From Aquibium microcysteis (GTDB lineage Bacteria > Pseudomonadota > Alphaproteobacteria > Rhizobiales > Rhizobiaceae): DNA of 64,000 bases. The number at the start of each line of letters is the position of its first letter. Position 1 is the first letter of the stretch. Made by a program: the position numbers and the translations under genes. The stretch covers positions 733,001 through 797,000 of the forward strand of contig NZ_CP061080.1 in assembly GCF_014495845.1 (NCBI RefSeq). Direction: 5' to 3'. The notes below the pieces were generated by a model that saw only the letters and a program-made list of their open reading frames with translations, made no database searches and was not told where the DNA came from. Positions 1 through 64,000 of this stretch are shown here, piece after piece.

Positions 1-714
1 CTGTTCATCTCCGCGGGGTCCGGCGTCACGCCGATGATGTCGATGCTGCGCTGGTTTTCCGACTGCGCGCCGTGGTCCGACGTCGCCTTCGTCAACTGCG
101 CGCGGCGGCCCGAGGAGATCATCTTCCGCAAGGAGCTCGAGCTTCTGGGCAGCCGGATGCCCGGCCTGTCGCTCGGCTTCCTGATCGAGGAGCGGTCGAG
201 CCGCGAGAGCTGGTTCGGCCACATGGGCCGCATCGACGCCGTGCGCCTGCCGCTGCTGTCGCCCGACTTCCGCGAGCGCGAGGTGTTCTGCTGCGGCCCC
301 GATCCCTTCATGCGCGCGGTGCGCGGCATGCTGGAAGCCTCGGGCTTCGACATGACGCACTACCACCAGGAGAGCTTTGCCGCGCCGGCTCCGGCTCCGG
401 CGCCGGTGGATGTCGAGGCGCTGGCGGCCGAGGACGGCGCGCCGGTGCAGGAGGCGCTGCCGATCCGCTTCTCCCTGTCGGACGCCAGCGGCGAATGCCT
501 GCCCGGCCAGACGATCCTCCAGGCGGCGCGGGCGGCGGGCGTGCGCATTCCGGCCGCCTGCGAGTTCGGGCTGTGCGGCACCTGCAAGACGATGAAGCTC
601 TCAGGGGAGGTCGAGATGGCGCACAATGGCGGCATCCTCGACGACGAGATCGCCGAGGGCTTCATCCTCGCCTGCTGTTCGAAGCCGCTGACGGCGGTGG
701 AGGTCGCGGCATGA
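1..714 (+). CDS. gbcB: Glycine-betaine demethylase-type ferredoxin reductase, 3' part
   Basis: The frame is open from base 1, so the N-terminus lies upstream of the window. The visible 237 residues begin inside the reductase domain at the pyridine-nucleotide site (SAGSGVTPM). The NAD-domain motif FCCGPDPFM follows near residue 97. After an Ala/Pro-rich linker (about residues 122-132) comes a plant-type 2Fe-2S ferredoxin domain with cluster cysteines at about 187, 192 and 195 (CEFGLCGTC) and a final Cys in the ILACC segment. FAD-NAD reductase plus C-terminal ferredoxin is the architecture of the reductase that feeds electrons to Rieske oxygenases such as glycine-betaine demethylase. The oxygenase partner is not visible, so another Rieske oxygenase reductase is possible. 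Confidence 0.75.
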   Translation: MFISAGSGVTPMMSMLRWFSDCAPWSDVAFVNCARRPEEIIFRKELELLGSRMPGLSLGFLIEERSSRESWFGHMGRIDAVRLPLLSPDFREREVFCCGPDPFMRAVRGMLEASGFDMTHYHQESFAAPAPAPAPVDVEALAAEDGAPVQEALPIRFSLSDASGECLPGQTILQAARAAGVRIPAACEFGLCGTCKTMKLSGEVEMAHNGGILDDEIAEGFILACCSKPLTAVEVAA

Positions 715-962
715 CCGGCCGCGATCCCGACGCCTCGCCCACGCGGTCGAGCCCGCCCCGCGCGGGCGGACGGACACGCGTCTCGCCGCTGCCGCCGCCC
801 GACGAGGTCTTCGCCGACTGGCTCCTGTCGGTGCCGCATGGAGAGGATCTCGCCGCGGCCGCCCGCCGCCAGGTCGAGCTGATCGACGCGCGAGGCCAGT
901 CGCATCCCGACGTCGCGTGCCTGCGCCTGCTGCTGGTCGCCGTCGCGGGGGAGGGCGCGTAG
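711..962 (+). CDS. Small protein of unknown function
   Basis: Encodes 83 residues. The ATG overlaps the end of the reductase gene by 4 bases, which suggests translational coupling. The N-terminus is rich in Arg, Pro and Ser. The C-terminal half (from VFADWLLSVPHGED) looks like a compact helical domain. There is no signal peptide, membrane segment or metal-binding motif. I do not recognise the family. Coupling to the reductase suggests a link to one-carbon or betaine catabolism, but that is inference only. Confidence 0.55.
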   Translation: MTGRDPDASPTRSSPPRAGGRTRVSPLPPPDEVFADWLLSVPHGEDLAAAARRQVELIDARGQSHPDVACLRLLLVAVAGEGA

Positions 963-990
963 CCGCCCCGGCCCGTTCCGGCGCGCCGTC

Positions 991-1031
991 CGGAAATCCG
1001 AACAGGTCCGCCAAAGCCGTTCGGAATTCCT
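991..1031. promoter_or_regulatory. Paired dyads, candidate activator sites upstream of mrp
   Basis: Two similar inverted-repeat motifs, CGGAAATCCG (991-1000) and CGGAATTCCT (1022-1031), begin 31 bases apart, close to three helical turns. They lie about 60-100 bases upstream of the sigma-54-type promoter at 1087. A third short dyad, GTTTCCGAAAC, sits at 1076-1086 directly against the -24 element. Spacing and position suit enhancer sites for an NtrC-family activator. The link to the regulator at 9162 is inference. Confidence 0.45.
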
Positions 1032-1086
1032 GACGCCCGCGGCCGGGAACCTGGCCAAGATCTTGAAATAACGACGTTTCCGAAAC

Positions 1087-1102
1087 TGGCACGCCCCATG
1101 CA
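1087..1102 (+). promoter_or_regulatory. Sigma-54 (-24/-12) promoter of the mrp operon
   Basis: The sequence TGGCACGCCCCATGCA matches the RpoN consensus TGGCACG-N4-TTGCA at every defined position except one (A for T in the -12 element). The invariant GG and GC are correctly 12 bases apart. The expected start site is near 1113, leaving a short leader before the GTG at 1132. No good sigma-70 promoter is evident in the 963-1131 gap. Confidence 0.7.
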
Positions 1103-1131
1103 AGGGGAGGGCGACCAGCGAAGGGAACATC

Positions 1132-3453
1132 GTGGACATGGCTTGGATCATCCTCATTGCACTGGCGGGCGCGGCCATCGCGCGGCCCGCTGCCGAGCTG
1201 CTGGGCAAGGCCTCCGGCTGGGTGATGAGCCTGGTGCCGCTCGCCCTGTTCGTCATGATCCTGCAGCACGCGGGCGACGTGGCCGACGGCGGCGCGGTGA
1301 TGTCGACGATCTCGTGGGTGCCGTCGCTGGGCGTCGACGTCACCCTGCGGCTCGACGGCTTCTCCATGCTCTTTTCGCTGCTGATCACCGGCATCGGCAC
1401 GCTGGTGACGATCTATGCCGGCGCCTATTTCGCCGAAAAGCCCGTGGCCGACATGGGCCGCTTCCTGGCGCTGATCCTGCTGTTCATGGCGGCCATGCTC
1501 GGCACCGTGCTGTCCGACGATCTGATCGTCATGTTCGTCTTCTGGGAGCTGACGAGCCTCACCTCCTTCATGCTGATCGGCTTCGACGGCCACAAGCCGG
1601 AGGCGCGCAAGGCGGCGATCCAGTCGCTGCTGGTCACCGGCGGCGGCGGGCTGGTGCTGTTCGCGGGCATCCTGCTGATCGGCATGACGCTCGGCACCTT
1701 CTCCTTCACCGAGGTTCTTTCGCGTTCCGGCGAACTCGTCGCCAGCCCCTGGGCCGGCGTGATCGCCGCGCTGATCATGATCGGCGCCTTCACCAAGTCG
1801 GCGCAGGTGCCGTTCCACTTCTGGCTGCCCAACGCCATGGCCGCGCCGACGCCGGCGTCCGCCTACCTGCACTCCGCCACCATGGTGAAGCTCGGCATCT
1901 TCCTGCTCGCCCGCTTCGACGCGGTGTTCGCGACCATGCCGGCCTTCGGCACGACCCTGGTGGTCGTCGGCTCCCTGACCATGACGGTGGCCGCGCTGAA
2001 GGCGCTGCGGGCGGAGGGCTACAAGGCGGTGCTGGCGCACTCGACCGTCGCCTCGCTCGGCATCCTGGTCATGCTGATCGGGCTCGACGGGGAGGTGGCG
2101 GCGGTGGCGACCGTCGGGTTCATCCTGGCGCACGCGCTCTACAAGGCGGCGCTGTTCTTCTGCGCCGGCACCGCGATCCACGCCACCGGCGAGACCAGCC
2201 TGCGCAAGCTCGGCGGCCTCGCCCGCTTCCTGCCGGTGACGGCGGTGGCCGCCGTGCTGGCCAGCCTCAGCATGGCCGGCCTGCCACCCTTCGTCGGCTT
2301 CATCTCAAAGGAATACCTCTTCGAGGCGCAGCTCACCAACGGCTGGAACGTCGTGCCGATCGTCGTCGCCGTGCTGGTCAACGCGGTGATGTGCGGCGTG
2401 GCGGGCGTCGTCTCGATCAAGCCGTTCTATTTCAAGAGCCACCGCGTCGATGCCGTGAAGCACGGCGAGACGCCCGGTCTCCTCGTCGGCCCGCTGCTGC
2501 TGGCGACCGGCGGCGTCGTCATCGGCCTCTTCCCTGGCGGCATCGGCGACCTGCTGATCGGCCCGGCGGCCTCCGCCCTCCACGGCAGCCCGATCGACGT
2601 CTCGTTCAAGCTCTGGCACGGGCTGACGCCGATGCTGGTGCTGAGCGCCCTGGTGGTTTCGATCGGTGTCGCCATCGTCGTCTGGTGGGACGCCATCCAC
2701 GACCGCCTGCGCCGCCACGACCGGCTGTTCCGCCTGATCGGCGACGGCGGCTACCACTTCGTCGTCGACGGGACCCTCGAGATCGCGCGTGCCTCGACCC
2801 GCCTGCTGCAGAACGGCGACCAGCGCCGCTACACCGCGGTCGTCGTGGCCGTTGTGGTGGCGGGGCTGGCGATCGCGCTCTTCGCCGGCCCGGCGGGTTT
2901 CTACATCGCCGCGCCCGACGGGTCGCTGCGCGTCTCGGTGACCCTCGTCCTGGCGCTGAGTGCCGCCGGCGCGGTCGCCACCGTGCTCGCCCGCTCGCTG
3001 ATCGCGGCGCTCGTCTCGGTCGGCATCGTCGGCTTCGCGGTCGCCGTCATCTTCATGCTGAACGGCGCGCCGGACCTCGCCCTGACGCAGATCGCGGTGG
3101 AGACGCTTCTCGTCATCCTGCTGACGGCGGTGCTGCTGCGCCTGCCTGCGCGGCAGCGCCACTCGCGGACCACCGGGGAGCGGCGCCGAGACGCGGCGCT
3201 GGCGACGGCCTTCGGCCTGGTCATCTTCCTCGCCGTCGCCAGCATGAGCGCCATCCCGATCGACATGAGCCTGACCGAGTATTTCGGCCAGACGAGCTAC
3301 CTCGAGGGCTTCGGCCGCAACGTCGTCAACGTGATCCTGGTCGATTACCGCGCCATCGACACGCTGGGCGAGATCGCCGTCGTCGCCTTCGCCACCATCG
3401 CCGCCTGGGCGCTGCTGCGTGGCAGCGGCGCCAGGGTGCGGACCAAGGAGTAG
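1132..3453 (+). CDS. mrpA: Mrp Na+(K+)/H+ antiporter subunit A
   Basis: Encodes 773 residues of almost continuous membrane helices, the largest subunit of the seven-part Mrp cation/proton antiporter in the inner membrane. The N-terminal two thirds resemble complex I subunit NuoL. They carry a conserved membrane Glu in FWELTSLTSF (about residue 140) and Lys in TKSAQVPFHFW (about 222), both expected in proton translocation. The last 150 residues form the MrpA-specific MbhD/MbhE-like helices. GTG at 1132 is preferred because AAGGGA lies five bases upstream; ATG at 1138 is the alternative. It is the first of seven mrp genes in standard order and follows a sigma-54-type promoter. Confidence 0.95.
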   Translation: MDMAWIILIALAGAAIARPAAELLGKASGWVMSLVPLALFVMILQHAGDVADGGAVMSTISWVPSLGVDVTLRLDGFSMLFSLLITGIGTLVTIYAGAYFAEKPVADMGRFLALILLFMAAMLGTVLSDDLIVMFVFWELTSLTSFMLIGFDGHKPEARKAAIQSLLVTGGGGLVLFAGILLIGMTLGTFSFTEVLSRSGELVASPWAGVIAALIMIGAFTKSAQVPFHFWLPNAMAAPTPASAYLHSATMVKLGIFLLARFDAVFATMPAFGTTLVVVGSLTMTVAALKALRAEGYKAVLAHSTVASLGILVMLIGLDGEVAAVATVGFILAHALYKAALFFCAGTAIHATGETSLRKLGGLARFLPVTAVAAVLASLSMAGLPPFVGFISKEYLFEAQLTNGWNVVPIVVAVLVNAVMCGVAGVVSIKPFYFKSHRVDAVKHGETPGLLVGPLLLATGGVVIGLFPGGIGDLLIGPAASALHGSPIDVSFKLWHGLTPMLVLSALVVSIGVAIVVWWDAIHDRLRRHDRLFRLIGDGGYHFVVDGTLEIARASTRLLQNGDQRRYTAVVVAVVVAGLAIALFAGPAGFYIAAPDGSLRVSVTLVLALSAAGAVATVLARSLIAALVSVGIVGFAVAVIFMLNGAPDLALTQIAVETLLVILLTAVLLRLPARQRHSRTTGERRRDAALATAFGLVIFLAVASMSAIPIDMSLTEYFGQTSYLEGFGRNVVNVILVDYRAIDTLGEIAVVAFATIAAWALLRGSGARVRTKE

Positions 3454-3457
3454 TCCC

Positions 3458-3862
3458 ATGCAGATCATCTTCGCCACCATGTCGCGGCTGTTTTTCGTGC
3501 TGATGATCGGCGTGTCGCTGTTCATGCTGTTTCGCGGCCACAACGAGCCCGGCGGCGGCTTCATCGGCGGCCTGATCGCGGCCCTCGGCTTCGCGCTGCT
3601 GGCCATGGCCCGCGACGTGGAGACGGCCAGGCGGGCGCTCGTCGTCCATCCGGTCGCGCTGATGGGCGGCGGGCTGCTCCTGTCCTTCGTCAGCGGCCTG
3701 CCGGGCCTCCTGTCCGATCGCTCCTTCCTCACCCACTGGTGGATGGAGATCGGCTCCACCCATCTCGGCACAGCCACGACCTTCGACATCGGCGTCTACT
3801 GCGTCGTCGTCGGCGGCGTGCTGTGCCTCGTCTTCCGCCTCTATGAAGGGATCGAGCAGTGA
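3458..3862 (+). CDS. mrpB: Mrp antiporter subunit B
   Basis: Encodes 134 residues with four predicted membrane helices, the usual size of MrpB. The signature stretch RGHNEPGGGFIGGLIAA is present near residue 28. The ATG lies four bases after the mrpA stop. An upstream ATG in the same frame would overlap mrpA and was not chosen because family members begin at MQIIF-like sequences. It is an integral part of the antiporter complex. Confidence 0.93.
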   Translation: MQIIFATMSRLFFVLMIGVSLFMLFRGHNEPGGGFIGGLIAALGFALLAMARDVETARRALVVHPVALMGGGLLLSFVSGLPGLLSDRSFLTHWWMEIGSTHLGTATTFDIGVYCVVVGGVLCLVFRLYEGIEQ

Positions 3863-4237
3863 ACCTCGTCTACGCCTTCGCCATCGCCGCCCAGATGGGC
3901 TGCGGCGTCTATCTGCTGCTGTCGCGCCACGGCATGCGCATCCTGATCGGCATCGTGCTCCTGTCGACGGCGACCAACCTGCTGATCTTCGTGGCCGGCG
4001 GCCTGCGTTTCACCGCGCCGCCGGTGATCGAGCCGGGCCTGCAGGTGCTGGCCGCCGAAACCGCCAACGCGCTGCCGCAGGCGCTGATCCTGACCGCCAT
4101 CGTCATCGGCTTCGCGCTCGTCTCCTTCGCCGCCGCGCTGATGCTGAAGACCTACCGCTCCGTGGGCTCGGTGATCACCAGCGACCACACCGACGCAGAG
4201 GCGCTCGGCAGCCCGTTCGCCAAGGAGGCGCCGCGCA

Positions 4238-4245
<8 letters not shown>
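3859..4245 (+). CDS. mrpC: Mrp antiporter subunit C (NuoK-like)
   Basis: Encodes 128 residues with three membrane helices, homologous to complex I NuoK. The motif GCGVYLLLSRHGMRILIG, followed by a second helix with TNLLIF, is typical of MrpC. The ATG overlaps the mrpB stop by four bases. The C-terminal hydrophilic tail (about residues 100-128) has the expected length for the family. Confidence 0.93.
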
Positions 4246-5754
<1,509 letters not shown>

Positions 5755-5758
<4 letters not shown>

Positions 5759-6093
5759 CCGCCATTGCCGCCCGCGCCTTCCAGGTGACCTCGCTCGCCG
5801 CCATCTTCCTGAAGGAGCTCGTCGTCTCGTCGGTCGCCGTCGCCCGCTCTGTGCTGGGCGCGAAGGACGCCTCGTCCCCGGCCATCATCGCCGTGCCGAT
5901 CGGGCTGCGCACCGCCGCAGGGGTCACGACGCTCGCCAACTGCGTCAGCCTGACGCCCGGAACCACGTCGCTGCATGTCAGCGAGGACATGTCGACCCTC
6001 TACATCCACGTGCTCGACGCGCCCTCGGCCGACGAGGTGATCGCGTCGATCAAGTCGACGTTCGAGGCCCGCATCAAGGAGATTGAAGGATGA
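5755..6093 (+). CDS. mrpE: Mrp antiporter subunit E
   Basis: Encodes 112 residues, on the short side for MrpE (often about 150). The N-terminal hydrophobic portion, with FLKELVVSSVAVAR, is followed by the conserved periplasm/cytosol domain containing LANCVSLTPGTTSL and YIHVLD. One of the two N-terminal helices usual in larger homologues may be missing, as in other compact versions. It overlaps mrpD and mrpF by four bases each. Confidence 0.9.
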
Positions 6094-6383
6094 TCGAATT
6101 TCTGGACACCCATCTGCCGACGATCGCGGCCGTGCTCATCACAGTGCTGATGCTGCCGCTCGGCATGTCGGCCCTGCGCATGGCGACGGGTCCCGGCTAT
6201 GCGGACCGCTTCATCGCGCTCGACATGCTGACCGGCATCGCCGTGGCGGTGGCCTGCCTGACGATGATCGTCACCGGCCGGCGCGAATTCCTCGACATCG
6301 CCTTCGGCATCGCGCTCATCGGCTTCCTCGCCACCTGCTCGCTGTCGGCGCTGCTCGAGAAGAAGAAGGGAGAGAACCGATGA
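6090..6383 (+). CDS. mrpF: Mrp antiporter subunit F
   Basis: Encodes 97 residues with three membrane helices. The conserved GPGYADRFIALDMLTGIAV segment near residue 35 contains the membrane Asp characteristic of MrpF. The C-terminus is a short Lys-rich tail (EKKKGENR). The stop overlaps the next ATG (ATGA). Confidence 0.93.
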   Translation: MIEFLDTHLPTIAAVLITVLMLPLGMSALRMATGPGYADRFIALDMLTGIAVAVACLTMIVTGRREFLDIAFGIALIGFLATCSLSALLEKKKGENR

Positions 6384-7645
6384 TCGTCGTTTCCGTCCTG
6401 CTCAAGCTCCTCGGCGTCGGCTTCCTCTGCATTGCCGGCATCGGCGTGATGCGGCTTTCCGATCCGTTCCAGCGCATGCATGCCGCCACCAAGGCCGGCA
6501 CGCTGGGCGCCGGGCTGGTCATCCTGGGGTCGGTGATCTCGCATGGCGCGACCGACGCGACCGTCATGGGGCTCCTGACGATCGTGTTCCTGCTCCTGAC
6601 CGTGCCGGTGGCCGGCCATCTCCTCGGCCGTGCGTCGTACATGTCGGGCGCCCGGCTCTCGCTGCGCGGCGATGACGCGCTGGCCGGCGTGCTGGAGCGG
6701 TCGGACCGCTCGCTCGACGAGCGTCTCGCCTGGCTGCCGTCCAGGACCGCTGCGCCCGGGGCCACTACGGCGACTCTTCGGCCGGCTCCGTCGCCGAAGA
6801 AACGTGATCGGTCCGCGCCGCGTCCGGCACCGGTCGTCTCGCTTCCATCCATCGAGGCCGTCCGGTTCGCGGTGATCCAGGGGCAGGTGCCGGCCGTCGC
6901 GGCCCGCGCATGCGCCATCGCCCGGCGGCTCCGGTCCGACCTGTCGGCGCATGTCATCATCGATACGGGCGCCATCGAATGCGCGGCCGACCCGGCCGGC
7001 GCGCGCCAGCTGATCCGCGAGCGCGCCAGCGAAGCCATCCGCGACATGCGCGCCTGCATGGAAGGGAGCGGCGGTGAGGCGGCGCTGAACTACGACGAGG
7101 GCGATCCCGAGCGGCTGCTCGCGACGTCCGACCCGGGCCGCGTGCTCCTGGTGCTGCCCTGCGAGGGCTGGTTCCACCACCAGGTCGAGGTGCGCCGCGA
7201 CCAGACGACATGGGATCCCGACGGTCTCCTGCGCCTGCCGATGGTGCATCGGGGTCCGGTGCTCTTCGTCTCTCCGGATGCACCCGTTCCGGCCCGGGGG
7301 ACGATCGTCGTTCGCGACCGCGACGAGCGGCATCTGCCGGCTCTCGTCGAATGGGCACTGGCCGGCGAGCTTTGGCCGGCGTCCCACATCGTCCATGTCG
7401 GACCAGCCGGTGCCGACGGCGGCGACGAGGTCGAGGCGATCGCGCACCGCTTCGGTTGCAGCTTCGAACGCCGGATCGTCGCGACCGACGACTGCGCCAT
7501 CCCCGAGGACATCCGCCTGCCGCGCGCGGTGATCCTCGGCCAGGCGCCGCGCCCGCTGCGCACCAGCTGGTTCGGCAGCCACTGGCGCCGCCGGATCGCG
7601 CCGGACGCCCCCTGCGAGGTGCTGCTGATGGAGGCACCGGACTGA
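6380..7645 (+). CDS. mrpG: Mrp antiporter subunit G with a long USP-like C-terminal extension
   Basis: Encodes 421 residues, against about 100-130 for a normal MrpG. Residues 1-95 are a standard three-helix MrpG with FQRMHAATKAGTLGAGL. A Ser/Pro/Arg-rich linker (about 120-160) leads to a soluble region of about 260 residues built as two alternating beta/alpha units. These include AVIQGQVPAVAARACAIAR, GPVLFVSPDAPVP and a final CEVLLMEAP strand, resembling the universal-stress-protein fold. The extension reads in the same frame with no internal stop, so this is a true fusion. A cytosolic sensing or nucleotide-binding role is inference; ATP-site motifs are not obvious. Confidence 0.85.
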   Translation: MIVVSVLLKLLGVGFLCIAGIGVMRLSDPFQRMHAATKAGTLGAGLVILGSVISHGATDATVMGLLTIVFLLLTVPVAGHLLGRASYMSGARLSLRGDDALAGVLERSDRSLDERLAWLPSRTAAPGATTATLRPAPSPKKRDRSAPRPAPVVSLPSIEAVRFAVIQGQVPAVAARACAIARRLRSDLSAHVIIDTGAIECAADPAGARQLIRERASEAIRDMRACMEGSGGEAALNYDEGDPERLLATSDPGRVLLVLPCEGWFHHQVEVRRDQTTWDPDGLLRLPMVHRGPVLFVSPDAPVPARGTIVVRDRDERHLPALVEWALAGELWPASHIVHVGPAGADGGDEVEAIAHRFGCSFERRIVATDDCAIPEDIRLPRAVILGQAPRPLRTSWFGSHWRRRIAPDAPCEVLLMEAPD

Positions 7646-7722
7646 TCGCGTCGCGCGTCGGCGGGGCACGCGGCGACAGGTCGCTGGCCCTGACCCGCGC
7701 GGCTGGTCTAGCTTGACGCACC

Positions 7723-9159
7723 ATGCGCCCGACTCCGAAGCCCACCCTGCCGCTCACCTTCGCGCTGCCGCTCTTCGTGGCGCTGGCGATGTTCGTCGTC
7801 GCCGTCGGCACGACCCAGATCGGCGTGCGCATCCTGAAGGCCAATGACGAGACCGCTCTGCGCGATCAGGCCGTGGTCTTCCTCGACGCCGTCGCCGGCA
7901 ACATCGCGGCCGAGACCGACGAATCGCCAGACGCGGTGCGCCGGCAGATGGCGGCCTCGCTGATCTTCCGGACCGCGCTTCTGGAACAGGCGATTGCCGC
8001 ACGATGGGTCGGGACGATGGGCACAGCGCAGACCGTGGTGCTCGGCGAACCGACCCATGAGGAGCGGCTGATCGCGGCGCTGGACGAGGCGCCCGACATC
8101 GGGCCGGACGCCGTGTCGGAATGGAACGACCCCGGCAACGCGGTATTGCTGGTGCTGCGCACCTATGCGCTCGGCGAGGGGGTCCTTCTGCTGGCTGCCA
8201 CCTTCGACACGACGACGATCCTCGACGCCGCCGAGACGGCGTTCCGCCTGACGATCGGCATCGACGTCCTGGTTGCGATCCTGGCCGCCCTGACGGTCTA
8301 TGTCATCGCCCGTCGCGTGCTCTCGCCGCTGGATGGCTTCATCAGCCGGCTGGCCCACAGCGAGGACGGCGCGGTTGCTTCCGCAGGCCTTCGCCGCGGG
8401 CACGAACTGCAGCGGCTGGAGGCCGCCCTGGCGCTGCGCGAGCGGTCGGAGGCCGACCGCGCCAGGATCGTCGAGCAGATGGCGCAGCAGGAGCGCGACG
8501 CGCTCCTGGCGCGGATGGCGGCGGCCATCGCCCACGAGGTGCGCAACCCGCTGGCGGGGCTGAAGAACGGCGTCTCGACGCTGCGCCGCTTCGGCGACCA
8601 GCCGCAGGTGCGCCAGCAGACGGTCGACCTGCTCGACAGCGGGCTGGACAGCATCGGCCGCGTCGTCGACGTGACCCTGTCGACCTACCGCCGCAGGCCG
8701 GGCAGGACGTCGCTCGTCGCGCGCGACATCCGCGACCTCGAACTGCTGATCCTGCCGACAGCGCAGCGCGCGGAAGTGACGCTGCGATGGGACCTCGACG
8801 AGACCGTGGTCATCGACGTCGACGTCGACGCGCTCAGGCAGATCCTGGTGAACCTCTTGCTGAACTCGGTCGGCGTCTCGCCTCCCGGCAGCGAAATCGC
8901 CATCACGCTCGCGCACGCCGCGGACGGGCGGTCCGTCGCCATCGGCATCGCCGACCAGGGCAGCGGCATGCCGCCCGAAGTCGTGGCCGCGATCGTCTCC
9001 GGCCAGATGGACGAGATCCCGATGGAGCGCAGCATCGGCCTGTGGGTGGTGTCGAACCTCGTGCAGCGCATCGGCGCCAGCCTGTCGATCCGCAGCGAGG
9101 AGGGGCGCGGCACGACCGTGACCCTGTCGCTTCCTTCACGCACCGAAAGCGGGAGCTAG
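7723..9159 (+). CDS. Membrane sensor histidine kinase
   Basis: Encodes 478 residues. A first membrane helix (about 8-28) and a second (about 165-190) enclose an extracytoplasmic sensor domain of about 135 residues. A HAMP-like linker, a HisKA domain with phospho-acceptor His at about 271 (AIAHEVRNPLAG) and a HATPase domain with N box (NLLLNSVGVSP) and G box (GIADQGSGMP) follow. The H-box sequence is of the NtrB/DctB class that pairs with sigma-54 activators, consistent with the regulator two bases downstream. It lies 77 bases after the mrp operon in the same direction. The ligand is unknown; an ionic or pH signal is inferred from context. Confidence 0.9.
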   Translation: MRPTPKPTLPLTFALPLFVALAMFVVAVGTTQIGVRILKANDETALRDQAVVFLDAVAGNIAAETDESPDAVRRQMAASLIFRTALLEQAIAARWVGTMGTAQTVVLGEPTHEERLIAALDEAPDIGPDAVSEWNDPGNAVLLVLRTYALGEGVLLLAATFDTTTILDAAETAFRLTIGIDVLVAILAALTVYVIARRVLSPLDGFISRLAHSEDGAVASAGLRRGHELQRLEAALALRERSEADRARIVEQMAQQERDALLARMAAAIAHEVRNPLAGLKNGVSTLRRFGDQPQVRQQTVDLLDSGLDSIGRVVDVTLSTYRRRPGRTSLVARDIRDLELLILPTAQRAEVTLRWDLDETVVIDVDVDALRQILVNLLLNSVGVSPPGSEIAITLAHAADGRSVAIGIADQGSGMPPEVVAAIVSGQMDEIPMERSIGLWVVSNLVQRIGASLSIRSEEGRGTTVTLSLPSRTESGS

Positions 9160-9161
9160 CC

Positions 9162-10493
<1,332 letters not shown>

Positions 10494-10574
10494 CGCGACG
10501 CTGGCGGCGCGGCGCCGGCCGGAGGCCCACGCTTCCCGTCCGAGCCTGCCGCTGCGACCGACGCGGTGCTTCCG

Positions 10575-11666
10575 TCAGGGCCGGTCGAGGCTGGTCATGT
10601 CGATCTCGACCCGCTCGGCGAGGCTTTCGAGACTGTCGTACAGAAGCTGCAGCATGTAGGACGGATTGTGGACGTAGCCGCCAGGATCCTTTGCGGCGAC
10701 CTGATAATTGTAGGCGGCCTTGAGCAGACGCGGCGTCCAGCTCCGGTAGCGGTTGGGGAAGACCGCTTCGTCCGGGCCGATCTGCCCGTCGGCGTTCGTA
10801 TCGGCGAAGAAATAGGGAAAGGTCTCCTTCGCATAGCCGATCGGCGCAGCGGACACGTCCGCGGCGTAGGCCTGGATGGCGTCGCCCAGCCGGGCGTGCA
10901 GACCCATGATCTCCGAATGAATACCGTCCGCCGCATTGCCGTCCCCGTCGAAATCGGAATGGCGCATCCGGATGGCGCGGACGTCCCCGACGCCGCGATG
11001 GCAGGTCAGGCAGGGTTCCAGTTCCACCGTCGTCGCGTGCGGCTCGTGACAGTCCACGCAGGCGCTGGCACTCGGCACGTGGTGGAAGCGTCCCGAATAG
11101 CGGCGGCCGGGATACTGATAGCCGCCCCGCACCTGCGATCCCTGCGCGACGGCCGCCGCCACGCCGTAGTGGACGTTGATGAAGCCGAGATCCGCCGACA
11201 CGGCGTCTTCCTCCAGCGATTGCGTCGCCGCTGCGACCGCGTCGGTCGAGGCCCGGCCCTGGTGGCACACGTTGCAGGTTGCGGAGGCCCCGAGCTCGTC
11301 GACGGTTACCCCGGACGGGAATGTCACGCTGTCGAGCGCCCCGGCCGCCGAATTGTGGCATGAAGCACAGCCGATGGGTGCGTTGATCGCCGCCGGCGCG
11401 TCGACGATGCCGGCCGCGCTTCCGTCCGCGCCGAGAAAATCGACGAAGCCGGGCTGCGAGTGGCATGCCGCGCACTGCACGGGCACCGCGCCCTCCTTGT
11501 TCCAGTAGGTGAAGGAGGGAGAATGATAGCTGCCATGCGGCGAAGCGAGCCAGGCATCCACCAGAGCGGACAGGGCGTCGTCCTGCTGGGCCGCAGCAGG
11601 GCCGCAGAGCCCAAGACCTACCAGCATCGAAACAAGAAATCTGCGGCTGAGCGTCACCAGACGCAT
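10575..11666 (-). CDS. Periplasmic pentaheme cytochrome c with an EF-hand-like loop
   Basis: Encodes 363 residues with a signal peptide ending near residue 26 (AAA-Q). Five heme-binding CXXCH motifs are visible: CAACH (65-69), CASCH (100-104), CNVCH (131-135), CVDCH (203-207) and CLTCH (219-223). The C-terminal third has no further hemes but contains DTNADGQIGPDE (289-300), a close match to a calcium-binding EF-hand loop. A second acidic DFDGDGNAADG stretch lies near 238. The gene is divergent from a flavin/heme reductase at 11839, so the two may form an electron-transfer pair across the membrane. The exact substrate is unknown. Confidence 0.85.
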   Translation of the reverse strand: MRLVTLSRRFLVSMLVGLGLCGPAAAQQDDALSALVDAWLASPHGSYHSPSFTYWNKEGAVPVQCAACHSQPGFVDFLGADGSAAGIVDAPAAINAPIGCASCHNSAAGALDSVTFPSGVTVDELGASATCNVCHQGRASTDAVAAATQSLEEDAVSADLGFINVHYGVAAAVAQGSQVRGGYQYPGRRYSGRFHHVPSASACVDCHEPHATTVELEPCLTCHRGVGDVRAIRMRHSDFDGDGNAADGIHSEIMGLHARLGDAIQAYAADVSAAPIGYAKETFPYFFADTNADGQIGPDEAVFPNRYRSWTPRLLKAAYNYQVAAKDPGGYVHNPSYMLQLLYDSLESLAERVEIDMTSLDRP

Positions 11667-11738
11667 GGCTATCCTCCGGTCTCGGATTCACCGAATTCGA
11701 ACATCGCCGACAACCGATGACCGTTCCATGACCTGGAT

Positions 11739-11750
11739 CAAGACGTCTTG
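11739..11750. promoter_or_regulatory. Perfect palindrome in the divergent cytochrome/reductase promoter
   Basis: CAAGACGTCTTG is a 12-base perfect palindrome lying between the starts of the divergent genes at 11666 (minus) and 11839 (plus). Its position suits an operator controlling both. The binding protein is unknown. The surrounding 172-base gap is AT-richer than its neighbours (CCTAGTATAGAATTC nearby) and is likely to hold both promoters. Confidence 0.4.
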
Positions 11751-11838
11751 CGATCGTCATCCTAGTATAGAATTCAGACCCAGGGGATCACCAGCCGGAT
11801 AGATTCGGAATGACAGCGCCAGCGATGGAGCCGACGTG

Positions 11839-13284
11839 ATGGAGACCAGCGGTGCCCTGCGCCTGCCCGGAACTGTTCTCGCGATTCTGTATCTGCTCGT
11901 CTGCCTTATGCCGGTCGTTCTGGCCGCCACGGGCACCGTGGCGCCGCTCGATCCCTGGGAGGCCGGCGCAGCGGCGCTGGGGCTCGCCGGCCTGACGGCC
12001 ATGGCGGTGCAGTTCGTCACGTCCGGCCGCTTCGCCGTGGTGTCGGGGCGGCTCGGCATCGACAGGATCATGGCGTTCCACAAGATCGCTGCCCGCTGGG
12101 TCGTGCTTGGCCTCGTGCTGCACCCCGTCCTCTACGTCCTGCCGACATGGCTGAACGATCCGGCGCTCGGGCAGGAACGGTTCATCGCCTATCTGACCTT
12201 GTCCCACTACCGGTCCGGCGTCGTCGCGCTCGCCGCCCTTTTCCTGCTGGTCGGCAGTTCCCTGCTGCGCGAGCGCGTGCCCTGGCGCTACGAAGCCTGG
12301 CGGGCGAGCCATCTGGTACTCGGCGCGGTCGCCGTGGGCGCGGGGCTTCATCACGCGCTGACGAGCGGCCGCTTCAGCGCGGCCGGGCTTGTCGAGGCGT
12401 TCTGGTGGCTGGTCGCGCTCGCCGCCGTCGCGGTCCTGGCCATCCTCTATGGCTGGCGCTGGCTGTTGCTGCATCGCAGGCCATGGCGGCTCGCTTCGGT
12501 GCGGAAGGTCGCCGACAGGATGTGGGAGCTCGACATCCAGCCCGAGCCGGGCAACCCTGCCTGGCACTATGAGGCGGGCCAGTTCGTCTGGATGACGGTG
12601 GGCAATCGCCGGTTCCCGCTGTTCGACCATCCCTTTTCCATCGCCGACAGCCCGTCCCGTCCCGGCATCAGCCTGATCGTCAAGGAAGCGGGCGACTTCA
12701 CCCGGACGGTCGGGCGCCTCGAGGCGGGAACCGCCGTCGGTCTCGACGGGCCGCACGGCGATTTCGTGCTGGCCGAGCAGGAGCCGAAAAACGTCGTCCT
12801 CCTGGCCGGCGGCGTCGGCATCGCACCGATCATGGGGCTCCTGCGCGACATGGTGGCGCGGCGGGACCCGCGGCCGGTGCGCCTCGGCTATGCCGCCGGC
12901 ACGCCCGCCAACTTCGCCTGCCTGGACGAGATCGAGGCGGCGGAGAGCATGCTCGACCTGCGCACGATGCTCGTGAGCGAAGAGGACGCCGCGGGCTGGA
13001 CAGGCGTGGTCGGGCGGCTCGACCGGCAGCGGCTGGCCGCGCTTCTGGCGGGCCTCGACCCCAAGCAGACCATCGCGCTCATGTGCGGCCCCGGTCCGAT
13101 GGTCACCGCCGTTTCCGATACTCTTCTCGATCTCGGCCTGCCGATCGACAACGTCGTCTACGAGCGGTTCGATTATGGTGGCGGTGTCACGTCGCGCCTG
13201 GACCGCCGCCGCGCACTCCAGTTCGTGGGAATAGGCGTCGCGCTGGCCGCCGGGCTCGGCGCGCTGGCCACGGTCATCCGCTGA
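11839..13284 (+). CDS. Ferric-reductase-like membrane flavocytochrome
   Basis: Encodes 481 residues from ATG 11839 (GTG at 11836 is possible). The N-terminal 200 residues form about six membrane helices of the ferric-reductase type, with His-containing segments (FHKIAARWVVLGLVLHPVLY; ASHLVLGAVAVGAGLHHAL) that could bind two b hemes. An FAD domain with FDHPFSIADS and an NAD(P) domain with LLAGGVGIAPIMGLL and LMCGPGPM follow. An additional C-terminal hydrophobic helix (RALQFVGIGVALAAGLGAL) is present. It would move electrons from NAD(P)H across the membrane, perhaps to the divergent pentaheme cytochrome. Confidence 0.85.
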   Translation: METSGALRLPGTVLAILYLLVCLMPVVLAATGTVAPLDPWEAGAAALGLAGLTAMAVQFVTSGRFAVVSGRLGIDRIMAFHKIAARWVVLGLVLHPVLYVLPTWLNDPALGQERFIAYLTLSHYRSGVVALAALFLLVGSSLLRERVPWRYEAWRASHLVLGAVAVGAGLHHALTSGRFSAAGLVEAFWWLVALAAVAVLAILYGWRWLLLHRRPWRLASVRKVADRMWELDIQPEPGNPAWHYEAGQFVWMTVGNRRFPLFDHPFSIADSPSRPGISLIVKEAGDFTRTVGRLEAGTAVGLDGPHGDFVLAEQEPKNVVLLAGGVGIAPIMGLLRDMVARRDPRPVRLGYAAGTPANFACLDEIEAAESMLDLRTMLVSEEDAAGWTGVVGRLDRQRLAALLAGLDPKQTIALMCGPGPMVTAVSDTLLDLGLPIDNVVYERFDYGGGVTSRLDRRRALQFVGIGVALAAGLGALATVIR

Positions 13285-13467
13285 TCCGCGCGCAGGATCG
13301 CGACGGCGCATGTACTGTCGGAATGGCGGGGATCGTGGCCCAGTTGCGGCGACCTTCCCGGATGCGGCCCGGGATGCGGCGATGAGGGAGGAGACGCGGC
13401 TTGGCGGTTGAAGCAATCGGACGGCGGAGTGGAATCGGCCGCGTTCCGGCGGGTCACGGGGGCTTTC

Positions 13468-13582
13468 GTGACCGACGTCGTCTTTCGGGAGATCGCCTGG
13501 CTTCTTCTCTGTGCAGCCGCCATCGGCATGATCGGCTCGGTGCTGCGTCAGCCCGTGATCGTCAGCTTCATCGATCGAATGG
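13468..13582 (+). pseudogene. Remnant of a CPA2/Kef-type cation-proton antiporter N-terminus
   Basis: About 38 codons from GTG 13468 read as the first membrane helix of CPA2 antiporters: EIAWLLLCAAAIGMIGSVLRQP followed by VIVSFI, matching the family's usual LRQPLIVSFI start. Homology ends abruptly near 13577, where the tail of the convergent gene begins. The remaining 350 or more residues of an antiporter are absent. The rest of the 13285-13467 gap shows nothing I can assign. Confidence 0.5.
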
Positions 13583-13975
13583 TTAGCCTCCGGTCGGTCC
13601 CTTGCTGCGGACCCATTCCCAGGCGGCATCCTCGTTCTCCAGGTCGAAGGTCTTCGCTTCCACGGGAGATACCGGCGAAAACAGGTTGATCATGGTCTCC
13701 GCCCAGTCGGGCGCCCCGACGACCGCGTATCTGCCGACATGCGCCGCCGCCCGGGCCTGTGCGCGCAGTGCCTTCGGGTCGAAGGCCGCGCCGACGTCCA
13801 GCCCCTGATAGTCACGCATCACGATGAGGATGTCGACGGTCCCGTTCGCCTCGAACGCCGCCTCCAGGATGCCTGCCATCCACTCCACGTCCGGGGCGGT
13901 GATCCTGCCGTCCACCTCGAAGGCGTAGAGCGGGGGAAGGGCAGCCGGGAGGGCGCGGATGGAGCGGGGTGCCAT
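13583..13975 (-). CDS. SpoIIAA/STAS-like protein
   Basis: Encodes 130 residues. Pattern and size match the SpoIIAA-like (STAS/SEC14-type) family: an N-terminal beta strand FEVDGRITAPD, a helix, the strand IVMRDYQGLD, a helix rich in Ala/Arg, the strand YAVVGAPDW and a C-terminal WEWVRS. There is no membrane segment. Such proteins occur singly in stress-associated contexts, and their biochemical role is poorly defined. Its neighbour is a small membrane protein with a stress-type promoter; it may be cotranscribed with it (gap 78 bases). Confidence 0.7.
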   Translation of the reverse strand: MAPRSIRALPAALPPLYAFEVDGRITAPDVEWMAGILEAAFEANGTVDILIVMRDYQGLDVGAAFDPKALRAQARAAAHVGRYAVVGAPDWAETMINLFSPVSPVEAKTFDLENEDAAWEWVRSKGPTGG

Positions 13976-14053
13976 GGATCTTCCTTTCGGGTGTACGCCT
14001 CCGGGCGCGGCGTCGGTGGTTGATGTCCCGCCCAGGCGGCGGGCCTTCGGGTC

Positions 14054-14278
14054 TCATTCATCGAGCGCGAGGAACGCCAGTGCCGTTCCGAGAAAGCCGA
14101 GGCCGAAGCTCGGCGCCACGGTCATCGCGAGCATGGTGAAGGCGAGCAGGCGGTCGTTCGCGGCGCCGAGGGCGCCGAAGGCGCCGCTGCTGCCGAAGAA
14201 GGCGGTGGCGACGACGGCGACGCCGATCGCCGTACCGGCGGCGAAGTTGAGGATGACGAAGCGGACGAGCAGGGGCAT
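14054..14278 (-). CDS. Small two-helix membrane protein
   Basis: Encodes 74 residues, starting at ATG 14278, chosen because GGAGG lies seven bases upstream; an in-frame start at 14308 has no such site and would overlap the promoter. Two hydrophobic segments (FVILNFAAGTAIGVAVVATAFF and FTMLAMTVAPSFGLGFLGTALAFLAL) flank a short loop. Small membrane proteins of this pattern are common in alphaproteobacterial general-stress regulons. A candidate EcfG promoter lies 25 bases upstream. Confidence 0.7.
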   Translation of the reverse strand: MPLLVRFVILNFAAGTAIGVAVVATAFFGSSGAFGALGAANDRLLAFTMLAMTVAPSFGLGFLGTALAFLALDE

Positions 14279-14302
14279 GGCAGGCCTCCGAATGACGTCC
14301 GC

Positions 14303-14328
14303 AACCACGAGGGAGCCAGGAAGGTTCC
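14303..14328 (-). promoter_or_regulatory. EcfG (general stress sigma) type promoter
   Basis: On the minus strand GGAAC is followed after 17 bases by GGTT, fitting the alphaproteobacterial EcfG/RpoE2 consensus (GGAAC, 18-19 bases, TT). It would start transcription about 20 bases before the ribosome-binding site of the small membrane protein at 14278. Confidence 0.6.
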
Positions 14329-14361
14329 CGGCGCGCGGCGCTCACACTCGCTCTTGCCCGC

Positions 14362-15420
14362 TCAGGCGAAGACCCGGCCCGATCGCGCCGTGCCGGAGGG
14401 CGAAGCCGAGGCATAGACGCAGTCCAGAACCTCCGCGACCGCCGTGAACTGCAGGCAGTCCGGATCGAAACCGCCCGCCTCGACCTTACCCAGCCAGTGC
14501 AGCGCGGCGCGCCCGCCCCAGTCGTCGGGTCCCGAGACCTGCGTGGCCGCGCTCGTTCCGGTCAGGAGTTCGGCGGTGAAGTCGTAGAACGAGCCGCCGA
14601 CATTGGCGAAGCGGGCCGCCGCACGCGTGCCATGGAAGGTCGCGGAGATGTCGGCCTCGCGGCCGACGTCGAGCTTCCACGAGCAGGCGAAGCGGATCAG
14701 CGTGCCGTCCTGCGTCACCAGCGTGGCGAAGGCGAGGTCCTCCACCGTCGCGTCGCTCCCGTCCCAGGGCTCGCCGGCGCGCATGAGATGGCCCGTGACC
14801 GAAGCGACCGCCGGAAAGTCCCGGGACCAGAGCGCGAGATCGACGAGATGGATGCCAAGATCCATCAGGCATCCCCCACCCGACAGGCGGCGATCGTAGA
14901 ACCAGGGTTTGTCGGGGCCGTAGCCGTTGTGGAAGACGAGATCGATCATGTGGACCCTGCCCAGCGATCCGTCGCCGATCAGGCCCCGGATGTGCCGCAT
15001 GGACGCCGTGTGCCGGTAGGACAGGTCGAGTCCGAGCGGCAGATCATTGCGTCTTGCGGCGTCCACCACGGCGGCCACCTCCGCCGCGGAGCGGCCGAGC
15101 GGCTTCTGGCAGAAGACGGCGACGCCGGCCTCCATCGCCCGGATCGACTGCTCCGCATGCAGGGCGCTCGGGGTCGCGACGACGACCGCGTCGACGCCAT
15201 GGTTGAGCATGGCGTCGAGGCTCTCGAAGGTCCGGGCGTCACCGGCGATCGTCTGCGCCTGCGCGACCATGTCCGTGTTCGGGTCGACGAGCGCGGCCGC
15301 TTCTGCAAGACCGGTGCCCAGCAAAGCCTTCATCCGCGACAGGCCGATCCAGCCCACCCCGAGGAAGCCGAGCCGCACCGGGGCGGCTCCGGTGGCGACG
15401 GCTCTCCGGGGCACGGTCAT
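14362..15420 (-). CDS. Gfo/Idh/MocA-family oxidoreductase
   Basis: Encodes 352 residues. A Rossmann fold near residue 17 (RLGFLGVGWIGLSRMK), the Gfo/Idh/MocA motif EQSIRAMEAGVAVFCQKPLG with its conserved Lys near residue 105, and the downstream segment GGCLMDLGIHLVDLALW with the usual catalytic-region Asp/His are present. These enzymes oxidise or reduce sugars, inositols and sugar nucleotides with NAD(P). Its ATG overlaps the stop of the upstream dehydrogenase by four bases, so the two form one operon. The sugar substrate cannot be read from sequence. Confidence 0.85.
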   Translation of the reverse strand: MTVPRRAVATGAAPVRLGFLGVGWIGLSRMKALLGTGLAEAAALVDPNTDMVAQAQTIAGDARTFESLDAMLNHGVDAVVVATPSALHAEQSIRAMEAGVAVFCQKPLGRSAAEVAAVVDAARRNDLPLGLDLSYRHTASMRHIRGLIGDGSLGRVHMIDLVFHNGYGPDKPWFYDRRLSGGGCLMDLGIHLVDLALWSRDFPAVASVTGHLMRAGEPWDGSDATVEDLAFATLVTQDGTLIRFACSWKLDVGREADISATFHGTRAAARFANVGGSFYDFTAELLTGTSAATQVSGPDDWGGRAALHWLGKVEAGGFDPDCLQFTAVAEVLDCVYASASPSGTARSGRVFA

Positions 15421-16418
15421 GGCATCACCACCAGCGACTTGACGAAACCTTCCGGCCGCGTGGCGGCAAGCTCCAGGGCTTCGTTCAGCCGGTCGAACGG
15501 CAGAACGTGGGTGTAGAGCGGCGCCGGATCGAGTTGCCCCGCCGCCACCAGCGTGACCGCTTCGCGGGTACCCTCCAGGTAGACTGCGGGATCGCGCTCG
15601 TGTGCGTTGATGACGTCGAGTCCGCGCCAGTTCCAGAGCTGCATGTCGACCCGGCGCGGCGCATCCTGGTGGTAGCCGGCGATGACGAGGCGGCCGCGTG
15701 TGGTGGTCAGTGTCGCCGCCAGATCGAGCGGTTCCTGGTAGCCCGTGGCCTCGATCACGCAGTCGAACAGGCCATCTCTGGCGATCTCGGCGGCCGAGGC
15801 GGCGGCGTCTTCCGTGGCGACGGCCATGGCGGCGCCCATGTCGAGCGCCCGCGCCCGCGCCTGCGGCTTGCGGCCGACCGCAACAACCCGGGCGCCGGCC
15901 AGCGACGCCAGCCGGACGAGGAGCAGGCCCATGAAGCCGAGCCCGACCACGGCCACCGTTTCGCCCGGCTGCAGCCGCGCCCGCCGGATCACGTTGACCG
16001 CGCAGCCGAGCGGCTCGCCCGGCAGCGGCGCGTCACCGAGCGCGGAGGGCAGCGGAACCGCCTGGTCCGCCGGGCCGACATCGAACTCCGCATAGCTCTT
16101 CTGGAACAGCGTCGTGACGCGGTCGCCTTCCCGCAGCTGGCGAACGTCCCGGCCGACCGCGTCGACGACGCCCCAGCCTTCGTGACCGAGATCGCCCGGC
16201 GCAGTCGGGAAACGCATCCATTCCGGACCCGTCCAGGGCGTCACGTTGGACGCGCAGACGCCGCAGCCTTCGAGCCGGACCCGCACCTCGCCGGGTCCCG
16301 GTTCAGGCATCGGAACCTCCCGCAGATCGATGGTGCGCGGTCCGGTCAGGACGGCCGCCCGCATCACGCGCGAGGACACGCGCTCCCGCCGGGTGTCCGT
16401 CTTGGCATGCATGTTCAT
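15417..16418 (-). CDS. Zinc-type medium-chain dehydrogenase, probably sugar/polyol-linked
   Basis: Encodes 333 residues from ATG 16418, picked because GGAGAA lies four bases upstream; a TTG at 16430 is less likely. The GroES-like domain has the catalytic zinc ligand region GCGVCASNV and GHEGWG. The Cys-rich structural zinc loop is missing, so only the catalytic metal is expected. The Rossmann motif VVGLGFMGLLLVRLA lies near residue 165. The C-terminal GRLVIAGYHQDAPR segment resembles dehydrogenases acting on modified sugars. It is the first gene of the minus-strand pair, preceded by an EcfG-type promoter. Confidence 0.82.
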   Translation of the reverse strand: MNMHAKTDTRRERVSSRVMRAAVLTGPRTIDLREVPMPEPGPGEVRVRLEGCGVCASNVTPWTGPEWMRFPTAPGDLGHEGWGVVDAVGRDVRQLREGDRVTTLFQKSYAEFDVGPADQAVPLPSALGDAPLPGEPLGCAVNVIRRARLQPGETVAVVGLGFMGLLLVRLASLAGARVVAVGRKPQARARALDMGAAMAVATEDAAASAAEIARDGLFDCVIEATGYQEPLDLAATLTTTRGRLVIAGYHQDAPRRVDMQLWNWRGLDVINAHERDPAVYLEGTREAVTLVAAGQLDPAPLYTHVLPFDRLNEALELAATRPEGFVKSLVVMP

Positions 16419-16445
16419 CGGCTTCTCCAATCATTGCGTTCGCCG

Positions 16446-16470
16446 AACAGCCGCAGGCCGAAGATGTTCC
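16446..16470 (-). promoter_or_regulatory. EcfG-type promoter for the minus-strand dehydrogenase pair
   Basis: On the minus strand GGAAC is followed after 16 bases by TGTT, which fits GGAAC-N18-TT. It sits 28 bases upstream of the ATG at 16418. The extended -35 context CCGGAACAT is shared with the divergent promoter at 16662. The rest of the 310-base gap (16419-16728) contains no supported gene. Confidence 0.5.
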
Positions 16471-16661
16471 GGAAGAAGATGATGAAGATGAAGCGTGCCG
16501 GGACGCCGCGCGGGCCGGAACCGGCCGCGGACCCGATGCGCGGCCGGGCCACGAAGCGCCTTCCGTCGAACGGCATCGGGCGCCGCGGGTTCCGCCGACG
16601 GGGGTCGTGCGGGGCGCGGCGACCCGCTTCTTCCTCTTCAACCTCATCAGCAGCTTCATCC

Positions 16662-16686
16662 GGAACATTCCGCTGCCGGCCCGGTT
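16662..16686 (+). promoter_or_regulatory. EcfG-type promoter for the plus-strand glycan operon
   Basis: GGAAC (16662-16666), 16 bases, then GGTT (16683-16686), matching the alphaproteobacterial general-stress sigma consensus. The predicted start near 16693 leaves a 36-base leader with AAGGGA eight bases before the GTG at 16729. It would drive the eight-gene run up to 26065. Confidence 0.6.
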
Positions 16687-16728
16687 CGGTGCGACGAGAA
16701 GTGGTCGCAAACGGCAAGGGAATTCAGG

Positions 16729-17838
16729 GTGGTAAGCACAGTACTCGTCACGGGCGGCATGGGTTTCATCGGACGCCATCTCGTCTCGGAACTTCTCCGC
16801 CACGGCTACCGCGTCCGCGTTCTGGACAGTCTCGTGGAACAGGTGCACCCGGCCGGCGAGCCGGCGCGCATCGACGGAGCGGAGTACGTCATCGGCGACG
16901 TTCGCGACGCGGACCTCTGTCGCCGGGCGGTGCGGGGGGTCGATCACGTCGCGCACCTGGCAGCCGAAGTCGGCGTCGGTCAGTCCATGTACGAAATCGC
17001 CCGCTATGTCGGCGGCAACGAGTTCGCGACGGCCGTGCTGCTCGAGGCGCTGATCGAGCATCCGGTGAAATCGATCGTCGTCGCCTCGTCGATGAGCGTC
17101 TACGGCGAGGGCCGGTACCGCGACGCCGACGGGCGGCTGCACGACCAGGTCCGCCGCCACCGCGATATGATCGGGACGGGCCGGTGGGACCCGCGCGACA
17201 AGGAGGGCAGGCGGCTCGAGCCGGTGCCCACGGACGAGGACAAGCCCGTCGACCTCGCCTCCATCTATGCGCTGACCAAGTTCGCCCAGGAGCGGGCGGT
17301 GATGATCTTCGGCGCCGCCTACGACGTGCCGGTCGTGGCGCTGCGCCTGTTCAACGTGTTCGGTGCCGGCCAGGCGCTGTCCAATCCCTACACCGGCGTC
17401 CTTGCCAATTTCGCGTCGCGCCTGGCCGGCGGCCAGCGGCCGACCGTTTTCGAGGATGGCGAGCAGCGGCGCGACTTCGTCCATGTCGAGGACGTGGCTC
17501 GGGCCTTCCGCCTGGCGCTGGCGAGCCCGGCCGCGGCAGGCGAGGTGGTCAACATCGGCAGCGGCCGCTCCTACTCCATCGCTCGGGTGGCGGAACTGCT
17601 GGCTTCGGCAATGGGCGTGCCGGACCTCCAGCCGGAAATCCTCGGCAAGGCGCGCAGCGGCGACATCCGCCACTGCTTCGCCTCGACGGCCCGCGCCCGC
17701 GACCTCCTGGGCTTTACCGCGGAGCATCGGCTCGAAACGTCGCTCGAGCCCTTCGTCGAATGGGTGCGCCGCGAGACGGTCGTCGACCGCAACGGCCAGA
17801 TGCGCAGCGAACTCGAACGGCGGGGGCTGGTGGCATGA
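16729..17838 (+). CDS. NAD-dependent sugar-nucleotide epimerase/dehydratase
   Basis: Encodes 369 residues from a GTG preceded by AAGGGA. An extended SDR enzyme with the NAD motif GGMGFIGRHL at the N-terminus, Ser/Tyr/Lys catalytic elements (VASSMSVYGEG; SIYALTKFAQE) and a sugar-nucleotide-binding C-terminal half (FEDGEQRRDFVHVEDVARAF). It resembles dTDP-glucose 4,6-dehydratase or UDP-glucose epimerase relatives, and supplies an activated sugar. First gene of the eight-gene plus-strand operon; its stop overlaps the next ATG (ATGA). Confidence 0.88.
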   Translation: MVSTVLVTGGMGFIGRHLVSELLRHGYRVRVLDSLVEQVHPAGEPARIDGAEYVIGDVRDADLCRRAVRGVDHVAHLAAEVGVGQSMYEIARYVGGNEFATAVLLEALIEHPVKSIVVASSMSVYGEGRYRDADGRLHDQVRRHRDMIGTGRWDPRDKEGRRLEPVPTDEDKPVDLASIYALTKFAQERAVMIFGAAYDVPVVALRLFNVFGAGQALSNPYTGVLANFASRLAGGQRPTVFEDGEQRRDFVHVEDVARAFRLALASPAAAGEVVNIGSGRSYSIARVAELLASAMGVPDLQPEILGKARSGDIRHCFASTARARDLLGFTAEHRLETSLEPFVEWVRRETVVDRNGQMRSELERRGLVA

Positions 17839-19859
17839 ATGCGCGCCTGCATCCGGCCCGGTCCGGCTTCGGTTTCGTCGAATGGTTCCGTCCGGGCGAG
17901 TACGGACGGACAGAGGACGTGCTGCCCGAAATCGTCGCCTCCGGCGCGACGCATCTGCGCACGCATCTCTCCTGGGCGGAGTATCTGGCGCCAGGCGGGG
18001 AGGAGTGGTTCGACTGGCTGCTGCCGAAACTGTCGGCCGAACTCGACGTTCTGCCCTGCATCCACTACACGCCGCCGTCGCTGTCGCGGACGGGCAAGGC
18101 GACCGGCGCTCCGCGTCGCCTCAAGGACTACGCCGACTTCGTCGACCACGTCATCGACCGTTACGGGCGGCATTTCCGGCACATCGAACTCTGGAACGAG
18201 CCCAACAACCTGCTCGACTGGGACTGGCGTGAGGACAAGGACTTCTCGCTGTTCTGCGAGATGGTGGGCGGCGCCGCCTACTGGGTGCAGAAACGCGGCT
18301 GGAAGGCAGTGCTCGGCGCGCCGTGCCCGTTCGATCCGGCCTGGATCAACCTGATGGGTCAGCGCGGCGTCCTCGACGTCGTCTCCGCGGTCGGCTTCCA
18401 CGGCTTTCCGGGCACCTGGGACAGCGACGAGGGCAGCTGGAACGGCTGGGACCTGCATCTGGGCGAGCTGCGCCGCATCGTCGACGTCTACAACCCCGGG
18501 GCGGAGCTGTGGGTCACCGAAACCGGCTACTCGACCTGGCGCCAGGACGAGGTGGAGCAGGTGCGCCGCTTCATGGCGGCGCTGAGCGTGCCGGCCGACC
18601 GGGTCTACTGGTACAGCTGGCGCGACGTGCCGCACGACGTGGCGGTGCAGGAAGGCCTCTGGTTCGACCCCCGCCACTACCACCTCGGTGCGACCGAGCA
18701 TGGCGGCCGGCCGAAGCTTCTGGCGCGGCTCCTGCAGGAGGGCGGGGTACGCCGGGTGCAGGAGCTCTTCACCCTCGCCAAGCCCTCGATCGCCTCCAGC
18801 GTCGCTCCGGTGGTGATCACCGGCGGCAGCGGCTTCATCGGCAGCAACCTCGCCTCGTCCTACCTGCGCGAAGGCAGGGACGTCGTCATCTTCGACAGCC
18901 TCGCCCGACCCGGTGTCGATTCCAATCTGGCCTGGCTGCGCGACCAGTTCGGCGACAGGGTCCACTCCTGCATCGCCGACGTGCGCGACGCCGCGCAGGT
19001 GCGCGACGCCGTGCGCGACGCCAGCGTTGTGTTCCATCTCGCCGGACAGACGGCGGTGACGACCAGCCTCGATCATCCCATCGAGGACATGGAGGTGAAT
19101 GTTCGCGGCACGCTGAACGTGCTCGAAGGCGCGCGCGCCGCCCCGCGCCGCCCTGGCGTCATCTTCGCCAGCACCAACAAGGTCTACGGAGCGCTCGAGG
19201 ACATCGACACGGTGGCGACGGCGAAGTGTCACCAGCCGGCCGATCCCCAGATCGCCAGGAACGGCATCGGCGAGGACCGCAGCCTCGACTTCTGCACGCC
19301 CTACGGATGCTCCAAGGGCGCCGCCGACCAGTACGTCCTCGACTATGCCAAGTCCTACGGCATGCCGGCGGCGGTGCTGCGGATGAGCTGCATCTACGGC
19401 CCGCGCCAGTTCGGCACCGAGGATCAGGGCTGGGTCGCCCACTTCCTGATCAGGGCGCTCCGCGGCGAGAGGATCACCATCTTCGGCGACGGCCATCAGG
19501 TCCGCGACATCCTCGACGTCGACGACGCGGTGGCCGCCTACCGGGCGCTGCACGCGAACGTCGGCCGGCTGAGCGGCCAGGCCTTCAATCTCGGCGGCGG
19601 CCCGTCCAACGCCGTCAGCCTGTCCATGGTTCTGGCCGAGATGGCACGCATCATCGGCGAACCGGTCGAGACCGCGCACGAGCCCTGGCGGACCGGCGAC
19701 CAACTCTACTTCGTCGCCGACACCGCGCGCCTGCAGGCTGCGACCGGCTGGCAGCCGACCATCCCGTGGAAACGGGGCGTCCTGCGCCTCGCCCGCTGGC
19801 TGCAGGCGGAGCGCTTCGCCGATGCACCGGCGGCAAGGCAGAGGAGGCTCTCGGCATGA
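17835..19859 (+). CDS. Fusion of clan GH-A glycoside hydrolase and CDP-paratose 2-epimerase-like SDR
   Basis: Encodes 674 residues. Residues 1-310 are a clan GH-A TIM-barrel hydrolase: acid/base Glu122 in LWNEPNN and probable nucleophile Glu229 in VTETGY. Residues 325-660 are a complete extended SDR: NAD motif TGGSGFIGSN (329-338), STNKVYG (446-452, typical of RfbE/CDP-tyvelose epimerases) and Tyr490-x3-Lys494 in PYGCSKGAADQY. There is no signal peptide, so the hydrolase half should be cytosolic. Both active sites look intact and no internal start with a good ribosome site was seen. ATG 17835 overlaps the previous stop; the last bases overlap the next gene. Confidence 0.88.
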   Translation: MNARLHPARSGFGFVEWFRPGEYGRTEDVLPEIVASGATHLRTHLSWAEYLAPGGEEWFDWLLPKLSAELDVLPCIHYTPPSLSRTGKATGAPRRLKDYADFVDHVIDRYGRHFRHIELWNEPNNLLDWDWREDKDFSLFCEMVGGAAYWVQKRGWKAVLGAPCPFDPAWINLMGQRGVLDVVSAVGFHGFPGTWDSDEGSWNGWDLHLGELRRIVDVYNPGAELWVTETGYSTWRQDEVEQVRRFMAALSVPADRVYWYSWRDVPHDVAVQEGLWFDPRHYHLGATEHGGRPKLLARLLQEGGVRRVQELFTLAKPSIASSVAPVVITGGSGFIGSNLASSYLREGRDVVIFDSLARPGVDSNLAWLRDQFGDRVHSCIADVRDAAQVRDAVRDASVVFHLAGQTAVTTSLDHPIEDMEVNVRGTLNVLEGARAAPRRPGVIFASTNKVYGALEDIDTVATAKCHQPADPQIARNGIGEDRSLDFCTPYGCSKGAADQYVLDYAKSYGMPAAVLRMSCIYGPRQFGTEDQGWVAHFLIRALRGERITIFGDGHQVRDILDVDDAVAAYRALHANVGRLSGQAFNLGGGPSNAVSLSMVLAEMARIIGEPVETAHEPWRTGDQLYFVADTARLQAATGWQPTIPWKRGVLRLARWLQAERFADAPAARQRRLSA

Positions 19860-21019
19860 GGTCCGCCGTCTCCCGGGACGCCTTTCCGCTCCATGCGCCG
19901 CCGATGCGATGGCCGAACAGAGACGATGGGACGGTGATCCTGATGACGGTCGATGCCGTCGGGGGTGTCTGGCGCTACGCGATGGAACTCGCCCGCGCCT
20001 TGCCGGCGCAGGGATATCGAACCGTCTTCGCCGTCCTCGGTCCGGCACCGAGCGCCGCACAGGAACAGGAAGCGCGACGCCTTGGCGAACTGGTCTGGCT
20101 CGACCAGCCCCTCGACTGGATGGTGGACGGACCGGAACGGCTGTCCAAGCTTGGACCGGCGCTGGCCGCGCTCGCCAGAGAATGCGACGCCGCCCTGGTC
20201 CATCTCAACGCTCCGTCGCAGGTCGTCGGCCTCGACGTCACCGTTCCGGTCGTCAGCGTCGTCCATTCCTGCCTTCCGACCTGGTGGAGAGCGGTGAAGG
20301 GAACGCCGCTGCCCCGGGAATGGCAGTGGCACCAGCGGCTGAATCAGGCCGGCATGGAGGCCGCGGATGCCGTCGTCGTTCCGACCGGCAGCTACGCGGA
20401 GGCGATCGAAGCCTGCTACGATCCGCCGTTCCGCATCGAGGTGGCATACAACGGCATCGCCGCTTTCCTTGCTGGCGCGCCACGCGAGCCCTTCCTGTTC
20501 GCCGCCGGCCGCTGGTGGGACGAAGGCAAGAACGGCGACGTCCTCTCCCAGGCGGCCCCCTCGATCGACTGGCCAGTGGTGATGGCCGGCCCCCTGGAGA
20601 GCCCGACCGGCCAGCGCCGTGAGCTTCCCGATGTGCGCAGCCCCGGCGCGCTGGGGCACGATCGCGTGCTCGATCACGTGCGGCGCGCCGGCATCGTCGT
20701 CTCGCCGTCGATCTACGAGCCTTTCGGTCTCGCCGCCCTCGAAGGTGCCCGGGCCGGCGCGGCCCTGCTTCTGGCCGACATCCCGACCTACCGGGAACTG
20801 TGGAAGGGGGCGGCGCTGTTCTTCGATCCGGCCGATCCCGCCGATCTCGCCGCCAAGGCCAATCTGCTGATCCGCGACGGCGCGCTGCGCGGTGCCAACG
20901 GTTCGCTGGCTCTGGCACGGTCGAGGCGGTTCACGCCCGACCGGCAGGCCGAGGCCATGGCCGAAATCTATTCCCGCTGCCTGGCGAAGACCGCGCCGGC
21001 TGCGAAGGAGGCCTTCTGA
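19856..21019 (+). CDS. Glycosyltransferase, GT4-like
   Basis: Encodes 387 residues. The N-terminal half begins DAVGGVWRYAMELARAL, the acceptor-binding start of GT-B glycosyltransferases. The C-terminal donor domain carries SPSIYEPFGLAALEGARAGAALLLADIPTYRELW, the E-x7-E type signature of family GT4. Soluble, with no membrane helix. It overlaps both neighbours by ATGA or single-base junctions. The donor and acceptor are unknown. Confidence 0.87.
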   Translation: MRSAVSRDAFPLHAPPMRWPNRDDGTVILMTVDAVGGVWRYAMELARALPAQGYRTVFAVLGPAPSAAQEQEARRLGELVWLDQPLDWMVDGPERLSKLGPALAALARECDAALVHLNAPSQVVGLDVTVPVVSVVHSCLPTWWRAVKGTPLPREWQWHQRLNQAGMEAADAVVVPTGSYAEAIEACYDPPFRIEVAYNGIAAFLAGAPREPFLFAAGRWWDEGKNGDVLSQAAPSIDWPVVMAGPLESPTGQRRELPDVRSPGALGHDRVLDHVRRAGIVVSPSIYEPFGLAALEGARAGAALLLADIPTYRELWKGAALFFDPADPADLAAKANLLIRDGALRGANGSLALARSRRFTPDRQAEAMAEIYSRCLAKTAPAAKEAF

Positions 21020-22131
21020 TGCGTTTCCTGTTCTACACGCACTCTCTGGTCTCCGACTGGAATCACGGCAACGCGCATTTCCTGCGCGGCCTGATGCGGG
21101 CGCTGCAGGCGAAGGGGCACGACGCCCTGGCGCTCGAGCCGGCGGACGGCTGGAGCCGGGCGAACCTCGCCGCGGAGGGCGGCATGCCGCCCTCAGAGCG
21201 CTTCGCACAGGCCTTTCCGGGCCTGCGCTGGCAGGATTACGGGCCGGAGTTCGATCACGAGGCGGCCTGCGCGGATGCGGACGTCGTTGTGGTGCACGAA
21301 TGGACGGATCCGGCGCTGGTCGCTCGCATCGGCCGGCTGCGCCGCGCCGGAGGGCGGTTCCTGCTCTATTTCCACGACACCCACCATCGGGCCGTGTCGC
21401 GGGAGCCGGAGATCGCCGGGCTGCATCTCGACGGCTACGACGGGGTTCTGGCCTTCGGCGACACCCTGAAAGAGCGCTACCTCGCGGCCGGCTGGGGCCG
21501 CCAGGTGGAGACGTTCCACGAGGCTGCCGACGTCGCGCTGTTCCGGCCGATGCCCGACGTCGAGCCCGAGCATGAGCTCGTCTGGATCGGCAACTGGGGC
21601 GACGGCGAGCGCAGCGCGGAACTGCGCAGCTTCCTCATCCAGCCCGCGCGCCGGCTCGGCCTCGACGCCACCGTCCGCGGCGTGCGCTATCCGGACGAGG
21701 CACTGGCGTCGCTGCGCGAGGCCGGCATCCGCTATGGCGGCTGGATCGCCAATCACGAGGTTCCGCGGGCCTTCGCCCGCCACCGCTTCACGGTGCACGT
21801 CCCGCGGCGGCCCTATGTGGAGGCGCTGCCGGGCATTCCCACCATCCGCGTCTTCGAGGCGCTCGCCTGCGGCATCCCGCTGATCTGCGCGCCCTGGGAG
21901 GATCGCGAGGGCCTGTTCCGGCCGGGCCGCGACTATCTCGTCGCCCGCGGCGAGGACGAGATGACCGGGCACATGCGGGCCTTGCGCCACGATCCGGACC
22001 TGCGTCGCGTCCTGGCGGCGAGCGGCCTCGAGACGATCCTTGCCCGCCACACCTGCGATCACCGCGCCGACCAGCTGCTCGGCCTGGTGGCGCGCCATGG
22101 GAACCAGCCGGTTGCGGAGGCCGCCGAATGA
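21019..22131 (+). CDS. CgeB-like glycosyltransferase (copy 1)
   Basis: Encodes 370 residues. The GT-B fold starts FLFYTHSLVSDWNHGNAHFLRG. The C-terminal part has GIPTIRVFEALACGIPLICAPWEDREGLFRPG, the donor-site pattern of the CgeB/spore-maturation glycosyltransferase group. It contains a His-rich patch (YFHDTHHRAVS) near residue 117. Soluble. First of three consecutive genes of this type. Confidence 0.82.
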   Translation: MRFLFYTHSLVSDWNHGNAHFLRGLMRALQAKGHDALALEPADGWSRANLAAEGGMPPSERFAQAFPGLRWQDYGPEFDHEAACADADVVVVHEWTDPALVARIGRLRRAGGRFLLYFHDTHHRAVSREPEIAGLHLDGYDGVLAFGDTLKERYLAAGWGRQVETFHEAADVALFRPMPDVEPEHELVWIGNWGDGERSAELRSFLIQPARRLGLDATVRGVRYPDEALASLREAGIRYGGWIANHEVPRAFARHRFTVHVPRRPYVEALPGIPTIRVFEALACGIPLICAPWEDREGLFRPGRDYLVARGEDEMTGHMRALRHDPDLRRVLAASGLETILARHTCDHRADQLLGLVARHGNQPVAEAAE

Positions 22132-23222
22132 AAATCGCGTTCTACGGATCAAGCCTGCTCTCGTCCTACTGGAACGGCGCGGCCACCTACTATCGCGGCA
22201 TGCTCAGAGCGCTGTCGGAGATCGGCTACGACGTCACCTTCTACGAATCCGATGCCTTCGACCGCCAGCAGCATCGCGACATCGAGCCGCCGGACTGGTG
22301 CCGGGTCGTGGTCTACGAAGCCAGTGCCGAGGGGCTGGCGCGGGCCGCCGCCGAGGCGCGCGATGCCGACATCGTGGTCAAGGCGAGCGGCTGCGGCTAC
22401 GAGGACGACGCGCTGCTGGACCTGTTGATCAGGCACTGCGCGGAACGGGCACTGATGCTGTTCTGGGACGTCGACGCCCCGGCGACCCTGGCCGAACTCG
22501 CCGGCGCCCCCGACCACCCGCTGCATCGCCAGCTCGCCCGCATCGACATGGTGCTGACCTATGGCGGCGGCGATCCGGTGGTCAACGGCTACCGCCGCTT
22601 CGGCGCCGCCGACTGCGTGCCGATCTACAACGCCGTCGACCCGCGCGACCATCACCCGGTCCCGCCCGATCCGCGCTTCGCGGCGGACCTCTCCTTTCTC
22701 GGCAACCGCCTGCCGGACCGGGAGACCCGGGTGGAGCTCTTCTTCCTCGACGCCGCCGCGCGCCTGCCGCAGCGCCGGATGCTGCTCGGGGGATCGGGCT
22801 GGGGCGACAAGGCCATGCCCGCCAATGTCCGCGCCATCGGCCACGTGCCCACGGCGGATCACAACGCCTTCAACTGCTCGGCGCTGGCCGTTCTCAACAT
22901 CAGCCGCGACAGCATGGCCTCGATGGGCTTCTCGCCCGCCACGCGCGTCTTCGAGGCCGCCGGGGCAGGGGCCTGCCTCATCACCGACGACTGGGCCGGG
23001 CTCGACCTGTTCCTGAAGGACGGCGAGGAGGTGCTGAAGGCGCGCGACGGCCAGGAGGTTGCCGAGAGGCTGGAGGGACTGACGACGGAGCGCGCCCGCG
23101 CGATCGGCGAGCGCGCGCGCCTGCGCGTGCTGGCCGAGCACACCTACACCGCGCGTGCCGACCGTTTCGCCGCCGTCATCCGGACGCTCCTGCAGCGCCG
23201 CAACCTCGAGGCGGCCGAATGA
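22128..23222 (+). CDS. CgeB-like glycosyltransferase (copy 2)
   Basis: Encodes 364 residues. It starts KIAFYGSSLLSSYWNGAATYYRG and continues with FYESDAFDRQQHRDI, a strongly conserved CgeB-family segment. The donor-site end reads SPATRVFEAAGAGACLITDDWAGLDLFL. Overlaps both neighbours by four bases. Probably transfers a sugar to the same growing glycan as its neighbours; the substrate is not deducible. Confidence 0.85.
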   Translation: MKIAFYGSSLLSSYWNGAATYYRGMLRALSEIGYDVTFYESDAFDRQQHRDIEPPDWCRVVVYEASAEGLARAAAEARDADIVVKASGCGYEDDALLDLLIRHCAERALMLFWDVDAPATLAELAGAPDHPLHRQLARIDMVLTYGGGDPVVNGYRRFGAADCVPIYNAVDPRDHHPVPPDPRFAADLSFLGNRLPDRETRVELFFLDAAARLPQRRMLLGGSGWGDKAMPANVRAIGHVPTADHNAFNCSALAVLNISRDSMASMGFSPATRVFEAAGAGACLITDDWAGLDLFLKDGEEVLKARDGQEVAERLEGLTTERARAIGERARLRVLAEHTYTARADRFAAVIRTLLQRRNLEAAE

Positions 23223-24337
23223 GGCCGCTGTCGATCGTCTTCGTCGGACTGTCGCTGTCCTCCTCCTGGGGGAACGGCCATGCCACGACCTATCGTGCGC
23301 TGCTGTCCGGTCTCGGCCGGCTCGGCCACGAGGTGCTGTTCCTGGAGCGCGAGCAGTCCTGGTACCTGGAGAACCGCGACCTCGCCGACCCGGACTATTG
23401 CACGCTCCGCTTCTACCGCAGTGTCGACGACCTCGAAACGCACCGCGCGACCCTGAGGTCGGCCGACGCCGTCATCGTCGGCTCCTACGTGCCGGACGGG
23501 ATCGAGGTGATCGACCGGATCGCCGGGATGGGGCCGCGGCAGCTCTGCTTCTACGACATCGACACGCCCGTCACGCTCGCCCGCCTCGCGCGGGGGGAGG
23601 AGACCTACGTCGCGCCGCACCAGCTTCCCGGCTTCGACGTCGTCTTCTCCTTCTCCGGCGGACGGGCGCTGGAGATCCTGGAAGGGGATTTCGGGGTGCG
23701 GCGGGCCGCGCCGCTGTTCTGCTCGGTCGACGCGGGCGCCTACCGCCCGAGCGGCGAGGCCAGGACCTGGGACCTCGGCTACCTCGGTACCTACAGCCCC
23801 GACCGCCAGCCGGCGCTCGACGAACTGCTGCTGCGGACCGCCCGGCTGATGCCCGAGCGCCGCTTCGTGGTGGCAGGCCCGCAATACCCGGAATCGATCC
23901 GCTGGCCCGACAATGTCGAGCGCATCGACCATCTGCCGCCGGAACGCCACGCGTCCTTCTACAGCCGCCAGCGCTACACGCTGAACGTGACCCGCAGCGA
24001 CATGATCGCCGTCGGCTGGTCGCCGAGCGTGCGCCTGTTCGAGGCGGCGGCCTGTGCCACGCCGGTCATCAGCGACCGCTGGGACGGGCTCGGCGACTTC
24101 TTCCCCGAGCCGGAGGCGATCGTCACCGCCGCCACGGCCGAGGAGGTGGTCGCCATTCTCTCCAGGCCGACGAAGGCCGCTCTCGACCAGGGACTGGCGG
24201 CGATGCGCATTGCCCTTGCCAGCCACACCGGCCTGGTCCGTGCGGAGGAACTGGCGGCGGCGCTCGTCCCGGACCGGCCGCAAGCAACGAAACCTGTCTC
24301 AACCCATTCGACGGAGGCGCATCATGCAGCGCGATAA
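23219..24337 (+). CDS. CgeB-like glycosyltransferase (copy 3)
   Basis: Encodes 372 residues. N-terminal IVFVGLSLSSSWGNGHATTYR and donor-site end SPSVRLFEAAACATPVISDRWDGLGDFF mark the same family as the preceding two genes. The three copies are clearly diverged from one another, which suggests different specificities rather than recent duplication. The last codons run 14 bases into the next gene. Confidence 0.85.
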   Translation: MRPLSIVFVGLSLSSSWGNGHATTYRALLSGLGRLGHEVLFLEREQSWYLENRDLADPDYCTLRFYRSVDDLETHRATLRSADAVIVGSYVPDGIEVIDRIAGMGPRQLCFYDIDTPVTLARLARGEETYVAPHQLPGFDVVFSFSGGRALEILEGDFGVRRAAPLFCSVDAGAYRPSGEARTWDLGYLGTYSPDRQPALDELLLRTARLMPERRFVVAGPQYPESIRWPDNVERIDHLPPERHASFYSRQRYTLNVTRSDMIAVGWSPSVRLFEAAACATPVISDRWDGLGDFFPEPEAIVTAATAEEVVAILSRPTKAALDQGLAAMRIALASHTGLVRAEELAAALVPDRPQATKPVSTHSTEAHHAAR

Positions 24338-25319
24338 CGGAGTTCGCTCGAACGGCACCAGCCTCGTGGCCGGTGGCGCCGGTTTTCTCGGCTCGCATCT
24401 CGTGGAGCGTCTCCTGCAGGAAGGGCGCAGGGTCGTCTGCATCGACAGTTTTCTGTCCGGGACGGGAGACAACATCGCCCGCTTCGCGTCGCATCCCGGC
24501 TTCCGGCTGGTGCGCCAGGACATCCAGCGGCCGCTGTCCATAGACGAAGAGGGGGTCGACGAGATCTACAATCTCGCCTGCGCCGCCTCGCCGCCGCGCT
24601 ACCAGGCCGATCCGCACCACACCATGATGACCAGCGTCATCGGCACCTCGAACCTGCTCGAACTGGCGGCGGCCCGCGGCGCGCGCTTCCTGCAGGCCTC
24701 GACCAGCGAGATCTACGGCGACCCCGAGGTGCATCCGCAGACGGAGGACTATGTCGGCAGCGTCAATTGCACCGGCCCGCGGGCCTGCTACGACGAAGGC
24801 AAGCGCGCCGCGGAGACCATCTGCTTCGACTTCCTGCGGGTGGGCCGCGCCGACGCGCGCATCGCCCGCATCTTCAACACCTACGGCCCGCGGATGCGCG
24901 CCGACGACGGCCGGATCGTCTCCAACTTCATCGTCCAGGCGCTTGCGGGCGAACGGATGACGGTTTTCGGCGACGGCAGCCAGACCCGCTCCTTCTGCTA
25001 TGTCAGCGACCTCATCGACGGGCTGGTGCGCCTCATGCGCGTCGACCCGAATCCCGGCTGCCCCGTCAATCTGGGCAATCCCGGGGAATTCACCGTCGAG
25101 GAACTGGCCCGCATCGTCTCGCGCAAGATACCGACGGCGCGGGGCATCCGCAGGCTGCCGCTCCCGCAGGACGACCCGCGCCGGCGCCAGCCCGACATCT
25201 CGCGGGCCCGCGCCCTGCTCGGCTGGGAGCCGAAGGTCGCGCTCGACGAGGGCCTCGCCCACACCATCGCCTGGTTCAGCGAGCAACGGGCCGGCAGCAA
25301 GCTGGAGGCTGCCGAGTGA
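24324..25319 (+). CDS. UDP-glucuronate decarboxylase-like SDR (UDP-xylose synthase type)
   Basis: Encodes 331 residues from ATG 24324, with GGAGG eight bases upstream. NAD motif AGGAGFLGSHLVERL, catalytic Ser/Thr in ASTSEIYGDPEVHPQ and Tyr-x3-Lys in GPRACYDEGKRAAE. The last two segments are diagnostic for UDP-xylose synthase/UDP-glucuronate decarboxylases. It would make UDP-xylose or a related pentose donor for the adjacent glycosyltransferases. Confidence 0.88.
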   Translation: MQRDNGVRSNGTSLVAGGAGFLGSHLVERLLQEGRRVVCIDSFLSGTGDNIARFASHPGFRLVRQDIQRPLSIDEEGVDEIYNLACAASPPRYQADPHHTMMTSVIGTSNLLELAAARGARFLQASTSEIYGDPEVHPQTEDYVGSVNCTGPRACYDEGKRAAETICFDFLRVGRADARIARIFNTYGPRMRADDGRIVSNFIVQALAGERMTVFGDGSQTRSFCYVSDLIDGLVRLMRVDPNPGCPVNLGNPGEFTVEELARIVSRKIPTARGIRRLPLPQDDPRRRQPDISRARALLGWEPKVALDEGLAHTIAWFSEQRAGSKLEAAE

Positions 25320-26065
25320 TGAGCCGGAACAACGCGTCGAAGAAGATCGAGCACCGCATCCGCGAACTGGGGCCATGGTTCCAGAACATGGCCATCGGCG
25401 GCGTCGAGACGGCGCCGGACCACTTTCTCGGCGACTATCCGCGCGCCAAATGGGAAGGCTTCGCGCATGTGCTGCCGGACGATCTCGAGGGCCGGTCGGT
25501 CCTGGAGATCGGCTGCAATGCGGGCTTCTATGCGCTGGAGATGAAGCGGCGCGGTGCGGGCGACGTGGTCGCCATCGACCATGACGAGCGCTACCTCGAG
25601 CAGGCCCGGCTCGCCGCCGGGGTCGCCGGCGTCGAGATCGATTTCAGGCGGATGTCGGTCTACGACCTGCCGCGGCTGTCCCGGCGGTTCGATCTGGTCC
25701 TGTTCATGGGCGTCTTCTACCACCTGCGCCATCCGCTTCTGGCGCTCGACATGATCCACGAGCATGTCGCCGACGATCTGCTCCTGTTCCAGTCGCTGTC
25801 GCGCGGCAGCGGAGCGGCCGAACCGGTCGCCGCCGATTATTCCATCGACGAATGGACCGTGTTCGACCGGAGCGATTTCCCCAAGCTGCATTTCGTCGAG
25901 CATCGCTATGCGGGCGATCCGACCAACTGGTTCGTGCCGAACGTGGCGGCGATGCAGGCGATGCTGCGCAGCTCGGGCTTCCGGATCGTCGCCCATCCGG
26001 AACGCGAGGTCTTCCTCTGCACGAAGACGGCGCGGCCTCCGATGGTCGAGCCGCCGCCCTGCTGA
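25319..26065 (+). CDS. SAM-dependent methyltransferase (CmoB-like fold)
   Basis: Encodes 248 residues; ATG 25319 is used (GTG at 25316 also possible), with GGAGG ten bases upstream. The N-terminal ELGPWFQNMAIGG and DHFLGDYPRAKWE segments resemble the CmoB/DUF1698 group. The SAM motif I VLEIGCNAGFYALEMKRRG lies near residue 60, and a later FMGVFYHLRHPL matches the motif IV region. Position at the end of a glycan operon suggests methylation of a sugar hydroxyl (inference), not a tRNA role. Confidence 0.85.
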   Translation: MSRNNASKKIEHRIRELGPWFQNMAIGGVETAPDHFLGDYPRAKWEGFAHVLPDDLEGRSVLEIGCNAGFYALEMKRRGAGDVVAIDHDERYLEQARLAAGVAGVEIDFRRMSVYDLPRLSRRFDLVLFMGVFYHLRHPLLALDMIHEHVADDLLLFQSLSRGSGAAEPVAADYSIDEWTVFDRSDFPKLHFVEHRYAGDPTNWFVPNVAAMQAMLRSSGFRIVAHPEREVFLCTKTARPPMVEPPPC

Positions 26066-26176
26066 CCGGTGCCCATGCCGGCCGGATCGCCCGTGCGCCG
26101 CCGCGCACGCGGACCGGTCGTCCTCGTGCGGCCGCAACCCGGGCCCGTCTTCTCGCGCTCACGCTTCCCGCCGCAG

Positions 26177-26201
26177 GGAACAAAGGCCGCAACGGGCGGT
26201 T
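26177..26201 (+). promoter_or_regulatory. EcfG-type promoter before the stress-type operon
   Basis: GGAAC (26177-26181), 16 bases, GGTT (26198-26201), consistent with the general-stress sigma consensus. It lies about 100 bases upstream of the small gene at 26300 and would also serve the SRPBCC and dehydrogenase genes downstream. The 234-base gap 26066-26299 holds nothing else I can assign. Confidence 0.55.
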
Positions 26202-26299
26202 GGATCGATGAAGGGAGAAGGAGCCTTGCGCCGCCACGGCCAAAGCCCCGCCTCCGCTGCCTTCCGGCACATCGACACACTCGCACGAGGAGAAGACCA

Positions 26300-26455
26300 G
26301 TGGTGCAGCACGTCCAGACGAGGGAAACCTATCCCCTCCACCAGCCGAAGCCGGTATCCGATCGCCGTCTTGCGGCGCTCGACCGCATCGCGCTCGCGGT
26401 CGCCACCGTAATGGCGCTCGGCCCGCTCACCACCTACGCGGTGATCGGCGGATGA
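26300..26455 (+). CDS. Small single-helix membrane protein
   Basis: Encodes 51 residues from GTG 26300 (GTG 26303 is equivalent), with GAGGAG eight bases upstream. A polar N-terminus (about 30 residues) is followed by one hydrophobic segment, [22 protein letters not shown], reaching the C-terminus. The stop overlaps the next ATG. No family recognised; coupling to the SRPBCC gene and the upstream EcfG-type promoter suggest a stress role. Confidence 0.55.
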   Translation: MVQHVQTRETYPLHQPKPVSDRRLAALDRIALAVATVMALGPLTTYAVIGG

Positions 26456-27111
26456 CCCGGCGCCCGTATCGAGACGCCCGGTCGGGCTCCACCGCGCCGC
26501 TGGCGCTCGGACTGCTGGCCGTCGCCGCAGGCGTGGTCGGTGCCGCCGTCCTGTCGCGCCGCGGCGACGGGCTGCGCCACGGGCTGGAAGACGCGCCGCG
26601 GCGGTCGCAGAGGCGCCAGCCTCCGGGCTCCGCCCGCATCGTCGGGCGCTCCGTCACCATCGCAAAGCCCCGGGACGAGGTCTACCGCGCCTGGCGGGAC
26701 GTCACGCGTTTCCCGGATTTCATGGAGAACGTCGCCTCCGTTGTCTCCCTCGACGACACCCGCTCGCGCTGGTCGGTCGAAGGGCCGGGCGGCAGCTCGA
26801 TCGAGTTCGTGTCGCGGATCGTCGACGACGTTCCCGGCGAGAGGATCGCCTGGAGGTCGGAGGAGGGCGCCTCGGTCCCCAATGCCGGCAGGATCACCTT
26901 CCGCGACGCACCGGGCAACCGGGGCACCGAGGTCGACCTGACCATCTCCTACGACCCGCCCGGCGGAGCCGTGGGCGCCATGGTCGCCAAGATGTTCCAG
27001 CGCGAGCCGAGCATCCAGGCGCGGCGCGATCTCAAGCGATTCAAGCAGTTGATGGAAACCGGCGAGGTCGCGACCGCGCGCACCCGCCCCGTTTCCGCGA
27101 ACGCACGGTAA
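26452..27111 (+). CDS. Membrane-anchored SRPBCC (START-like) protein
   Basis: Encodes 219 residues. A hydrophobic segment near residues 14-35 ([20 protein letters not shown]) anchors a SRPBCC/polyketide-cyclase-like domain from about residue 62: [19 protein letters not shown], then [26 protein letters not shown] and [14 protein letters not shown]. These are the hallmarks of the small START-like family common in alphaproteobacterial stress operons. Ligand unknown. Coupled by ATG overlap to the gene at 26300, and ten bases before the dehydrogenase gene. Confidence 0.82.
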
Positions 27112-27121
27112 GGAGCAGACG

Positions 27122-28312
27122 ATGCGAGCACTGACCTGGCAGGGCAAGAAGGACGTCCGCGTCGAAACGGTCGACGATCCGGCGATCGTCAATCCGCGCG
27201 ACATCATCATCAAGGTGACGTCGACCGCGATCTGCGGCTCCGATCTGCATCTCTATGACGGCATGATCCCGACGATGCAGGCCGGCGACGTGCTCGGCCA
27301 CGAGTTCATGGGCGAGATCGTCGAGACGGGCAAGGGCGTGAGCGACCTGCGCAAGGGCCAGCGCGTGGTGGTGCCCTTCGTCATCGCCTGCGGCGCCTGC
27401 TACCATTGTTCCAGGCTGCAGTACTCCGCCTGCGACAACTCCAATCCCGCCGATCAGGCCGACATTTCCGAGACCCTCTACGGCCATCAGATGAGCGGGC
27501 TCTTCGGCTATTCGCACATGACCGGCGGCTATGCCGGAGGCCAGGCCGAATATGTCCGCGTGCCCTTCGCCGACGTCGGCCCGATCGTGGTTCCGGACGA
27601 GCTTGAAGACGATGACGTCCTCTTCCTGTCCGACATCCTGCCGACGGGCTGGATGGCCGCGGAGAACTGCGAGATCGAGGAGGGCGACACCGTCGCCGTC
27701 TGGGGATGCGGCCCGGTCGGGCTCTTCGCGATCCAGAGCGCGCTCATCATGGGCGCGGCGCGGGTGATCGCCATCGATCACTATCCGCGGCGGCTGCAAC
27801 TGGCGGCAGATCTCGGCGCGCAGACGCTGGACTACACCACCGCCAACGTGCTGGAGGCGCTGCTCGACATGACCGGCGGCATCGGGCCGGACGCGGTGAT
27901 CGATGCGGTGGGCATGGAGAGCCACGGCTTCTCGATCGACAATGTCTACGACCGCGCCAAGCAGGCGCTGATGCTGGAGACCGACAGGCCGCACGTGCTG
28001 CGCGAGGCGCTGATGGCGTGCCGCAAGGGCGGTCGCGTCTCCATCCCGGGCGTCTATGGCGGCATGATCGATAAGTTCCCGATCGGCGCGCTGATGCAGA
28101 AGGGCCTCACCATCCGCACGGGCCAGACGCATGTGCAGCGCTACCTGCCGAAGCTCCTCGACATGATCCGGGAGAAGCGGATCGACACGACTTTCCTGAT
28201 CAGCCACCGCATGGCGCTGGAAGACGCCGCCGAGGGCTACCGGAAGTTCGCCGACGAGCAGAACGATACGACCAAGGTCGTGCTGAAACCCGGCTGGGAG
28301 CGCGCGCAGTGA
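27122..28312 (+). CDS. Zinc-dependent alcohol/formaldehyde dehydrogenase
   Basis: Encodes 396 residues. Catalytic zinc ligands in [11 protein letters not shown] and [10 protein letters not shown]; the region [16 protein letters not shown] carries four cysteines resembling the structural zinc lobe. The Rossmann motif [14 protein letters not shown] lies near residue 198. Length and the long insert before the Rossmann domain match glutathione-independent formaldehyde dehydrogenase-like enzymes that follow SRPBCC genes in stress operons. AAGGAG sits eight bases before the ATG. Confidence 0.88.
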
Positions 28313-28397
28313 CCAGTGCCGCGACCGGCCCGACTGTAGCACCCGCCGGCATGGCCCAGAAAGCTGCGCGCCGCACGCGTGGGCGGGGAGGCTCGAC

Positions 28398-28715
28398 GTG
28401 AGCGGGCGTCCGGAGGCCGGCGGCATCGGCGACCGCGCGGCCGTCGACAGGGGCGAGACGGGCGACAAGATGCCCGGCTTCGACCCGGCAGCCGCGCCGA
28501 TGGAGACCGATTCCGAGGCGGGCGGGGCGCCATCCGGCGGCTCCGCACCCGCGCCGTCGGGTATCACGCACCGTCCGCCGCAGACCAGCACCGGCAGCGC
28601 CATGCAGGCGATGCCCGGCGTCGAGGCACCGGGCGGGCACCGTGTCTGGTGGCTCGTCGTGACCGTGCTCGTCGTCATCGCGGCGGCCGTCTTCGCAGCC
28701 GTCGCCTTTGCCTGA
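28398..28715 (+). CDS. Low-complexity protein with C-terminal membrane helix
   Basis: Encodes 105 residues from GTG 28398, with GGGGAGG seven bases upstream. Residues 1-80 are Gly/Ala/Pro-rich and probably disordered. Residues 82-105 form one hydrophobic helix (WWLVVTVLVVIAAAVFAAVAFA), giving a tail-anchored topology. No family recognised. It lies between the dehydrogenase and SDR genes of the stress region. Confidence 0.6.
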   Translation: MSGRPEAGGIGDRAAVDRGETGDKMPGFDPAAAPMETDSEAGGAPSGGSAPAPSGITHRPPQTSTGSAMQAMPGVEAPGGHRVWWLVVTVLVVIAAAVFAAVAFA

Positions 28716-28859
28716 GACGGACGAGGCCGGCGCCCGGAGCCGGTCGCCGCGGAACCGGCGGCGCCGCCGCCGGACCGGCCTGCGGCTCGCCTTCCTTGGT
28801 GCCAGCAACTCCCCCGACGCCAACGATCAACACTGAACGATCAGGAAAGGACTTTTCCG

Positions 28860-29732
28860 ATGCAGGAGCATCCACAGTCGAAGCATCCGCAGCCCCCGAT
28901 GCCGAAGCAGCAGCAGGACATGCCGGGCCAGACCCGCGACATGGACCCGCGTCCCGACCATGGCGAGGAGAGCTATTGCGGAAGCGGCAAGCTGACCGAT
29001 CGCGTCGCCCTCGTCACCGGCGCGGATTCGGGCATCGGCCGGGCCGTGGCCATCGCATTCGCGCGCGAGGGCGCCGACGTCGTCATCTCCTATCTCGAAG
29101 AGGACGAGGATGCGCGCGAGACGGCGCGCTGGGTGGAGGAGGCCGGTCGCAAGGCCGTCCTCGCCCGCGGCGACATCAGCGAGGAAGGCTTCGCCAGGTC
29201 GCTGGTGCAGCGCACCGTCGACGTGTGCGGTCGCATCGACATCCTCGTCAACAACGCCGCGCATCAGGCGACCTTCGAGAAGTTCGAGGACATCTCGTCG
29301 GCGGAATGGGATCTGACCTTCCGCACCAATGTCTACGCCATGTTCTACCTCAGCCAGGAGGCTGTTAAGCACATGGAACCCGGCGCCTCGATCATCAACA
29401 CCTCGTCGATCAATGCCACCAGCCCGTCGCCGACCCTGCTGGCCTACGCCACGACCAAGGGCGCCATCGCCAACTTCACGGCGGGTCTGGCCGGCCTCGT
29501 CGCCGAACGCGGCATCCGCGTCAACGCGGTCGCGCCCGGACCGATCTGGACGCCGCTCATCCCGTCCACCATGCCGCCGGAGAAAGTCGAGAGCTTCGGC
29601 CAGAACACGCCGATGAAGCGGCCAGGCCAGCCGGCGGAACTCGCCGCCACCTATGTCCTTCTGGCCTCGGATGATGCAAGCTACACCACGGGCGCCCTCT
29701 ACGAGGTCACGGGCGGCCGGCCGATGATCTGA
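28860..29732 (+). CDS. SDR-family oxidoreductase (YhdF/YghA type)
   Basis: Encodes 290 residues. A Gln/Pro-rich N-terminal tail (HPQSKHPQPPMPKQQQDM) precedes the classical SDR fold with TGADSGIGRAVAIAFAREG, NNAAHQ, catalytic Ser in NTSSINAT and Tyr-x3-Lys in AYATTKGAI. The tail and overall length match the stress-associated SDRs of the YhdF/YghA type. GGAAAGG is upstream of the ATG. It ends five bases before the convergent DUF2243 gene. Confidence 0.88.
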   Translation: MQEHPQSKHPQPPMPKQQQDMPGQTRDMDPRPDHGEESYCGSGKLTDRVALVTGADSGIGRAVAIAFAREGADVVISYLEEDEDARETARWVEEAGRKAVLARGDISEEGFARSLVQRTVDVCGRIDILVNNAAHQATFEKFEDISSAEWDLTFRTNVYAMFYLSQEAVKHMEPGASIINTSSINATSPSPTLLAYATTKGAIANFTAGLAGLVAERGIRVNAVAPGPIWTPLIPSTMPPEKVESFGQNTPMKRPGQPAELAATYVLLASDDASYTTGALYEVTGGRPMI

Positions 29733-29737
29733 TGCGG

Positions 29738-30532
29738 TTATCCGCTTCTGGTCCACGCGAGGCATCCGGCGAGGACCGGCGTCGAGGATACGAGGAGCGC
29801 GCCACGCCGGTGCAGCGTGGCGAGGCCCGACCAGGATACGGTCTCGACGCCCCAAACCGTTCCGCCCGCGCCGGTCCATTTCAGCCGGCTGCCGGCTGCC
29901 AGGACGGCCTGCATCATGGCGGGCTCGCTCATGCCTGGGCGAAAGACGACGATGGTCTCCTGCTGGCCGGAAAAGCGCGGACCGGCGGCGGCGATGAGCC
30001 CGGCTGTGAGCGCGACCGAGGCTGCGGCGGCTGCCGCTCCCCGGGACGGCCCCCCGCGGTGCGGCAGAATGGCGGCGAGCACCAGCGGCGCGATCCCGAA
30101 GACGACGAGCCAGCCGATGTCCCAGGCCAGCGGGGTGTCGCTGTCCATCCGGATCCGGTGCAGCCCGAGCAGCCAGTGGGAGAGGACGGCGTCGGTGACA
30201 TGCCAGCTGCCGAAGCCGATCAGGACGAGCCGCAGGATCTCGCTCGTGGATCCGCCGCGTGCGCCCGACGCGCGCGCCATCACCAGGAGTACCGCCCCCG
30301 CCAGAGCGACGAGGTACATCACGAGGTGAAACAGTCCGTCGGCCATGATCTGGAAGGGGAGGTCGGAGCCTGCCGGCCCGTCCAGCCCCGACAGCAGATG
30401 GTGCCACTGCAGGATCTGGTGCAGGACGATCCCGTCGAAGAAACCGCCGACCGAGAAACCGACGAAGAGCCAGCCGGCCCGCGTCGTTCCGTCGAGTCGG
30501 GCGGGACGCGGTGCGGAGGCGGCGATGGCCAT
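29738..30532 (-). CDS. DUF2243 membrane protein
   Basis: Encodes 264 residues with five or six membrane helices. The conserved GGFFDGIVLHQILQWHHLLS near residue 29 and DGLFHLVMYLVAL mark the DUF2243 family. A hydrophilic C-terminal domain of about 70 residues (VVFRPGMSEPAMMQAVLAAG onwards) is an addition beyond the usual DUF2243 length. Follows the 55-residue gene at 30718 in the same direction, so it should share that gene's EcfG-type promoter. Function unknown. Confidence 0.85.
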   Translation of the reverse strand: MAIAASAPRPARLDGTTRAGWLFVGFSVGGFFDGIVLHQILQWHHLLSGLDGPAGSDLPFQIMADGLFHLVMYLVALAGAVLLVMARASGARGGSTSEILRLVLIGFGSWHVTDAVLSHWLLGLHRIRMDSDTPLAWDIGWLVVFGIAPLVLAAILPHRGGPSRGAAAAAASVALTAGLIAAAGPRFSGQQETIVVFRPGMSEPAMMQAVLAAGSRLKWTGAGGTVWGVETVSWSGLATLHRRGALLVSSTPVLAGCLAWTRSG

Positions 30533-30550
30533 GGTGCTCCTCCGTCCGCG

Positions 30551-30718
30551 CTATCGCGGATCCGGCGGCAGCCCGCCCGGATCGTCCGGCGTGTCGACGG
30601 GTGGCGTCTTTCCCGACGAGCCCGGCTTCTTCGGCAGCGCGGCATTCTGGTCCGTCTCGGTGCGGGGAGGGATCGGCTGGAGCTTTCGGGCTCCGGTCTC
30701 GCGTTCGTTCGTGCTCAT
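30551..30718 (-). CDS. Small Pro-rich hydrophilic protein
   Basis: Encodes 55 residues from ATG 30718, chosen over a start at 30856 because GAGGG lies seven bases upstream and the longer form would span the promoter. Composition is Pro/Thr/Lys-rich (PPRTETDQNAALPKKPGSSG) and probably disordered. It resembles the small polar proteins that lead alphaproteobacterial stress operons. No family recognised. Confidence 0.55.
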   Translation of the reverse strand: MSTNERETGARKLQPIPPRTETDQNAALPKKPGSSGKTPPVDTPDDPGGLPPDPR

Positions 30719-30746
30719 GGCGTCGCCCTCGATCGTGGACGCTCCA

Positions 30747-30771
30747 AACCAACGCGCCGCGCCGTTGTTCC
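30747..30771 (-). promoter_or_regulatory. EcfG-type promoter for the small protein and DUF2243 genes
   Basis: On the minus strand GGAAC is followed after 16 bases by GGTT, the same arrangement as at 16662 and 26177. The -10 element lies 28 bases upstream of the ATG at 30718. Confidence 0.6.
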
Positions 30772-30870
30772 AGCGCGGCTGCCAGGGCGGGCCGGGTGCG
30801 GCGGGCGCCTTTGGCGTGAGGAACCGATCGGGCCGGGCGGCATTTGCGGAGATCAACCGGGAGAACCTCG

Positions 30871-33159
30871 ATGACGCGACGCGCCCGCCACAAGACCTAC
30901 GACCAGCCGACGGGCGGCTGGGGCTCCGTCAAGTCGCTCGCCCGTCACGCCAAGGCGCAGAAGGCGGTCGCGACGCTGGGCAGCCTGGTGAAGGACCACA
31001 ACAAGCCCGGCGGCTACATGTGCACCAGCTGCGCCTGGGCGAAGCCGGCGCAGCCGCACGCTGCCGAGTTCTGCGAGAACGGCGGCAAGGCGACGTTCTG
31101 GGACCTGACCTCCAAGCGCACCACGCCCGACTTCTTCGCCCGCCACACGGTCACGGAACTGCTGGACTGGTCCGACTTCGATCTCGAGAACGAGGGCCGG
31201 CTGACGCATCCGATGCGCTACGACGCAGCCACCGACCGCTATGTCGAGACGAGCTGGGAGCAGGCCTTCCAGGACATCGGCGGGAAGCTGAAGGGATACG
31301 ATCCGAAGAACGTCGTGTTCTACGCCTCCGGCCGCGCCTCGCTGGAAACGTCGTACATGTACCAGCTGCTGGCCCGGCTCTACGGCAACAACAACCTGCC
31401 CGACAGTTCCAACATGTGCCACGAGACCACGTCGGTGGCCCTGCCGCAGAGCATCGGCACGCCGGTGGGCACCGTGCTTCTGGAGGATTTCGCCCAGACC
31501 GACTGCATCCTCTCCTTCGGCCAGAACGTCGGAACGAATGCGCCGCGCCTGCTGCACAGCCTGCAGGAGGCGCGCGAGCGCGACGTGCCGATCATCGTCT
31601 TCAACCCGCTGCGCGAGCGCGGCTGGGAGGCCTTCGTCAATCCGCAGCGTCCCGGCCAGATGCTGACCAACAGTCCGACGCAGATCGCCACCCAATACTG
31701 CCAGCCGCGTGCGGGCGCCGACATCGCGGCCATGATGGGCATCGCCAGGTCGGTGTTCGAACTCGACGACGCGGCGCGGCGCGCCGGCCGCGAGCGCGTC
31801 CTCGACGAAGCCTTCATCGCCGAACACACGCACGGTTTCGAGGCCTTCGAAGCCAGGGTGCGCGCGACGTCCTGGACCGAGATCGAGACGACGAGCGGCC
31901 TGACCCGCGCCGCGCTCGAAGCGGCGGGCGCCACCTATGCGCGGGCGAAAGCCGTCATCGCCATCTTCGGCATGGGCCTGACGCAGCATCGGCTGGGCGT
32001 CGACAACGTGCAGATGCTGATCAACCTGCTCCTGATGCGCGGCAATCTCGGCAAGCCGGGCGCCGGCATCTGCCCGGTGCGGGGCCATTCCAACGTCCAG
32101 GGCCAGCGCACGGTCGGCATCGCCGAGAAGGCGAAGCTCGTGCCGCTCGACCGGCTTGCCGCGCAATACGGCTTCGAGCCGCCGCGGCAGGACGGCCTGA
32201 ACACGGTCGAGGCCTGCGAGGCGATCGCCGCCGGGACGGTGCAGGCATTCATCGGCCTGGGCGGCAATTTCGTGCGCGCCATTCCGGAGCGCGAACTGAT
32301 GGAGCGCACCTGGCGCGACATGGACCTCTCCGTCCAGATCGCCACCAAGCTCAATCGCACGCATCTGGTGACGGCGCGGTCGACCTGGCTGCTGCCGACG
32401 CTCGTCCGCTCCGAGATCGACGCGCAGGCGAGCGGTCCGCAGATCGTCACGATGGAGGACTCCACCACCTGCATCCACGCCTCGCACGGCAGGCACAGGC
32501 CGGCGAGCCCGCATCTGCTCTCGGAGCCGAAGATCGTCGCGGAGATCGCCAAGGCGACGCTCGCGCCGAACCCGATGGTACCATGGGACGAATGGGTGGC
32601 CGACTATGCGCGCGTGCGCGACGCGATCGAAGAGACCTTCCCGGACGATTTCCACGACTTCAACCGGCGCCTCGACATCCCCGGCGGCTTTCCGCGTCCG
32701 GTGGCGGCCCGGAACCGCAAGTGGGAGACGGACACCGGCAAGGCGAACTTCAAGCTGCCCAAGGCCCTGTCCGCGAGCTTCGACGACGGAGACGATCCGG
32801 ACATCCTGCGGCTGATCACGCTGCGGTCGAACGACCAGTTCAACACGACGGTCTACGGCTATGCCGATCGGCTGCGGGGCATCCACGATTCGCGCATGAT
32901 CGTGATGATCAACGCGCTCGACCGCGAGCGCCTGGGCGTCGCCAAGGGCGGCACGCTTCGCCTGACGACTGCCGTCGACGACGGCCTGTCGCGCAGCATG
33001 GGCGGCTTCCAGGCGATCGACTACGACATCCCGCGCGGAACGGTCGCCGCCTACTTCCCGGAGTGCAACCCGCTCATCCCGTTGTGGCACTACGCCGAGG
33101 AGAGCAAGACGCCGGCCGCGAAATCGGTGCCGGTACGCATCTCGCCGGACGAGCGGTGA
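30871..33159 (+). CDS. YdeP/FdhF-like molybdopterin oxidoreductase
   Basis: Encodes 762 residues. The N-terminal Cys motif CTSCAWAKP (about residue 51) with a further FCENG Cys probably holds an iron-sulfur cluster. A molybdenum-ligand Cys is likely in SSNMCHETTSVALPQS (about 188). Other bis-MGD-binding segments include FGQNVGTNAPRLLHSL and MRGNLGKPGAGICPVRGHSNVQG. The overall pattern is the YdeP subfamily (molybdopterin oxidoreductase alpha subunit) related to formate dehydrogenase H. No Tat signal, so it is cytosolic. YdeP is linked to acid stress in enteric bacteria, but the substrate is unknown. modABC follows in the same direction. Confidence 0.9.
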   Translation: MTRRARHKTYDQPTGGWGSVKSLARHAKAQKAVATLGSLVKDHNKPGGYMCTSCAWAKPAQPHAAEFCENGGKATFWDLTSKRTTPDFFARHTVTELLDWSDFDLENEGRLTHPMRYDAATDRYVETSWEQAFQDIGGKLKGYDPKNVVFYASGRASLETSYMYQLLARLYGNNNLPDSSNMCHETTSVALPQSIGTPVGTVLLEDFAQTDCILSFGQNVGTNAPRLLHSLQEARERDVPIIVFNPLRERGWEAFVNPQRPGQMLTNSPTQIATQYCQPRAGADIAAMMGIARSVFELDDAARRAGRERVLDEAFIAEHTHGFEAFEARVRATSWTEIETTSGLTRAALEAAGATYARAKAVIAIFGMGLTQHRLGVDNVQMLINLLLMRGNLGKPGAGICPVRGHSNVQGQRTVGIAEKAKLVPLDRLAAQYGFEPPRQDGLNTVEACEAIAAGTVQAFIGLGGNFVRAIPERELMERTWRDMDLSVQIATKLNRTHLVTARSTWLLPTLVRSEIDAQASGPQIVTMEDSTTCIHASHGRHRPASPHLLSEPKIVAEIAKATLAPNPMVPWDEWVADYARVRDAIEETFPDDFHDFNRRLDIPGGFPRPVAARNRKWETDTGKANFKLPKALSASFDDGDDPDILRLITLRSNDQFNTTVYGYADRLRGIHDSRMIVMINALDRERLGVAKGGTLRLTTAVDDGLSRSMGGFQAIDYDIPRGTVAAYFPECNPLIPLWHYAEESKTPAAKSVPVRISPDER

Positions 33160-33265
33160 ACGCGGGCCGGGCCGCCGGTCCAAGTCATCGGGCTGAAGCT
33201 GCCCCCGGATACACTCGGGACGGGCCGCCGGTCGATTCCTGCGCCTTTGTGATGGACAGGATACG

Positions 33266-33291
33266 AGTGATATGTTTGACTGGATATAACG
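33266..33291. promoter_or_regulatory. Imperfect dyad upstream of modA, ModE-like
   Basis: Half sites AGTGATAT (33266-33273) and ATATAACG (33284-33291) form an inverted repeat with six of eight positions paired across a 10-base spacer. The right half resembles the TATAACG half of ModE-binding boxes. It lies in the AT-rich part of the 188-base gap before modA, where a molybdate-responsive repressor would be expected. No modE gene is in the window. Confidence 0.4.
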
Positions 33292-33347
33292 GTCGGCCAG
33301 CGAGGCGCGCTGTGCGGCCGGCCGCGTCTCCAGCCAGGGTCCGTTCC

Positions 33348-34151
33348 ATGACGACAATTCGCAAAGCCAGTCTCGCCATCACTTCGGTTCTGGCCGGCGC
33401 GCTCGCGCTGATGGCGGGTGCCTCGACGGTGATGGCGCAGGGCAGGCTGACGGTCTTCGCCGCGGCGAGCCTGAAGAACGCTCTGGACGAGGTCAACGCG
33501 GCCTGCGCTGCGGATGTCGGCGAAGAGGCGACGATCTCCTATGCCGGCAGTTCCGCGCTCGCCAGGCAGATCGAGGAGGGCGCGCCGGCGGACGTCTTCA
33601 TCTCCGCCGACCTCGCCTGGATGGCCTATCTCTCGGACAGGAACCTGACGAGGAAGGACACGGAGCTGGAACTCCTCGGCAACCGGATCGTCCTCATCGC
33701 GCCGGCGGATTCGACGGCCGCAACCGAGATCGCCCCGCGCTTCGATCTCGCCGGGCTGCTCGGCGACGGCAAGCTCGCGATGGCCAATGTCGATGCGGTT
33801 CCGGCCGGCAAATACGGCAAGGCGGCGCTGGAAAAACTCGGCGTCTGGGCCTCCGTCGAGGCCGACGTGGCACAGGCCGAGAACGTGCGTGCCGCGCTGG
33901 CGCTCGTCTCCACCGGGGAGGCCCCGCTCGGCATCGTCTACCAGACGGATGCGGCCGCCGATCCGAAGGTGAAGATCCTCGCCAGCTTCCCGCAGGACAC
34001 GCACCCGCCGATCGTCTATCCGGTGGCGCGGACCGCCGCGTCGACGCATGATGCCGCACCGGCCTTCCTCGACTGCCTGCAGACGGCGAAGGCGAAGGCC
34101 CTGTTCGAGAAGCAGGGCTTCACCGTCCTGGCGCCCGTCGTTTCGAACTGA
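33348..34151 (+). CDS. modA: Molybdate ABC transporter, periplasmic binding protein
   Basis: Encodes 267 residues. Signal peptide about residues 1-30 (ending VMA-Q). The mature start GRLTVFAAASLKNALDEV and later SYAGSSALARQIEEGAPADVFISAD carry the Ser residues and backbone groups that coordinate molybdate or tungstate in ModA. The C-terminal ALALVSTGEAPLGIVYQTDA is also family-typical. Leads the modABC operon after a possible ModE-like site. Confidence 0.92.
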   Translation: MTTIRKASLAITSVLAGALALMAGASTVMAQGRLTVFAAASLKNALDEVNAACAADVGEEATISYAGSSALARQIEEGAPADVFISADLAWMAYLSDRNLTRKDTELELLGNRIVLIAPADSTAATEIAPRFDLAGLLGDGKLAMANVDAVPAGKYGKAALEKLGVWASVEADVAQAENVRAALALVSTGEAPLGIVYQTDAAADPKVKILASFPQDTHPPIVYPVARTAASTHDAAPAFLDCLQTAKAKALFEKQGFTVLAPVVSN

Positions 34152-34168
34152 GCGGCATTTCCCCGCGG

Positions 34169-34870
34169 ATGGAGTGGCTGCACCTCAGTCCCGACGAATG
34201 GAACGCCGTGCGGCTGTCGCTGCGCGTGTCCGTCTGGGCCACGATCGCCTCGCTGCCGCTCGGCATCGTCGTGGCCTGGGTGCTGGCGCGCAAATCGTTC
34301 TGGGGCAAGTCGATCCTGAACGGCATCGTGCACCTGCCGCTCATCCTGCCGCCGGTCGTCACAGGCTATCTGCTGCTCTTGACCTTCGGGCGGCGGGGGC
34401 CTGCCGGCGCCTTTCTCGAAAGCTGCTGCGGCATCGTCTTCTCGTTCCGCTGGACGGGGGCGGCGCTCGCCTGCGCGGTGATGGCCTTTCCGCTGATGGT
34501 GCGGGCGATCCGGCTGTCGATCGAGGCGGTCGATCGCCGGCTGGAGGCTGCGGCCGGCACGCTGGGCGCCAGCCCGGCCTGGGTCTTCGCCACCATCACC
34601 CTGCCGCTGATCCTGCCCGGCATCATCGCGGGCATGATCCTTGCCTTCGCCAAGGCGATGGGCGAGTTCGGCGCGACCATCACCTTCGTCTCCAACATTC
34701 CCGGCGAGACGCAGACGCTGCCCTCGGCGATCTACACCTTCACGCAGGTCCCCGGCGGCGACGTCGGCGCGCTCCGGCTCACCCTCGTCTCGATCGCCAT
34801 CGCCATGGCGGCGCTCGTCGCCTCCGAGGTGCTGGCGCGGCGCATCAGCCGGCGGATGGACATCGAATGA
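34169..34870 (+). CDS. modB: Molybdate ABC transporter, permease
   Basis: Encodes 233 residues with five membrane helices. The permease EAA loop contact is EAAAGTLGASPAWVFATITLP (about residue 128). Family segments HLPLILPPVVTGYLLL and GEFGATITFVSNIPGETQT are intact. It starts 17 bases after modA and overlaps modC by four bases. Confidence 0.93.
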   Translation: MEWLHLSPDEWNAVRLSLRVSVWATIASLPLGIVVAWVLARKSFWGKSILNGIVHLPLILPPVVTGYLLLLTFGRRGPAGAFLESCCGIVFSFRWTGAALACAVMAFPLMVRAIRLSIEAVDRRLEAAAGTLGASPAWVFATITLPLILPGIIAGMILAFAKAMGEFGATITFVSNIPGETQTLPSAIYTFTQVPGGDVGALRLTLVSIAIAMAALVASEVLARRISRRMDIE

Positions 34871-35982
34871 CGCTGTCCGTCGACATCCGCCATCGGCAGG
34901 GCGCCTTCGACCTCGAAGCCGCCTTCGAGAGCGGCGGCCGGCTGACGGCGCTGTTCGGCACGTCGGGATCGGGCAAGACCACGCTGGTCAATCTGGTGGC
35001 CGGTCTCGTCCGGCCGGCCGAAGGCCGCATCGCCATCGACGGCCGCGTCCTCGTCGACACCGCGGCCAGGATCTTCGTTCCCGCGCACCGCCGGCGCATC
35101 GGCTACGTGTTCCAGGACGCGCGGCTGTTCCCGCACCTGACCGTCGGCCAGAACCTGCGCTACGGTCGCTTCTTCGCGCCGCCGCGCGAGCGCTATGCCG
35201 ACATGGCCGCCGTCGTCGACATGCTCGGCATCGGCCACCTGCTCGACCGCCGTCCGGGCCTCCTGTCGGGCGGCGAGAAGCAGCGCGTGGCCATCGGCCG
35301 GGCCCTGGTCGCGAGCCCGCGGCTCATCCTCATGGACGAGCCGCTGGCCGCGCTCGACGATGCGCGCAAGGCCGAGATCCTGCCCTATGTCGAGCGGCTC
35401 CGCGACGAGACCAGGATTCCGATCGTCTATGTCAGCCATTCGATCGCCGAGGTCTCGCGGCTGGCGACGGACGTGGTCGTCCTGTCCGGCGGCCGCGTGC
35501 GTGCCGCGGGCCCGGCCGCCGACGTCCTGTCGCGACCCGATGCGCTGCCCGTGGGCGAGCGCGACGAGACGGGCGCGCTGGTGGACCTGGAGATCGCGTC
35601 CCAGGACGACGAATTCGGCCTGACCGTGCTGCGCTCGTCCGCCGGCGAGTGGCGCCTGCCGCGCATCGACCGGCCCATCGGCACGAAGGTCCGCGCCCGC
35701 ATCCGGGCGCGCGACGTCATGATCATGACGCAGGCGCCGGCGGGCATCAGCGCGCTCAACGTGCTGCCTGCGCGCATCGAGCACGTGACATCGGGCGAGG
35801 GGGCCGACGCGCTGGTGACGCTGGCGAGCGGCACCGACCGCCTGCTTGTCCGCATCACCCGCCGCTCGATCCAGGCCCTCGACATAGCCGCAGGCCGCGA
35901 CGTCTACGCCGTCGTCAAATCGGTCAGCTTCGACGGCGGCAACCCCGCTCACGCCGCGCCGCGCGCCGCCGCTCCGGAGTGA
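34867..35982 (+). CDS. modC: Molybdate ABC transporter, ATPase
   Basis: Encodes 371 residues. Walker A GTSGSGKTT (about 34), Q loop YVFQDARLFPHL, ABC signature LSGGEKQRVAIGRAL, Walker B LILMDEPLAALD and switch His in YVSHSIAEV are all present. A C-terminal TOBE/Mop domain (about 295-355) is expected to bind molybdate. Powers uptake of molybdenum for the neighbouring bis-MGD enzyme. Confidence 0.94.
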   Translation: MTLSVDIRHRQGAFDLEAAFESGGRLTALFGTSGSGKTTLVNLVAGLVRPAEGRIAIDGRVLVDTAARIFVPAHRRRIGYVFQDARLFPHLTVGQNLRYGRFFAPPRERYADMAAVVDMLGIGHLLDRRPGLLSGGEKQRVAIGRALVASPRLILMDEPLAALDDARKAEILPYVERLRDETRIPIVYVSHSIAEVSRLATDVVVLSGGRVRAAGPAADVLSRPDALPVGERDETGALVDLEIASQDDEFGLTVLRSSAGEWRLPRIDRPIGTKVRARIRARDVMIMTQAPAGISALNVLPARIEHVTSGEGADALVTLASGTDRLLVRITRRSIQALDIAAGRDVYAVVKSVSFDGGNPAHAAPRAAAPE

Positions 35983-36404
35983 GCCCGAGCCGGAGCGAGA
36001 CCCGAGCGCGAAAGTCGTCGCGGGTCGGCTGTCTCCGCCTGGAGAGCGCCGGGCAGCCCGCGGCGCTCGCCTCCACCGATCCCAGCCGGTCCAGGACCGC
36101 CGGCGCAAGGAGGAGGTGCGTGACGAGGAAGGCGGTCGTCGGCAGCCGCACGGCCTCCTGATCGGCGGGGATCTGCGGGTAGGCGCCGCCGTCCGCGGAG
36201 CCGCCCGGGAGGGGGTCGCCGTCGTTCAGCACAGCGGGATGCTTCCCGCCGGGCGGGGCGAGGTCGAAGGGTTGCGACGCCAGTTCCCGCTGGCGCGATG
36301 TTCCGGCGTGCCGGTGGCGGTGAGCACGTGCCTGTCCCGGGCGTCCCGCGAGCCGCCGCTCGGGCCGTTCCCGCGCTGCCGTCGCCACTGGACCCTGGGG
36401 CGGT
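35983..36404. other. Intergenic gap between convergent modC and hybrid kinase
   Basis: A 422-base stretch between two convergent genes. Open frames exist on both strands (for example minus 36388-35924) but show Arg/Pro/Ala-rich shadow composition, no recognisable motif and no convincing ribosome site. I see no repeat or RNA here. It may contain a decayed gene. Confidence 0.4.
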
Positions 36405-38786
36405 TCAGCCCTTTTCCGCTGCGCCGAAGAGCTGGGCTATCGCCGCGGCGATCTGCTTTTCGCTGTACGGTTTCGATACGGCCGCCATGGCCGGCTCACC
36501 GTCCAGCGACAGCTGCTGGCCGGATGCGATCAGGACCTTCAGGCGCGGGTGCTTGCGCTGCGCCGCAGCGGCGAGATCCTGCCCGCTCCCGTCGGGCAAT
36601 CCGAGATCCACCATCAAGAGGTCGATGGAACCGCCGGACAGGATCCGCTCCGCCTCGGCCACGGTCAGCGCCTGCTGCACCTCGTGGCCAAGGTCTTCCA
36701 CCATCTCCACCGCCGTCACCAGGATCAGGGGCTCGTCCTCGACGATCAGGACGCGCAGCCGGCGGGGCCTTTCGGCCGCGGGCATCCTCGCCGGCCCGAG
36801 CACCGACCGGATCTTGAGACCGAGTTCGTCGCGCGAATAGGGCTTGCTCAGGAGCTCGACGTTCTCGTCCAGCTTGCCGCCGTGCACGATGGCGTTCTGC
36901 GTGTATCCCGATGTGAAGAGAACCTTGATCCCGGGCACCCGGCTCTGCGCGATTCGCGCCAGTTCCGGACTGCGAAGCTTGCCCGGCATCACCACGTCGG
37001 TGAAGAGAAGGTCGATCGGCAGCCCGCTCTCCACGATGGTCAGCGCGCTGTCGGCATCCTTGGCCTTGACGACCTTGTAACCGAGGTCGGAGAGCATGGC
37101 CACGACCGTCTCGCGCACGTCCTCGTCGTCCTCGACGACGAGGATCGTCTCGCTGCCGCCGACGGGCGCGCTCGCCTTCTTGGGATGCGGAACGGCTTCG
37201 GGATCGGTCGAGCGCGGCAGGTACATCCGGATCGTCGTGCCGTCGCCGGGCTCGCTGTAGATCTTGATGTGGCCTCCGGACTGCTTGACGAAGCCGTAGA
37301 CCATGCTGAGCCCGAGGCCGGTGCCTTGGCCTTCCGGCTTGGTGGTGAAGAAGGGATCGAAGGCCTGCCGCTGCACCTCCTCCGTCATGCCGGGCCCGTT
37401 GTCCGTGACCGCGATGACGACGTACTGGCCCGGCGCGACGTCGGCGTACTCGCGCGCATAGGCATCGTCGAGAAAGCCGTTGCTGGCCTCGATGGTCAGC
37501 TTTCCCTGCCCGCCCAGCGCATCCCGGGCGTTGATCGCCAGGTTGAGCAGGGCGTTCTCGAGCTGCGTGGCGTCAATGGCGGTGTTCCAGAGCCCGCCGG
37601 AAATCACCGTCTCCACCTCGACGGCCTCCCCGAGCGCCCGACGCAGCATGTCGTCCATCGACCGGACCAGCCTGCCGATGTTGATGACCGAAGGCTGCAG
37701 GGGCTGACGCCGGCCGAACGACAGGAGCTGGGATGCCAGCTTCGACCCGCGTGACACCCCGGCCAGGGCGTTGCCGATCCTTGCCTGCGCCTGATCATGG
37801 CCGGCCAGATCCTTCGACAGGAGCTGCAGGTTGCCACCGATGACCTGGAGCAGGTTGTTGAAGTCGTGCGCGATGCCGCCGGTCAGCTTGCCGATCGCCT
37901 CCATCTTCTGCGACTGGATCAGCTGGAGGGTGAGCGCCTCGCGCTCCGCGACGGCGCGCTCGACCTGCACGGCCAGGTTCTCGTTGAAGGCGCGGGCCGT
38001 CTCCTCCGCCTGCAGCTCTTCGGTGATGTTGCGTGCCTCGATGACGGTTCCGATACCGTTGCCGTTCTCGTCGCGGATCGGGCTCGCCGTGAAGCCCACG
38101 GGATAGAACGAACCGTCCTTATGGACGAACACCTCGCGGCCCTGCACCTGCATCTCCCGGGGCAGCGCGCGGTCGATGGCGCAGTCCTCGATCGGGAAGG
38201 GACGCCCATCGGGATGCGTGTGGTGGATGACGTCGTGGAGCGGCCGCCCGGCCGTCTCCTCGAGTTTGTAGCCGGTCATCCGCTCGGCCGCCTTGTTCAT
38301 GTAGACGCAGTGCTGGCGGGCATCCATCAGGAACACCCCCATCATCGTGTTCTCCAGGACGGCGTTGAGCCGCCGGCTCGTCTGCTCGAGCTGCCTCTCG
38401 GTGGCGACCCGCGCGGTCACGTCCTGGACGGCCGCGTAGAACAGCGCCGGCTCGCTCTCGTCCATCAGTTGCAGCCGGATCGAGGCGACGTACCGCGTCC
38501 CGTCCTTGCGCCGGTGCACCGTCTGGAAGACGACCTGACGCACCGAACCGTCGAGCAGCGGCCCGATGAGCGTCAGGAAGGAGGCGCGGTCGAAGTCCGG
38601 CTTGATGTCGAGGGGCGTCATGCTCCTGAGTTCGGCAGCCGAGAACCCCAGATTCTCCTGAGCACCCTTGTTGGCGAACACGAACCGGAAGTCGTCGGAT
38701 CGGAAGATGAAGATCTCGCTCGTCGAGCTTTCGATGACGCGCACGAGGCGATCCCGCTCCAGGCGGTAGGCGGCCGCTTCATTCAT
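36405..38786 (-). CDS. Soluble PAS hybrid histidine kinase with two receiver domains
   Basis: Encodes 793 residues from ATG 38786. Order: PAS1 (about 12-125), PAS2 (about 140-265, with HDVIHHTHPDGRPFP), a coiled-coil linker, HisKA with H box GGIAHDFNNLLQVIGG, HATPase with N box NLAINARDAL and G boxes DNGPGMTEE and GQGTGLGLSM, then receiver 1 (phospho-Asp in LLFTDVVMPG) and receiver 2 (Asp in LMVDLGLPDGSG). No membrane helix, so it senses a cytosolic signal. No separate response regulator or output domain is adjacent. The start is uncertain because no clear ribosome site precedes it. Confidence 0.9.
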   Translation of the reverse strand: MNEAAAYRLERDRLVRVIESSTSEIFIFRSDDFRFVFANKGAQENLGFSAAELRSMTPLDIKPDFDRASFLTLIGPLLDGSVRQVVFQTVHRRKDGTRYVASIRLQLMDESEPALFYAAVQDVTARVATERQLEQTSRRLNAVLENTMMGVFLMDARQHCVYMNKAAERMTGYKLEETAGRPLHDVIHHTHPDGRPFPIEDCAIDRALPREMQVQGREVFVHKDGSFYPVGFTASPIRDENGNGIGTVIEARNITEELQAEETARAFNENLAVQVERAVAEREALTLQLIQSQKMEAIGKLTGGIAHDFNNLLQVIGGNLQLLSKDLAGHDQAQARIGNALAGVSRGSKLASQLLSFGRRQPLQPSVINIGRLVRSMDDMLRRALGEAVEVETVISGGLWNTAIDATQLENALLNLAINARDALGGQGKLTIEASNGFLDDAYAREYADVAPGQYVVIAVTDNGPGMTEEVQRQAFDPFFTTKPEGQGTGLGLSMVYGFVKQSGGHIKIYSEPGDGTTIRMYLPRSTDPEAVPHPKKASAPVGGSETILVVEDDEDVRETVVAMLSDLGYKVVKAKDADSALTIVESGLPIDLLFTDVVMPGKLRSPELARIAQSRVPGIKVLFTSGYTQNAIVHGGKLDENVELLSKPYSRDELGLKIRSVLGPARMPAAERPRRLRVLIVEDEPLILVTAVEMVEDLGHEVQQALTVAEAERILSGGSIDLLMVDLGLPDGSGQDLAAAAQRKHPRLKVLIASGQQLSLDGEPAMAAVSKPYSEKQIAAAIAQLFGAAEKG

Positions 38787-39110
38787 GAATGTCACACCGT
38801 AATTCGGGGGAGGAATGCATCGGCATCGGGCCCCTCCTATCTCTATTGCGCCGGCGGGGACGTCAAGATGGCAAGCACACGGACAGCGCGCACCGAACCC
38901 GCTGATCTGGAAGGCGAAGATCGGCGGGGGAGGGGAACCCTGCCGTGAGACCGCGCCCTGGGCTCGCTCGGGAGCTCGGCGCCGGCCGGCTCGCAGTCCG
39001 GCGGGCAATCGTCTGGGGATCGCCCGTCCGCAAGGGTGCGCGGACCCCCGTCCTCGTCTACTGTCCGTGCCACGCGGGAATCGCCGCCCGGAGCGGGCGA
39101 TGCGCAGCGA
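38787..39110. other. Divergent intergenic region between hybrid kinase and thyA
   Basis: A 324-base gap with the 5' ends of both genes pointing outward. On the minus strand a TTGACG element near 38860 is followed about 17 bases later by a weak -10, a possible kinase promoter. No gene, repeat or RNA could be supported in it. Confidence 0.35.
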
Positions 39111-39122
39111 ATGGACGGCACG

Positions 39123-40022
39123 ATGCGGACCCATCCCGAACGGCAGTATCTCGACCTGATCGAGCGGATCCTGGAGGGCGGCGACCGCCGCGTCGACCGC
39201 ACCGGCGTCGGCACGCTGTCGGTGTTCGGGGCGACCATGCGCTTCGACCTGTCGGACGGCACGATCCCGGTGCTGACCACCAAGAAGGTCTTCTGGAAGA
39301 CGGCGATCAAGGAGATGCTCTGGTTCCTCACCGGCGGCACAAACATCCGCGAACTGCTCCGGGAGAACGTGCGGATCTGGACCGACTGGCCGCTCGCCCG
39401 CTACCGCCGGGAGACCGGCGCGGCGATCGACCAGGCCGGGTTCGAGGCCCGGGTGCTGGCCGACGAGGCATTCGCCGCGCGCTGGGGCGAGCTCGGCCCC
39501 GTCTACGGCAAGCAGTGGCGGCGCTGGCAGGGCGCGGACGGACGCGAGCACGACCAGATCGCCGAGGTAATCCGCACGATCCGCGAGAATCCCGGGAGCC
39601 GGCGCATGCTGTTCCACGGCTGGAACGTGCCGGACCTGCCCGGCATGGCACTGCCCCCCTGCCACATGGTCTACCAGTTCCACGTCCATTCGAGCGGCCG
39701 CCTCAACATGGCGATGTACCAGCGCTCCGGCGACGCGCTGCTCGGCCTGCCCTTCAATTTCGTCGGCGCCGCGGCGCTCCAGGCCATGGTGGCGCAGCAG
39801 ACCGATCTCGTTCCCGGCGAGTTCGTCTGGATGGGCGGCGACGTGCATCTCTATCTGAACCACCTCGACCAGGCGCGCGAACAGATGCGGCGTGAGCCGA
39901 GGCCGTTCCCGTCGCTTTCGCTGGCGCGCCGGCCCGCCACCATCGACGGGTACCGGATCGAGGACTTCGTGGTGACGGGCTACGACAGCCATCCGCCGAT
40001 CGCGGCCGACGTCGCCGTCTGA
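39123..40022 (+). CDS. thyA: Thymidylate synthase
   Basis: Encodes 299 residues from ATG 39123 (ATG 39111 would add four). Converts dUMP to dTMP with methylene-tetrahydrofolate. The catalytic Cys lies in LPPCHMVYQFHV, and folate/dUMP-binding segments include GGDVHLYLNH, QRSGDALLGLPFN and the N-terminal RTGVGTLSVFG. Compared with the 264-residue E. coli form, an insertion of about 35 residues lies after LARYRRETG, as in other long ThyA proteins. folA, its metabolic partner, is 3.5 kb downstream, separated by two unrelated genes. Confidence 0.95.
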   Translation: MRTHPERQYLDLIERILEGGDRRVDRTGVGTLSVFGATMRFDLSDGTIPVLTTKKVFWKTAIKEMLWFLTGGTNIRELLRENVRIWTDWPLARYRRETGAAIDQAGFEARVLADEAFAARWGELGPVYGKQWRRWQGADGREHDQIAEVIRTIRENPGSRRMLFHGWNVPDLPGMALPPCHMVYQFHVHSSGRLNMAMYQRSGDALLGLPFNFVGAAALQAMVAQQTDLVPGEFVWMGGDVHLYLNHLDQAREQMRREPRPFPSLSLARRPATIDGYRIEDFVVTGYDSHPPIAADVAV

Positions 40023-40144
40023 AACCCGGCGCGCGCGACGACACGGCCGGCTCCGAGAGCCCGCCCGCTGCGCTGACCCGGCGCAGGAGACGACCGCGTC
40101 CGCCGACCTGTTGCATCGTCGCCACGATGCTTGGGAGGCGGCAG

Positions 40145-40165
40145 TTGATATTCAGACTATTTCAA
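40145..40165. promoter_or_regulatory. AT-rich dyad upstream of the TonB receptor
   Basis: TTGA and TCAA are arranged as an inverted pair 13 bases apart in an island (about 40145-40176) noticeably AT-richer than its surroundings. Metal- or heme-responsive operators upstream of TonB receptors often look like this, but it does not match the Fur, Irr or RirA consensus I know well enough to name. It lies about 140 bases before the gene. The rest of the 40023-40306 gap shows nothing more. Confidence 0.3.
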
Positions 40166-40306
40166 TCAGGTAATGTTGCGCAGCCGCCGCTCTCCCGGTA
40201 AGGGCTTCGGCCAGGCAACGACCGGCCGCGAGCCGGCTCCCACCCGACCGGCAGGGGTCTTCGACCTGCAGACCATCAACCATCGACCGTCTTTCCGGGG
40301 GAGCCC

Positions 40307-42355
40307 ATGGCCGCCTGTCGCAACCTGTCGTTCGGGACCGCGCTGTCCCTCGTGTTCCTCGTTTCGTCGGCGGGGGCCGCGTTGACCCAGTCCCAGCTCC
40401 GCGATCCGGCAGCCGAGAGCAAAAAGGCGAAGACGGACGACGAGGTGACCGTCCTGCCGCGACTCGACGTCGGCGCAGGTGCCGAGGGCTCGGCCGGAAC
40501 GCAGGTGATCGCCGTCACGCGCGAGGAACTGGAGCGCAAGCAGCCGACCGACCTGCAGGAAATCTTCGCCGGTGAGCCTGCCGTGGCCGTCGGCGGTGCC
40601 ATTCCCAGCACCCAGAAGCTCTACGTCAACGGCGTCGACGAGACCAACCTCGCTGTCACCGTCGACGGCTCGCGCCAGAACAACAAGGTGTTCCACCACA
40701 ACGGCACCTATCTGCTCGATCCCGCGCTGCTGAAGGCGGTGACCGTGCAGGCGGGCGTGGCGCCTGCCGACGCCGGTCCCGGCGCCTTCGCGGGCTCCAT
40801 CGGCTTCGAGACGGTCGACGTGGACGACCTGCTTCAGCCGGGCCGGACCTTCGGCGGCTTCCTCAGCGGCACCTGGGACACCAACTCCGGCACCTTCGTC
40901 AGCGGCGTCAGCGGCTATGGCCGCCACGGCGGCTTCGAATATCTCGGTTTCGTGAACTATTCGCAGGGTGGCAACTACCAGGCCGGCAACGGCGAGGAGA
41001 TGCTCGGCACCGGAACCAATCTGATCAGCGGCCTGGGCAAGGTGGCCTACGAGACCCTCGGCGGCCACCGGTTCGAGCTCAGCCACGAGCAGGTGCGCGA
41101 CGACGACCTGCGTCCCTATCGGGCCAACGCCTACATCAACATCCGCAACGAGCCGGTGCTGCGCCAGTACACGCTCGACCGCCAGAACACCGTCTTCACC
41201 TACACGGTCGACAAGCCGGCCGGCTGGTGGGACCCGAAGATCGTGCTGGCCTACAGCCGCACCCAGGTCGAGACACCCGTCTACAGCCGCGGCTCCGGCG
41301 CTCTCCTGGCGCCCGCGGTCGGTGCGACGGCGAGCGTCAACGGCAAGGTCGAGAACCGCTTCAACCTCGACGCAGGCAGCGTGACCGCCGGCATCGACTT
41401 CTATTCCGACCGCGCGAAGCTCGACTACAGCGAGCCGGGCGCGGAGGAGCACCCGGAGGAGAAGGCGAGCAATGTCGGAGCCTATGCGCAGGCGCGTCTG
41501 GAACCCACCGACCGTGCCCGCCTGTCCTTCGGCGGCCGTGTCGACAACCAGTGGTTCACCGGAACCGACCGTTCGGAGTGGCGCAATGCGGGCATCTCCG
41601 GCAACGTCTCGGGCGAATATGACCTCGTGCCCGACTTCCTCACGGCGAAGGCCGGTGCGGCCCGGGTCTGGGGCGGCGTCCCGCTGGCGGAGAACTTCAT
41701 CCAGAACCCCGCCTGGACCTATGGCGACGGGCCGTCGCCGGTCACCTCGGTCAGCCTGACCGCCGGGCTGGAGGCGAGGTGGAACGGCTTCACGGTGGAA
41801 GGGAACGTCTTCCAGTCCGACATCCGCAATGCCCGCTCGGCCGTCTACGGCGGCGGCGCCACCCGCAGCTACGACCTCGACAGCTGGGGCTGGGAGGTCG
41901 GCGCCGGCTACGACTGGGGCAACGCCTGGGTCAGGGCGAAGTATGCCGACATCCGCGGCGAGGTGGACGGCGTGGCGGCCGATTCGGAGGTCGGACGCTA
42001 CCTGACGACTCCGCTCGGCCAGATCGCGACGCTGACGGCGGGCTGGCGCCACGAGCCCTGGGGTCTGACGTTGGGCGGCGACGCCGAGTTCGGCCTCGAA
42101 AGTGACGCCACGCTGGCCAGGCACCCGTCGGACCCGGTTTCCGACAAGCTGCCGCTGCCGGCCTATCAGGTCTTCAACGCCTTCGCGGAATGGACGCCGC
42201 CCTCGCGGCAGAACGTGACGCTGCGGCTGGAGGCGCGCAACATCTTCGACGAGACCTATACGAGCCGGGCGAGCTACGGCCAGGATTTCCTCGGTGTGAA
42301 GCCTCATTTCGAGCCTGGGCGCACCTTCCGCCTCAACGCCCGCGTCGCGTTCTGA
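40307..42355 (+). CDS. TonB-dependent outer-membrane receptor
   Basis: Encodes 682 residues. Signal peptide about 1-25. A plug domain runs to about residue 170 (TREELERKQPTDLQEIFAGEP; VNGVDETNLAVTVDGSRQNNK), then a 22-strand beta barrel ends in RTFRLNARVAF with the terminal aromatic typical of outer-membrane proteins. The plug pattern with NKVFHHNGTY and AGVAPADAGPGAFAG resembles receptors for heme or siderophores. The ligand is uncertain. No dedicated ABC transporter is adjacent. Confidence 0.88.
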   Translation: MAACRNLSFGTALSLVFLVSSAGAALTQSQLRDPAAESKKAKTDDEVTVLPRLDVGAGAEGSAGTQVIAVTREELERKQPTDLQEIFAGEPAVAVGGAIPSTQKLYVNGVDETNLAVTVDGSRQNNKVFHHNGTYLLDPALLKAVTVQAGVAPADAGPGAFAGSIGFETVDVDDLLQPGRTFGGFLSGTWDTNSGTFVSGVSGYGRHGGFEYLGFVNYSQGGNYQAGNGEEMLGTGTNLISGLGKVAYETLGGHRFELSHEQVRDDDLRPYRANAYINIRNEPVLRQYTLDRQNTVFTYTVDKPAGWWDPKIVLAYSRTQVETPVYSRGSGALLAPAVGATASVNGKVENRFNLDAGSVTAGIDFYSDRAKLDYSEPGAEEHPEEKASNVGAYAQARLEPTDRARLSFGGRVDNQWFTGTDRSEWRNAGISGNVSGEYDLVPDFLTAKAGAARVWGGVPLAENFIQNPAWTYGDGPSPVTSVSLTAGLEARWNGFTVEGNVFQSDIRNARSAVYGGGATRSYDLDSWGWEVGAGYDWGNAWVRAKYADIRGEVDGVAADSEVGRYLTTPLGQIATLTAGWRHEPWGLTLGGDAEFGLESDATLARHPSDPVSDKLPLPAYQVFNAFAEWTPPSRQNVTLRLEARNIFDETYTSRASYGQDFLGVKPHFEPGRTFRLNARVAF

Positions 42356-42431
42356 CGACGAAGGGACCGGTCGCCGCCCCGCGACCGGGGCGGCCGGTCG
42401 CCGGAGGCGCGCCGCGTCGCATCCCGTCCGC

Positions 42432-42460
42432 CGCCGCGGCCGCAATCGACGGCCGCGGCG
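42432..42460 (+). terminator. Hairpin after the TonB receptor
   Basis: A perfect 11-base inverted repeat (CGCCGCGGCCG ... CGGCCGCGGCG) with a seven-base loop, directly followed by TTT. It lies 77 bases after the receptor stop and before the DUF4424 gene. A likely intrinsic terminator, though the T run is short. Confidence 0.5.
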
Positions 42461-42543
42461 TTTCGGGCTATGGAGGAGCCCGTCTGCACCCGCCGGATTC
42501 CTGCCATGAGGCACCGGCGATGCGCCGACTGCCGAGGGACCCC

Positions 42544-43563
42544 ATGAAGCGCGCCGCCGTCACTTTCCTCCTCGTTCTCGCGGCGACCGCCGCACGGGCC
42601 AACGACTCGACCGCCGAACTCGGGGCCGGCGGCCTCGTCCTGTCGCGCAGCGACGTCGTCGAGATGGCCCGCGAGGATCTCTTCCTGTCGCGCGAGGCGG
42701 TGCGGGTCGACTACGTCTTCCGCAACCGCTCCGATGCGGACGTCTCCTCCATCGTCGCCTTTCCGATGCCCGACATCGAGGCCAATCCCTATCTGAACGT
42801 ATCGATTCCCTTCGACGCTGGAGACGACTTCCTCGGCTTCTCGGTCTCCGTCGACGGCAGGGTCGTGGCGCCTGCGCTGGAGCAGCGCGCCTTCGCCGTC
42901 GGCATCGACGTGACGCAGGACCTCGTCGCGCGCGGCATCCCGCTGTTTCCTTACGGCGGAGCGGCGGAGGCGGCGCTGGCCCAGCTGCCGCAGGACGTCG
43001 TCGACGGCTGGCTGACGCGCGGCATCGTCGTCATCGAGGAATATGACGACGGGTCGGGCATGAAGCGCGTGGTGAGTCCGTTCTGGCGGCTCGCCACGAC
43101 CTACTGGTGGCGGATGACGTTTCCCGCCGGACGGGACGTGGCCGTCTCGCACCGATACACGCCGAGCGTGGGCTCCTCCGCCGGGCTCACCTTCTTCGGC
43201 GACGGGCGTATCGGCGGCGGAAACCATGCGGACTACCAGGCCCGCTACTGCATGGACGCGGGCTTCGAGAAGGCGGTTCTGAAGGCGGCGAAGGCCTCGC
43301 CGGACGGCTATCCGCGCCTGTTCGAGACGCGGTTGTCCTACATCCTGAGGACCGGTGGCAACTGGGCCTCCGGAACGATCGGCGATTTCCGCCTGACGGT
43401 CGACAAGGGCGACCCGAAGAACCTCGTCTCCTTCTGCGGGCAGGGCGTGACGAAGACGGGGCCGTCCACCTTCGAGATGCGGGCGACCGACTACTACCCC
43501 GAAAAGAACCTGGAGATCCTGATCCTGGAACCCGTCGACCCGCAACCTTCCTCGGGAGGCTGA
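42544..43563 (+). CDS. DUF4424 secreted protein
   Basis: Encodes 339 residues. Signal peptide about 1-19 (ARA-N). The mature protein begins NDSTAELGAGGLVLSRSD, followed by VRVDYVFRNRSD, FPMPDIEANPY and YRYTP-like beta segments of the DUF4424 family. It ends with the NLEILILEP pattern. Function unknown; likely periplasmic. It is two bases from folA, so it may share a transcript. Confidence 0.8.
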   Translation: MKRAAVTFLLVLAATAARANDSTAELGAGGLVLSRSDVVEMAREDLFLSREAVRVDYVFRNRSDADVSSIVAFPMPDIEANPYLNVSIPFDAGDDFLGFSVSVDGRVVAPALEQRAFAVGIDVTQDLVARGIPLFPYGGAAEAALAQLPQDVVDGWLTRGIVVIEEYDDGSGMKRVVSPFWRLATTYWWRMTFPAGRDVAVSHRYTPSVGSSAGLTFFGDGRIGGGNHADYQARYCMDAGFEKAVLKAAKASPDGYPRLFETRLSYILRTGGNWASGTIGDFRLTVDKGDPKNLVSFCGQGVTKTGPSTFEMRATDYYPEKNLEILILEPVDPQPSSGG

Positions 43564-43565
43564 GC

Positions 43566-44099
43566 ATGACCGCGATCGCGATCCACGTGGCCGTGGCCGA
43601 GAACGGCGTCATCGGCCGCGAGGGCGACATGCCGTGGCGGCTGTCCGCCGACCTGAAGCGCTTCAAGGCGCAGACCATGGGCAAGCCGGTCATCATGGGC
43701 CGCAAGACCTTCGAGAGCATCGGCCGGCCCTTGCCAGGGCGGCTGAACGTGGTCGTGACGCGCAATGCCGCCTGGCGTGCCGAGGGGGTGGAGGTGGTCG
43801 GCTCACTCGACGACGCGCTCACGCTGGCGCGCATCCGCGGCCGCTGCCTTCCCGCAGGCGACGAGATCTGCATCATCGGCGGCGGCGAGATTTACGGGCA
43901 GGCGATGGGCAGTGCCGACCGGCTGCACGTCACCCATGTCCTCGCTGCGGTCGATGGCGACACGCGTTTCCCTGCAATCGATCCCGCGGTCTGGCGTGCG
44001 GTTTCCGAGGAGCAGCATCCGGCCGGGCCGCGCGACAGCCACCCGACCCGCCACGTCCTCTACGAACGCGCGGGAACGCCCGCCAACGCGCATCGTTAG
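43566..44099 (+). CDS. folA: Dihydrofolate reductase
   Basis: Encodes 177 residues. Regenerates tetrahydrofolate with NADPH. Catalytic Asp within EGDMPWRLSADLKRF, NADPH-binding PVIMGRKTFESIGRPLPGR and the GGGEIYGQAM motif are intact. Slightly longer than the E. coli enzyme (159), as usual in this group. Serves the same cycle as thyA at 39123. Confidence 0.95.
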   Translation: MTAIAIHVAVAENGVIGREGDMPWRLSADLKRFKAQTMGKPVIMGRKTFESIGRPLPGRLNVVVTRNAAWRAEGVEVVGSLDDALTLARIRGRCLPAGDEICIIGGGEIYGQAMGSADRLHVTHVLAAVDGDTRFPAIDPAVWRAVSEEQHPAGPRDSHPTRHVLYERAGTPANAHR

Positions 44100-44174
44100 G
44101 AGGGGTTTTGCCGGCTCTCGGCGTTTTTCCGCGACAAGGCATCGCAATTCGCCGCATTCACGCCCCGTGTCGCG

Positions 44175-44202
44175 TTGAAAGGGTGGGGTCGCATCCCTAT
44201 AA
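44175..44202 (+). promoter_or_regulatory. Heat-shock (RpoH-like) promoter of hflKC
   Basis: TTGAAA (44175-44180), 16 bases, CTATAA (44197-44202) with upstream CC, resembling the alphaproteobacterial RpoH pattern CTTGAA...CCYTATNT. It lies about 60 bases before the hflK ATG, fitting heat-shock control of membrane protein quality control. Confidence 0.45.
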
Positions 44203-44262
44203 CACGCCCATCGGTTTCGCCCCTCGCAGGTCGGGCGGCACCCACCAAACGAGAGGACATTC

Positions 44263-45368
44263 ATGCCCTGGAGCAATCAGAGCGGTGGCGGCGGCCCTTG
44301 GGGGGCGGCGGCGGCAACGGCGGAGGCGGCGGACCCTGGGGGCAGGGGCCGCGCGGTCCGAGCGGCCCGAAGGGGACGCCTCCCGATCTGGAGGACATCA
44401 TCCGCCGCGGCCAGGACCGTCTGAAGCATGCCCTGCCGGGCGGCGGCGGCTTCTCGCCCGCCATCGTCGGCCTGGTGGCCGTCGGCCTGGTGGCGCTGTG
44501 GGCCTTCCAGTCCGTGTATACCGTTCAGCCAGATGAGCTGGCCGTCGAACTCCGCTTCGGCAAGCCGAAGGAAGAGCTCTCGCAGCCGGGCCTGCATTTC
44601 CACTGGTGGCCGATCGAGACCGTCGAGAAGGCCAACACCGCCGAGAAGCTGGTCAACATCGGCGAAGTGCGCGGCGGCGGTTCGTCCGGCCTCATGCTTT
44701 CGGGCGACCAGAACATCGTCGACGTGAAGTTCTCCGTCGCCTACCAGGTCGCCGATCCGGCCGCCTATCTCTTCAACGTCGCGAGCCCCGACGACACCGT
44801 GCGCCAGATCGCCGAGAGCGCCGTGCGCGAGGTGGTCGGCCGGCGCCCGGCGCAGGATATCTTCCGCGACGATCGTCAGGGCATCGCCGACGAGGTGCGC
44901 CAGATCATCCAGGGATCGCTCGAGGAATACCGCACCGGCATCGTCGTCAATGCGATCTCGATCGAGGACGCCGCGCCGCCGCGCGAAGTGGCGGACGCCT
45001 TCGACGAGGTGCAGCGCGCCGAGCAGGACGAGGACCGCTTCGTCGAGGAATCGAACCAGTACTCCAACCAGCAGCTCGGCCGCGCGCGTGGCGAGGCCGC
45101 CCAGATCCGCGAGGAGGCCGCAGCTTACAGGACCCGCGTCGTTCAGGAGGCCGAGGGTGAGGCGCAGCGCTTCGTCTCCGTCTACGAGGAATACGCCAAG
45201 GCGCCGGACGTGACTCGCCGCCGCCTTTTCCTCGAGACGATGGAGGGGGTCCTGAAGGGATCCAACAAGGTCATCATCGAGCAGGGCGCGGGCGGAACCG
45301 GCGTCGTGCCGTACCTGCCGCTACCCGAACTCGAGCGCCGTGCGCCCGCCACGGGAGGGACCAACTGA
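44263..45368 (+). CDS. hflK: HflK, FtsH-associated SPFH protein, with an apparent frameshift near the 5' end
   Basis: SPFH-domain partner of HflC that forms the cage around the FtsH protease on the inner membrane. The start MPWSNQSGGGGPW from ATG 44263 is typical of HflK, but the rest of the protein (GGGNGGGGGPWGQGPRG onward, membrane helix FSPAIVGLVAVGLVALWAF, SPFH domain, helical tail) continues in another frame. The frames join inside a six-G run (44300-44305). One extra G restores a normal open frame. An in-frame TTG at 44175 falls in the promoter and is not a credible start. It is either a sequencing error, a real lesion or a slippage site. Confidence 0.8.
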
Positions 45369-46378
45369 TGTCGAACCGGCTTCCCATCATCGCCGCGATC
45401 GTCGCGGTCATCGCCATCATCGCCTACTCCTCCTTCTTCGTCGTCAACGAACGCCAGCAGGCGATCGTGCTGCGCTTCGGCGAGATCGTCGACGTCAAGT
45501 CGGAGCCGGGCATCTACTTCAAGCTGCCCTTCGGCTTCGTCGAGGCGGACAACGTCCAGATGATCGAGGATCGCATCATGCGCTTCGATCTCGACGACAT
45601 CCGCGTCCAGGTCTCGGGCGGCAAGTTCTACGAGGTCGACGCCTTCGTCCTCTACCGGATCGACAATCCGCGCGTCTTCCGGCAGACCGTTTCGGGCTCG
45701 GTGACGCTCGCCGAACAGCGCCTGCGCACCCGCCTCGACGCGGCCCTGCGCCGCGTTTACGGTCTGCGCGGCTTCGAATCGGCGCTGTCGGAGGAACGCA
45801 CCTCGATGATGCTCGAGGTCCGCGACCAGCTCCGGCCCGATGCCACCTCGCTCGGCCTCGCGATCCAGGACGTCCGCATCCGCCGCACCGATCTGACGCA
45901 GGAGGTCTCGCAGCAGACCTACGACCGCATGTCGGCCGAACGTCTCGCCGAGGCAGAGCGTCTGCGGGCCCGCGGCCGCGAGGCGGCTGCGCGTATCCGC
46001 GCGCGGGCCGACCGCGAGGTCGTCGAGATCATCGCCGAGGCGCGCCGTGAATCGGAGATCCTCCGAGGCGAGGGCGAGGCCCAGCGCAACGCCATCTTCG
46101 CCGACGCTTTCCAGCGCGACCCGGACTTCTTCGACTTCTACCGCTCGATGGCAGCCTATTCGGAGGCATTGCAGGGAAGCGGCACGTCGATGGTTCTGTC
46201 GCCCGACTCCGAGTTCTTCCGCTATTTCGGCAATGATGCCGGGCGGCGGTCGAACACCGGGGCGACGGGGGCAGCGGCGGCAGGCGGCAGCGGCAGCCCT
46301 CTGCCGGCGGCGCCGGCGGTCGAGCCGGCCGTTCCGGCGGTCGAGCCCGCAGCCCCCGCAGCCCCCGCAGCCAACTGA
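45368..46378 (+). CDS. hflC: HflC, FtsH-associated SPFH protein
   Basis: Encodes 336 residues. N-terminal membrane helix (about 6-24), SPFH domain with VNERQQAIVLRFGEIV, and a charged helical tail (LAEAERLRARGREAAARIRA). The last 50 residues are an Ala/Pro-rich extension (VEPAAPAAPAAN), longer than in E. coli HflC. Follows hflK by a one-base overlap. Modulates FtsH degradation of membrane proteins. Confidence 0.93.
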   Translation: MSNRLPIIAAIVAVIAIIAYSSFFVVNERQQAIVLRFGEIVDVKSEPGIYFKLPFGFVEADNVQMIEDRIMRFDLDDIRVQVSGGKFYEVDAFVLYRIDNPRVFRQTVSGSVTLAEQRLRTRLDAALRRVYGLRGFESALSEERTSMMLEVRDQLRPDATSLGLAIQDVRIRRTDLTQEVSQQTYDRMSAERLAEAERLRARGREAAARIRARADREVVEIIAEARRESEILRGEGEAQRNAIFADAFQRDPDFFDFYRSMAAYSEALQGSGTSMVLSPDSEFFRYFGNDAGRRSNTGATGAAAAGGSGSPLPAAPAVEPAVPAVEPAAPAAPAAN

Positions 46379-46379
46379 C

Positions 46380-46565
46380 ATGCGCGACCTCATCGATGCC
46401 CTCGGTCTCGTCCTCGTGATCGAGGGCCTCATCTATGGCGGCTTTCCCTCGCTTGCCCGCCGGCTCGCCTCCAACGTGCTCGACATGTCCGACGACACCT
46501 TGCGCTATGGCGGCATCGCCGCCGTGGCGGTCGGCGTCGGCATCGTCTGGCTCGTCCGGGGATAA
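46380..46565 (+). CDS. DUF2065 small membrane protein
   Basis: Encodes 61 residues with two membrane helices (LIDALGLVLVIEGLIYGGF and YGGIAAVAVGVGIVWLVRG). DUF2065 proteins regularly follow hflKC, as here. Starts one base after the hflC stop codon. Function unknown, presumably accessory to the HflKC/FtsH complex. Confidence 0.85.
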   Translation: MRDLIDALGLVLVIEGLIYGGFPSLARRLASNVLDMSDDTLRYGGIAAVAVGVGIVWLVRG

Positions 46566-46722
46566 CGCAGGTTTTATCCGGTTTGCGCTATCCTCGACCG
46601 CAAACTGGCCCTAATTCTTGCCGACGACGGAGCGGACGCGACACCGGTCGCGTCGGCGTCTTGCAGCGGCGACGGGTCCGCGTCGGCGCACCCGCGTCCA
46701 GGCCAATCGGGAGAAGGTGACG

Positions 46723-48201
46723 ATGATGCTCAAGCGGTTCCTGCCGGCGGTGCGCGGACTTGCCTTTGCGGCCGCGGCAGCCTCCCTGCTGGCGCAGACG
46801 GCCGGTCCGGCCATGGCGCAGCAAGCAGGACCGGCCTCCGTCGCCGACCTCGCGGAGGGGCTTCTGGAAGCGGTGGTCAACATCTCGACCTCGCAGAACC
46901 GCGGCAGCGCCGGCGAAGAGGCGGTGCCGATGCCGCAACTGCCGGAGGGCTCGCCCTTCCAGGATTTCTTCGACGAATTCTTCAAGGATCGCGGCGGCGA
47001 CGCCATGCCGCGCCGCGTGCAGTCGCTCGGGTCCGGTTTCGTGATCGACGCCGAGCAGGGCATCATCATCACCAACAACCACGTCATCGCCGATGCCGAC
47101 GAGATCGAGGCGAACTTCTCCGACGGCTCCAAGCTGAAGGCCGAACTCGTCGGACGCGACACCAAGACCGACATCGCGGTGCTGAAGGTCGACCCGACGA
47201 AGAAGAAGCTGAAGGCGGTCCCGTTCGGCAATTCCGGCGCCATCCGCATCGGCGACTGGGTGATGGCCATCGGCAATCCGTTCGGCCTCGGCGGCACGGT
47301 GACCGTCGGCATCGTCTCGGCGCGCAATCGCGACATCAATTCCGGCCCCTATGACGACTTCATCCAGACCGATGCCGCCATCAATCGCGGCAATTCCGGC
47401 GGCCCGCTGTTCAACATGAACGGCGAGGTGATCGGCATCAACACCGCCATCATCTCGCCCTCCGGCGGCTCCATCGGCATCGGCTTCTCCATCCCCTCCG
47501 ATCTTGCCGTCGGCGTGATCGCCCAACTGCGCGAATTCGGCGAGACCCGCCGCGGCTGGCTGGGCGTTCGCATCCAGCCCGTCACCGACGACATCGCCGA
47601 GAGCCTCGGCATGGCCACGGCCGAAGGCGCGCTGGTCGCCGGCGTCATCAAGGGCGGACCGGTCGACAACGGCATCATCCAGGCCGGCGACGTCATCATC
47701 CGTTTCGACGGCAGGCCGGTGAGGGAGATGCGTGACCTGCCGCGGATCGTCGCCGACAGCCCGGTCGGCAAGGAAGTCGACGTCGTCATCGTCCGCAAGG
47801 GCGAGGAACAGGTGGTCAAGGTCACGCTCGGCCGTCTCGAGGATGGCGAGCAGATGGCGGAGAACGAGGCGGGAGACGCCGAGGAGGGCGAGGCCGTGGC
47901 CACCGCAGCGGTGCTCGGCATGACAGTCGGTGCCATCGACGACGCCGCACGCGAACGCTTCGGCATCGTGCCCGACGTGTCCGGCGTGGTGATCACCGAG
48001 GTCGCGCCGAATTCGGCCGCCGCGGACAAGGGCATAACCGCCGGCGAGGTGATCACCGAGATCGCCCAGGAATCGGTGTCCTCGCCGCAGCAGGTGGTCG
48101 ACCGGATCGCCGCGCTGAAGGAGCAGGGCCGCCGCAACGCGCTGCTGATGCTGTCGTCCAAGACCGGCGAACTGCGCTTCGTGACGCTCAGGATGGATTG
48201 A
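46723..48201 (+). CDS. degP: DegP/HtrA-type periplasmic serine protease (Do)
   Basis: Encodes 492 residues. Signal peptide about 1-33 (AMA-Q). Trypsin-like domain with catalytic His (NNHVIAD), Asp (KTDIAVLKV) and Ser (NRGNSGGPLFN), then two PDZ domains (about 280-370 and 395-490). Degrades or refolds misfolded envelope proteins. The order hflK-hflC-DUF2065-degP is a conserved alphaproteobacterial quality-control block. The 157-base gap before it contains a 7-base inverted repeat (46581-46605) that could be a terminator or promoter element. Confidence 0.94.
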   Translation: MMLKRFLPAVRGLAFAAAAASLLAQTAGPAMAQQAGPASVADLAEGLLEAVVNISTSQNRGSAGEEAVPMPQLPEGSPFQDFFDEFFKDRGGDAMPRRVQSLGSGFVIDAEQGIIITNNHVIADADEIEANFSDGSKLKAELVGRDTKTDIAVLKVDPTKKKLKAVPFGNSGAIRIGDWVMAIGNPFGLGGTVTVGIVSARNRDINSGPYDDFIQTDAAINRGNSGGPLFNMNGEVIGINTAIISPSGGSIGIGFSIPSDLAVGVIAQLREFGETRRGWLGVRIQPVTDDIAESLGMATAEGALVAGVIKGGPVDNGIIQAGDVIIRFDGRPVREMRDLPRIVADSPVGKEVDVVIVRKGEEQVVKVTLGRLEDGEQMAENEAGDAEEGEAVATAAVLGMTVGAIDDAARERFGIVPDVSGVVITEVAPNSAAADKGITAGEVITEIAQESVSSPQQVVDRIAALKEQGRRNALLMLSSKTGELRFVTLRMD

Positions 48202-48252
48202 TCAGGCCGCCGTGGTGGCGGCGCCGGCGTCAGCCGGTGCAGGTCCTGGCGT

Positions 48253-48810
48253 TCAGGCCTGCATGTCCTCCCACACGTCGCGGCACATTCCGTAGAGGAC
48301 GTGCGGATTGAGGCTCGGTGCTGCCACACGCGGATGATCGAAGTCGCCGTCCTCGATGCGGCTCATGCCGATGCGCTTCATCACGGCGATCGAGCGCACG
48401 TTGGTCCAGACCGCGAAGGACAGCACCTCGTCGAGGCCAAGCGTGCGGAAGGCGAAAGTGAGCCAGGCGCGGGCAGCCTCCGTCGCGTAGCCCTTTCCCC
48501 AGAACTCCGGCGCCAGGCGCCAGCCGATCTCGACCGCGTCGTCCGGCAGGATGCCGGGGAGGGCGGCCGTGTTCAGCCCGACGAAGCCGATCGTCTCTCC
48601 GGTCGCGGCTATTTCGGCGGCACAGAAGCCATAGCCGCGCGTGGCGATGTCGCACTTCATGCGGTCCATCATGGCGTCCGAGCCGGCGCGGGTGCGGCGG
48701 AAGCCGAAGAACTCCATCACCGAATCATCCGAATTGATGCGGTGGAAGAGGGCGCGGTCGCGATCTTCCCAGTTCCGCAGGATGAGGCGCTCGGTCAGGA
48801 GGGGGGTCAT
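48253..48810 (-). CDS. GNAT-family N-acetyltransferase (RimJ-like)
   Basis: Encodes 185 residues from ATG 48810. RimJ/RimL-type GNAT pattern: N-terminal LLTERLILRNWEDRDRALF, acetyl-CoA site APEFWGKGYATEAARAWL (Q/RxxGxG/A-like) and C-terminal NVRSIAVMKRIGM. Acetylates an unknown amine, possibly a ribosomal or small-molecule target. Its start overlaps the serB stop by four bases. Confidence 0.85.
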   Translation of the reverse strand: MTPLLTERLILRNWEDRDRALFHRINSDDSVMEFFGFRRTRAGSDAMMDRMKCDIATRGYGFCAAEIAATGETIGFVGLNTAALPGILPDDAVEIGWRLAPEFWGKGYATEAARAWLTFAFRTLGLDEVLSFAVWTNVRSIAVMKRIGMSRIEDGDFDHPRVAAPSLNPHVLYGMCRDVWEDMQA

Positions 48811-49694
48811 GAGGCGAAATCGGCCGAGGAGTATCCCTGGAGGTAGAGGAGGGCGGTGAGGTCGCCGTGGTCGATGCGGTATCGGGCCTGCGCCGCCACT
48901 GCCGGCTTGGCGTGCAGCGCCACGCCCATGCCGGCGAGGCCGATCATGGCGAGATCGTTCGCACCGTCTCCCACCGCAACCGCGTCCTCGGTCGTGACGC
49001 CGAGGCGAGCGGCGATCGCCGTCAGCGCCTCCGCCTTCGCCTCGCGCCCGAGCACGGGATCGGCGACGGCGCCGGCCAGGACGCCGTCCTTCGTGAGGAG
49101 CGTGTTCGACTGGTGCTCGTCGAAGCCGAGCCGCTCGGCCACCGGGCCCGTGAACAGCGTGAAGCCGCCGGAAACCAGCGCCGTCCATGCGCCGTGCCGG
49201 CGCATCGTCGCGACGAGCTGCCGCCCGCCGGACGCCAGCGTGATCCGCTCGGCGATCACCTTGTCGATCACCGAGAGCGGCAGTCCCTCGAGCAGGGCCA
49301 CGCGCTCGCGCAGCGCCGGCTCGAAGGCGATCTCTCCGTTCATGGCCCGCCGCGTGATGGCCGAGACGTGGTCCTTGAGACCGACTTCCGCCGCGAGTTC
49401 GTCGATGCACTCCTGGTCGATCATGGTGGAATCCATGTCGGCGATCAGGATTCTCTTGCGGCGTCCCCGCGCCGGCTGCACGGCCATGTCCAGCGGCAGG
49501 CCAGCCAGGGCCTCGCGAAGCCGCGCCTCGGCCCCGGCCGCGTCCGTATCTTCCGGCAGGTCGATGTCGCAGGCGATGCCGTCGGCCAGGAAGCGCGGCG
49601 CCCTTGCGCCGATGGCACGGGACGCGCTATCGGCGACCTCCCGCGTCAGCGATGCGGCGGCGGGGCTGGAGATGAGCGTGGCGACCAGCGACAT
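48807..49694 (-). CDS. serB: Phosphoserine phosphatase
   Basis: Encodes 295 residues. HAD-family enzyme for the last step of serine synthesis. An N-terminal region of about 80 residues (ACT-like) precedes the HAD core with motif I ADMDSTMI (nucleophile first Asp), motif II VSGGFTLF and motif III/IV AVGDGANDLAM. Start ATG 49694 gives the family-typical MSLVATLISSP. Its 5' end is only 28 bases from divergent miaA. Confidence 0.93.
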   Translation of the reverse strand: MSLVATLISSPAAASLTREVADSASRAIGARAPRFLADGIACDIDLPEDTDAAGAEARLREALAGLPLDMAVQPARGRRKRILIADMDSTMIDQECIDELAAEVGLKDHVSAITRRAMNGEIAFEPALRERVALLEGLPLSVIDKVIAERITLASGGRQLVATMRRHGAWTALVSGGFTLFTGPVAERLGFDEHQSNTLLTKDGVLAGAVADPVLGREAKAEALTAIAARLGVTTEDAVAVGDGANDLAMIGLAGMGVALHAKPAVAAQARYRIDHGDLTALLYLQGYSSADFAS

Positions 49695-49722
49695 CGAGAC
49701 GGTTTCTCCGAGAGACGGCATC

Positions 49723-50649
49723 GTGCCGTTGAGGAATGCAACCCTGATAGCCGGGCCGACCGCGAGCGGCAAGTCGTTGCTGGCCCTCGAGATTGCACGT
49801 TTGACGGGTGCGCAGATCGTCAACGCCGATTCCATGCAGGTCTACGGTGTGCTCCGCGTGCTGACGGCACGGCCGTCCGCCGCGGAGGAAGCCGGGCAGC
49901 CGCACCATCTCTACGGTCACGTGCCTCCCTCGGTCGCCCACTCTGCCGGCCAGTGGCTGCGCGAGGTGACCGACCTCGTCGCCGGCGCCGCAGCCGGCGG
50001 CGGGCGTTTCGTCTTTGTCGGCGGCACCGGGCTTTACTTCCGCGCGCTCACCGGCGGCCTGTCCGAGGTGCCGCCTGTGCCGCCTGCGATTCGGGAAGGG
50101 TGGCGCACGCGGCTCGCGTCCGAGGGCGCCGCGGCTCTCCACGCGCTGCTCTCGGCCCGCGACGCCGAGGCCGCCGCGCGCATCGGCCATGCCGACGGCC
50201 AGCGGATCATCCGCGCCCTCGAGGTCCTGGAGGCGACCGGCCGGCCGATCGGTCACTGGCAGGCGATGCGGGGACCGTCGCTGATCGACCCCGCGACCGC
50301 GCGCTGCCTCGTCATCGCGCCGGACCGGGCGCTCCTGCGCGCGCGCATCGACGCCCGCTTCGACGCGATGGTGGAGGCTGGCGCGCTCGAGGAGGTGCGG
50401 GCGCTGCTGGCACTCGGGCTCGATCCGGCGCTGCCCGCCATGAAGGCGATCGGCGTTCCGGAACTGGCCGGCCACCTTCTGGGATCGACGACGCTGGAGG
50501 CGGCCCTCGAGCGGGCGAAGGCCGCCACCCGCCAATATGCCAAGCGGCAGGAGACCTGGTTCCGCCACCAGCTCGGACCCGAATGGCATCGAATCACGGA
50601 TCTGCAGGGCGAGGTGTCCGCGGCGAGGGTATTCTCCGCTACGACCTAA
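49723..50649 (+). CDS. miaA: tRNA dimethylallyltransferase
   Basis: Encodes 308 residues from GTG 49723 (TTG 49729 is possible). Adds the dimethylallyl group to A37 of tRNAs reading UNN codons. P-loop AGPTASGKSLLA, substrate-site NADSMQVY and GGTGLYFRAL, and C-terminal RQYAKRQETWFR are all intact. Divergent from serB with a 28-base gap that must contain two translation starts and at least part of both promoters. Confidence 0.93.
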   Translation: MPLRNATLIAGPTASGKSLLALEIARLTGAQIVNADSMQVYGVLRVLTARPSAAEEAGQPHHLYGHVPPSVAHSAGQWLREVTDLVAGAAAGGGRFVFVGGTGLYFRALTGGLSEVPPVPPAIREGWRTRLASEGAAALHALLSARDAEAAARIGHADGQRIIRALEVLEATGRPIGHWQAMRGPSLIDPATARCLVIAPDRALLRARIDARFDAMVEAGALEEVRALLALGLDPALPAMKAIGVPELAGHLLGSTTLEAALERAKAATRQYAKRQETWFRHQLGPEWHRITDLQGEVSAARVFSATT

Positions 50650-50744
50650 GTCTTCTTCGTCGCCTTCACGCTCAGGTTGCGACCGTTAACGCCGCCGTAA
50701 GTGCCGCCGTGCAATTCTGCGCCGGTCATCGCGGTACGGGTTAC

Positions 50745-51521
50745 ATGCGCCTCCATCGATCGGAAACGGCCTTCTTCGTCTTCATGGCGCTGATCCTCGT
50801 CACGTGCGTCCTGTTGCTGTTCGCTTTCCGCGCGCTGAGCGCCCCCCACTTCGACGATGCCCCCGCCCACGAACTCGCCGGGCGTCTGCTGTTCGGCGGA
50901 GCGGTCCTCAATGCCGCCGCCATCGTCTTCGGCCTGTTCTTCATCTTTCCGCTGATCCGCACCCAGGTGCGCGAGGAAGGAAAGCTGCGGGCCATGACGG
51001 AAACGCTGAGCGCCCGCTCGGTGACGCTGGAACACGCCGCGCTGACCGACGGACTGACCAGCATGCACAATCGCCGCTACTTCGACGACGCCCTGCGGGA
51101 GTATCTCGCCGAATTCCAGCGCATCGGCAAACCGGTCGGGCTGATGATCCTCGACCTCGACAACTTCAAGGCCGTCAACGACACGCATGGGCACGACGTC
51201 GGCGACGAGGTTCTGCGCCAGGTGGCGAACTGCCTGCGCGAGTTCACGCGCTACCACGACGTCGCGGCGCGTCTCGGCGGCGAGGAGTTCGCCGTGGTGG
51301 CCCCCAATCTCGACGAGGACATGCTGGGCAAGCTCGCCGAGCGCATCCGCACGGCCATCTCGCAGCTGACCGTCACGACCGGCAACGTCACGCTGCGCGT
51401 CACCACGAGCGTCGGACTGGCGGTGTGGGACAGGAGCGAGAGCGCGGACGAGTTCTTCCGCCGCGCGGATCGCAAACTCTACCAGGCGAAGCGTCTCGGC
51501 CGGAACCGCGTCTGCGCCTGA
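50745..51521 (+). CDS. Membrane diguanylate cyclase
   Basis: Encodes 258 residues. Two N-terminal membrane helices (about 9-30 and 45-68), a short coiled linker, then a GGDEF domain with an intact active-site GGEEF and substrate-site DLDNFKAVNDTHGHDVGD. An inhibitory RxxD site (RYHD) lies five residues before GGEEF, so product inhibition is expected. Makes cyclic di-GMP. Closely follows miaA (95-base gap) but has no evident functional link. Confidence 0.9.
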   Translation: MRLHRSETAFFVFMALILVTCVLLLFAFRALSAPHFDDAPAHELAGRLLFGGAVLNAAAIVFGLFFIFPLIRTQVREEGKLRAMTETLSARSVTLEHAALTDGLTSMHNRRYFDDALREYLAEFQRIGKPVGLMILDLDNFKAVNDTHGHDVGDEVLRQVANCLREFTRYHDVAARLGGEEFAVVAPNLDEDMLGKLAERIRTAISQLTVTTGNVTLRVTTSVGLAVWDRSESADEFFRRADRKLYQAKRLGRNRVCA

Positions 51522-51584
51522 GCCGTCCTCCGGATTCACCCTGAGCGAGGGGTGGGCGAACTGCCCGTTCGCGAGCGGGCCGGT

Positions 51585-53471
51585 CTACTCTCCGGATCGG
51601 AAGGGCGCGTCGCCGAAGCGCCGCAGCCGCCGCGGTTCGGCGGCGGACGGCATGCCGAAGCCGGAGCCACCGCCATGCGCGGGTGCATGGGCGATGCCGG
51701 TCCCGGAGTCCGGCGTCGCGCCCGTGGCTTCGGCCACCGACCGCCTGAGCAGCGGGCTGCCCTCGCCGAAGAAGGACTGGTCCTCCTCCGGTTCCGCCGC
51801 AGGCTGCCGCTCGATGCGCCGCATCCGGTCGATGATGGCCTGCAGGTCCACCTCCTCGGGAGAGACCACGCTGCCCAGCGAACTGTCGACATGGGCGCCG
51901 GGGATCTTGTCGGCCGACAGTTCCTCGAACTTCAGCCGCATCGGGGTCGCCACCGCTTCGCCGAAGGCGATCGCCTCGCGCTGCCCCATGGAGGAGAGGA
52001 AGGCGAGCGTCGAGGCCGAGGAATCGGCGATGGCGGTGCGGATGATCTCCTGGTCGCGGTCGTTGGCGAGCCGCATGGCGAAGACGCTGGAGCATTGCGA
52101 CAGGATCGTCGGATCGAGCTCGCCGGGGCGCTGCGTGACGACGCCGAGGTAGCAGCCGTACTTGCGGCCCTCCTTGGCGATGCGGGCGAGCGCGTGGCGC
52201 GTCGGGGCGAAGCCGAGCCGCGGATCGGACGGCATGTAGCGGTGCGCCTCCTCGCAGACGACGAGCAGCTTCAGCTTGCCCTGGCTGCTCTGGGCGAGGT
52301 CGAAGGCGAGCCGCGCCAGCACCGAGCAGACCGAGTTGACCACCTCCGACGGCATGCCGGCGAGCTGGAAGCACATGATCGGCCGCCCCTCGTGCGGCAC
52401 GCGGAAGATCCGGCCGATCGACTGGTGGATGGTGTCCTCCACCATGTGGGTGCCGAACATGAAGCGGTACGAGGCGTCGTGGACGATGCTCTCGATCCGG
52501 CTCTTCAGCGATTTCAGCGCCGGCCGCTCGTGCTTGCCGTCGAGGGAGCCCATGCGTTCGTCGATCTGGCGCAGAACGTCCGACATCCGGTAGGGAAGCG
52601 GCGTGTCTGCGGTGATGGAGCCCATGTCGGCCGCGCGGCGCAGCCGCAGCTGTCCGCCGGGATTGCGGTAGGAGACCTTGGCGATCGGGATGAGGTCGCG
52701 CAGGATGTCGACCTCCTCCATCACGTTGTCGCGCCCGCGGAACAGCACCTCGACCAGTTCCTCGAGCCTGAACAGCCAGAATGGCAGGTCGAGCGTCTGC
52801 TGGTCGATGCGCGCGGCCTGGTCCTTGAAGGCGGCCGCGAACTCGTTGTGCGGGTCGAGGATCAGGATGCGCAGGTCCGGCCGCTCCTCGATCGCCTTGT
52901 GCAGCAGCAGCGACACCGCGGTGGACTTGCCGACGCCGGTGGTGCCGACGATGGCGAAGTGCCGGTTGAGCATGGAATCGACGCTGATGCGCGCGGCGAT
53001 GTTGGAATTCTGCGACAGGCTGCCGATGACAACGGACTGGCGTCCGGCGAGTTGGTAGACGGCTTCGAGGTCGCGGGCGCGGATCTGGTGCGCGATGGCA
53101 CCGATGTTGGGATAGACGGTGATGCCGCGGTCGAAGACCGGCCGCCTGGTGCCTTCCTCGTCGCGCACTTCGCCGATCAGTTCGAGATGCACCTTGATCG
53201 GGTTGGGCTCGTCCTCGAGCCAGACCCCAGAGGGCATCTCGATCGAGCACACCATGCCGACGAGGCGCGTCTGGCCGGTCGAGACCGAGATCAGCTTGCC
53301 GATGTTCCAGAGATTGGTCGGCGCGCCCTCCGCGGCGTCCGCATAGGAGGCGATGACGGCCATCGCGCCGTCGCACTGGATGACGCGGCCGAGCATCCGA
53401 GCATCGGGCTGGCGAGGATCCCGGCGTTCCTGCGCCGTCGCTTCCCCGCGCGGTGCTTCTGCGGCATACAT
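51585..53471 (-). CDS. HerA-like P-loop ATPase
   Basis: Encodes 628 residues. An N-terminal HAS-barrel-like domain (about 25-150) is followed by a HerA/FtsK-type ATPase core: Walker A VGTTGVGKSTA (about 175), Walker B KLLVVCEEAHRYM and a sensor segment GVVTQRPGELDP. The C-terminal 70 residues are low-complexity and probably disordered. HerA-type motors translocate DNA and often work with NurA nucleases or in defence; no NurA-like gene is adjacent. An alternative start at the in-frame MLGRV would shorten it by about 25 residues. Confidence 0.82.
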   Translation of the reverse strand: MYAAEAPRGEATAQERRDPRQPDARMLGRVIQCDGAMAVIASYADAAEGAPTNLWNIGKLISVSTGQTRLVGMVCSIEMPSGVWLEDEPNPIKVHLELIGEVRDEEGTRRPVFDRGITVYPNIGAIAHQIRARDLEAVYQLAGRQSVVIGSLSQNSNIAARISVDSMLNRHFAIVGTTGVGKSTAVSLLLHKAIEERPDLRILILDPHNEFAAAFKDQAARIDQQTLDLPFWLFRLEELVEVLFRGRDNVMEEVDILRDLIPIAKVSYRNPGGQLRLRRAADMGSITADTPLPYRMSDVLRQIDERMGSLDGKHERPALKSLKSRIESIVHDASYRFMFGTHMVEDTIHQSIGRIFRVPHEGRPIMCFQLAGMPSEVVNSVCSVLARLAFDLAQSSQGKLKLLVVCEEAHRYMPSDPRLGFAPTRHALARIAKEGRKYGCYLGVVTQRPGELDPTILSQCSSVFAMRLANDRDQEIIRTAIADSSASTLAFLSSMGQREAIAFGEAVATPMRLKFEELSADKIPGAHVDSSLGSVVSPEEVDLQAIIDRMRRIERQPAAEPEEDQSFFGEGSPLLRRSVAEATGATPDSGTGIAHAPAHGGGSGFGMPSAAEPRRLRRFGDAPFRSGE

Positions 53472-53609
53472 GATGGCGCGTCCCTGTCCTGCTTCTTCTT
53501 GTCGTTTGGGAGACAGGATGGCATTGCCGGGTTAAGGGCGGGTTCGGGGCATTGGTTCACGTGCCGTTAATGGAGACGGGGCGCAGCGTTCTGAGCGTCC
53601 GATTTGCGG

Positions 53610-53638
53610 TTGACAGCGCCTGAGGTAGCGCCTTAGTG
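53610..53638 (+). promoter_or_regulatory. Promoter of the ilv operon leader
   Basis: TTGACA (53610-53615), 17 bases, TTAGTG (53633-53638). The -35 is perfect, the -10 weak. The expected start site, near 53645, lies only about three bases before the leader-peptide ATG, so the leader may be translated as a (near) leaderless message. Confidence 0.55.
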
Positions 53639-53647
53639 TCCGCGCCC

Positions 53648-53701
53648 ATGACGAACCGGATCATTCTCGTAGTAGGCGCGCGCATGGGCAAGGCGGTGTA
53701 A
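53648..53701 (+). CDS. ilv leader peptide
   Basis: Encodes 17 residues (MTNRIILVVGARMGKAV). Consecutive Ile-Ile-Leu-Val-Val codons (53660-53674) act as the sensor for charged branched-chain tRNAs. When these are scarce the ribosome should stall there and free the downstream RNA from the structure at 53679-53728. Its position just before an attenuator and the acetolactate synthase genes makes the assignment strong despite the small size. Confidence 0.85.
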   Translation: MTNRIILVVGARMGKAV

Positions 53702-53757
53702 CCGCCGGGCGAGATCCCCCCATGCGCGACGAACAGGCTCCCTCGGGGGCCTTTTTT
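53679..53757 (+). terminator. Transcription attenuator of the ilv operon
   Basis: Region 1 CGCGCATGGG (53679-53688) is perfectly complementary to region 2 CCCATGCGCG (53719-53728). A terminator hairpin (53736-53751, GGCTCC...GGGGCC) is followed by six T (53752-53757). The C run at 53716-53721 can instead pair with the G run at 53745-53749, which would break the terminator. This gives mutually exclusive structures governed by where the ribosome stops on the leader peptide. The exact antiterminator pairing is inferred. Confidence 0.8.
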
Positions 53758-53822
53758 ATTGGCCGAAACAGGACTAGACGAACCTCCAGCGCCGCAGCGG
53801 CGCACAATACGGGACGAGATCG

Positions 53823-55610
53823 ATGAACAAGGCACATGTTGAAACCGGGCGGCGCGAGATGACCGGCGCCGAGATGGTCGTGCAGGCGCTGATCGACAAC
53901 GGCGTCGAGCACATCTTCGGCTATCCCGGCGGGGCGGTGCTGCCGATCTACGACGAACTCTTCCAGCAGGAGACCGTCCAGCACATCCTGGTCCGCCACG
54001 AGCAGGGCGCCGGCCACGCGGCCGAGGGCTATGCCCGCTCCACCGGCAAGGCGGGCGTCATGCTCGTCACGTCCGGTCCGGGCGCCACCAATGCGGTGAC
54101 GCCGCTGCAGGACGCGCTGATGGATTCGATCCCGCTCGTCTGCATCACCGGCCAGGTGCCCACCTCGCTGATCGGCTCCGACGCCTTCCAGGAATGCGAC
54201 ACGGTCGGCATCACCCGGCCCTGCACCAAGCACAACTGGCTGGTCAAGGACGTCAACGATCTCGCAGGCATCCTGCACGAGGCCTTCCAGGTCGCGACCA
54301 CCGGCCGCCCGGGACCCGTCGTCGTCGACATCCCCAAGGACGTCCAGTTCGCGAAGGGGATGTATACGCCGCCGCAGACCGCGCCGCGCTCCTCCTATCG
54401 CCCGAAGCTCCAGGGCGACCTGGAGCAGATCCGCGCCGCGGTCGAACTGATGGCGTCGGCGAAGCGGCCGATCATCTATTCGGGCGGCGGCGTCATCAAT
54501 TCGGGTCCGGAGGCCAGCCACCTGCTGCGCGAACTGGTCGAGCTGACCGGCTTCCCGATCACCTCGACGCTGATGGGCCTCGGCGCCTATCCGGCCAGCG
54601 GCCCGCGCTGGCTCGGCATGCTCGGCATGCACGGCACCTACGAGGCGAACATGGCCATGCACGACTGCGACGTGATGGTGTGCATCGGCGCGCGCTTCGA
54701 CGACCGGATCACCGGACGGCTGAATGCTTTCTCTCCCAACTCGCGCAAGATCCACATCGACATCGACCCGTCGTCCATCAACAAGAACGTTCGCACCGAG
54801 GTGCCGATCATCGGCGACGTCGGTCGCGTTCTGGAGGACATGGTGCGGCTGTGGCGTGCCGGCGCGAAGGCCGACAAGGCTGCGCTGCGGCCCTGGTGGG
54901 AGCAGATCGAACGCTGGCGCGCCCGCGACTCGCTGGCCTACCGGCCGAACGACGAGATCATCATGCCGCAATACGCCATCCAGCGGCTCTACGCGCTCAC
55001 CAAGGACCGCGACACCTACATCACCACCGAAGTCGGTCAGCACCAGATGTGGGCGGCCCAGCACTACGGCTTCGAGAAGCCGAACCGCTGGATGACGTCG
55101 GGCGGTCTCGGCACCATGGGCTACGGCTTGCCGGCCGCGCTCGGCGTCCAGATCGCCCATCCGGATGCGCTGGTCATCGACATCGCCGGCGACGCCTCCG
55201 TGCAGATGACGATCCAGGAGATGAGTGCGGCGGTGCAGTACGAGGCGCCGATCAAGATCTTCATCCTGAACAACCAGTACATGGGCATGGTGCGCCAGTG
55301 GCAGCAGCTCTTGCACGGCAACCGGCTGTCGCATTCCTACACCGAGGCGATGCCGGACTTCGTCAAGCTGGCGGAAGCCTATGGCGGTCACGGCATCCGC
55401 TGCGAGAAGCCGGGCGACCTCGACGGCGCGATCCAGGAGATGATCGACGTCAGGAAACCGGTGATCTTCGACTGCCGTGTGGCCAACCTCGCCAACTGCT
55501 TCCCGATGATCCCGTCCGGCAAGGCGCACAACGAGATGCTGCTCCCCGACGAGGCCACCGACGAGGCCGTTGCCAACGCCATCGACGCCAGGGGGCGGAT
55601 GCTGGTGTGA
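53823..55610 (+). CDS. ilvI: Acetolactate synthase, large catalytic subunit
   Basis: Encodes 595 residues. ThDP- and FAD-dependent condensation of pyruvate with pyruvate or 2-oxobutyrate, the first common step of valine, leucine and isoleucine synthesis. N-terminal GYPGGAVLPIYDEL with the catalytic-Glu region VRHEQGAGHAAEGYAR, a central FAD domain and the ThDP motif GDASVQMTIQEMSAA...ILNN are intact. Controlled by the upstream attenuator. Its regulatory subunit ilvH is separated from it by an inserted toxin-antitoxin pair. Confidence 0.95.
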   Translation: MNKAHVETGRREMTGAEMVVQALIDNGVEHIFGYPGGAVLPIYDELFQQETVQHILVRHEQGAGHAAEGYARSTGKAGVMLVTSGPGATNAVTPLQDALMDSIPLVCITGQVPTSLIGSDAFQECDTVGITRPCTKHNWLVKDVNDLAGILHEAFQVATTGRPGPVVVDIPKDVQFAKGMYTPPQTAPRSSYRPKLQGDLEQIRAAVELMASAKRPIIYSGGGVINSGPEASHLLRELVELTGFPITSTLMGLGAYPASGPRWLGMLGMHGTYEANMAMHDCDVMVCIGARFDDRITGRLNAFSPNSRKIHIDIDPSSINKNVRTEVPIIGDVGRVLEDMVRLWRAGAKADKAALRPWWEQIERWRARDSLAYRPNDEIIMPQYAIQRLYALTKDRDTYITTEVGQHQMWAAQHYGFEKPNRWMTSGGLGTMGYGLPAALGVQIAHPDALVIDIAGDASVQMTIQEMSAAVQYEAPIKIFILNNQYMGMVRQWQQLLHGNRLSHSYTEAMPDFVKLAEAYGGHGIRCEKPGDLDGAIQEMIDVRKPVIFDCRVANLANCFPMIPSGKAHNEMLLPDEATDEAVANAIDARGRMLV

Positions 55611-55620
55611 TTTGAAGGAA

Positions 55621-55652
55621 GACGCGGTAAGGCGTATAAGTCTTACCGCGTC
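55621..55652. promoter_or_regulatory. Perfect 11-base inverted repeat, antitoxin operator
   Basis: GACGCGGTAAG (55621-55631) and CTTACCGCGTC (55642-55652) form a perfect inverted repeat around a 10-base spacer holding TATAAG, a likely -10. It starts 11 bases after the ilvI stop and 48 bases before the antitoxin ATG. A TCTTACC direct copy follows. It is best explained as the autoregulatory operator of the toxin-antitoxin genes. It could also impede transcription from ilvI, but lacks a T run. Confidence 0.65.
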
Positions 55653-55668
55653 TTACCTGGAGGTGGCG

Positions 55669-55953
55669 ATGAACGCGCGGGCACGCATGTCGAGCAAGGG
55701 GCAGATCGTCGTACCGAAATCGGTGCGCGACGAGCTGGGCCTGACCGAAGGAACCGAGGTCGAGTTCGTGCGTCAGGGGCGAGGGGTCTTCGTCCAGCCG
55801 GTGCGCGCGTTCGATCCGAGGTTTCCGCCTCTGCCGCCCGGTGAATTCCTCAAACATGTCGTCAAGGCAGACCGGCCGTTTCCGACGGACGGGGAAATCG
55901 AGGACGCGATGCTGGCCGAGGCGGCAAGGCGGTTCGATGCCGATCGCGGTTGA
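55669..55953 (+). CDS. AbrB/MazE-type antitoxin
   Basis: Encodes 94 residues from ATG 55669 with GGAGG five bases upstream. The swapped-hairpin AbrB/SpoVT DNA-binding domain is residues 1-45 (RMSSKGQIVVPKSVRDELGL followed by EGTEVEFV). The C-terminal half (FPTDGEIEDAMLAEAARRF) should wrap the toxin. It overlaps the PIN gene by 17 bases. The upstream inverted repeat is its probable binding site. Confidence 0.85.
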   Translation: MNARARMSSKGQIVVPKSVRDELGLTEGTEVEFVRQGRGVFVQPVRAFDPRFPPLPPGEFLKHVVKADRPFPTDGEIEDAMLAEAARRFDADRG

Positions 55954-56332
55954 CACGAACGTCCTGGCCAGGGCGCTGGTCGACGACGGGTCGGAGCAGT
56001 CAGCGCGCGCACGGACATTGCTCGCGGAAGAAGACGTCTTCATCGGCGATACGGTCCTTCTCGAAACCGAATGGCTGTTGCGAAGTGTCATGAAGGTCGG
56101 GCGCGTCGACCTGGACCGCCTCTTCTCCGTGCTGGTCGCCACCACGAACGTCTCGTTCGCCGACCGGCGGCGGATCGCCAACTGCATCATCGCCCAGCGG
56201 ATGGGTCTCGATTTCGCCGACGCGCTGCATCTCTTCTCGGCGGACGGGAACGACGCCTTCGCTACCTTCGATCAGGACCTGCAGCACAAGTCCAAAACAC
56301 TCTCCAACGGCATACCCGTGGTGCCGGCTTAG
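55937..56332 (+). CDS. PIN-domain toxin (VapC-like ribonuclease)
   Basis: Encodes 131 residues. PIN acidic active-site residues: Asp in AVDTNVLARAL (about 5), Glu in VLLETEWLLRS (about 42), Asp in LDFADALHLFSA (about 95) and Asp in FATFDQDLQHK (about 113). Expected to cut RNA and be held inactive by the overlapping AbrB-type antitoxin. It ends 31 bases before ilvH, so the pair sits inside the ilv operon. Confidence 0.88.
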   Translation: MPIAVDTNVLARALVDDGSEQSARARTLLAEEDVFIGDTVLLETEWLLRSVMKVGRVDLDRLFSVLVATTNVSFADRRRIANCIIAQRMGLDFADALHLFSADGNDAFATFDQDLQHKSKTLSNGIPVVPA

Positions 56333-56363
56333 CAAGAACCAGAACCCTCACTCGGAAGCACCC

Positions 56364-56936
56364 ATGAACGCCCAGCTCCAGCCCACCGGCTCCGCCTATT
56401 TCATCGAACGGGAAACCGCCAAGCCCGAGGCGCACACGCTCTCGGTGCTGGTCGACAACGAACCGGGCGTGCTCGCCCGCGTCATCGGCCTGTTCTCGGG
56501 CCGCGGCTACAACATCGACAGCCTGACGGTCTCGGAGACCGAGCACGAGAGGCACCTGTCGCGCATCACCATCGTCACCCGCGGAACGCCGCAGGTGCTG
56601 GAGCAGATCAGGCACCAGCTCGAGCGCATCGTGCCGGTGCACCGGGTGGTGGATCTGACGGTGGTGGCGCGCGAGCGCGGCCACGACAGGCCGCTGGAGC
56701 GCGAGCTGGCGCTGGTCAAGGTGACGGGCACGGGGGACCAGCGGGTCGAGGCGCTGCGGCTGGCAGACGCCTTCCGCGCCAGCGTCATCGACGCCAACAC
56801 CGAACACTTCATCTTCGAGATCACCGGGCGCGTCTCCAAGATCGAGCAGTTCATCGCCATCATGAAGCCGCTCGGCCTGATCGAGGTCTGCCGTACCGGC
56901 GTCGCCGCGCTGAACCGCGGACCGGAAGGCATGTAG
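56364..56936 (+). CDS. ilvH: Acetolactate synthase, small regulatory subunit
   Basis: Encodes 190 residues. N-terminal ACT domain with LSVLVDNEPGVLARVIGLFSGRGYNIDSLTV, the valine-binding feedback site, and a C-terminal domain (about 95-175) with LALVKV and FIFEITGRVSKIEQFI. Binds IlvI and confers valine sensitivity. Displaced from ilvI by about 750 bases because of the toxin-antitoxin insertion. Confidence 0.95.
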   Translation: MNAQLQPTGSAYFIERETAKPEAHTLSVLVDNEPGVLARVIGLFSGRGYNIDSLTVSETEHERHLSRITIVTRGTPQVLEQIRHQLERIVPVHRVVDLTVVARERGHDRPLERELALVKVTGTGDQRVEALRLADAFRASVIDANTEHFIFEITGRVSKIEQFIAIMKPLGLIEVCRTGVAALNRGPEGM

Positions 56937-57340
56937 GCACCGGCCGCTCCCGCTGCCCGACGTCTGCACCGATCCGCTCGGGCGCTCCCGCGAGGCGATC
57001 GCCGCCTCGGTGGGACTTCGGCGCCCGGCGCGTCATCCCGGGCACGACGTCGCGCCGCGGTCTCTCGCCGCGCTCCGATGCGTCTCGGCCCACGGCGGTC
57101 GGCATTCGCGTGTCTGCTGGCGAAGGAGGAGGGCGTCCGCAGCCCGGGCGTCGCCCGTTCTCCGATGGTGCTTCGTGCCTGTGCCGGTCGGTCGATGGGG
57201 AACGCGCGGTCGGCCGGATCGCTGCCTTGCGGCGCATCTGCCTGATTTTTTGGCGTGCGACTGAAACTCCTCTGCCGGTTTCGTCGTGGCTTCGTCGTAG
57301 CCCTCGAAGAACGGGGGTCCAATCAGGGAGACCAAAGCCC
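56937..57340. other. Intergenic region before the fasciclin gene
   Basis: A 404-base stretch after ilvH. Several Arg-rich open frames are present on both strands, but none has family features or a good ribosome site. A locally T-rich segment (57241-57300) may contain the promoter of the fasciclin gene, but no consensus could be fixed. Confidence 0.35.
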
Positions 57341-57892
57341 ATGCGCATTCTGACAGCCACCATCCTCGCCGGCACCGTCGCGCTCTCCGCGTCCGCCTTC
57401 GCCAAGGACAATCCGATGGTCGGCGGCGCGGCCATGTATGCCGACAAGACCATCGTCGAGAACGCCGTCAACTCGGCGGATCACACCACGCTGGTGGCGG
57501 CCGTGCAGGCAGCCGGCCTGGTGGAGACGCTGTCAGGTCCCGGACCCTTCACCGTCTTCGCACCCACGAACGACGCGTTCGCCGCGCTGCCGGCCGGCAC
57601 CGTCGAGACGCTGCTGAAGCCGGAGAACAAGGAGCAGCTGACCAAGATCCTCACCTGCCACGTGGTGGCGGCCGAAGCCATGTCCGAGGCCATCGGCAAG
57701 ATGATCGCCGACGACAACGGCACCCACCCCGTCGACACCGTCGGCGGCTGCGTCCTGCAAGCCAAGATGGACGGCGACAAGATCACGCTGACGGACGAGA
57801 CCGGCGGCGTCGCCAGCGTCACGATCGCCGACGTCGATCAGTCGAACGGCGTCATCCACGTCATCGACAAGGTGCTGCTGCCCGCCTCCTGA
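57341..57892 (+). CDS. Secreted fasciclin (FAS1) domain protein
   Basis: Encodes 183 residues. Signal peptide about 1-21 (SAFA-K). One FAS1 domain with the two conserved boxes: H1 GPFTVFAPTNDAFAALPAG (about 68) and H2 GVIHVIDKVLLP at the C-terminus. Cys in LTCHVV and GGCVLQ could form a disulfide. Such proteins act in cell-surface adhesion. Single-gene unit followed by a strong hairpin. Confidence 0.9.
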   Translation: MRILTATILAGTVALSASAFAKDNPMVGGAAMYADKTIVENAVNSADHTTLVAAVQAAGLVETLSGPGPFTVFAPTNDAFAALPAGTVETLLKPENKEQLTKILTCHVVAAEAMSEAIGKMIADDNGTHPVDTVGGCVLQAKMDGDKITLTDETGGVASVTIADVDQSNGVIHVIDKVLLPAS

Positions 57893-57900
57893 ACGCGTGC

Positions 57901-57974
57901 CCGCCAGAGCCGCATCGTCGCGGCTGCATGAGCCTGGCGGGTGCCGGCGTCCCGCGCCCTGGGGCGCGGGACGC
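57901..57974 (+). terminator. Double hairpin after the fasciclin gene
   Basis: First hairpin: CCGCCAG (57901) pairs with CTGGCGG (57934), enclosing AGCCGC/GCGGCT. Second: GCGTCCCGCGCCC (57947-57959) pairs perfectly with GGGCGCGGGACGC (57962-57974), followed by ACTTTC. Likely transcription end for the fasciclin gene. The remaining gap to 58147 shows nothing else. Confidence 0.55.
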
Positions 57975-58147
57975 ACTTTCCCGACGGTCGCCCGAGTGCC
58001 TGCCGCATGATGGCACGCTATCGCCAGCGGGCCGCAGCCGGGCGCCTCGTCTCGGTCGCGATGCTCGCGACGTGACCGGCGCCGGGCCTCCATGCCGCCA
58101 TCATCGTCCGCTTGGGATGTCCGATCGCAGCGCAGCGGAGGCCGGTC

Positions 58148-59074
58148 ATGCTCGAACGCCTGCTGCCGAGCCGGATCGTCGTCATGATGATCCTGGCCGG
58201 CGGCCTCTATCTCGGTCCCTTCCTGGCGGGGCTGTCGCGGCAGCCGCCCTGGACGATCGGGGCTTTCGCGGCGATCATGCTTCTCTGGAGCGTTCTCTAT
58301 CGCAGCTCGTCCTGGCCGAGGCGTCCGGGCGACCTGGCGAAGCCTGAGGTCGTTGCCGCGCTGGTCGTCTCCGTCGTCGTCACCGCGGTGCTTGCGTCCG
58401 TGTTCCACCTCGCCGGGCTCGGCCTGTCCCACATTGCCGGCGCCTTGCCACTGCCCCTGCCTGTCGCCCTCTCCATCCCGATCCTCTGTATGGCCGCGGC
58501 GGTGATCGTGCAGTCTCCCCGCAAGGCGGCGCAGATGGACGCCTTCCTCGACGACGCGCTGCGCCAGCTGAAGGGTTTTCCCGCCGATCCGTCGCCTGCC
58601 GGACCGGATGCCGCCACCCTGGCCGTGGTGCGGGCGATCGGGGAACTGCCGCCGGATGCTCCGGTCTGCGACGTCGAAGCGATCGTCGGCGAGGCGGCCA
58701 TCGATGCTGCGGCGATGATTGCCGCCATCGACGCAATGGGCGTGCCCCCGCCGCGACCGGCCCTCGCGGCGGCCGTCCTCATCGTCACCGATCCGTCGGG
58801 CGGCTCCGCCCTTGCGGGGCGGAGCGAAGCCGGCTGGATCTTCGATGCGCTGCGCGGGGATGGCGAACTCGAGACCCTGTTCGCCGAGCGCGCGGTGGCG
58901 CTTCTGGCCGTGTCCCCGCACCTCTGGCGCGAGATGCCCTACGCCTACGACGTCGCCGAGGCGGCAGCCCGCAGCCCCGATCCGCAAGCCGCCCGCGCGC
59001 TCGACGACCTGTGCCGCCACCTCGACGCCCTCTCTCGGGCCGACGACGACGCCGGCCGAACCGACGCGGTGTGA
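58148..59074 (+). CDS. Membrane protein of unknown function
   Basis: Encodes 308 residues from ATG 58148 with GGAGG five bases upstream; an in-frame ATG 58112 would add 12. Four hydrophobic segments in the first 125 residues (RIVVMMILAGGLYLGPFLAG; WTIGAFAAIMLLWSVLY; VVAALVVSVVVTAVLASVF; VALSIPILCMAAAVIV). A soluble helical C-terminal domain of about 180 residues, rich in Ala and Asp, follows. No family recognised. Confidence 0.7.
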   Translation: MLERLLPSRIVVMMILAGGLYLGPFLAGLSRQPPWTIGAFAAIMLLWSVLYRSSSWPRRPGDLAKPEVVAALVVSVVVTAVLASVFHLAGLGLSHIAGALPLPLPVALSIPILCMAAAVIVQSPRKAAQMDAFLDDALRQLKGFPADPSPAGPDAATLAVVRAIGELPPDAPVCDVEAIVGEAAIDAAAMIAAIDAMGVPPPRPALAAAVLIVTDPSGGSALAGRSEAGWIFDALRGDGELETLFAERAVALLAVSPHLWREMPYAYDVAEAAARSPDPQAARALDDLCRHLDALSRADDDAGRTDAV

Positions 59075-59093
59075 CGTCGGGGAGGCTGCCGGG

Positions 59094-59763
59094 CTATGCT
59101 CCCCGCGCCGGTGACAGGAGGTCGTCGAGCAGTTCGGATCCCGGCGCCACGCCCGAAGCGAAGAGCCTGTCGCGGGCTCGCGTCGCGGCGACGTAGAGGA
59201 GCTGCCGCTCGGTCGCGATGACCTCGTCCAGCTCGAAGGCATCGGCAGGGGGCAGCGAGCGCGAAGAAGGTCTCCTCGATGGCCTTGCCGACGTCGGCGA
59301 GCCTGTCCTCCGGCACGCCGACGGACAGGAGCTGGCCCGTGTCGAGGCCAGCGAAGATCGACGGGAGAGGGGCCGGCGCCTCGAAGGTCATCGCGGCCTG
59401 CACGGGCACGGCAGGTCGCGCGATTTCCTCTACCCGCTCTCGCGCCTCCACGATCTGGATCGCGCCGGTCTTCGGATGCGCCTCGATGCGGCGGCGCTCT
59501 GCCCAGGCGTAGGCATCGTCGTGGTGGTCGACATAGGCGAGCATCAGGCTTCCGCCTGTCTTGTGAACGATGATGCGGATGTTCCGGCTGACCCGCACCG
59601 ACCAGAAGTTCTGATCTTTGGACGTGTCGATGCGGTGGAACTGGAGGCCGGGCCGATCCGGCTCCGTCATCAGCGTGAACGCCGTCAGCTGCGCCTGCTT
59701 CTGCTCGTCATTGGCGAGCTTGGCGAGGGAGGCGGTGAAGCTGTCGGCGAGGATGGTGGGCAT
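59094..59763 (-). pseudogene. UvrD-type helicase with internal deletion
   Basis: Residues 1-185 from ATG 59763 match the N-terminal region of a large UvrD-family ATP-dependent helicase (ILADSFTASLAKLANDEQ, RVSRNIRIIVHKTGGS, YVDHHDDAYAWAERRRIEAH). Near 59250 the frame shifts into a short segment with LLYVAATRARDRLF and a stop at 59094-59096. That segment is helicase motif VI and the C-terminal end. Walker A, Walker B and the rest of the motor (several hundred residues) are missing, so the product cannot be a helicase. Confidence 0.8.
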
Positions 59764-59765
59764 GG

Positions 59766-60197
59766 TCAACTCCCCGCGAGCGGGTCGAGGCAGGGGACGC
59801 CGAGCGGCTCGAAATGGCGCAGGTTGCGCGTGGCCACGGGCATTTCGCTTACCAGCGCCGTCGCTGCGATCAGAATGTCGGCATAGCCCGGATTCCGGCC
59901 GATCGCGTTGGCGCGATCAGAGAGCGTTCCGGCCTCCAGCGCTATCCTCGTACTGACCGGTACCAGGAAATCCGAAAACACCGCCATGGTGTGGTTGAAC
60001 CAGACCGACAGCGTTTCGGCCTTGCGCGCCGCGCCCGTGCGCTCCAGCCGCGCAATGCCCTGCCTGATCTCGCTCAAGGCGACGACCGGCAGGAAGAGGT
60101 GACCGTCATTGTCGCGGAACCACTGCGCGGCGGTCGCGCTAACCCGGCCCGGCGCGATTTCCGACACTACCGACGTGTCGACGAGAAACCCCTTCAC
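59766..60197 (-). CDS. PIN-domain toxin (VapC/FitB-like)
   Basis: Encodes 143 residues. PIN acidic residues: Asp in LVDTSVVSEIAPG (about 7), Glu in ALSEIRQGIARLE (about 43), Asp in PGYADILIAATAL (about 106) and a final conserved region ATRNLRHFEPLGV. This is the FitB/VapC subgroup, likely an RNase. It overlaps the antitoxin by four bases and ends three bases before the helicase remnant start. Confidence 0.9.
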   Translation of the reverse strand: MKGFLVDTSVVSEIAPGRVSATAAQWFRDNDGHLFLPVVALSEIRQGIARLERTGAARKAETLSVWFNHTMAVFSDFLVPVSTRIALEAGTLSDRANAIGRNPGYADILIAATALVSEMPVATRNLRHFEPLGVPCLDPLAGS

Positions 60198-60439
60198 AGG
60201 TCGATGTCGCGCAGCGGCGTGCGGTCGCGCTCGAATTCGATCCCGCCGGGGAAGGCGAGCAAATGCTCGGCGAAGCTCGGGGCCTCGGGATGCGGATAGA
60301 GCTTCGCGGCATCCTCCACCGGCACCAGCACGGCGGCGGGCTTGCCATGCTTGGTGATCGTGGTCGGCTCGCCGCGCTCGGCCGCGGCGATCAGCGCGGA
60401 AAGCTCGGCCTTGGCGTCGCGGACCTGCAAGTGTTTCAT
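60194..60439 (-). CDS. Phd/YefM-family antitoxin
   Basis: Encodes 81 residues from ATG 60439. The Phd/YefM DNA-binding fold is visible as VRDAKAELSALIAAAERGEP, TTITKHGKPAAVLVPVEDA. The C-terminal tail (FAEHLLAFPGGIEFERD) contacts the toxin. Direct GACTACAT repeats just upstream are the likely autoregulatory site. Confidence 0.88.
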   Translation of the reverse strand: MKHLQVRDAKAELSALIAAAERGEPTTITKHGKPAAVLVPVEDAAKLYPHPEAPSFAEHLLAFPGGIEFERDRTPLRDIDL

Positions 60440-60456
60440 GACTGGGCTCCTGGCGA

Positions 60457-60474
60457 GACTACATGTGACTACAT
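60457..60474. promoter_or_regulatory. Tandem repeat operator of the Phd/PIN pair
   Basis: GACTACAT occurs at 60457-60464 and again at 60467-60474, one helical turn apart. On the minus strand a TATATG -10-like element overlaps them. The antitoxin ATG is 18 bases downstream. Fits binding of a Phd-type dimer at its own promoter. Confidence 0.5.
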
Positions 60475-60800
60475 ATACGGGTCCGAGAAGGGAGGGACAA
60501 GCCGGACGCCGGCTGCCTGGCTCGTGTCGTGGTTGCGAGACGGGCGAGGGAGGCGGTGAAGGTCTCGGCGAGGATGGTCTTCCTGATCTCCACATACCGT
60601 GCCAGATTCATGCGCTTCCTGATCTCGGTGGCATAGGTGACTGGTATCTCGGCGCGGATTGCGAGTTCCTTCAAGGGCATGCCGTCGAGTTCCGCCGCGA
60701 ACTTGATTCCGAACAGATGTACCGACAGCGCCTGTTCGCGAGCCGCAATGCCTTGGTGATACATACGGGCCAGCTCTCGAGCGGCTTCATCGATTGTCAT
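60459..60800 (-). CDS. HTH-like protein whose end runs into a helicase 5' fragment
   Basis: Encodes 113 residues. Residues 1-72 form a compact helical unit with an HTH-like core (FGIKFAAELDGMPLKELAIRAEIPVTYATEIRKRM). From about residue 75 the sequence TILAETFTASLARLA repeats the start of the helicase remnant at 59763 (TILADSFTASLAKLA), then becomes Arg/Ser-rich and ends in the toxin-antitoxin promoter. The HTH part alone (about 75 residues) is probably the genuine protein; the tail is a rearrangement scar. Confidence 0.55.
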   Translation of the reverse strand: MTIDEAARELARMYHQGIAAREQALSVHLFGIKFAAELDGMPLKELAIRAEIPVTYATEIRKRMNLARYVEIRKTILAETFTASLARLATTTRARQPASGLSLPSRTRICSHM

Positions 60801-60844
60801 TTCCAGCTCTCCCTAGTCGGTCACCCACTTGAAGCCTCTTGCGC

Positions 60845-61678
60845 TCATTGCGGAAATCCGTTGGCTGCCCTGTGCTTCGCGAGAAAGGCTTGCATTCGAG
60901 CGGTCGGGTTCCGGGACAAGCGCATGTTCTCTTCCAGAAGGCCGCTATGCGAGGCCATCGCGCGATTAGCCAGAAGCACGCCATCCGGATCAAATGAGAT
61001 CAGCCCGGCATCGAAAAGGGCGTCGAGTGTTGCGACCAGCGGCAATCCGTTTTCGGGATCGAGACGCTCCTCATTGGTCGCGGCTCGCCACGGCAACAGA
61101 TGAGAGGCTCGAATGACCGCGACGAGCGAACATCCCGTGACAGCACACCGTCCATTCCAAAGGGCCAGGACACGTTTGCGGAATTTGCCCTGACCTATAC
61201 GAGCTGCGATTAGAGCTTTGCGCTCAGTGGGGGGAAGCGACACATCGTTAGCGATATCTGCGATATCGTCAGCGAGATCAGAAACTTGAGGCGATTTACG
61301 GCTTGGAAACTTGCTACCCGGAATCAGGCCGATGATGTATCCGCCTCGCTTCTCGAACGTCACGAGTTTTTGGAAAGACGGACCGATGGCGTCGAGACAT
61401 CCCGCGTCGACAGACCATCTGTTCCCGTCTCGGTCGACAAAGGCGTATGGAACAACGTCACCAGTCTCCTCGGCAATCTCGGCTATCTTGTCGATCAGAT
61501 ACTGTATTCGAGGCGTGCAACTTCCGAAGCCCCCCTCTAATCCTGATGGCGTGTAGTAGCGATGCTTTCGTGCTGAGAACGCTCCGGTCTTGCCTGGTTG
61601 CGGCGGGTCAATCCGGACATTCACCTTTACGAATTCATCGTCCTCAACAAGTCGCTTTTTCTTCGGATCCAGCGCCAT
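60845..61678 (-). CDS. HNH endonuclease (HNH_2-type)
   Basis: Encodes 277 residues. The C-terminal HNH region reads WNGRCAVTGCSLVAVIRASHLLPW, then NGLPLVATLDALFDAGLISF, the usual pattern for restriction-type HNH_2 nucleases; His/Asn metal-site residues are present. The N-terminal 170 residues are a probable DNA-recognition domain. Base composition is less GC-rich than the flanking genes, consistent with acquisition. It lies two bases after the methyltransferase remnant, so the two probably belonged to one restriction-modification operon. Confidence 0.82.
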   Translation of the reverse strand: MALDPKKKRLVEDDEFVKVNVRIDPPQPGKTGAFSARKHRYYTPSGLEGGFGSCTPRIQYLIDKIAEIAEETGDVVPYAFVDRDGNRWSVDAGCLDAIGPSFQKLVTFEKRGGYIIGLIPGSKFPSRKSPQVSDLADDIADIANDVSLPPTERKALIAARIGQGKFRKRVLALWNGRCAVTGCSLVAVIRASHLLPWRAATNEERLDPENGLPLVATLDALFDAGLISFDPDGVLLANRAMASHSGLLEENMRLSRNPTARMQAFLAKHRAANGFPQ

Positions 61679-61679
61679 C

Positions 61680-62133
61680 TCACACCCCGAACACCTTCAA
61701 CACCTCGTCCCCGAAGTGATTGATCACCTTCACAGCGATCCGCCCCGTCGCCGGCCTCGCAAACGGCCGTGACGTGTCCGAGTAAAGCGTCCCCCACGCG
61801 TCTTCGTCGATCTCCGCCTTCAGCGCCGTCTTCAGCGACTTGTAGGGGTCGTTCGCGCCGAGAAAGTAGGCGTGGCGGACGAAGAAGCTTTCCTCGTTGT
61901 AGTCGGTGTCGATGAACCAGGCGGCGATGCCCTTGGTGTCGGTGGAGCGGATGTCGCCCGTCGAAGGGTCGAACACGTCGACGCCGTTGACCTTCACCTG
62001 GATCTCGCCGGCCGGCGTCTCGATCAGGTCGATGTCCGGCTCGCCGAAGACGACGAAGAGGTTGCCCTTGCCCGTGTTTTTCAGGTCCTCGGCCATGTGC
62101 AGGTCGGGGTTCATGCGGGCTTTCAGGATCGGA
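61680..62133 (-). pseudogene. DNA methyltransferase (type III-like) C-terminal fragment, cut by IS21
   Basis: About 150 codons remain, ending with GRIAVKVINHFGDEVLKVFGV. The segments NLFVVFGEPDIDL, GVDVFDPSTGDIRS and FIDTDYNEESFFVRHAYFLG match the C-terminus of large adenine-specific methyltransferases of type III-like systems. The catalytic domains are absent because the IS21-family element begins at about 62134; the rest may lie beyond its other end, outside the window. Confidence 0.75.
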
Positions 62134-62146
62134 TGTGAATCGGCAT

Positions 62147-62196
62147 GCAATTTTGACCCCCTAGACGGGAGGATCGGCGTCCAATTTTGACCCCCC
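62147..62196. repeat. Repeated terminal motif of the IS21-family element
   Basis: CAATTTTGACCCCC occurs at 62148-62161 and again at 62182-62195. IS21-family elements carry such multiple repeats inside their ends as transposase-binding sites. Confidence 0.75.
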
Positions 62197-62250
62197 TCGT
62201 GAAGTCGATCTGCGACCATCCGTTCGTTTTGGCGAGCGGGTGGAGAGGGG

Positions 62251-63750
62251 ATGAAGACAGTGGACACGATTGCCCGGGTTCGGCGTGCCTTTCATGTGCA
62301 GGGGTGGTCGCTCAAGCGGATCTGCCGCGAGCTGCACGTGTCGCGCAACACGGTCCGCAAGATCCTCAGGTCCGACGAGACCTCGTTCTCCTACGAGCGC
62401 GAGCTGCAACCGAAGCCGAAGATCGGACCGTGGAAGGATCAACTCGACGGGCTCCTGAACGGCAATCTCGGCAAGGCGGCGCGCGAGCAACTGACGCTGA
62501 TCCGGATCTATGAGGAACTGCGCGCGCTTGGTTATGAGGGCGGCTACGACGCGGTGCGCCGGTATGCGAAGAGCTGGGCGAAGACGAGAGGATCGGCGAC
62601 GGCCGAGGCCTACGTGCCGCTGCTCTTCGCGCCGGGCGAAGCCTACCAGTTCGACTGGAGCCACGAGATCGTCCTGCTCGCCGGCGTGACGGTGACCGTG
62701 AAGGTCGCCCACGTCCGGCTCTGCCACAGCCGCATGATGTTCGTGCGGGCCTATCCGCGCGAGACGCAGGAGATGGTGTTCGACGCCCACGACCGGGCCT
62801 TCGCCTTCTTCGGCGGCGCCTGCACGCGCGGCATCTACGACAACATGAAGACGGCGGTGGAGACGGTCTTCGTCGGCAAGGAGCGGCAGTACAACCGTCG
62901 CTTCCTGCAGATGTGCAGCCACTATCTGGTCCAGCCGGTTGCCTGCACGCCGGCCTCGGGCTGGGAGAAGGGGCAGGTCGAGAACCAAGTTGGCCTGGTG
63001 AGGGAGCGCTTCTTCACGCCTCGGCTGCGCTTCAGGAGCTACGAGGAGCTGAACGCCTGGTTGCTCGACAAGTGCGTGGCCTACGCCAAGGCCCATCGCC
63101 ATGTCGACCAGCCGGAGCGCACCATCTGGGACGTGTTCGAGGAGGAGCGCGGCAAGCTGGTCGAGTATCGCGGCCGTTTCGACGGCTTCCACACGGTTCC
63201 CGCCTCGGTCACGAAGACCTGCACCGTGCGGTTCGACAACAACAAATACTCGGTGCTCTCGACCGCAGTCGGCCGCCCAGTCGAGATCCAGGCCTATGCC
63301 GATCGCATCGTCGTGCGCCAGGACGGCACGATCGTGGGCGAGCATGCCCGTTCGTTCGGTCGCAACCAGACGGTCTACGATCCGTGGCACTACGTCCCTG
63401 TGCTGGCGCGCAAGCCCGGCGCGCTGCGCAACGGTGCGCCGTTCCAGGGCTGGGAACTGCCATCGGCGATGGAGCGGGTCAGGCGCCGGCTGAAGGCTGC
63501 CGACGACGGCGACCGGCAGATGGTGTCGATCCTGACGGCGGTGCTGTCGGATGGGCTCGATGCCGTCGAGATCGCCTGCCAGCAGGCGCTTGCCGAGAAC
63601 GTCTGCTCGTCCGCCGTCATTCTCAACATCCTGGCCCGCCGGCGCGATCCGGCGCCGGCCGTGACCATCCTCACACCCGACGCGCTGCGCTTGGCGATCG
63701 AGCCGCAGGCCGACTGCGCCCGTTACGACAGCCTCAGGAGGGCAAGCTGA
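62251..63750 (+). CDS. istA: IS21-family transposase IstA
   Basis: Encodes 499 residues. N-terminal HTH (VQGWSLKRICRELHVSRNTVRKIL), then a DDE integrase core with Asp in YQFDWSHE (about 135), Asp in GIYDNMKTAV (about 197) and Glu in GQVENQVGLV (about 244), and a C-terminal beta domain (VRFDNNKYSVL). All three catalytic acids are intact, so the element may be active. Confidence 0.93.
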   Translation: MKTVDTIARVRRAFHVQGWSLKRICRELHVSRNTVRKILRSDETSFSYERELQPKPKIGPWKDQLDGLLNGNLGKAAREQLTLIRIYEELRALGYEGGYDAVRRYAKSWAKTRGSATAEAYVPLLFAPGEAYQFDWSHEIVLLAGVTVTVKVAHVRLCHSRMMFVRAYPRETQEMVFDAHDRAFAFFGGACTRGIYDNMKTAVETVFVGKERQYNRRFLQMCSHYLVQPVACTPASGWEKGQVENQVGLVRERFFTPRLRFRSYEELNAWLLDKCVAYAKAHRHVDQPERTIWDVFEEERGKLVEYRGRFDGFHTVPASVTKTCTVRFDNNKYSVLSTAVGRPVEIQAYADRIVVRQDGTIVGEHARSFGRNQTVYDPWHYVPVLARKPGALRNGAPFQGWELPSAMERVRRRLKAADDGDRQMVSILTAVLSDGLDAVEIACQQALAENVCSSAVILNILARRRDPAPAVTILTPDALRLAIEPQADCARYDSLRRAS

Positions 63751-64000
63751 TGGAACGCACCCAGGTTCTGGACCTGATGGGAACGCTGAAGCTCTACGGC
63801 ATGCGCAGCGCCTACGATGAGATCATGACGACCGCCATCAAGCGTCAGCACGAGCCGCCGAGGGTCGTCGGCGATCTGCTGTCGGTCGAGATCGCCGAGA
63901 AGCAGGCGCGCTCCATCAAGTACCAGCTCACCGTCGCCAAGCTGCCGCTGGCCAAGGACATCGACGACTTCGACTTCGCCGGCACGCCCGTCAACGAGAC
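63750..64000 (+). CDS. istB: IS21-family helper ATPase IstB, 5' part
   Basis: ATG 63750 overlaps the istA stop by one base. The visible 83 residues start MERTQVLDLMGTLKLYGM and continue LLSVEIAEKQARSIKYQLTVAKLP, the N-terminal domain of IstB. The AAA+ motor and stop codon lie beyond the window. Confidence 0.9.
   Translation, partial: MERTQVLDLMGTLKLYGMRSAYDEIMTTAIKRQHEPPRVVGDLLSVEIAEKQARSIKYQLTVAKLPLAKDIDDFDFAGTPVNE

What the first reader, a model, noticed from the sequence alone, without database searches (positions are those of the whole stretch)
16419..26065. Glycan-assembly cluster with stress-type promoters and no exporter
Seen: ten tightly coupled genes (two dehydrogenases divergent from an epimerase, a hydrolase-epimerase fusion, a GT4-like and three CgeB-like glycosyltransferases, a UDP-xylose synthase-like enzyme and a methyltransferase), all predicted soluble. 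No Wzx, Wzy, ABC exporter, lipid-carrier transferase or secretion signal is present. Each divergent operon has a GGAAC-N16-NGTT promoter. Inference: a stress-induced methylated glycoside, storage or protectant glycan, or glycosylated macromolecule made in the cytosol. I know of no described product for this combination.
Basis: partly seen in the sequence, partly recalled or inferred. Interest (0 to 1): 0.8.

Follow-up and report, generated by a model that had tools for sequence, protein, structure and literature searches.

The report
Stress-controlled cytosolic sugar-compound assembly line
Ten neighbouring genes, placed behind stress-type promoters and kept in the same order in many soil and marine alphaproteobacteria, appear to build an unknown methylated sugar compound inside the cell with no export genes beside them, which makes them a good lead to an undescribed stress protectant.

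Summary
Ten overlapping genes (14362-26065; the given range omits the two dehydrogenases) form two divergent operons, each behind a GGAAC-N16-NGTT site. That site recurs toward the epimerase in 61 and toward the dehydrogenase in 59 of 64 divergent homologous regions (controls 1-3%). The core keeps its order in 75 of 80 named loci; all ten products look soluble; none of the 29 recurrent flank families is an exporter of glycans. Refined roles: a true UDP-xylose-synthase relative, a CDP-tyvelose-2-epimerase-type domain fused to a clan GH-A glycosidase, a TIGR04290 methyltransferase. New: (1) 17 of 27 unnamed relatives (not the window's genome) have an inositol-phosphate synthase, in those read with a phosphatase and a circularly permuted glycosidase; (2) the dehydrogenase B and a B12 radical-SAM gene (TIGR04295) never co-occur: 5 and 21 of those 27, 0 both, 1 neither; TIGR04295 in 0 of 70 named genomes. 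Best reading: a general-stress pathway making a small O-methylated, pentose-containing glycoside in the cytosol, cyclitol-based only in some lineages. No product was found in ten paper searches; no expression or chemical data exist here.

The parts
14362..15420 (-). A: Gfo/Idh/MocA-family dehydrogenase
   Evidence: Pfam PF01408/PF22725; best solved relatives 6jw6 'Dehydrogenase' 2.4e-27, DgpA 1.6e-23, inositol 2-dehydrogenase 8.3e-18; QKP and DxGxHxxD motifs conserved
15417..16418 (-). B: zinc-type alcohol dehydrogenase
   Evidence: PF00107/PF08240 (for 15417-16430); best NCBIfam scyllo-inosose 3-dehydrogenase, 97 bits against a cut-off of 450, so not a member; ATG start called
16446..16470 (-). 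EcfG-like promoter site of the A-B operon (GGAAC-N16-TGTT), 52 bases before B
16569..16593 (-). second site toward B with exact CGTT box, 175 bases before B
16662..16686 (+). EcfG-like promoter site of the C-J operon (GGAAC-N16-GGTT), about 68 bases before the GTG start of C
   Evidence: site present toward C in 61 of 64 divergent regions
16729..17838 (+). C: NDP-sugar epimerase/dehydratase (SDR), C4-epimerase-like
   Evidence: PF01370; best solved 6wjb, 6wj9, MoeE5; GGxGFIG and YxxxK
17835..19859 (+). D: N-terminal clan GH-A-type glycosidase (residues about 1-315) fused to a CDP-tyvelose-2-epimerase-type domain (about 320-674)
   Evidence: 9rl0 1.1e-76 and 1orr 4.6e-75 for the C part; AlphaFold model and PslG match for the N part; E122 and E229 invariant in 33 sequences
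19856..21019 (+). E: GT4 glycosyltransferase
   Evidence: PF13439/PF00534; 43 of 387 residues at least 98% conserved in 79 sequences; no solved relative at 1e-8
21019..22131 (+). F: CgeB-like glycosyltransferase 1
   Evidence: PF13524 2.3e-39
22128..23222 (+). G: CgeB-like glycosyltransferase 2 (used as the marker of the module)
   Evidence: PF13524 1.1e-38
23219..24337 (+). H: CgeB-like glycosyltransferase 3
   Evidence: PF13524 5.8e-32
24324..25319 (+). I: UDP-glucuronate decarboxylase (UDP-xylose synthase) relative
   Evidence: human UXS1 2b69 3.5e-106; Y156 and K160 conserved
25319..26065 (+). J: SAM methyltransferase, TIGR04290 family (over its curated cut-off)
   Evidence: 375.8 bits, cut-off 300

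Best explanation
A general-stress-response (EcfG-type) biosynthetic unit that builds a small, soluble, O-methylated heteroglycoside in the cytosol. Inferred steps: UDP-glucuronate is decarboxylated by I to UDP-xylose; C and the C-terminal half of D epimerise NDP-sugars (C4 type and C2 type); E (GT4) makes the first glycosidic bond on a soluble acceptor and F, G and H each add a sugar; J O-methylates; A and B oxidise and re-reduce one carbon of the glycoside (a stereo-inversion); the glycosidase half of D trims, transfers or recycles the product. In many relatives an inositol-3-phosphate synthase and a histidine-phosphatase-family protein sit in the same unit, so there the acceptor or one residue is probably a cyclitol; in the window's organism no such source was found. 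Most likely role: a compatible-solute or desiccation-protectant glycoside kept in the cell. Shown: families, order, promoter sites, conservation, lack of exporter genes in the unit, co-occurrence patterns. Inferred: every substrate, the product, its place and its role.
For: Conserved paired EcfG-like sites (61 and 59 of 64). Core C-D1-D2-E-F-G-H-I order in 75 of 80 named loci, with A and B divergent in front in 67. Stress-type genes in the flanks of 81 stretches, named from one scanned representative per family: DUF1003 in 23, an ECF sigma with a PhyR-sigma2-like domain in 14 (13 within three genes), Mn catalase in 9, topoisomerase IB in 5; and UDP-glucose 6-dehydrogenase (source of the UXS substrate) in 12. 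Catalytic motifs kept. The marker gene G and TIGR04290 coincide: G in 14 of 14 genomes with TIGR04290 over its cut-off and in 0 of 38 hand-picked ones without. Inositol-phosphate synthase in 11 of those 14 against 7 of 38 (Fisher 1.1e-4), beside the unit, and in 3 named genomes in a separate locus with phosphatase and short glycosidase; its best solved relative is an inositol-3-phosphate synthase, 1gr0, 3e-150.
Against: No expression or metabolite data. The window genome (no PF01658; no IolE) and 24 of 27 searched named fusion-type genomes lack the inositol-phosphate synthase, as do 10 of the 27 unnamed module genomes, so a cyclitol core cannot be general. The -10 box is mostly GGTT or TGTT, not the published CGTT. 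The 38 negatives were picked by hand from one sample and genomes are related, so P values overstate. Polysaccharide-pyruvyltransferase and FrhB-like genes lie by the inositol genes in L124, L159 and L160, which would fit an envelope product.
Confidence: 0.52

Rival explanations
1. The unit makes the sugar part of an envelope glycolipid or surface polysaccharide, and lipid carrier, flippase or exporter genes lie elsewhere in the genome.
For: CgeB- and GT4-type enzymes can be peripheral membrane proteins (general knowledge); polysaccharide-pyruvyltransferase and FrhB-like genes lie next to the inositol genes in L124, L159 and L160; the fold of the D glycosidase is nearest PslG, which I recall from a polysaccharide operon.
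Against: No lipid-carrier transferase, flippase, polymerase or exporter in the ten genes or among the 29 recurrent flank families; the recurrent neighbours are largely stress and respiratory genes. The 692 flank genes outside those families were not scanned and the rest of the genome was not searched for exporters.
Confidence: 0.22
2. The unit makes a methylated storage polysaccharide kept in the cytosol, like the mycobacterial methylglucose lipopolysaccharide.
For: GT4 plus several GTs, a methyltransferase and a glycosidase, with no exporter in the unit.
Against: Several different sugar-nucleotide enzymes point to a mixed short glycoside rather than a homopolymer; no polymerase or branching enzyme in the ten genes.
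Confidence: 0.12
3. The unit glycosylates a protein or another macromolecule in the cytosol.
For: Soluble GTs only; CgeB is named after a spore-surface gene of Bacillus (recalled).
Against: No single acceptor-protein gene is part of the conserved order (a small unknown protein recurs in 22 of 81 stretches, and was not excluded); inositol-phosphate synthase and phosphatase in relatives suit a small molecule.
Confidence: 0.08
4. The dehydrogenase pair (A+B) and the B12 radical-SAM protein are unrelated optional decorations that merely sort by lineage, not replacements for one step.
For: Genomes within a lineage are not independent; three module genomes have neither: G545 (83% complete), G413/L039 and G794/L055 (no B in its locus; no TIGR04295; B not searched genome-wide).
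Against: Both types occur within one family (f1, and f2); exactly one of the two is present in 26 of 27 unnamed module genomes.
Confidence: 0.35

Closest known systems
Mycothiol pathway (inositol-phosphate synthase + GT4 MshA + phosphatase; actinobacteria; pathway recalled)
   Same: Cytosolic small glycoside of inositol made from an INO1-type synthase, a GT4 enzyme and a phosphatase; the synthase in relatives scores 555 bits on TIGR03450, under its cut-off of 638, and 3e-150 to 1gr0
   Different: Here three further CgeB-type GTs, sugar-nucleotide enzymes and a methyltransferase; the window genome itself lacks the synthase
Mycobacterial methylglucose lipopolysaccharide (intracellular methylated polysaccharide; recalled)
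   Same: Methylated glycan made in the cytosol by GTs and SAM methyltransferases
   Different: Different enzymes; here mixed sugar-nucleotide enzymes and stress-sigma-type promoters
NCBIfam families TIGR04290 (methyltransferase) and TIGR04295 (B12_rSAM_oligo)
   Same: J is over the TIGR04290 cut-off; the radical-SAM versions are over the TIGR04295 cut-off
   Different: Both are hypothetical-equivalog names without a product; one search found 0 papers with TIGR04290 and one search listed 4 papers with 0 occurrences of TIGR04295. The model name alone hints at an oligosaccharide
PslG and other clan GH-A glycosidases (GH39)
   Same: Best Foldseek match of the D glycosidase half (5bx9, E 4.7e-15, 18% identity)
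   Different: No Pfam glycosidase match; fused to an epimerase; a circularly permuted form exists in relatives
Plant galactosyl cyclitols such as ciceritol (recalled; search listing only)
   Same: Methylated-cyclitol oligosaccharides linked with desiccation
   Different: Plant pathway with other enzymes; only an analogy

Membership tests
EcfG (general stress response) regulon | GGAAC-N16-CGTT-type promoter | tested here: met
   Met in the relaxed form: GGAAC-N15..17-NGTT in 61 and 59 of 64 regions; the exact CGTT form only in 4 and 11 of 64
EcfG (general stress response) regulon | Transcription depends on EcfG | not testable with these tools
   No expression data; term searches of the main texts of PMC3892343, PMC3188799, PMC5830050 and PMC8092242 found no mention of such genes; their supplements could not be read
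EcfG (general stress response) regulon | ecfG, phyR and nepR in the window's genome | not tested
Wzx/Wzy or ABC-exported polysaccharide cluster | Flippase, polymerase, ABC exporter or lipid-carrier transferase in the cluster | tested here: not met
   None in the ten genes; none among the representatives of all 29 flank families found in 5 or more of 81 stretches
UDP-glucuronate decarboxylase (UXS) | Full-length match to solved UXS and YxxxK | tested here: met
   3.5e-106 over 13-321; Y156-K160 conserved
CDP-tyvelose 2-epimerase | Full-length match and catalytic YxxxK | tested here: met
   1orr 4.6e-75 over 324-657; motif conserved; activity not testable
TIGR04290 methyltransferase | Score over the curated cut-off | tested here: met
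   375.8 against 300
Glycoside hydrolase family 39 | Match to the family model | tested here: not met
   No GH family for D at E <= 1e-3 in Pfam; the fold is clan GH-A-like, so it may work like one but is not filed as GH39
Clan GH-A retaining glycosidase | (beta/alpha)8 barrel with acid/base and nucleophile Glu | tested here: met
Mycothiol pathway | Inositol-3-phosphate synthase in the genome | tested here: not met
   No PF01658 in G000
Inositol dehydrogenases IolG/IolM | Score over the curated cut-off | tested here: not met
   A 93.6 of 355 bits, B 97.1 of 450 bits

The most novel reading that the evidence does not exclude
The unit makes an undescribed class of stress protectant in alphaproteobacteria, an O-methylated xylose-containing oligoglycoside built on a cyclitol in the lineages with the inositol submodule. 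One of its steps, inversion of a sugar carbon, is done either by a two-enzyme redox pair (A+B) or by a B12-dependent radical-SAM enzyme (TIGR04295) as a non-orthologous replacement, which would make TIGR04295 a sugar epimerase rather than a methylase. Its glycosidase exists in a normal and in a naturally circularly permuted barrel form.
Probability: 0.22. Interest if true: 0.8.

Novelty: new variant of a known kind. Interest (0 to 1): 0.62.

Why it matters
A ten-gene unit with conserved order and conserved stress-type promoters but no known product is a clear gap in a well-studied group. The same ten genes lie on R. etli CFN 42 plasmid p42b (RHE_RS22255-RHE_RS22300), so a deletion and a metabolite comparison would be direct. 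If right, it adds an output to the general stress response, gives a substrate class to two hypothetical NCBI families, and offers a natural permuted barrel for study.

Tried and rejected
Rejected: inositol as a general acceptor (the window genome has neither PF01658 nor TIGR04379). Rejected: A and B as true IolG/IolM enzymes (far below cut-offs). Rejected: CmGH1 (PMC6933502, passages seen) as a characterised member of the permuted glycosidase family: it is 485 aa, and P0147 of that family has no solved relative by sequence at E <= 0.01.

Led nowhere: papers on EcfG regulons for these genes. PMC3892343 passages give the motif and no such genes; PMC3188799, PMC5830050 and PMC8092242 held none of the searched terms; PMC6599016 passages list EcfG-dependent glycosyltransferases and a glycosidase of Sphingomonas melonis whose identity with these genes could not be checked. 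Paper searches gave no product (search listings only, apart from the papers named above).

Dropped before counts: one search uses 64 of 81 stretches; left out are six in other arrangements (L025, L029, L037, L043, L077, L088), six with B and C more than 1.5 kb apart (L027, L047, L049, L057, L067, L087) and five without a called B or C (L017, L039, L055, L080, L086). The named 80 loci are the best 80 of 517 found with the fusion gene as query, so they favour the window's own type. The named genomes given to TIGR04295 searches are 70 of the 80; to PF01658, 28 of which 27 were held (L086 not held). Flank families cover 272 of 964 flank genes; the other 692 were not scanned. No genome search was left for B in G794, for the permuted glycosidase in the 13 later genomes, for ecfG/phyR, or for exporters in the window genome.
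Full report
WHAT IS THERE. Ten genes lie in two divergent arms. The - strand arm is A (Gfo/Idh dehydrogenase, 14362-15420) and B (zinc-type dehydrogenase, 15417-16418). The + strand arm is C (SDR epimerase), D (glycosidase plus epimerase fusion), E (GT4), F, G and H (CgeB-like, PF13524), I (UXS-like) and J (methyltransferase), 16729-26065. Neighbours within an arm overlap by 1-14 bases. The window lies at 733001-797000 of a 6.1-Mb single-contig genome; the best named match to D is in Aquibium sp. ELW1220, 95% identical.

PROMOTERS. GGAAC-N16-GGTT starts at 16662 on the + strand and GGAAC-N16-TGTT at 16470 on the - strand. The motif published for R. etli EcfG1 is GGAAC-N16-CGTT (PMC3892343, passages). 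Of 81 stretches, 76 have B and C called and 64 are divergent within 1.5 kb; the relaxed site (spacer 15-17, NGTT) is present toward C in 61, mostly 55-77 bases before the start, and toward B in 59. Shuffles give 1.3% and random windows of the same loci 2.8%. The exact CGTT form is present in only 4 and 11 of 64, so what is conserved is mainly a GGTT/TGTT version. Related loci are not independent, though most proteins are only about 45-80% identical to the window's.

CONSERVATION AND NEIGHBOURS. The core C-D1-D2-E-F-G-H-I is in order in 75 of 80 named loci; with A and B divergent in front in 67, and with J directly behind as well in 56. The 80 are the best of 517 found with D, from Rhizobium, Paracoccus, Rhodobacteraceae, Chelativorans and others. 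In a phylum sample TIGR04290 passes its cut-off in 14 of 398 genomes, and in a class sample the marker G is in 16 of 385, so the unit is patchy. Over the 80 loci and the window, 29 flank families occur in five or more stretches, and one representative of each was scanned with Pfam. They include DUF1003 (23 stretches), a small unknown protein (22), SDR (20), an ECF sigma with PhyR-sigma2-like similarity (14), zinc dehydrogenase (14), UDP-glucose 6-dehydrogenase (12), Mn catalase (9), topoisomerase IB (5) and several cytochrome-oxidase and response-regulator families. Transport-like ones are an ABC ATPase (12, three times within three genes) and an amino-acid permease (7, once within three genes); no flippase, polymerase or glycan exporter is among them. 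The 692 other flank genes were not scanned. On R. etli p42b the same ten genes are annotated by family names only.

THE INOSITOL SUBMODULE. In several relatives the same genes sit with an inositol-3-phosphate synthase (TIGR03450 555 bits, cut-off 638; PF01658 over cut-off; 1gr0 3e-150), a histidine-phosphatase-family protein, J and a glycosidase of about 310 aa. PF01658 is in 11 of the 14 genomes with the module and in 7 of 38 without, and in 6 of 13 further module genomes, 4 of these 6 on the same contig within about 10 kb of G. Of 27 named fusion-type genomes only 3 have it, each in a separate locus with the phosphatase and the short glycosidase. The window genome has none, nor the inositol-catabolism marker IolE. 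The cyclitol idea therefore holds at most for part of the family.

A PERMUTED GLYCOSIDASE. The short glycosidase aligns to the D glycosidase in two pieces in swapped order in 251 of 251 sequences (240 from protein searches from loci); in the printed cases D 117-300 pairs with about 5-190 and D 11-111 with about 196-295. Rotating the sequence raises the local score from 227-241 to 319-336 in the three tested (shuffles at most 60). Its model has eight strands beginning with the acid/base strand (pLDDT 81, pTM 0.84). Lengths in the two capped protein lists are mostly 301-319. Counting matches better than 1e-140 as the permuted form, it is in 14 of 79 genomes, all 14 with the inositol synthase; the weaker matches (1e-15 to 1e-24), such as the window's own inside D, are the fused form by their long open frames. 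All 41 genomes of that search that carry the module have the fused form, the permuted form or both; none of the 38 others has a match.

A MUTUALLY EXCLUSIVE PAIR. B is found in 5 of the 14 module genomes of the phylum sample, and the B12-binding radical-SAM family TIGR04295 in the other 9, none with both; A lies beside B in the loci read in full (L131, L132, L148 and the window). In the 13 further module genomes of the class sample TIGR04295 is in 12 and B in 0; the one with neither, G545, is 83% complete (the B query is known to ring). Together: 5, 21, 0 both, 1 neither, of 27; chance of no overlap 7e-5 if genomes were independent, which they are not. Among named genomes TIGR04295 is in 0 of 70 (27, 43), and 68 of these 70 have B in the locus (L039 and L055 do not). 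The radical-SAM gene sits between D2 and E in L127, L128, L129, L146 and L147, and between the fused D and E in L130; its CxxxCxxC is intact. Since both kinds occur inside one family, I read the pair and the radical-SAM protein as two ways to do one step, most simply inversion of a sugar carbon; direct evidence is lacking.

MECHANISM AND VERDICT. Best supported is a stress-regulated cytosolic pathway to a small O-methylated heteroglycoside with a UDP-xylose-derived pentose and a C2-epimerised sugar, four glycosyl transfers, and a glycosidase for trimming or turnover. The nearest known logic is mycothiol (cytosolic inositol glycoside) and, by recall, intracellular methylated polysaccharides, but the tested defining feature of mycothiol synthesis is not met in the window genome. 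I rate it a new variant of a known kind, interest 0.62.

Noticed in passing
L122:10278-11210 and ten further loci (L123, L124, L127, L128, L129, L131, L132, L158, L159, L160): A widespread protein family named beta-xylosidase is a natural circular permutation of the glycosidase half of D; 8000 homologues (the cap) were scored.
   Followed up: yes
L146:15321-16613, L127:15057-16343, L129:17930-19216: B12-binding radical-SAM gene (TIGR04295) inside the operon in genomes where the dehydrogenase B is missing.
   Followed up: yes
L124:5375-7855, L159:11600-13988, L160:5680-8068: A polysaccharide-pyruvyltransferase and an FrhB-like gene next to the inositol-phosphate synthase; a possible further tailoring pair or a sign of an envelope product.
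   Followed up: partly
L122:4007-5755 and L160:10888-12639: Proteins of about 580 aa without any Pfam match at 1e-5 lie divergent from the inositol-phosphate synthase.
   Followed up: partly
L050:1607-1870: An 87-aa protein family without Pfam match recurs beside the unit in 22 of 81 stretches.
   Followed up: no
window 14328 (- strand) and 26177 (+ strand): Further EcfG-like sites before a 74-aa ORF and before the polyketide-cyclase-like gene at 26452; the neighbourhood may be one stress island.
   Followed up: partly
window 62296-64000: A transposase-type ORF (rve and Mu-transposase C-terminal domains) followed by an overlapping ORF; I recall this as the layout of an IS21-type istA/istB pair.
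   Followed up: partly
L122:14679-15254: An ECF sigma gene with PhyR-sigma2-like similarity lies beside the inositol submodule too.
   Followed up: no
L039: The Nitratireductor luteus locus keeps only C, D, E and F; B and TIGR04295 were not found in its genome G413, perhaps a decaying copy.
   Followed up: partly
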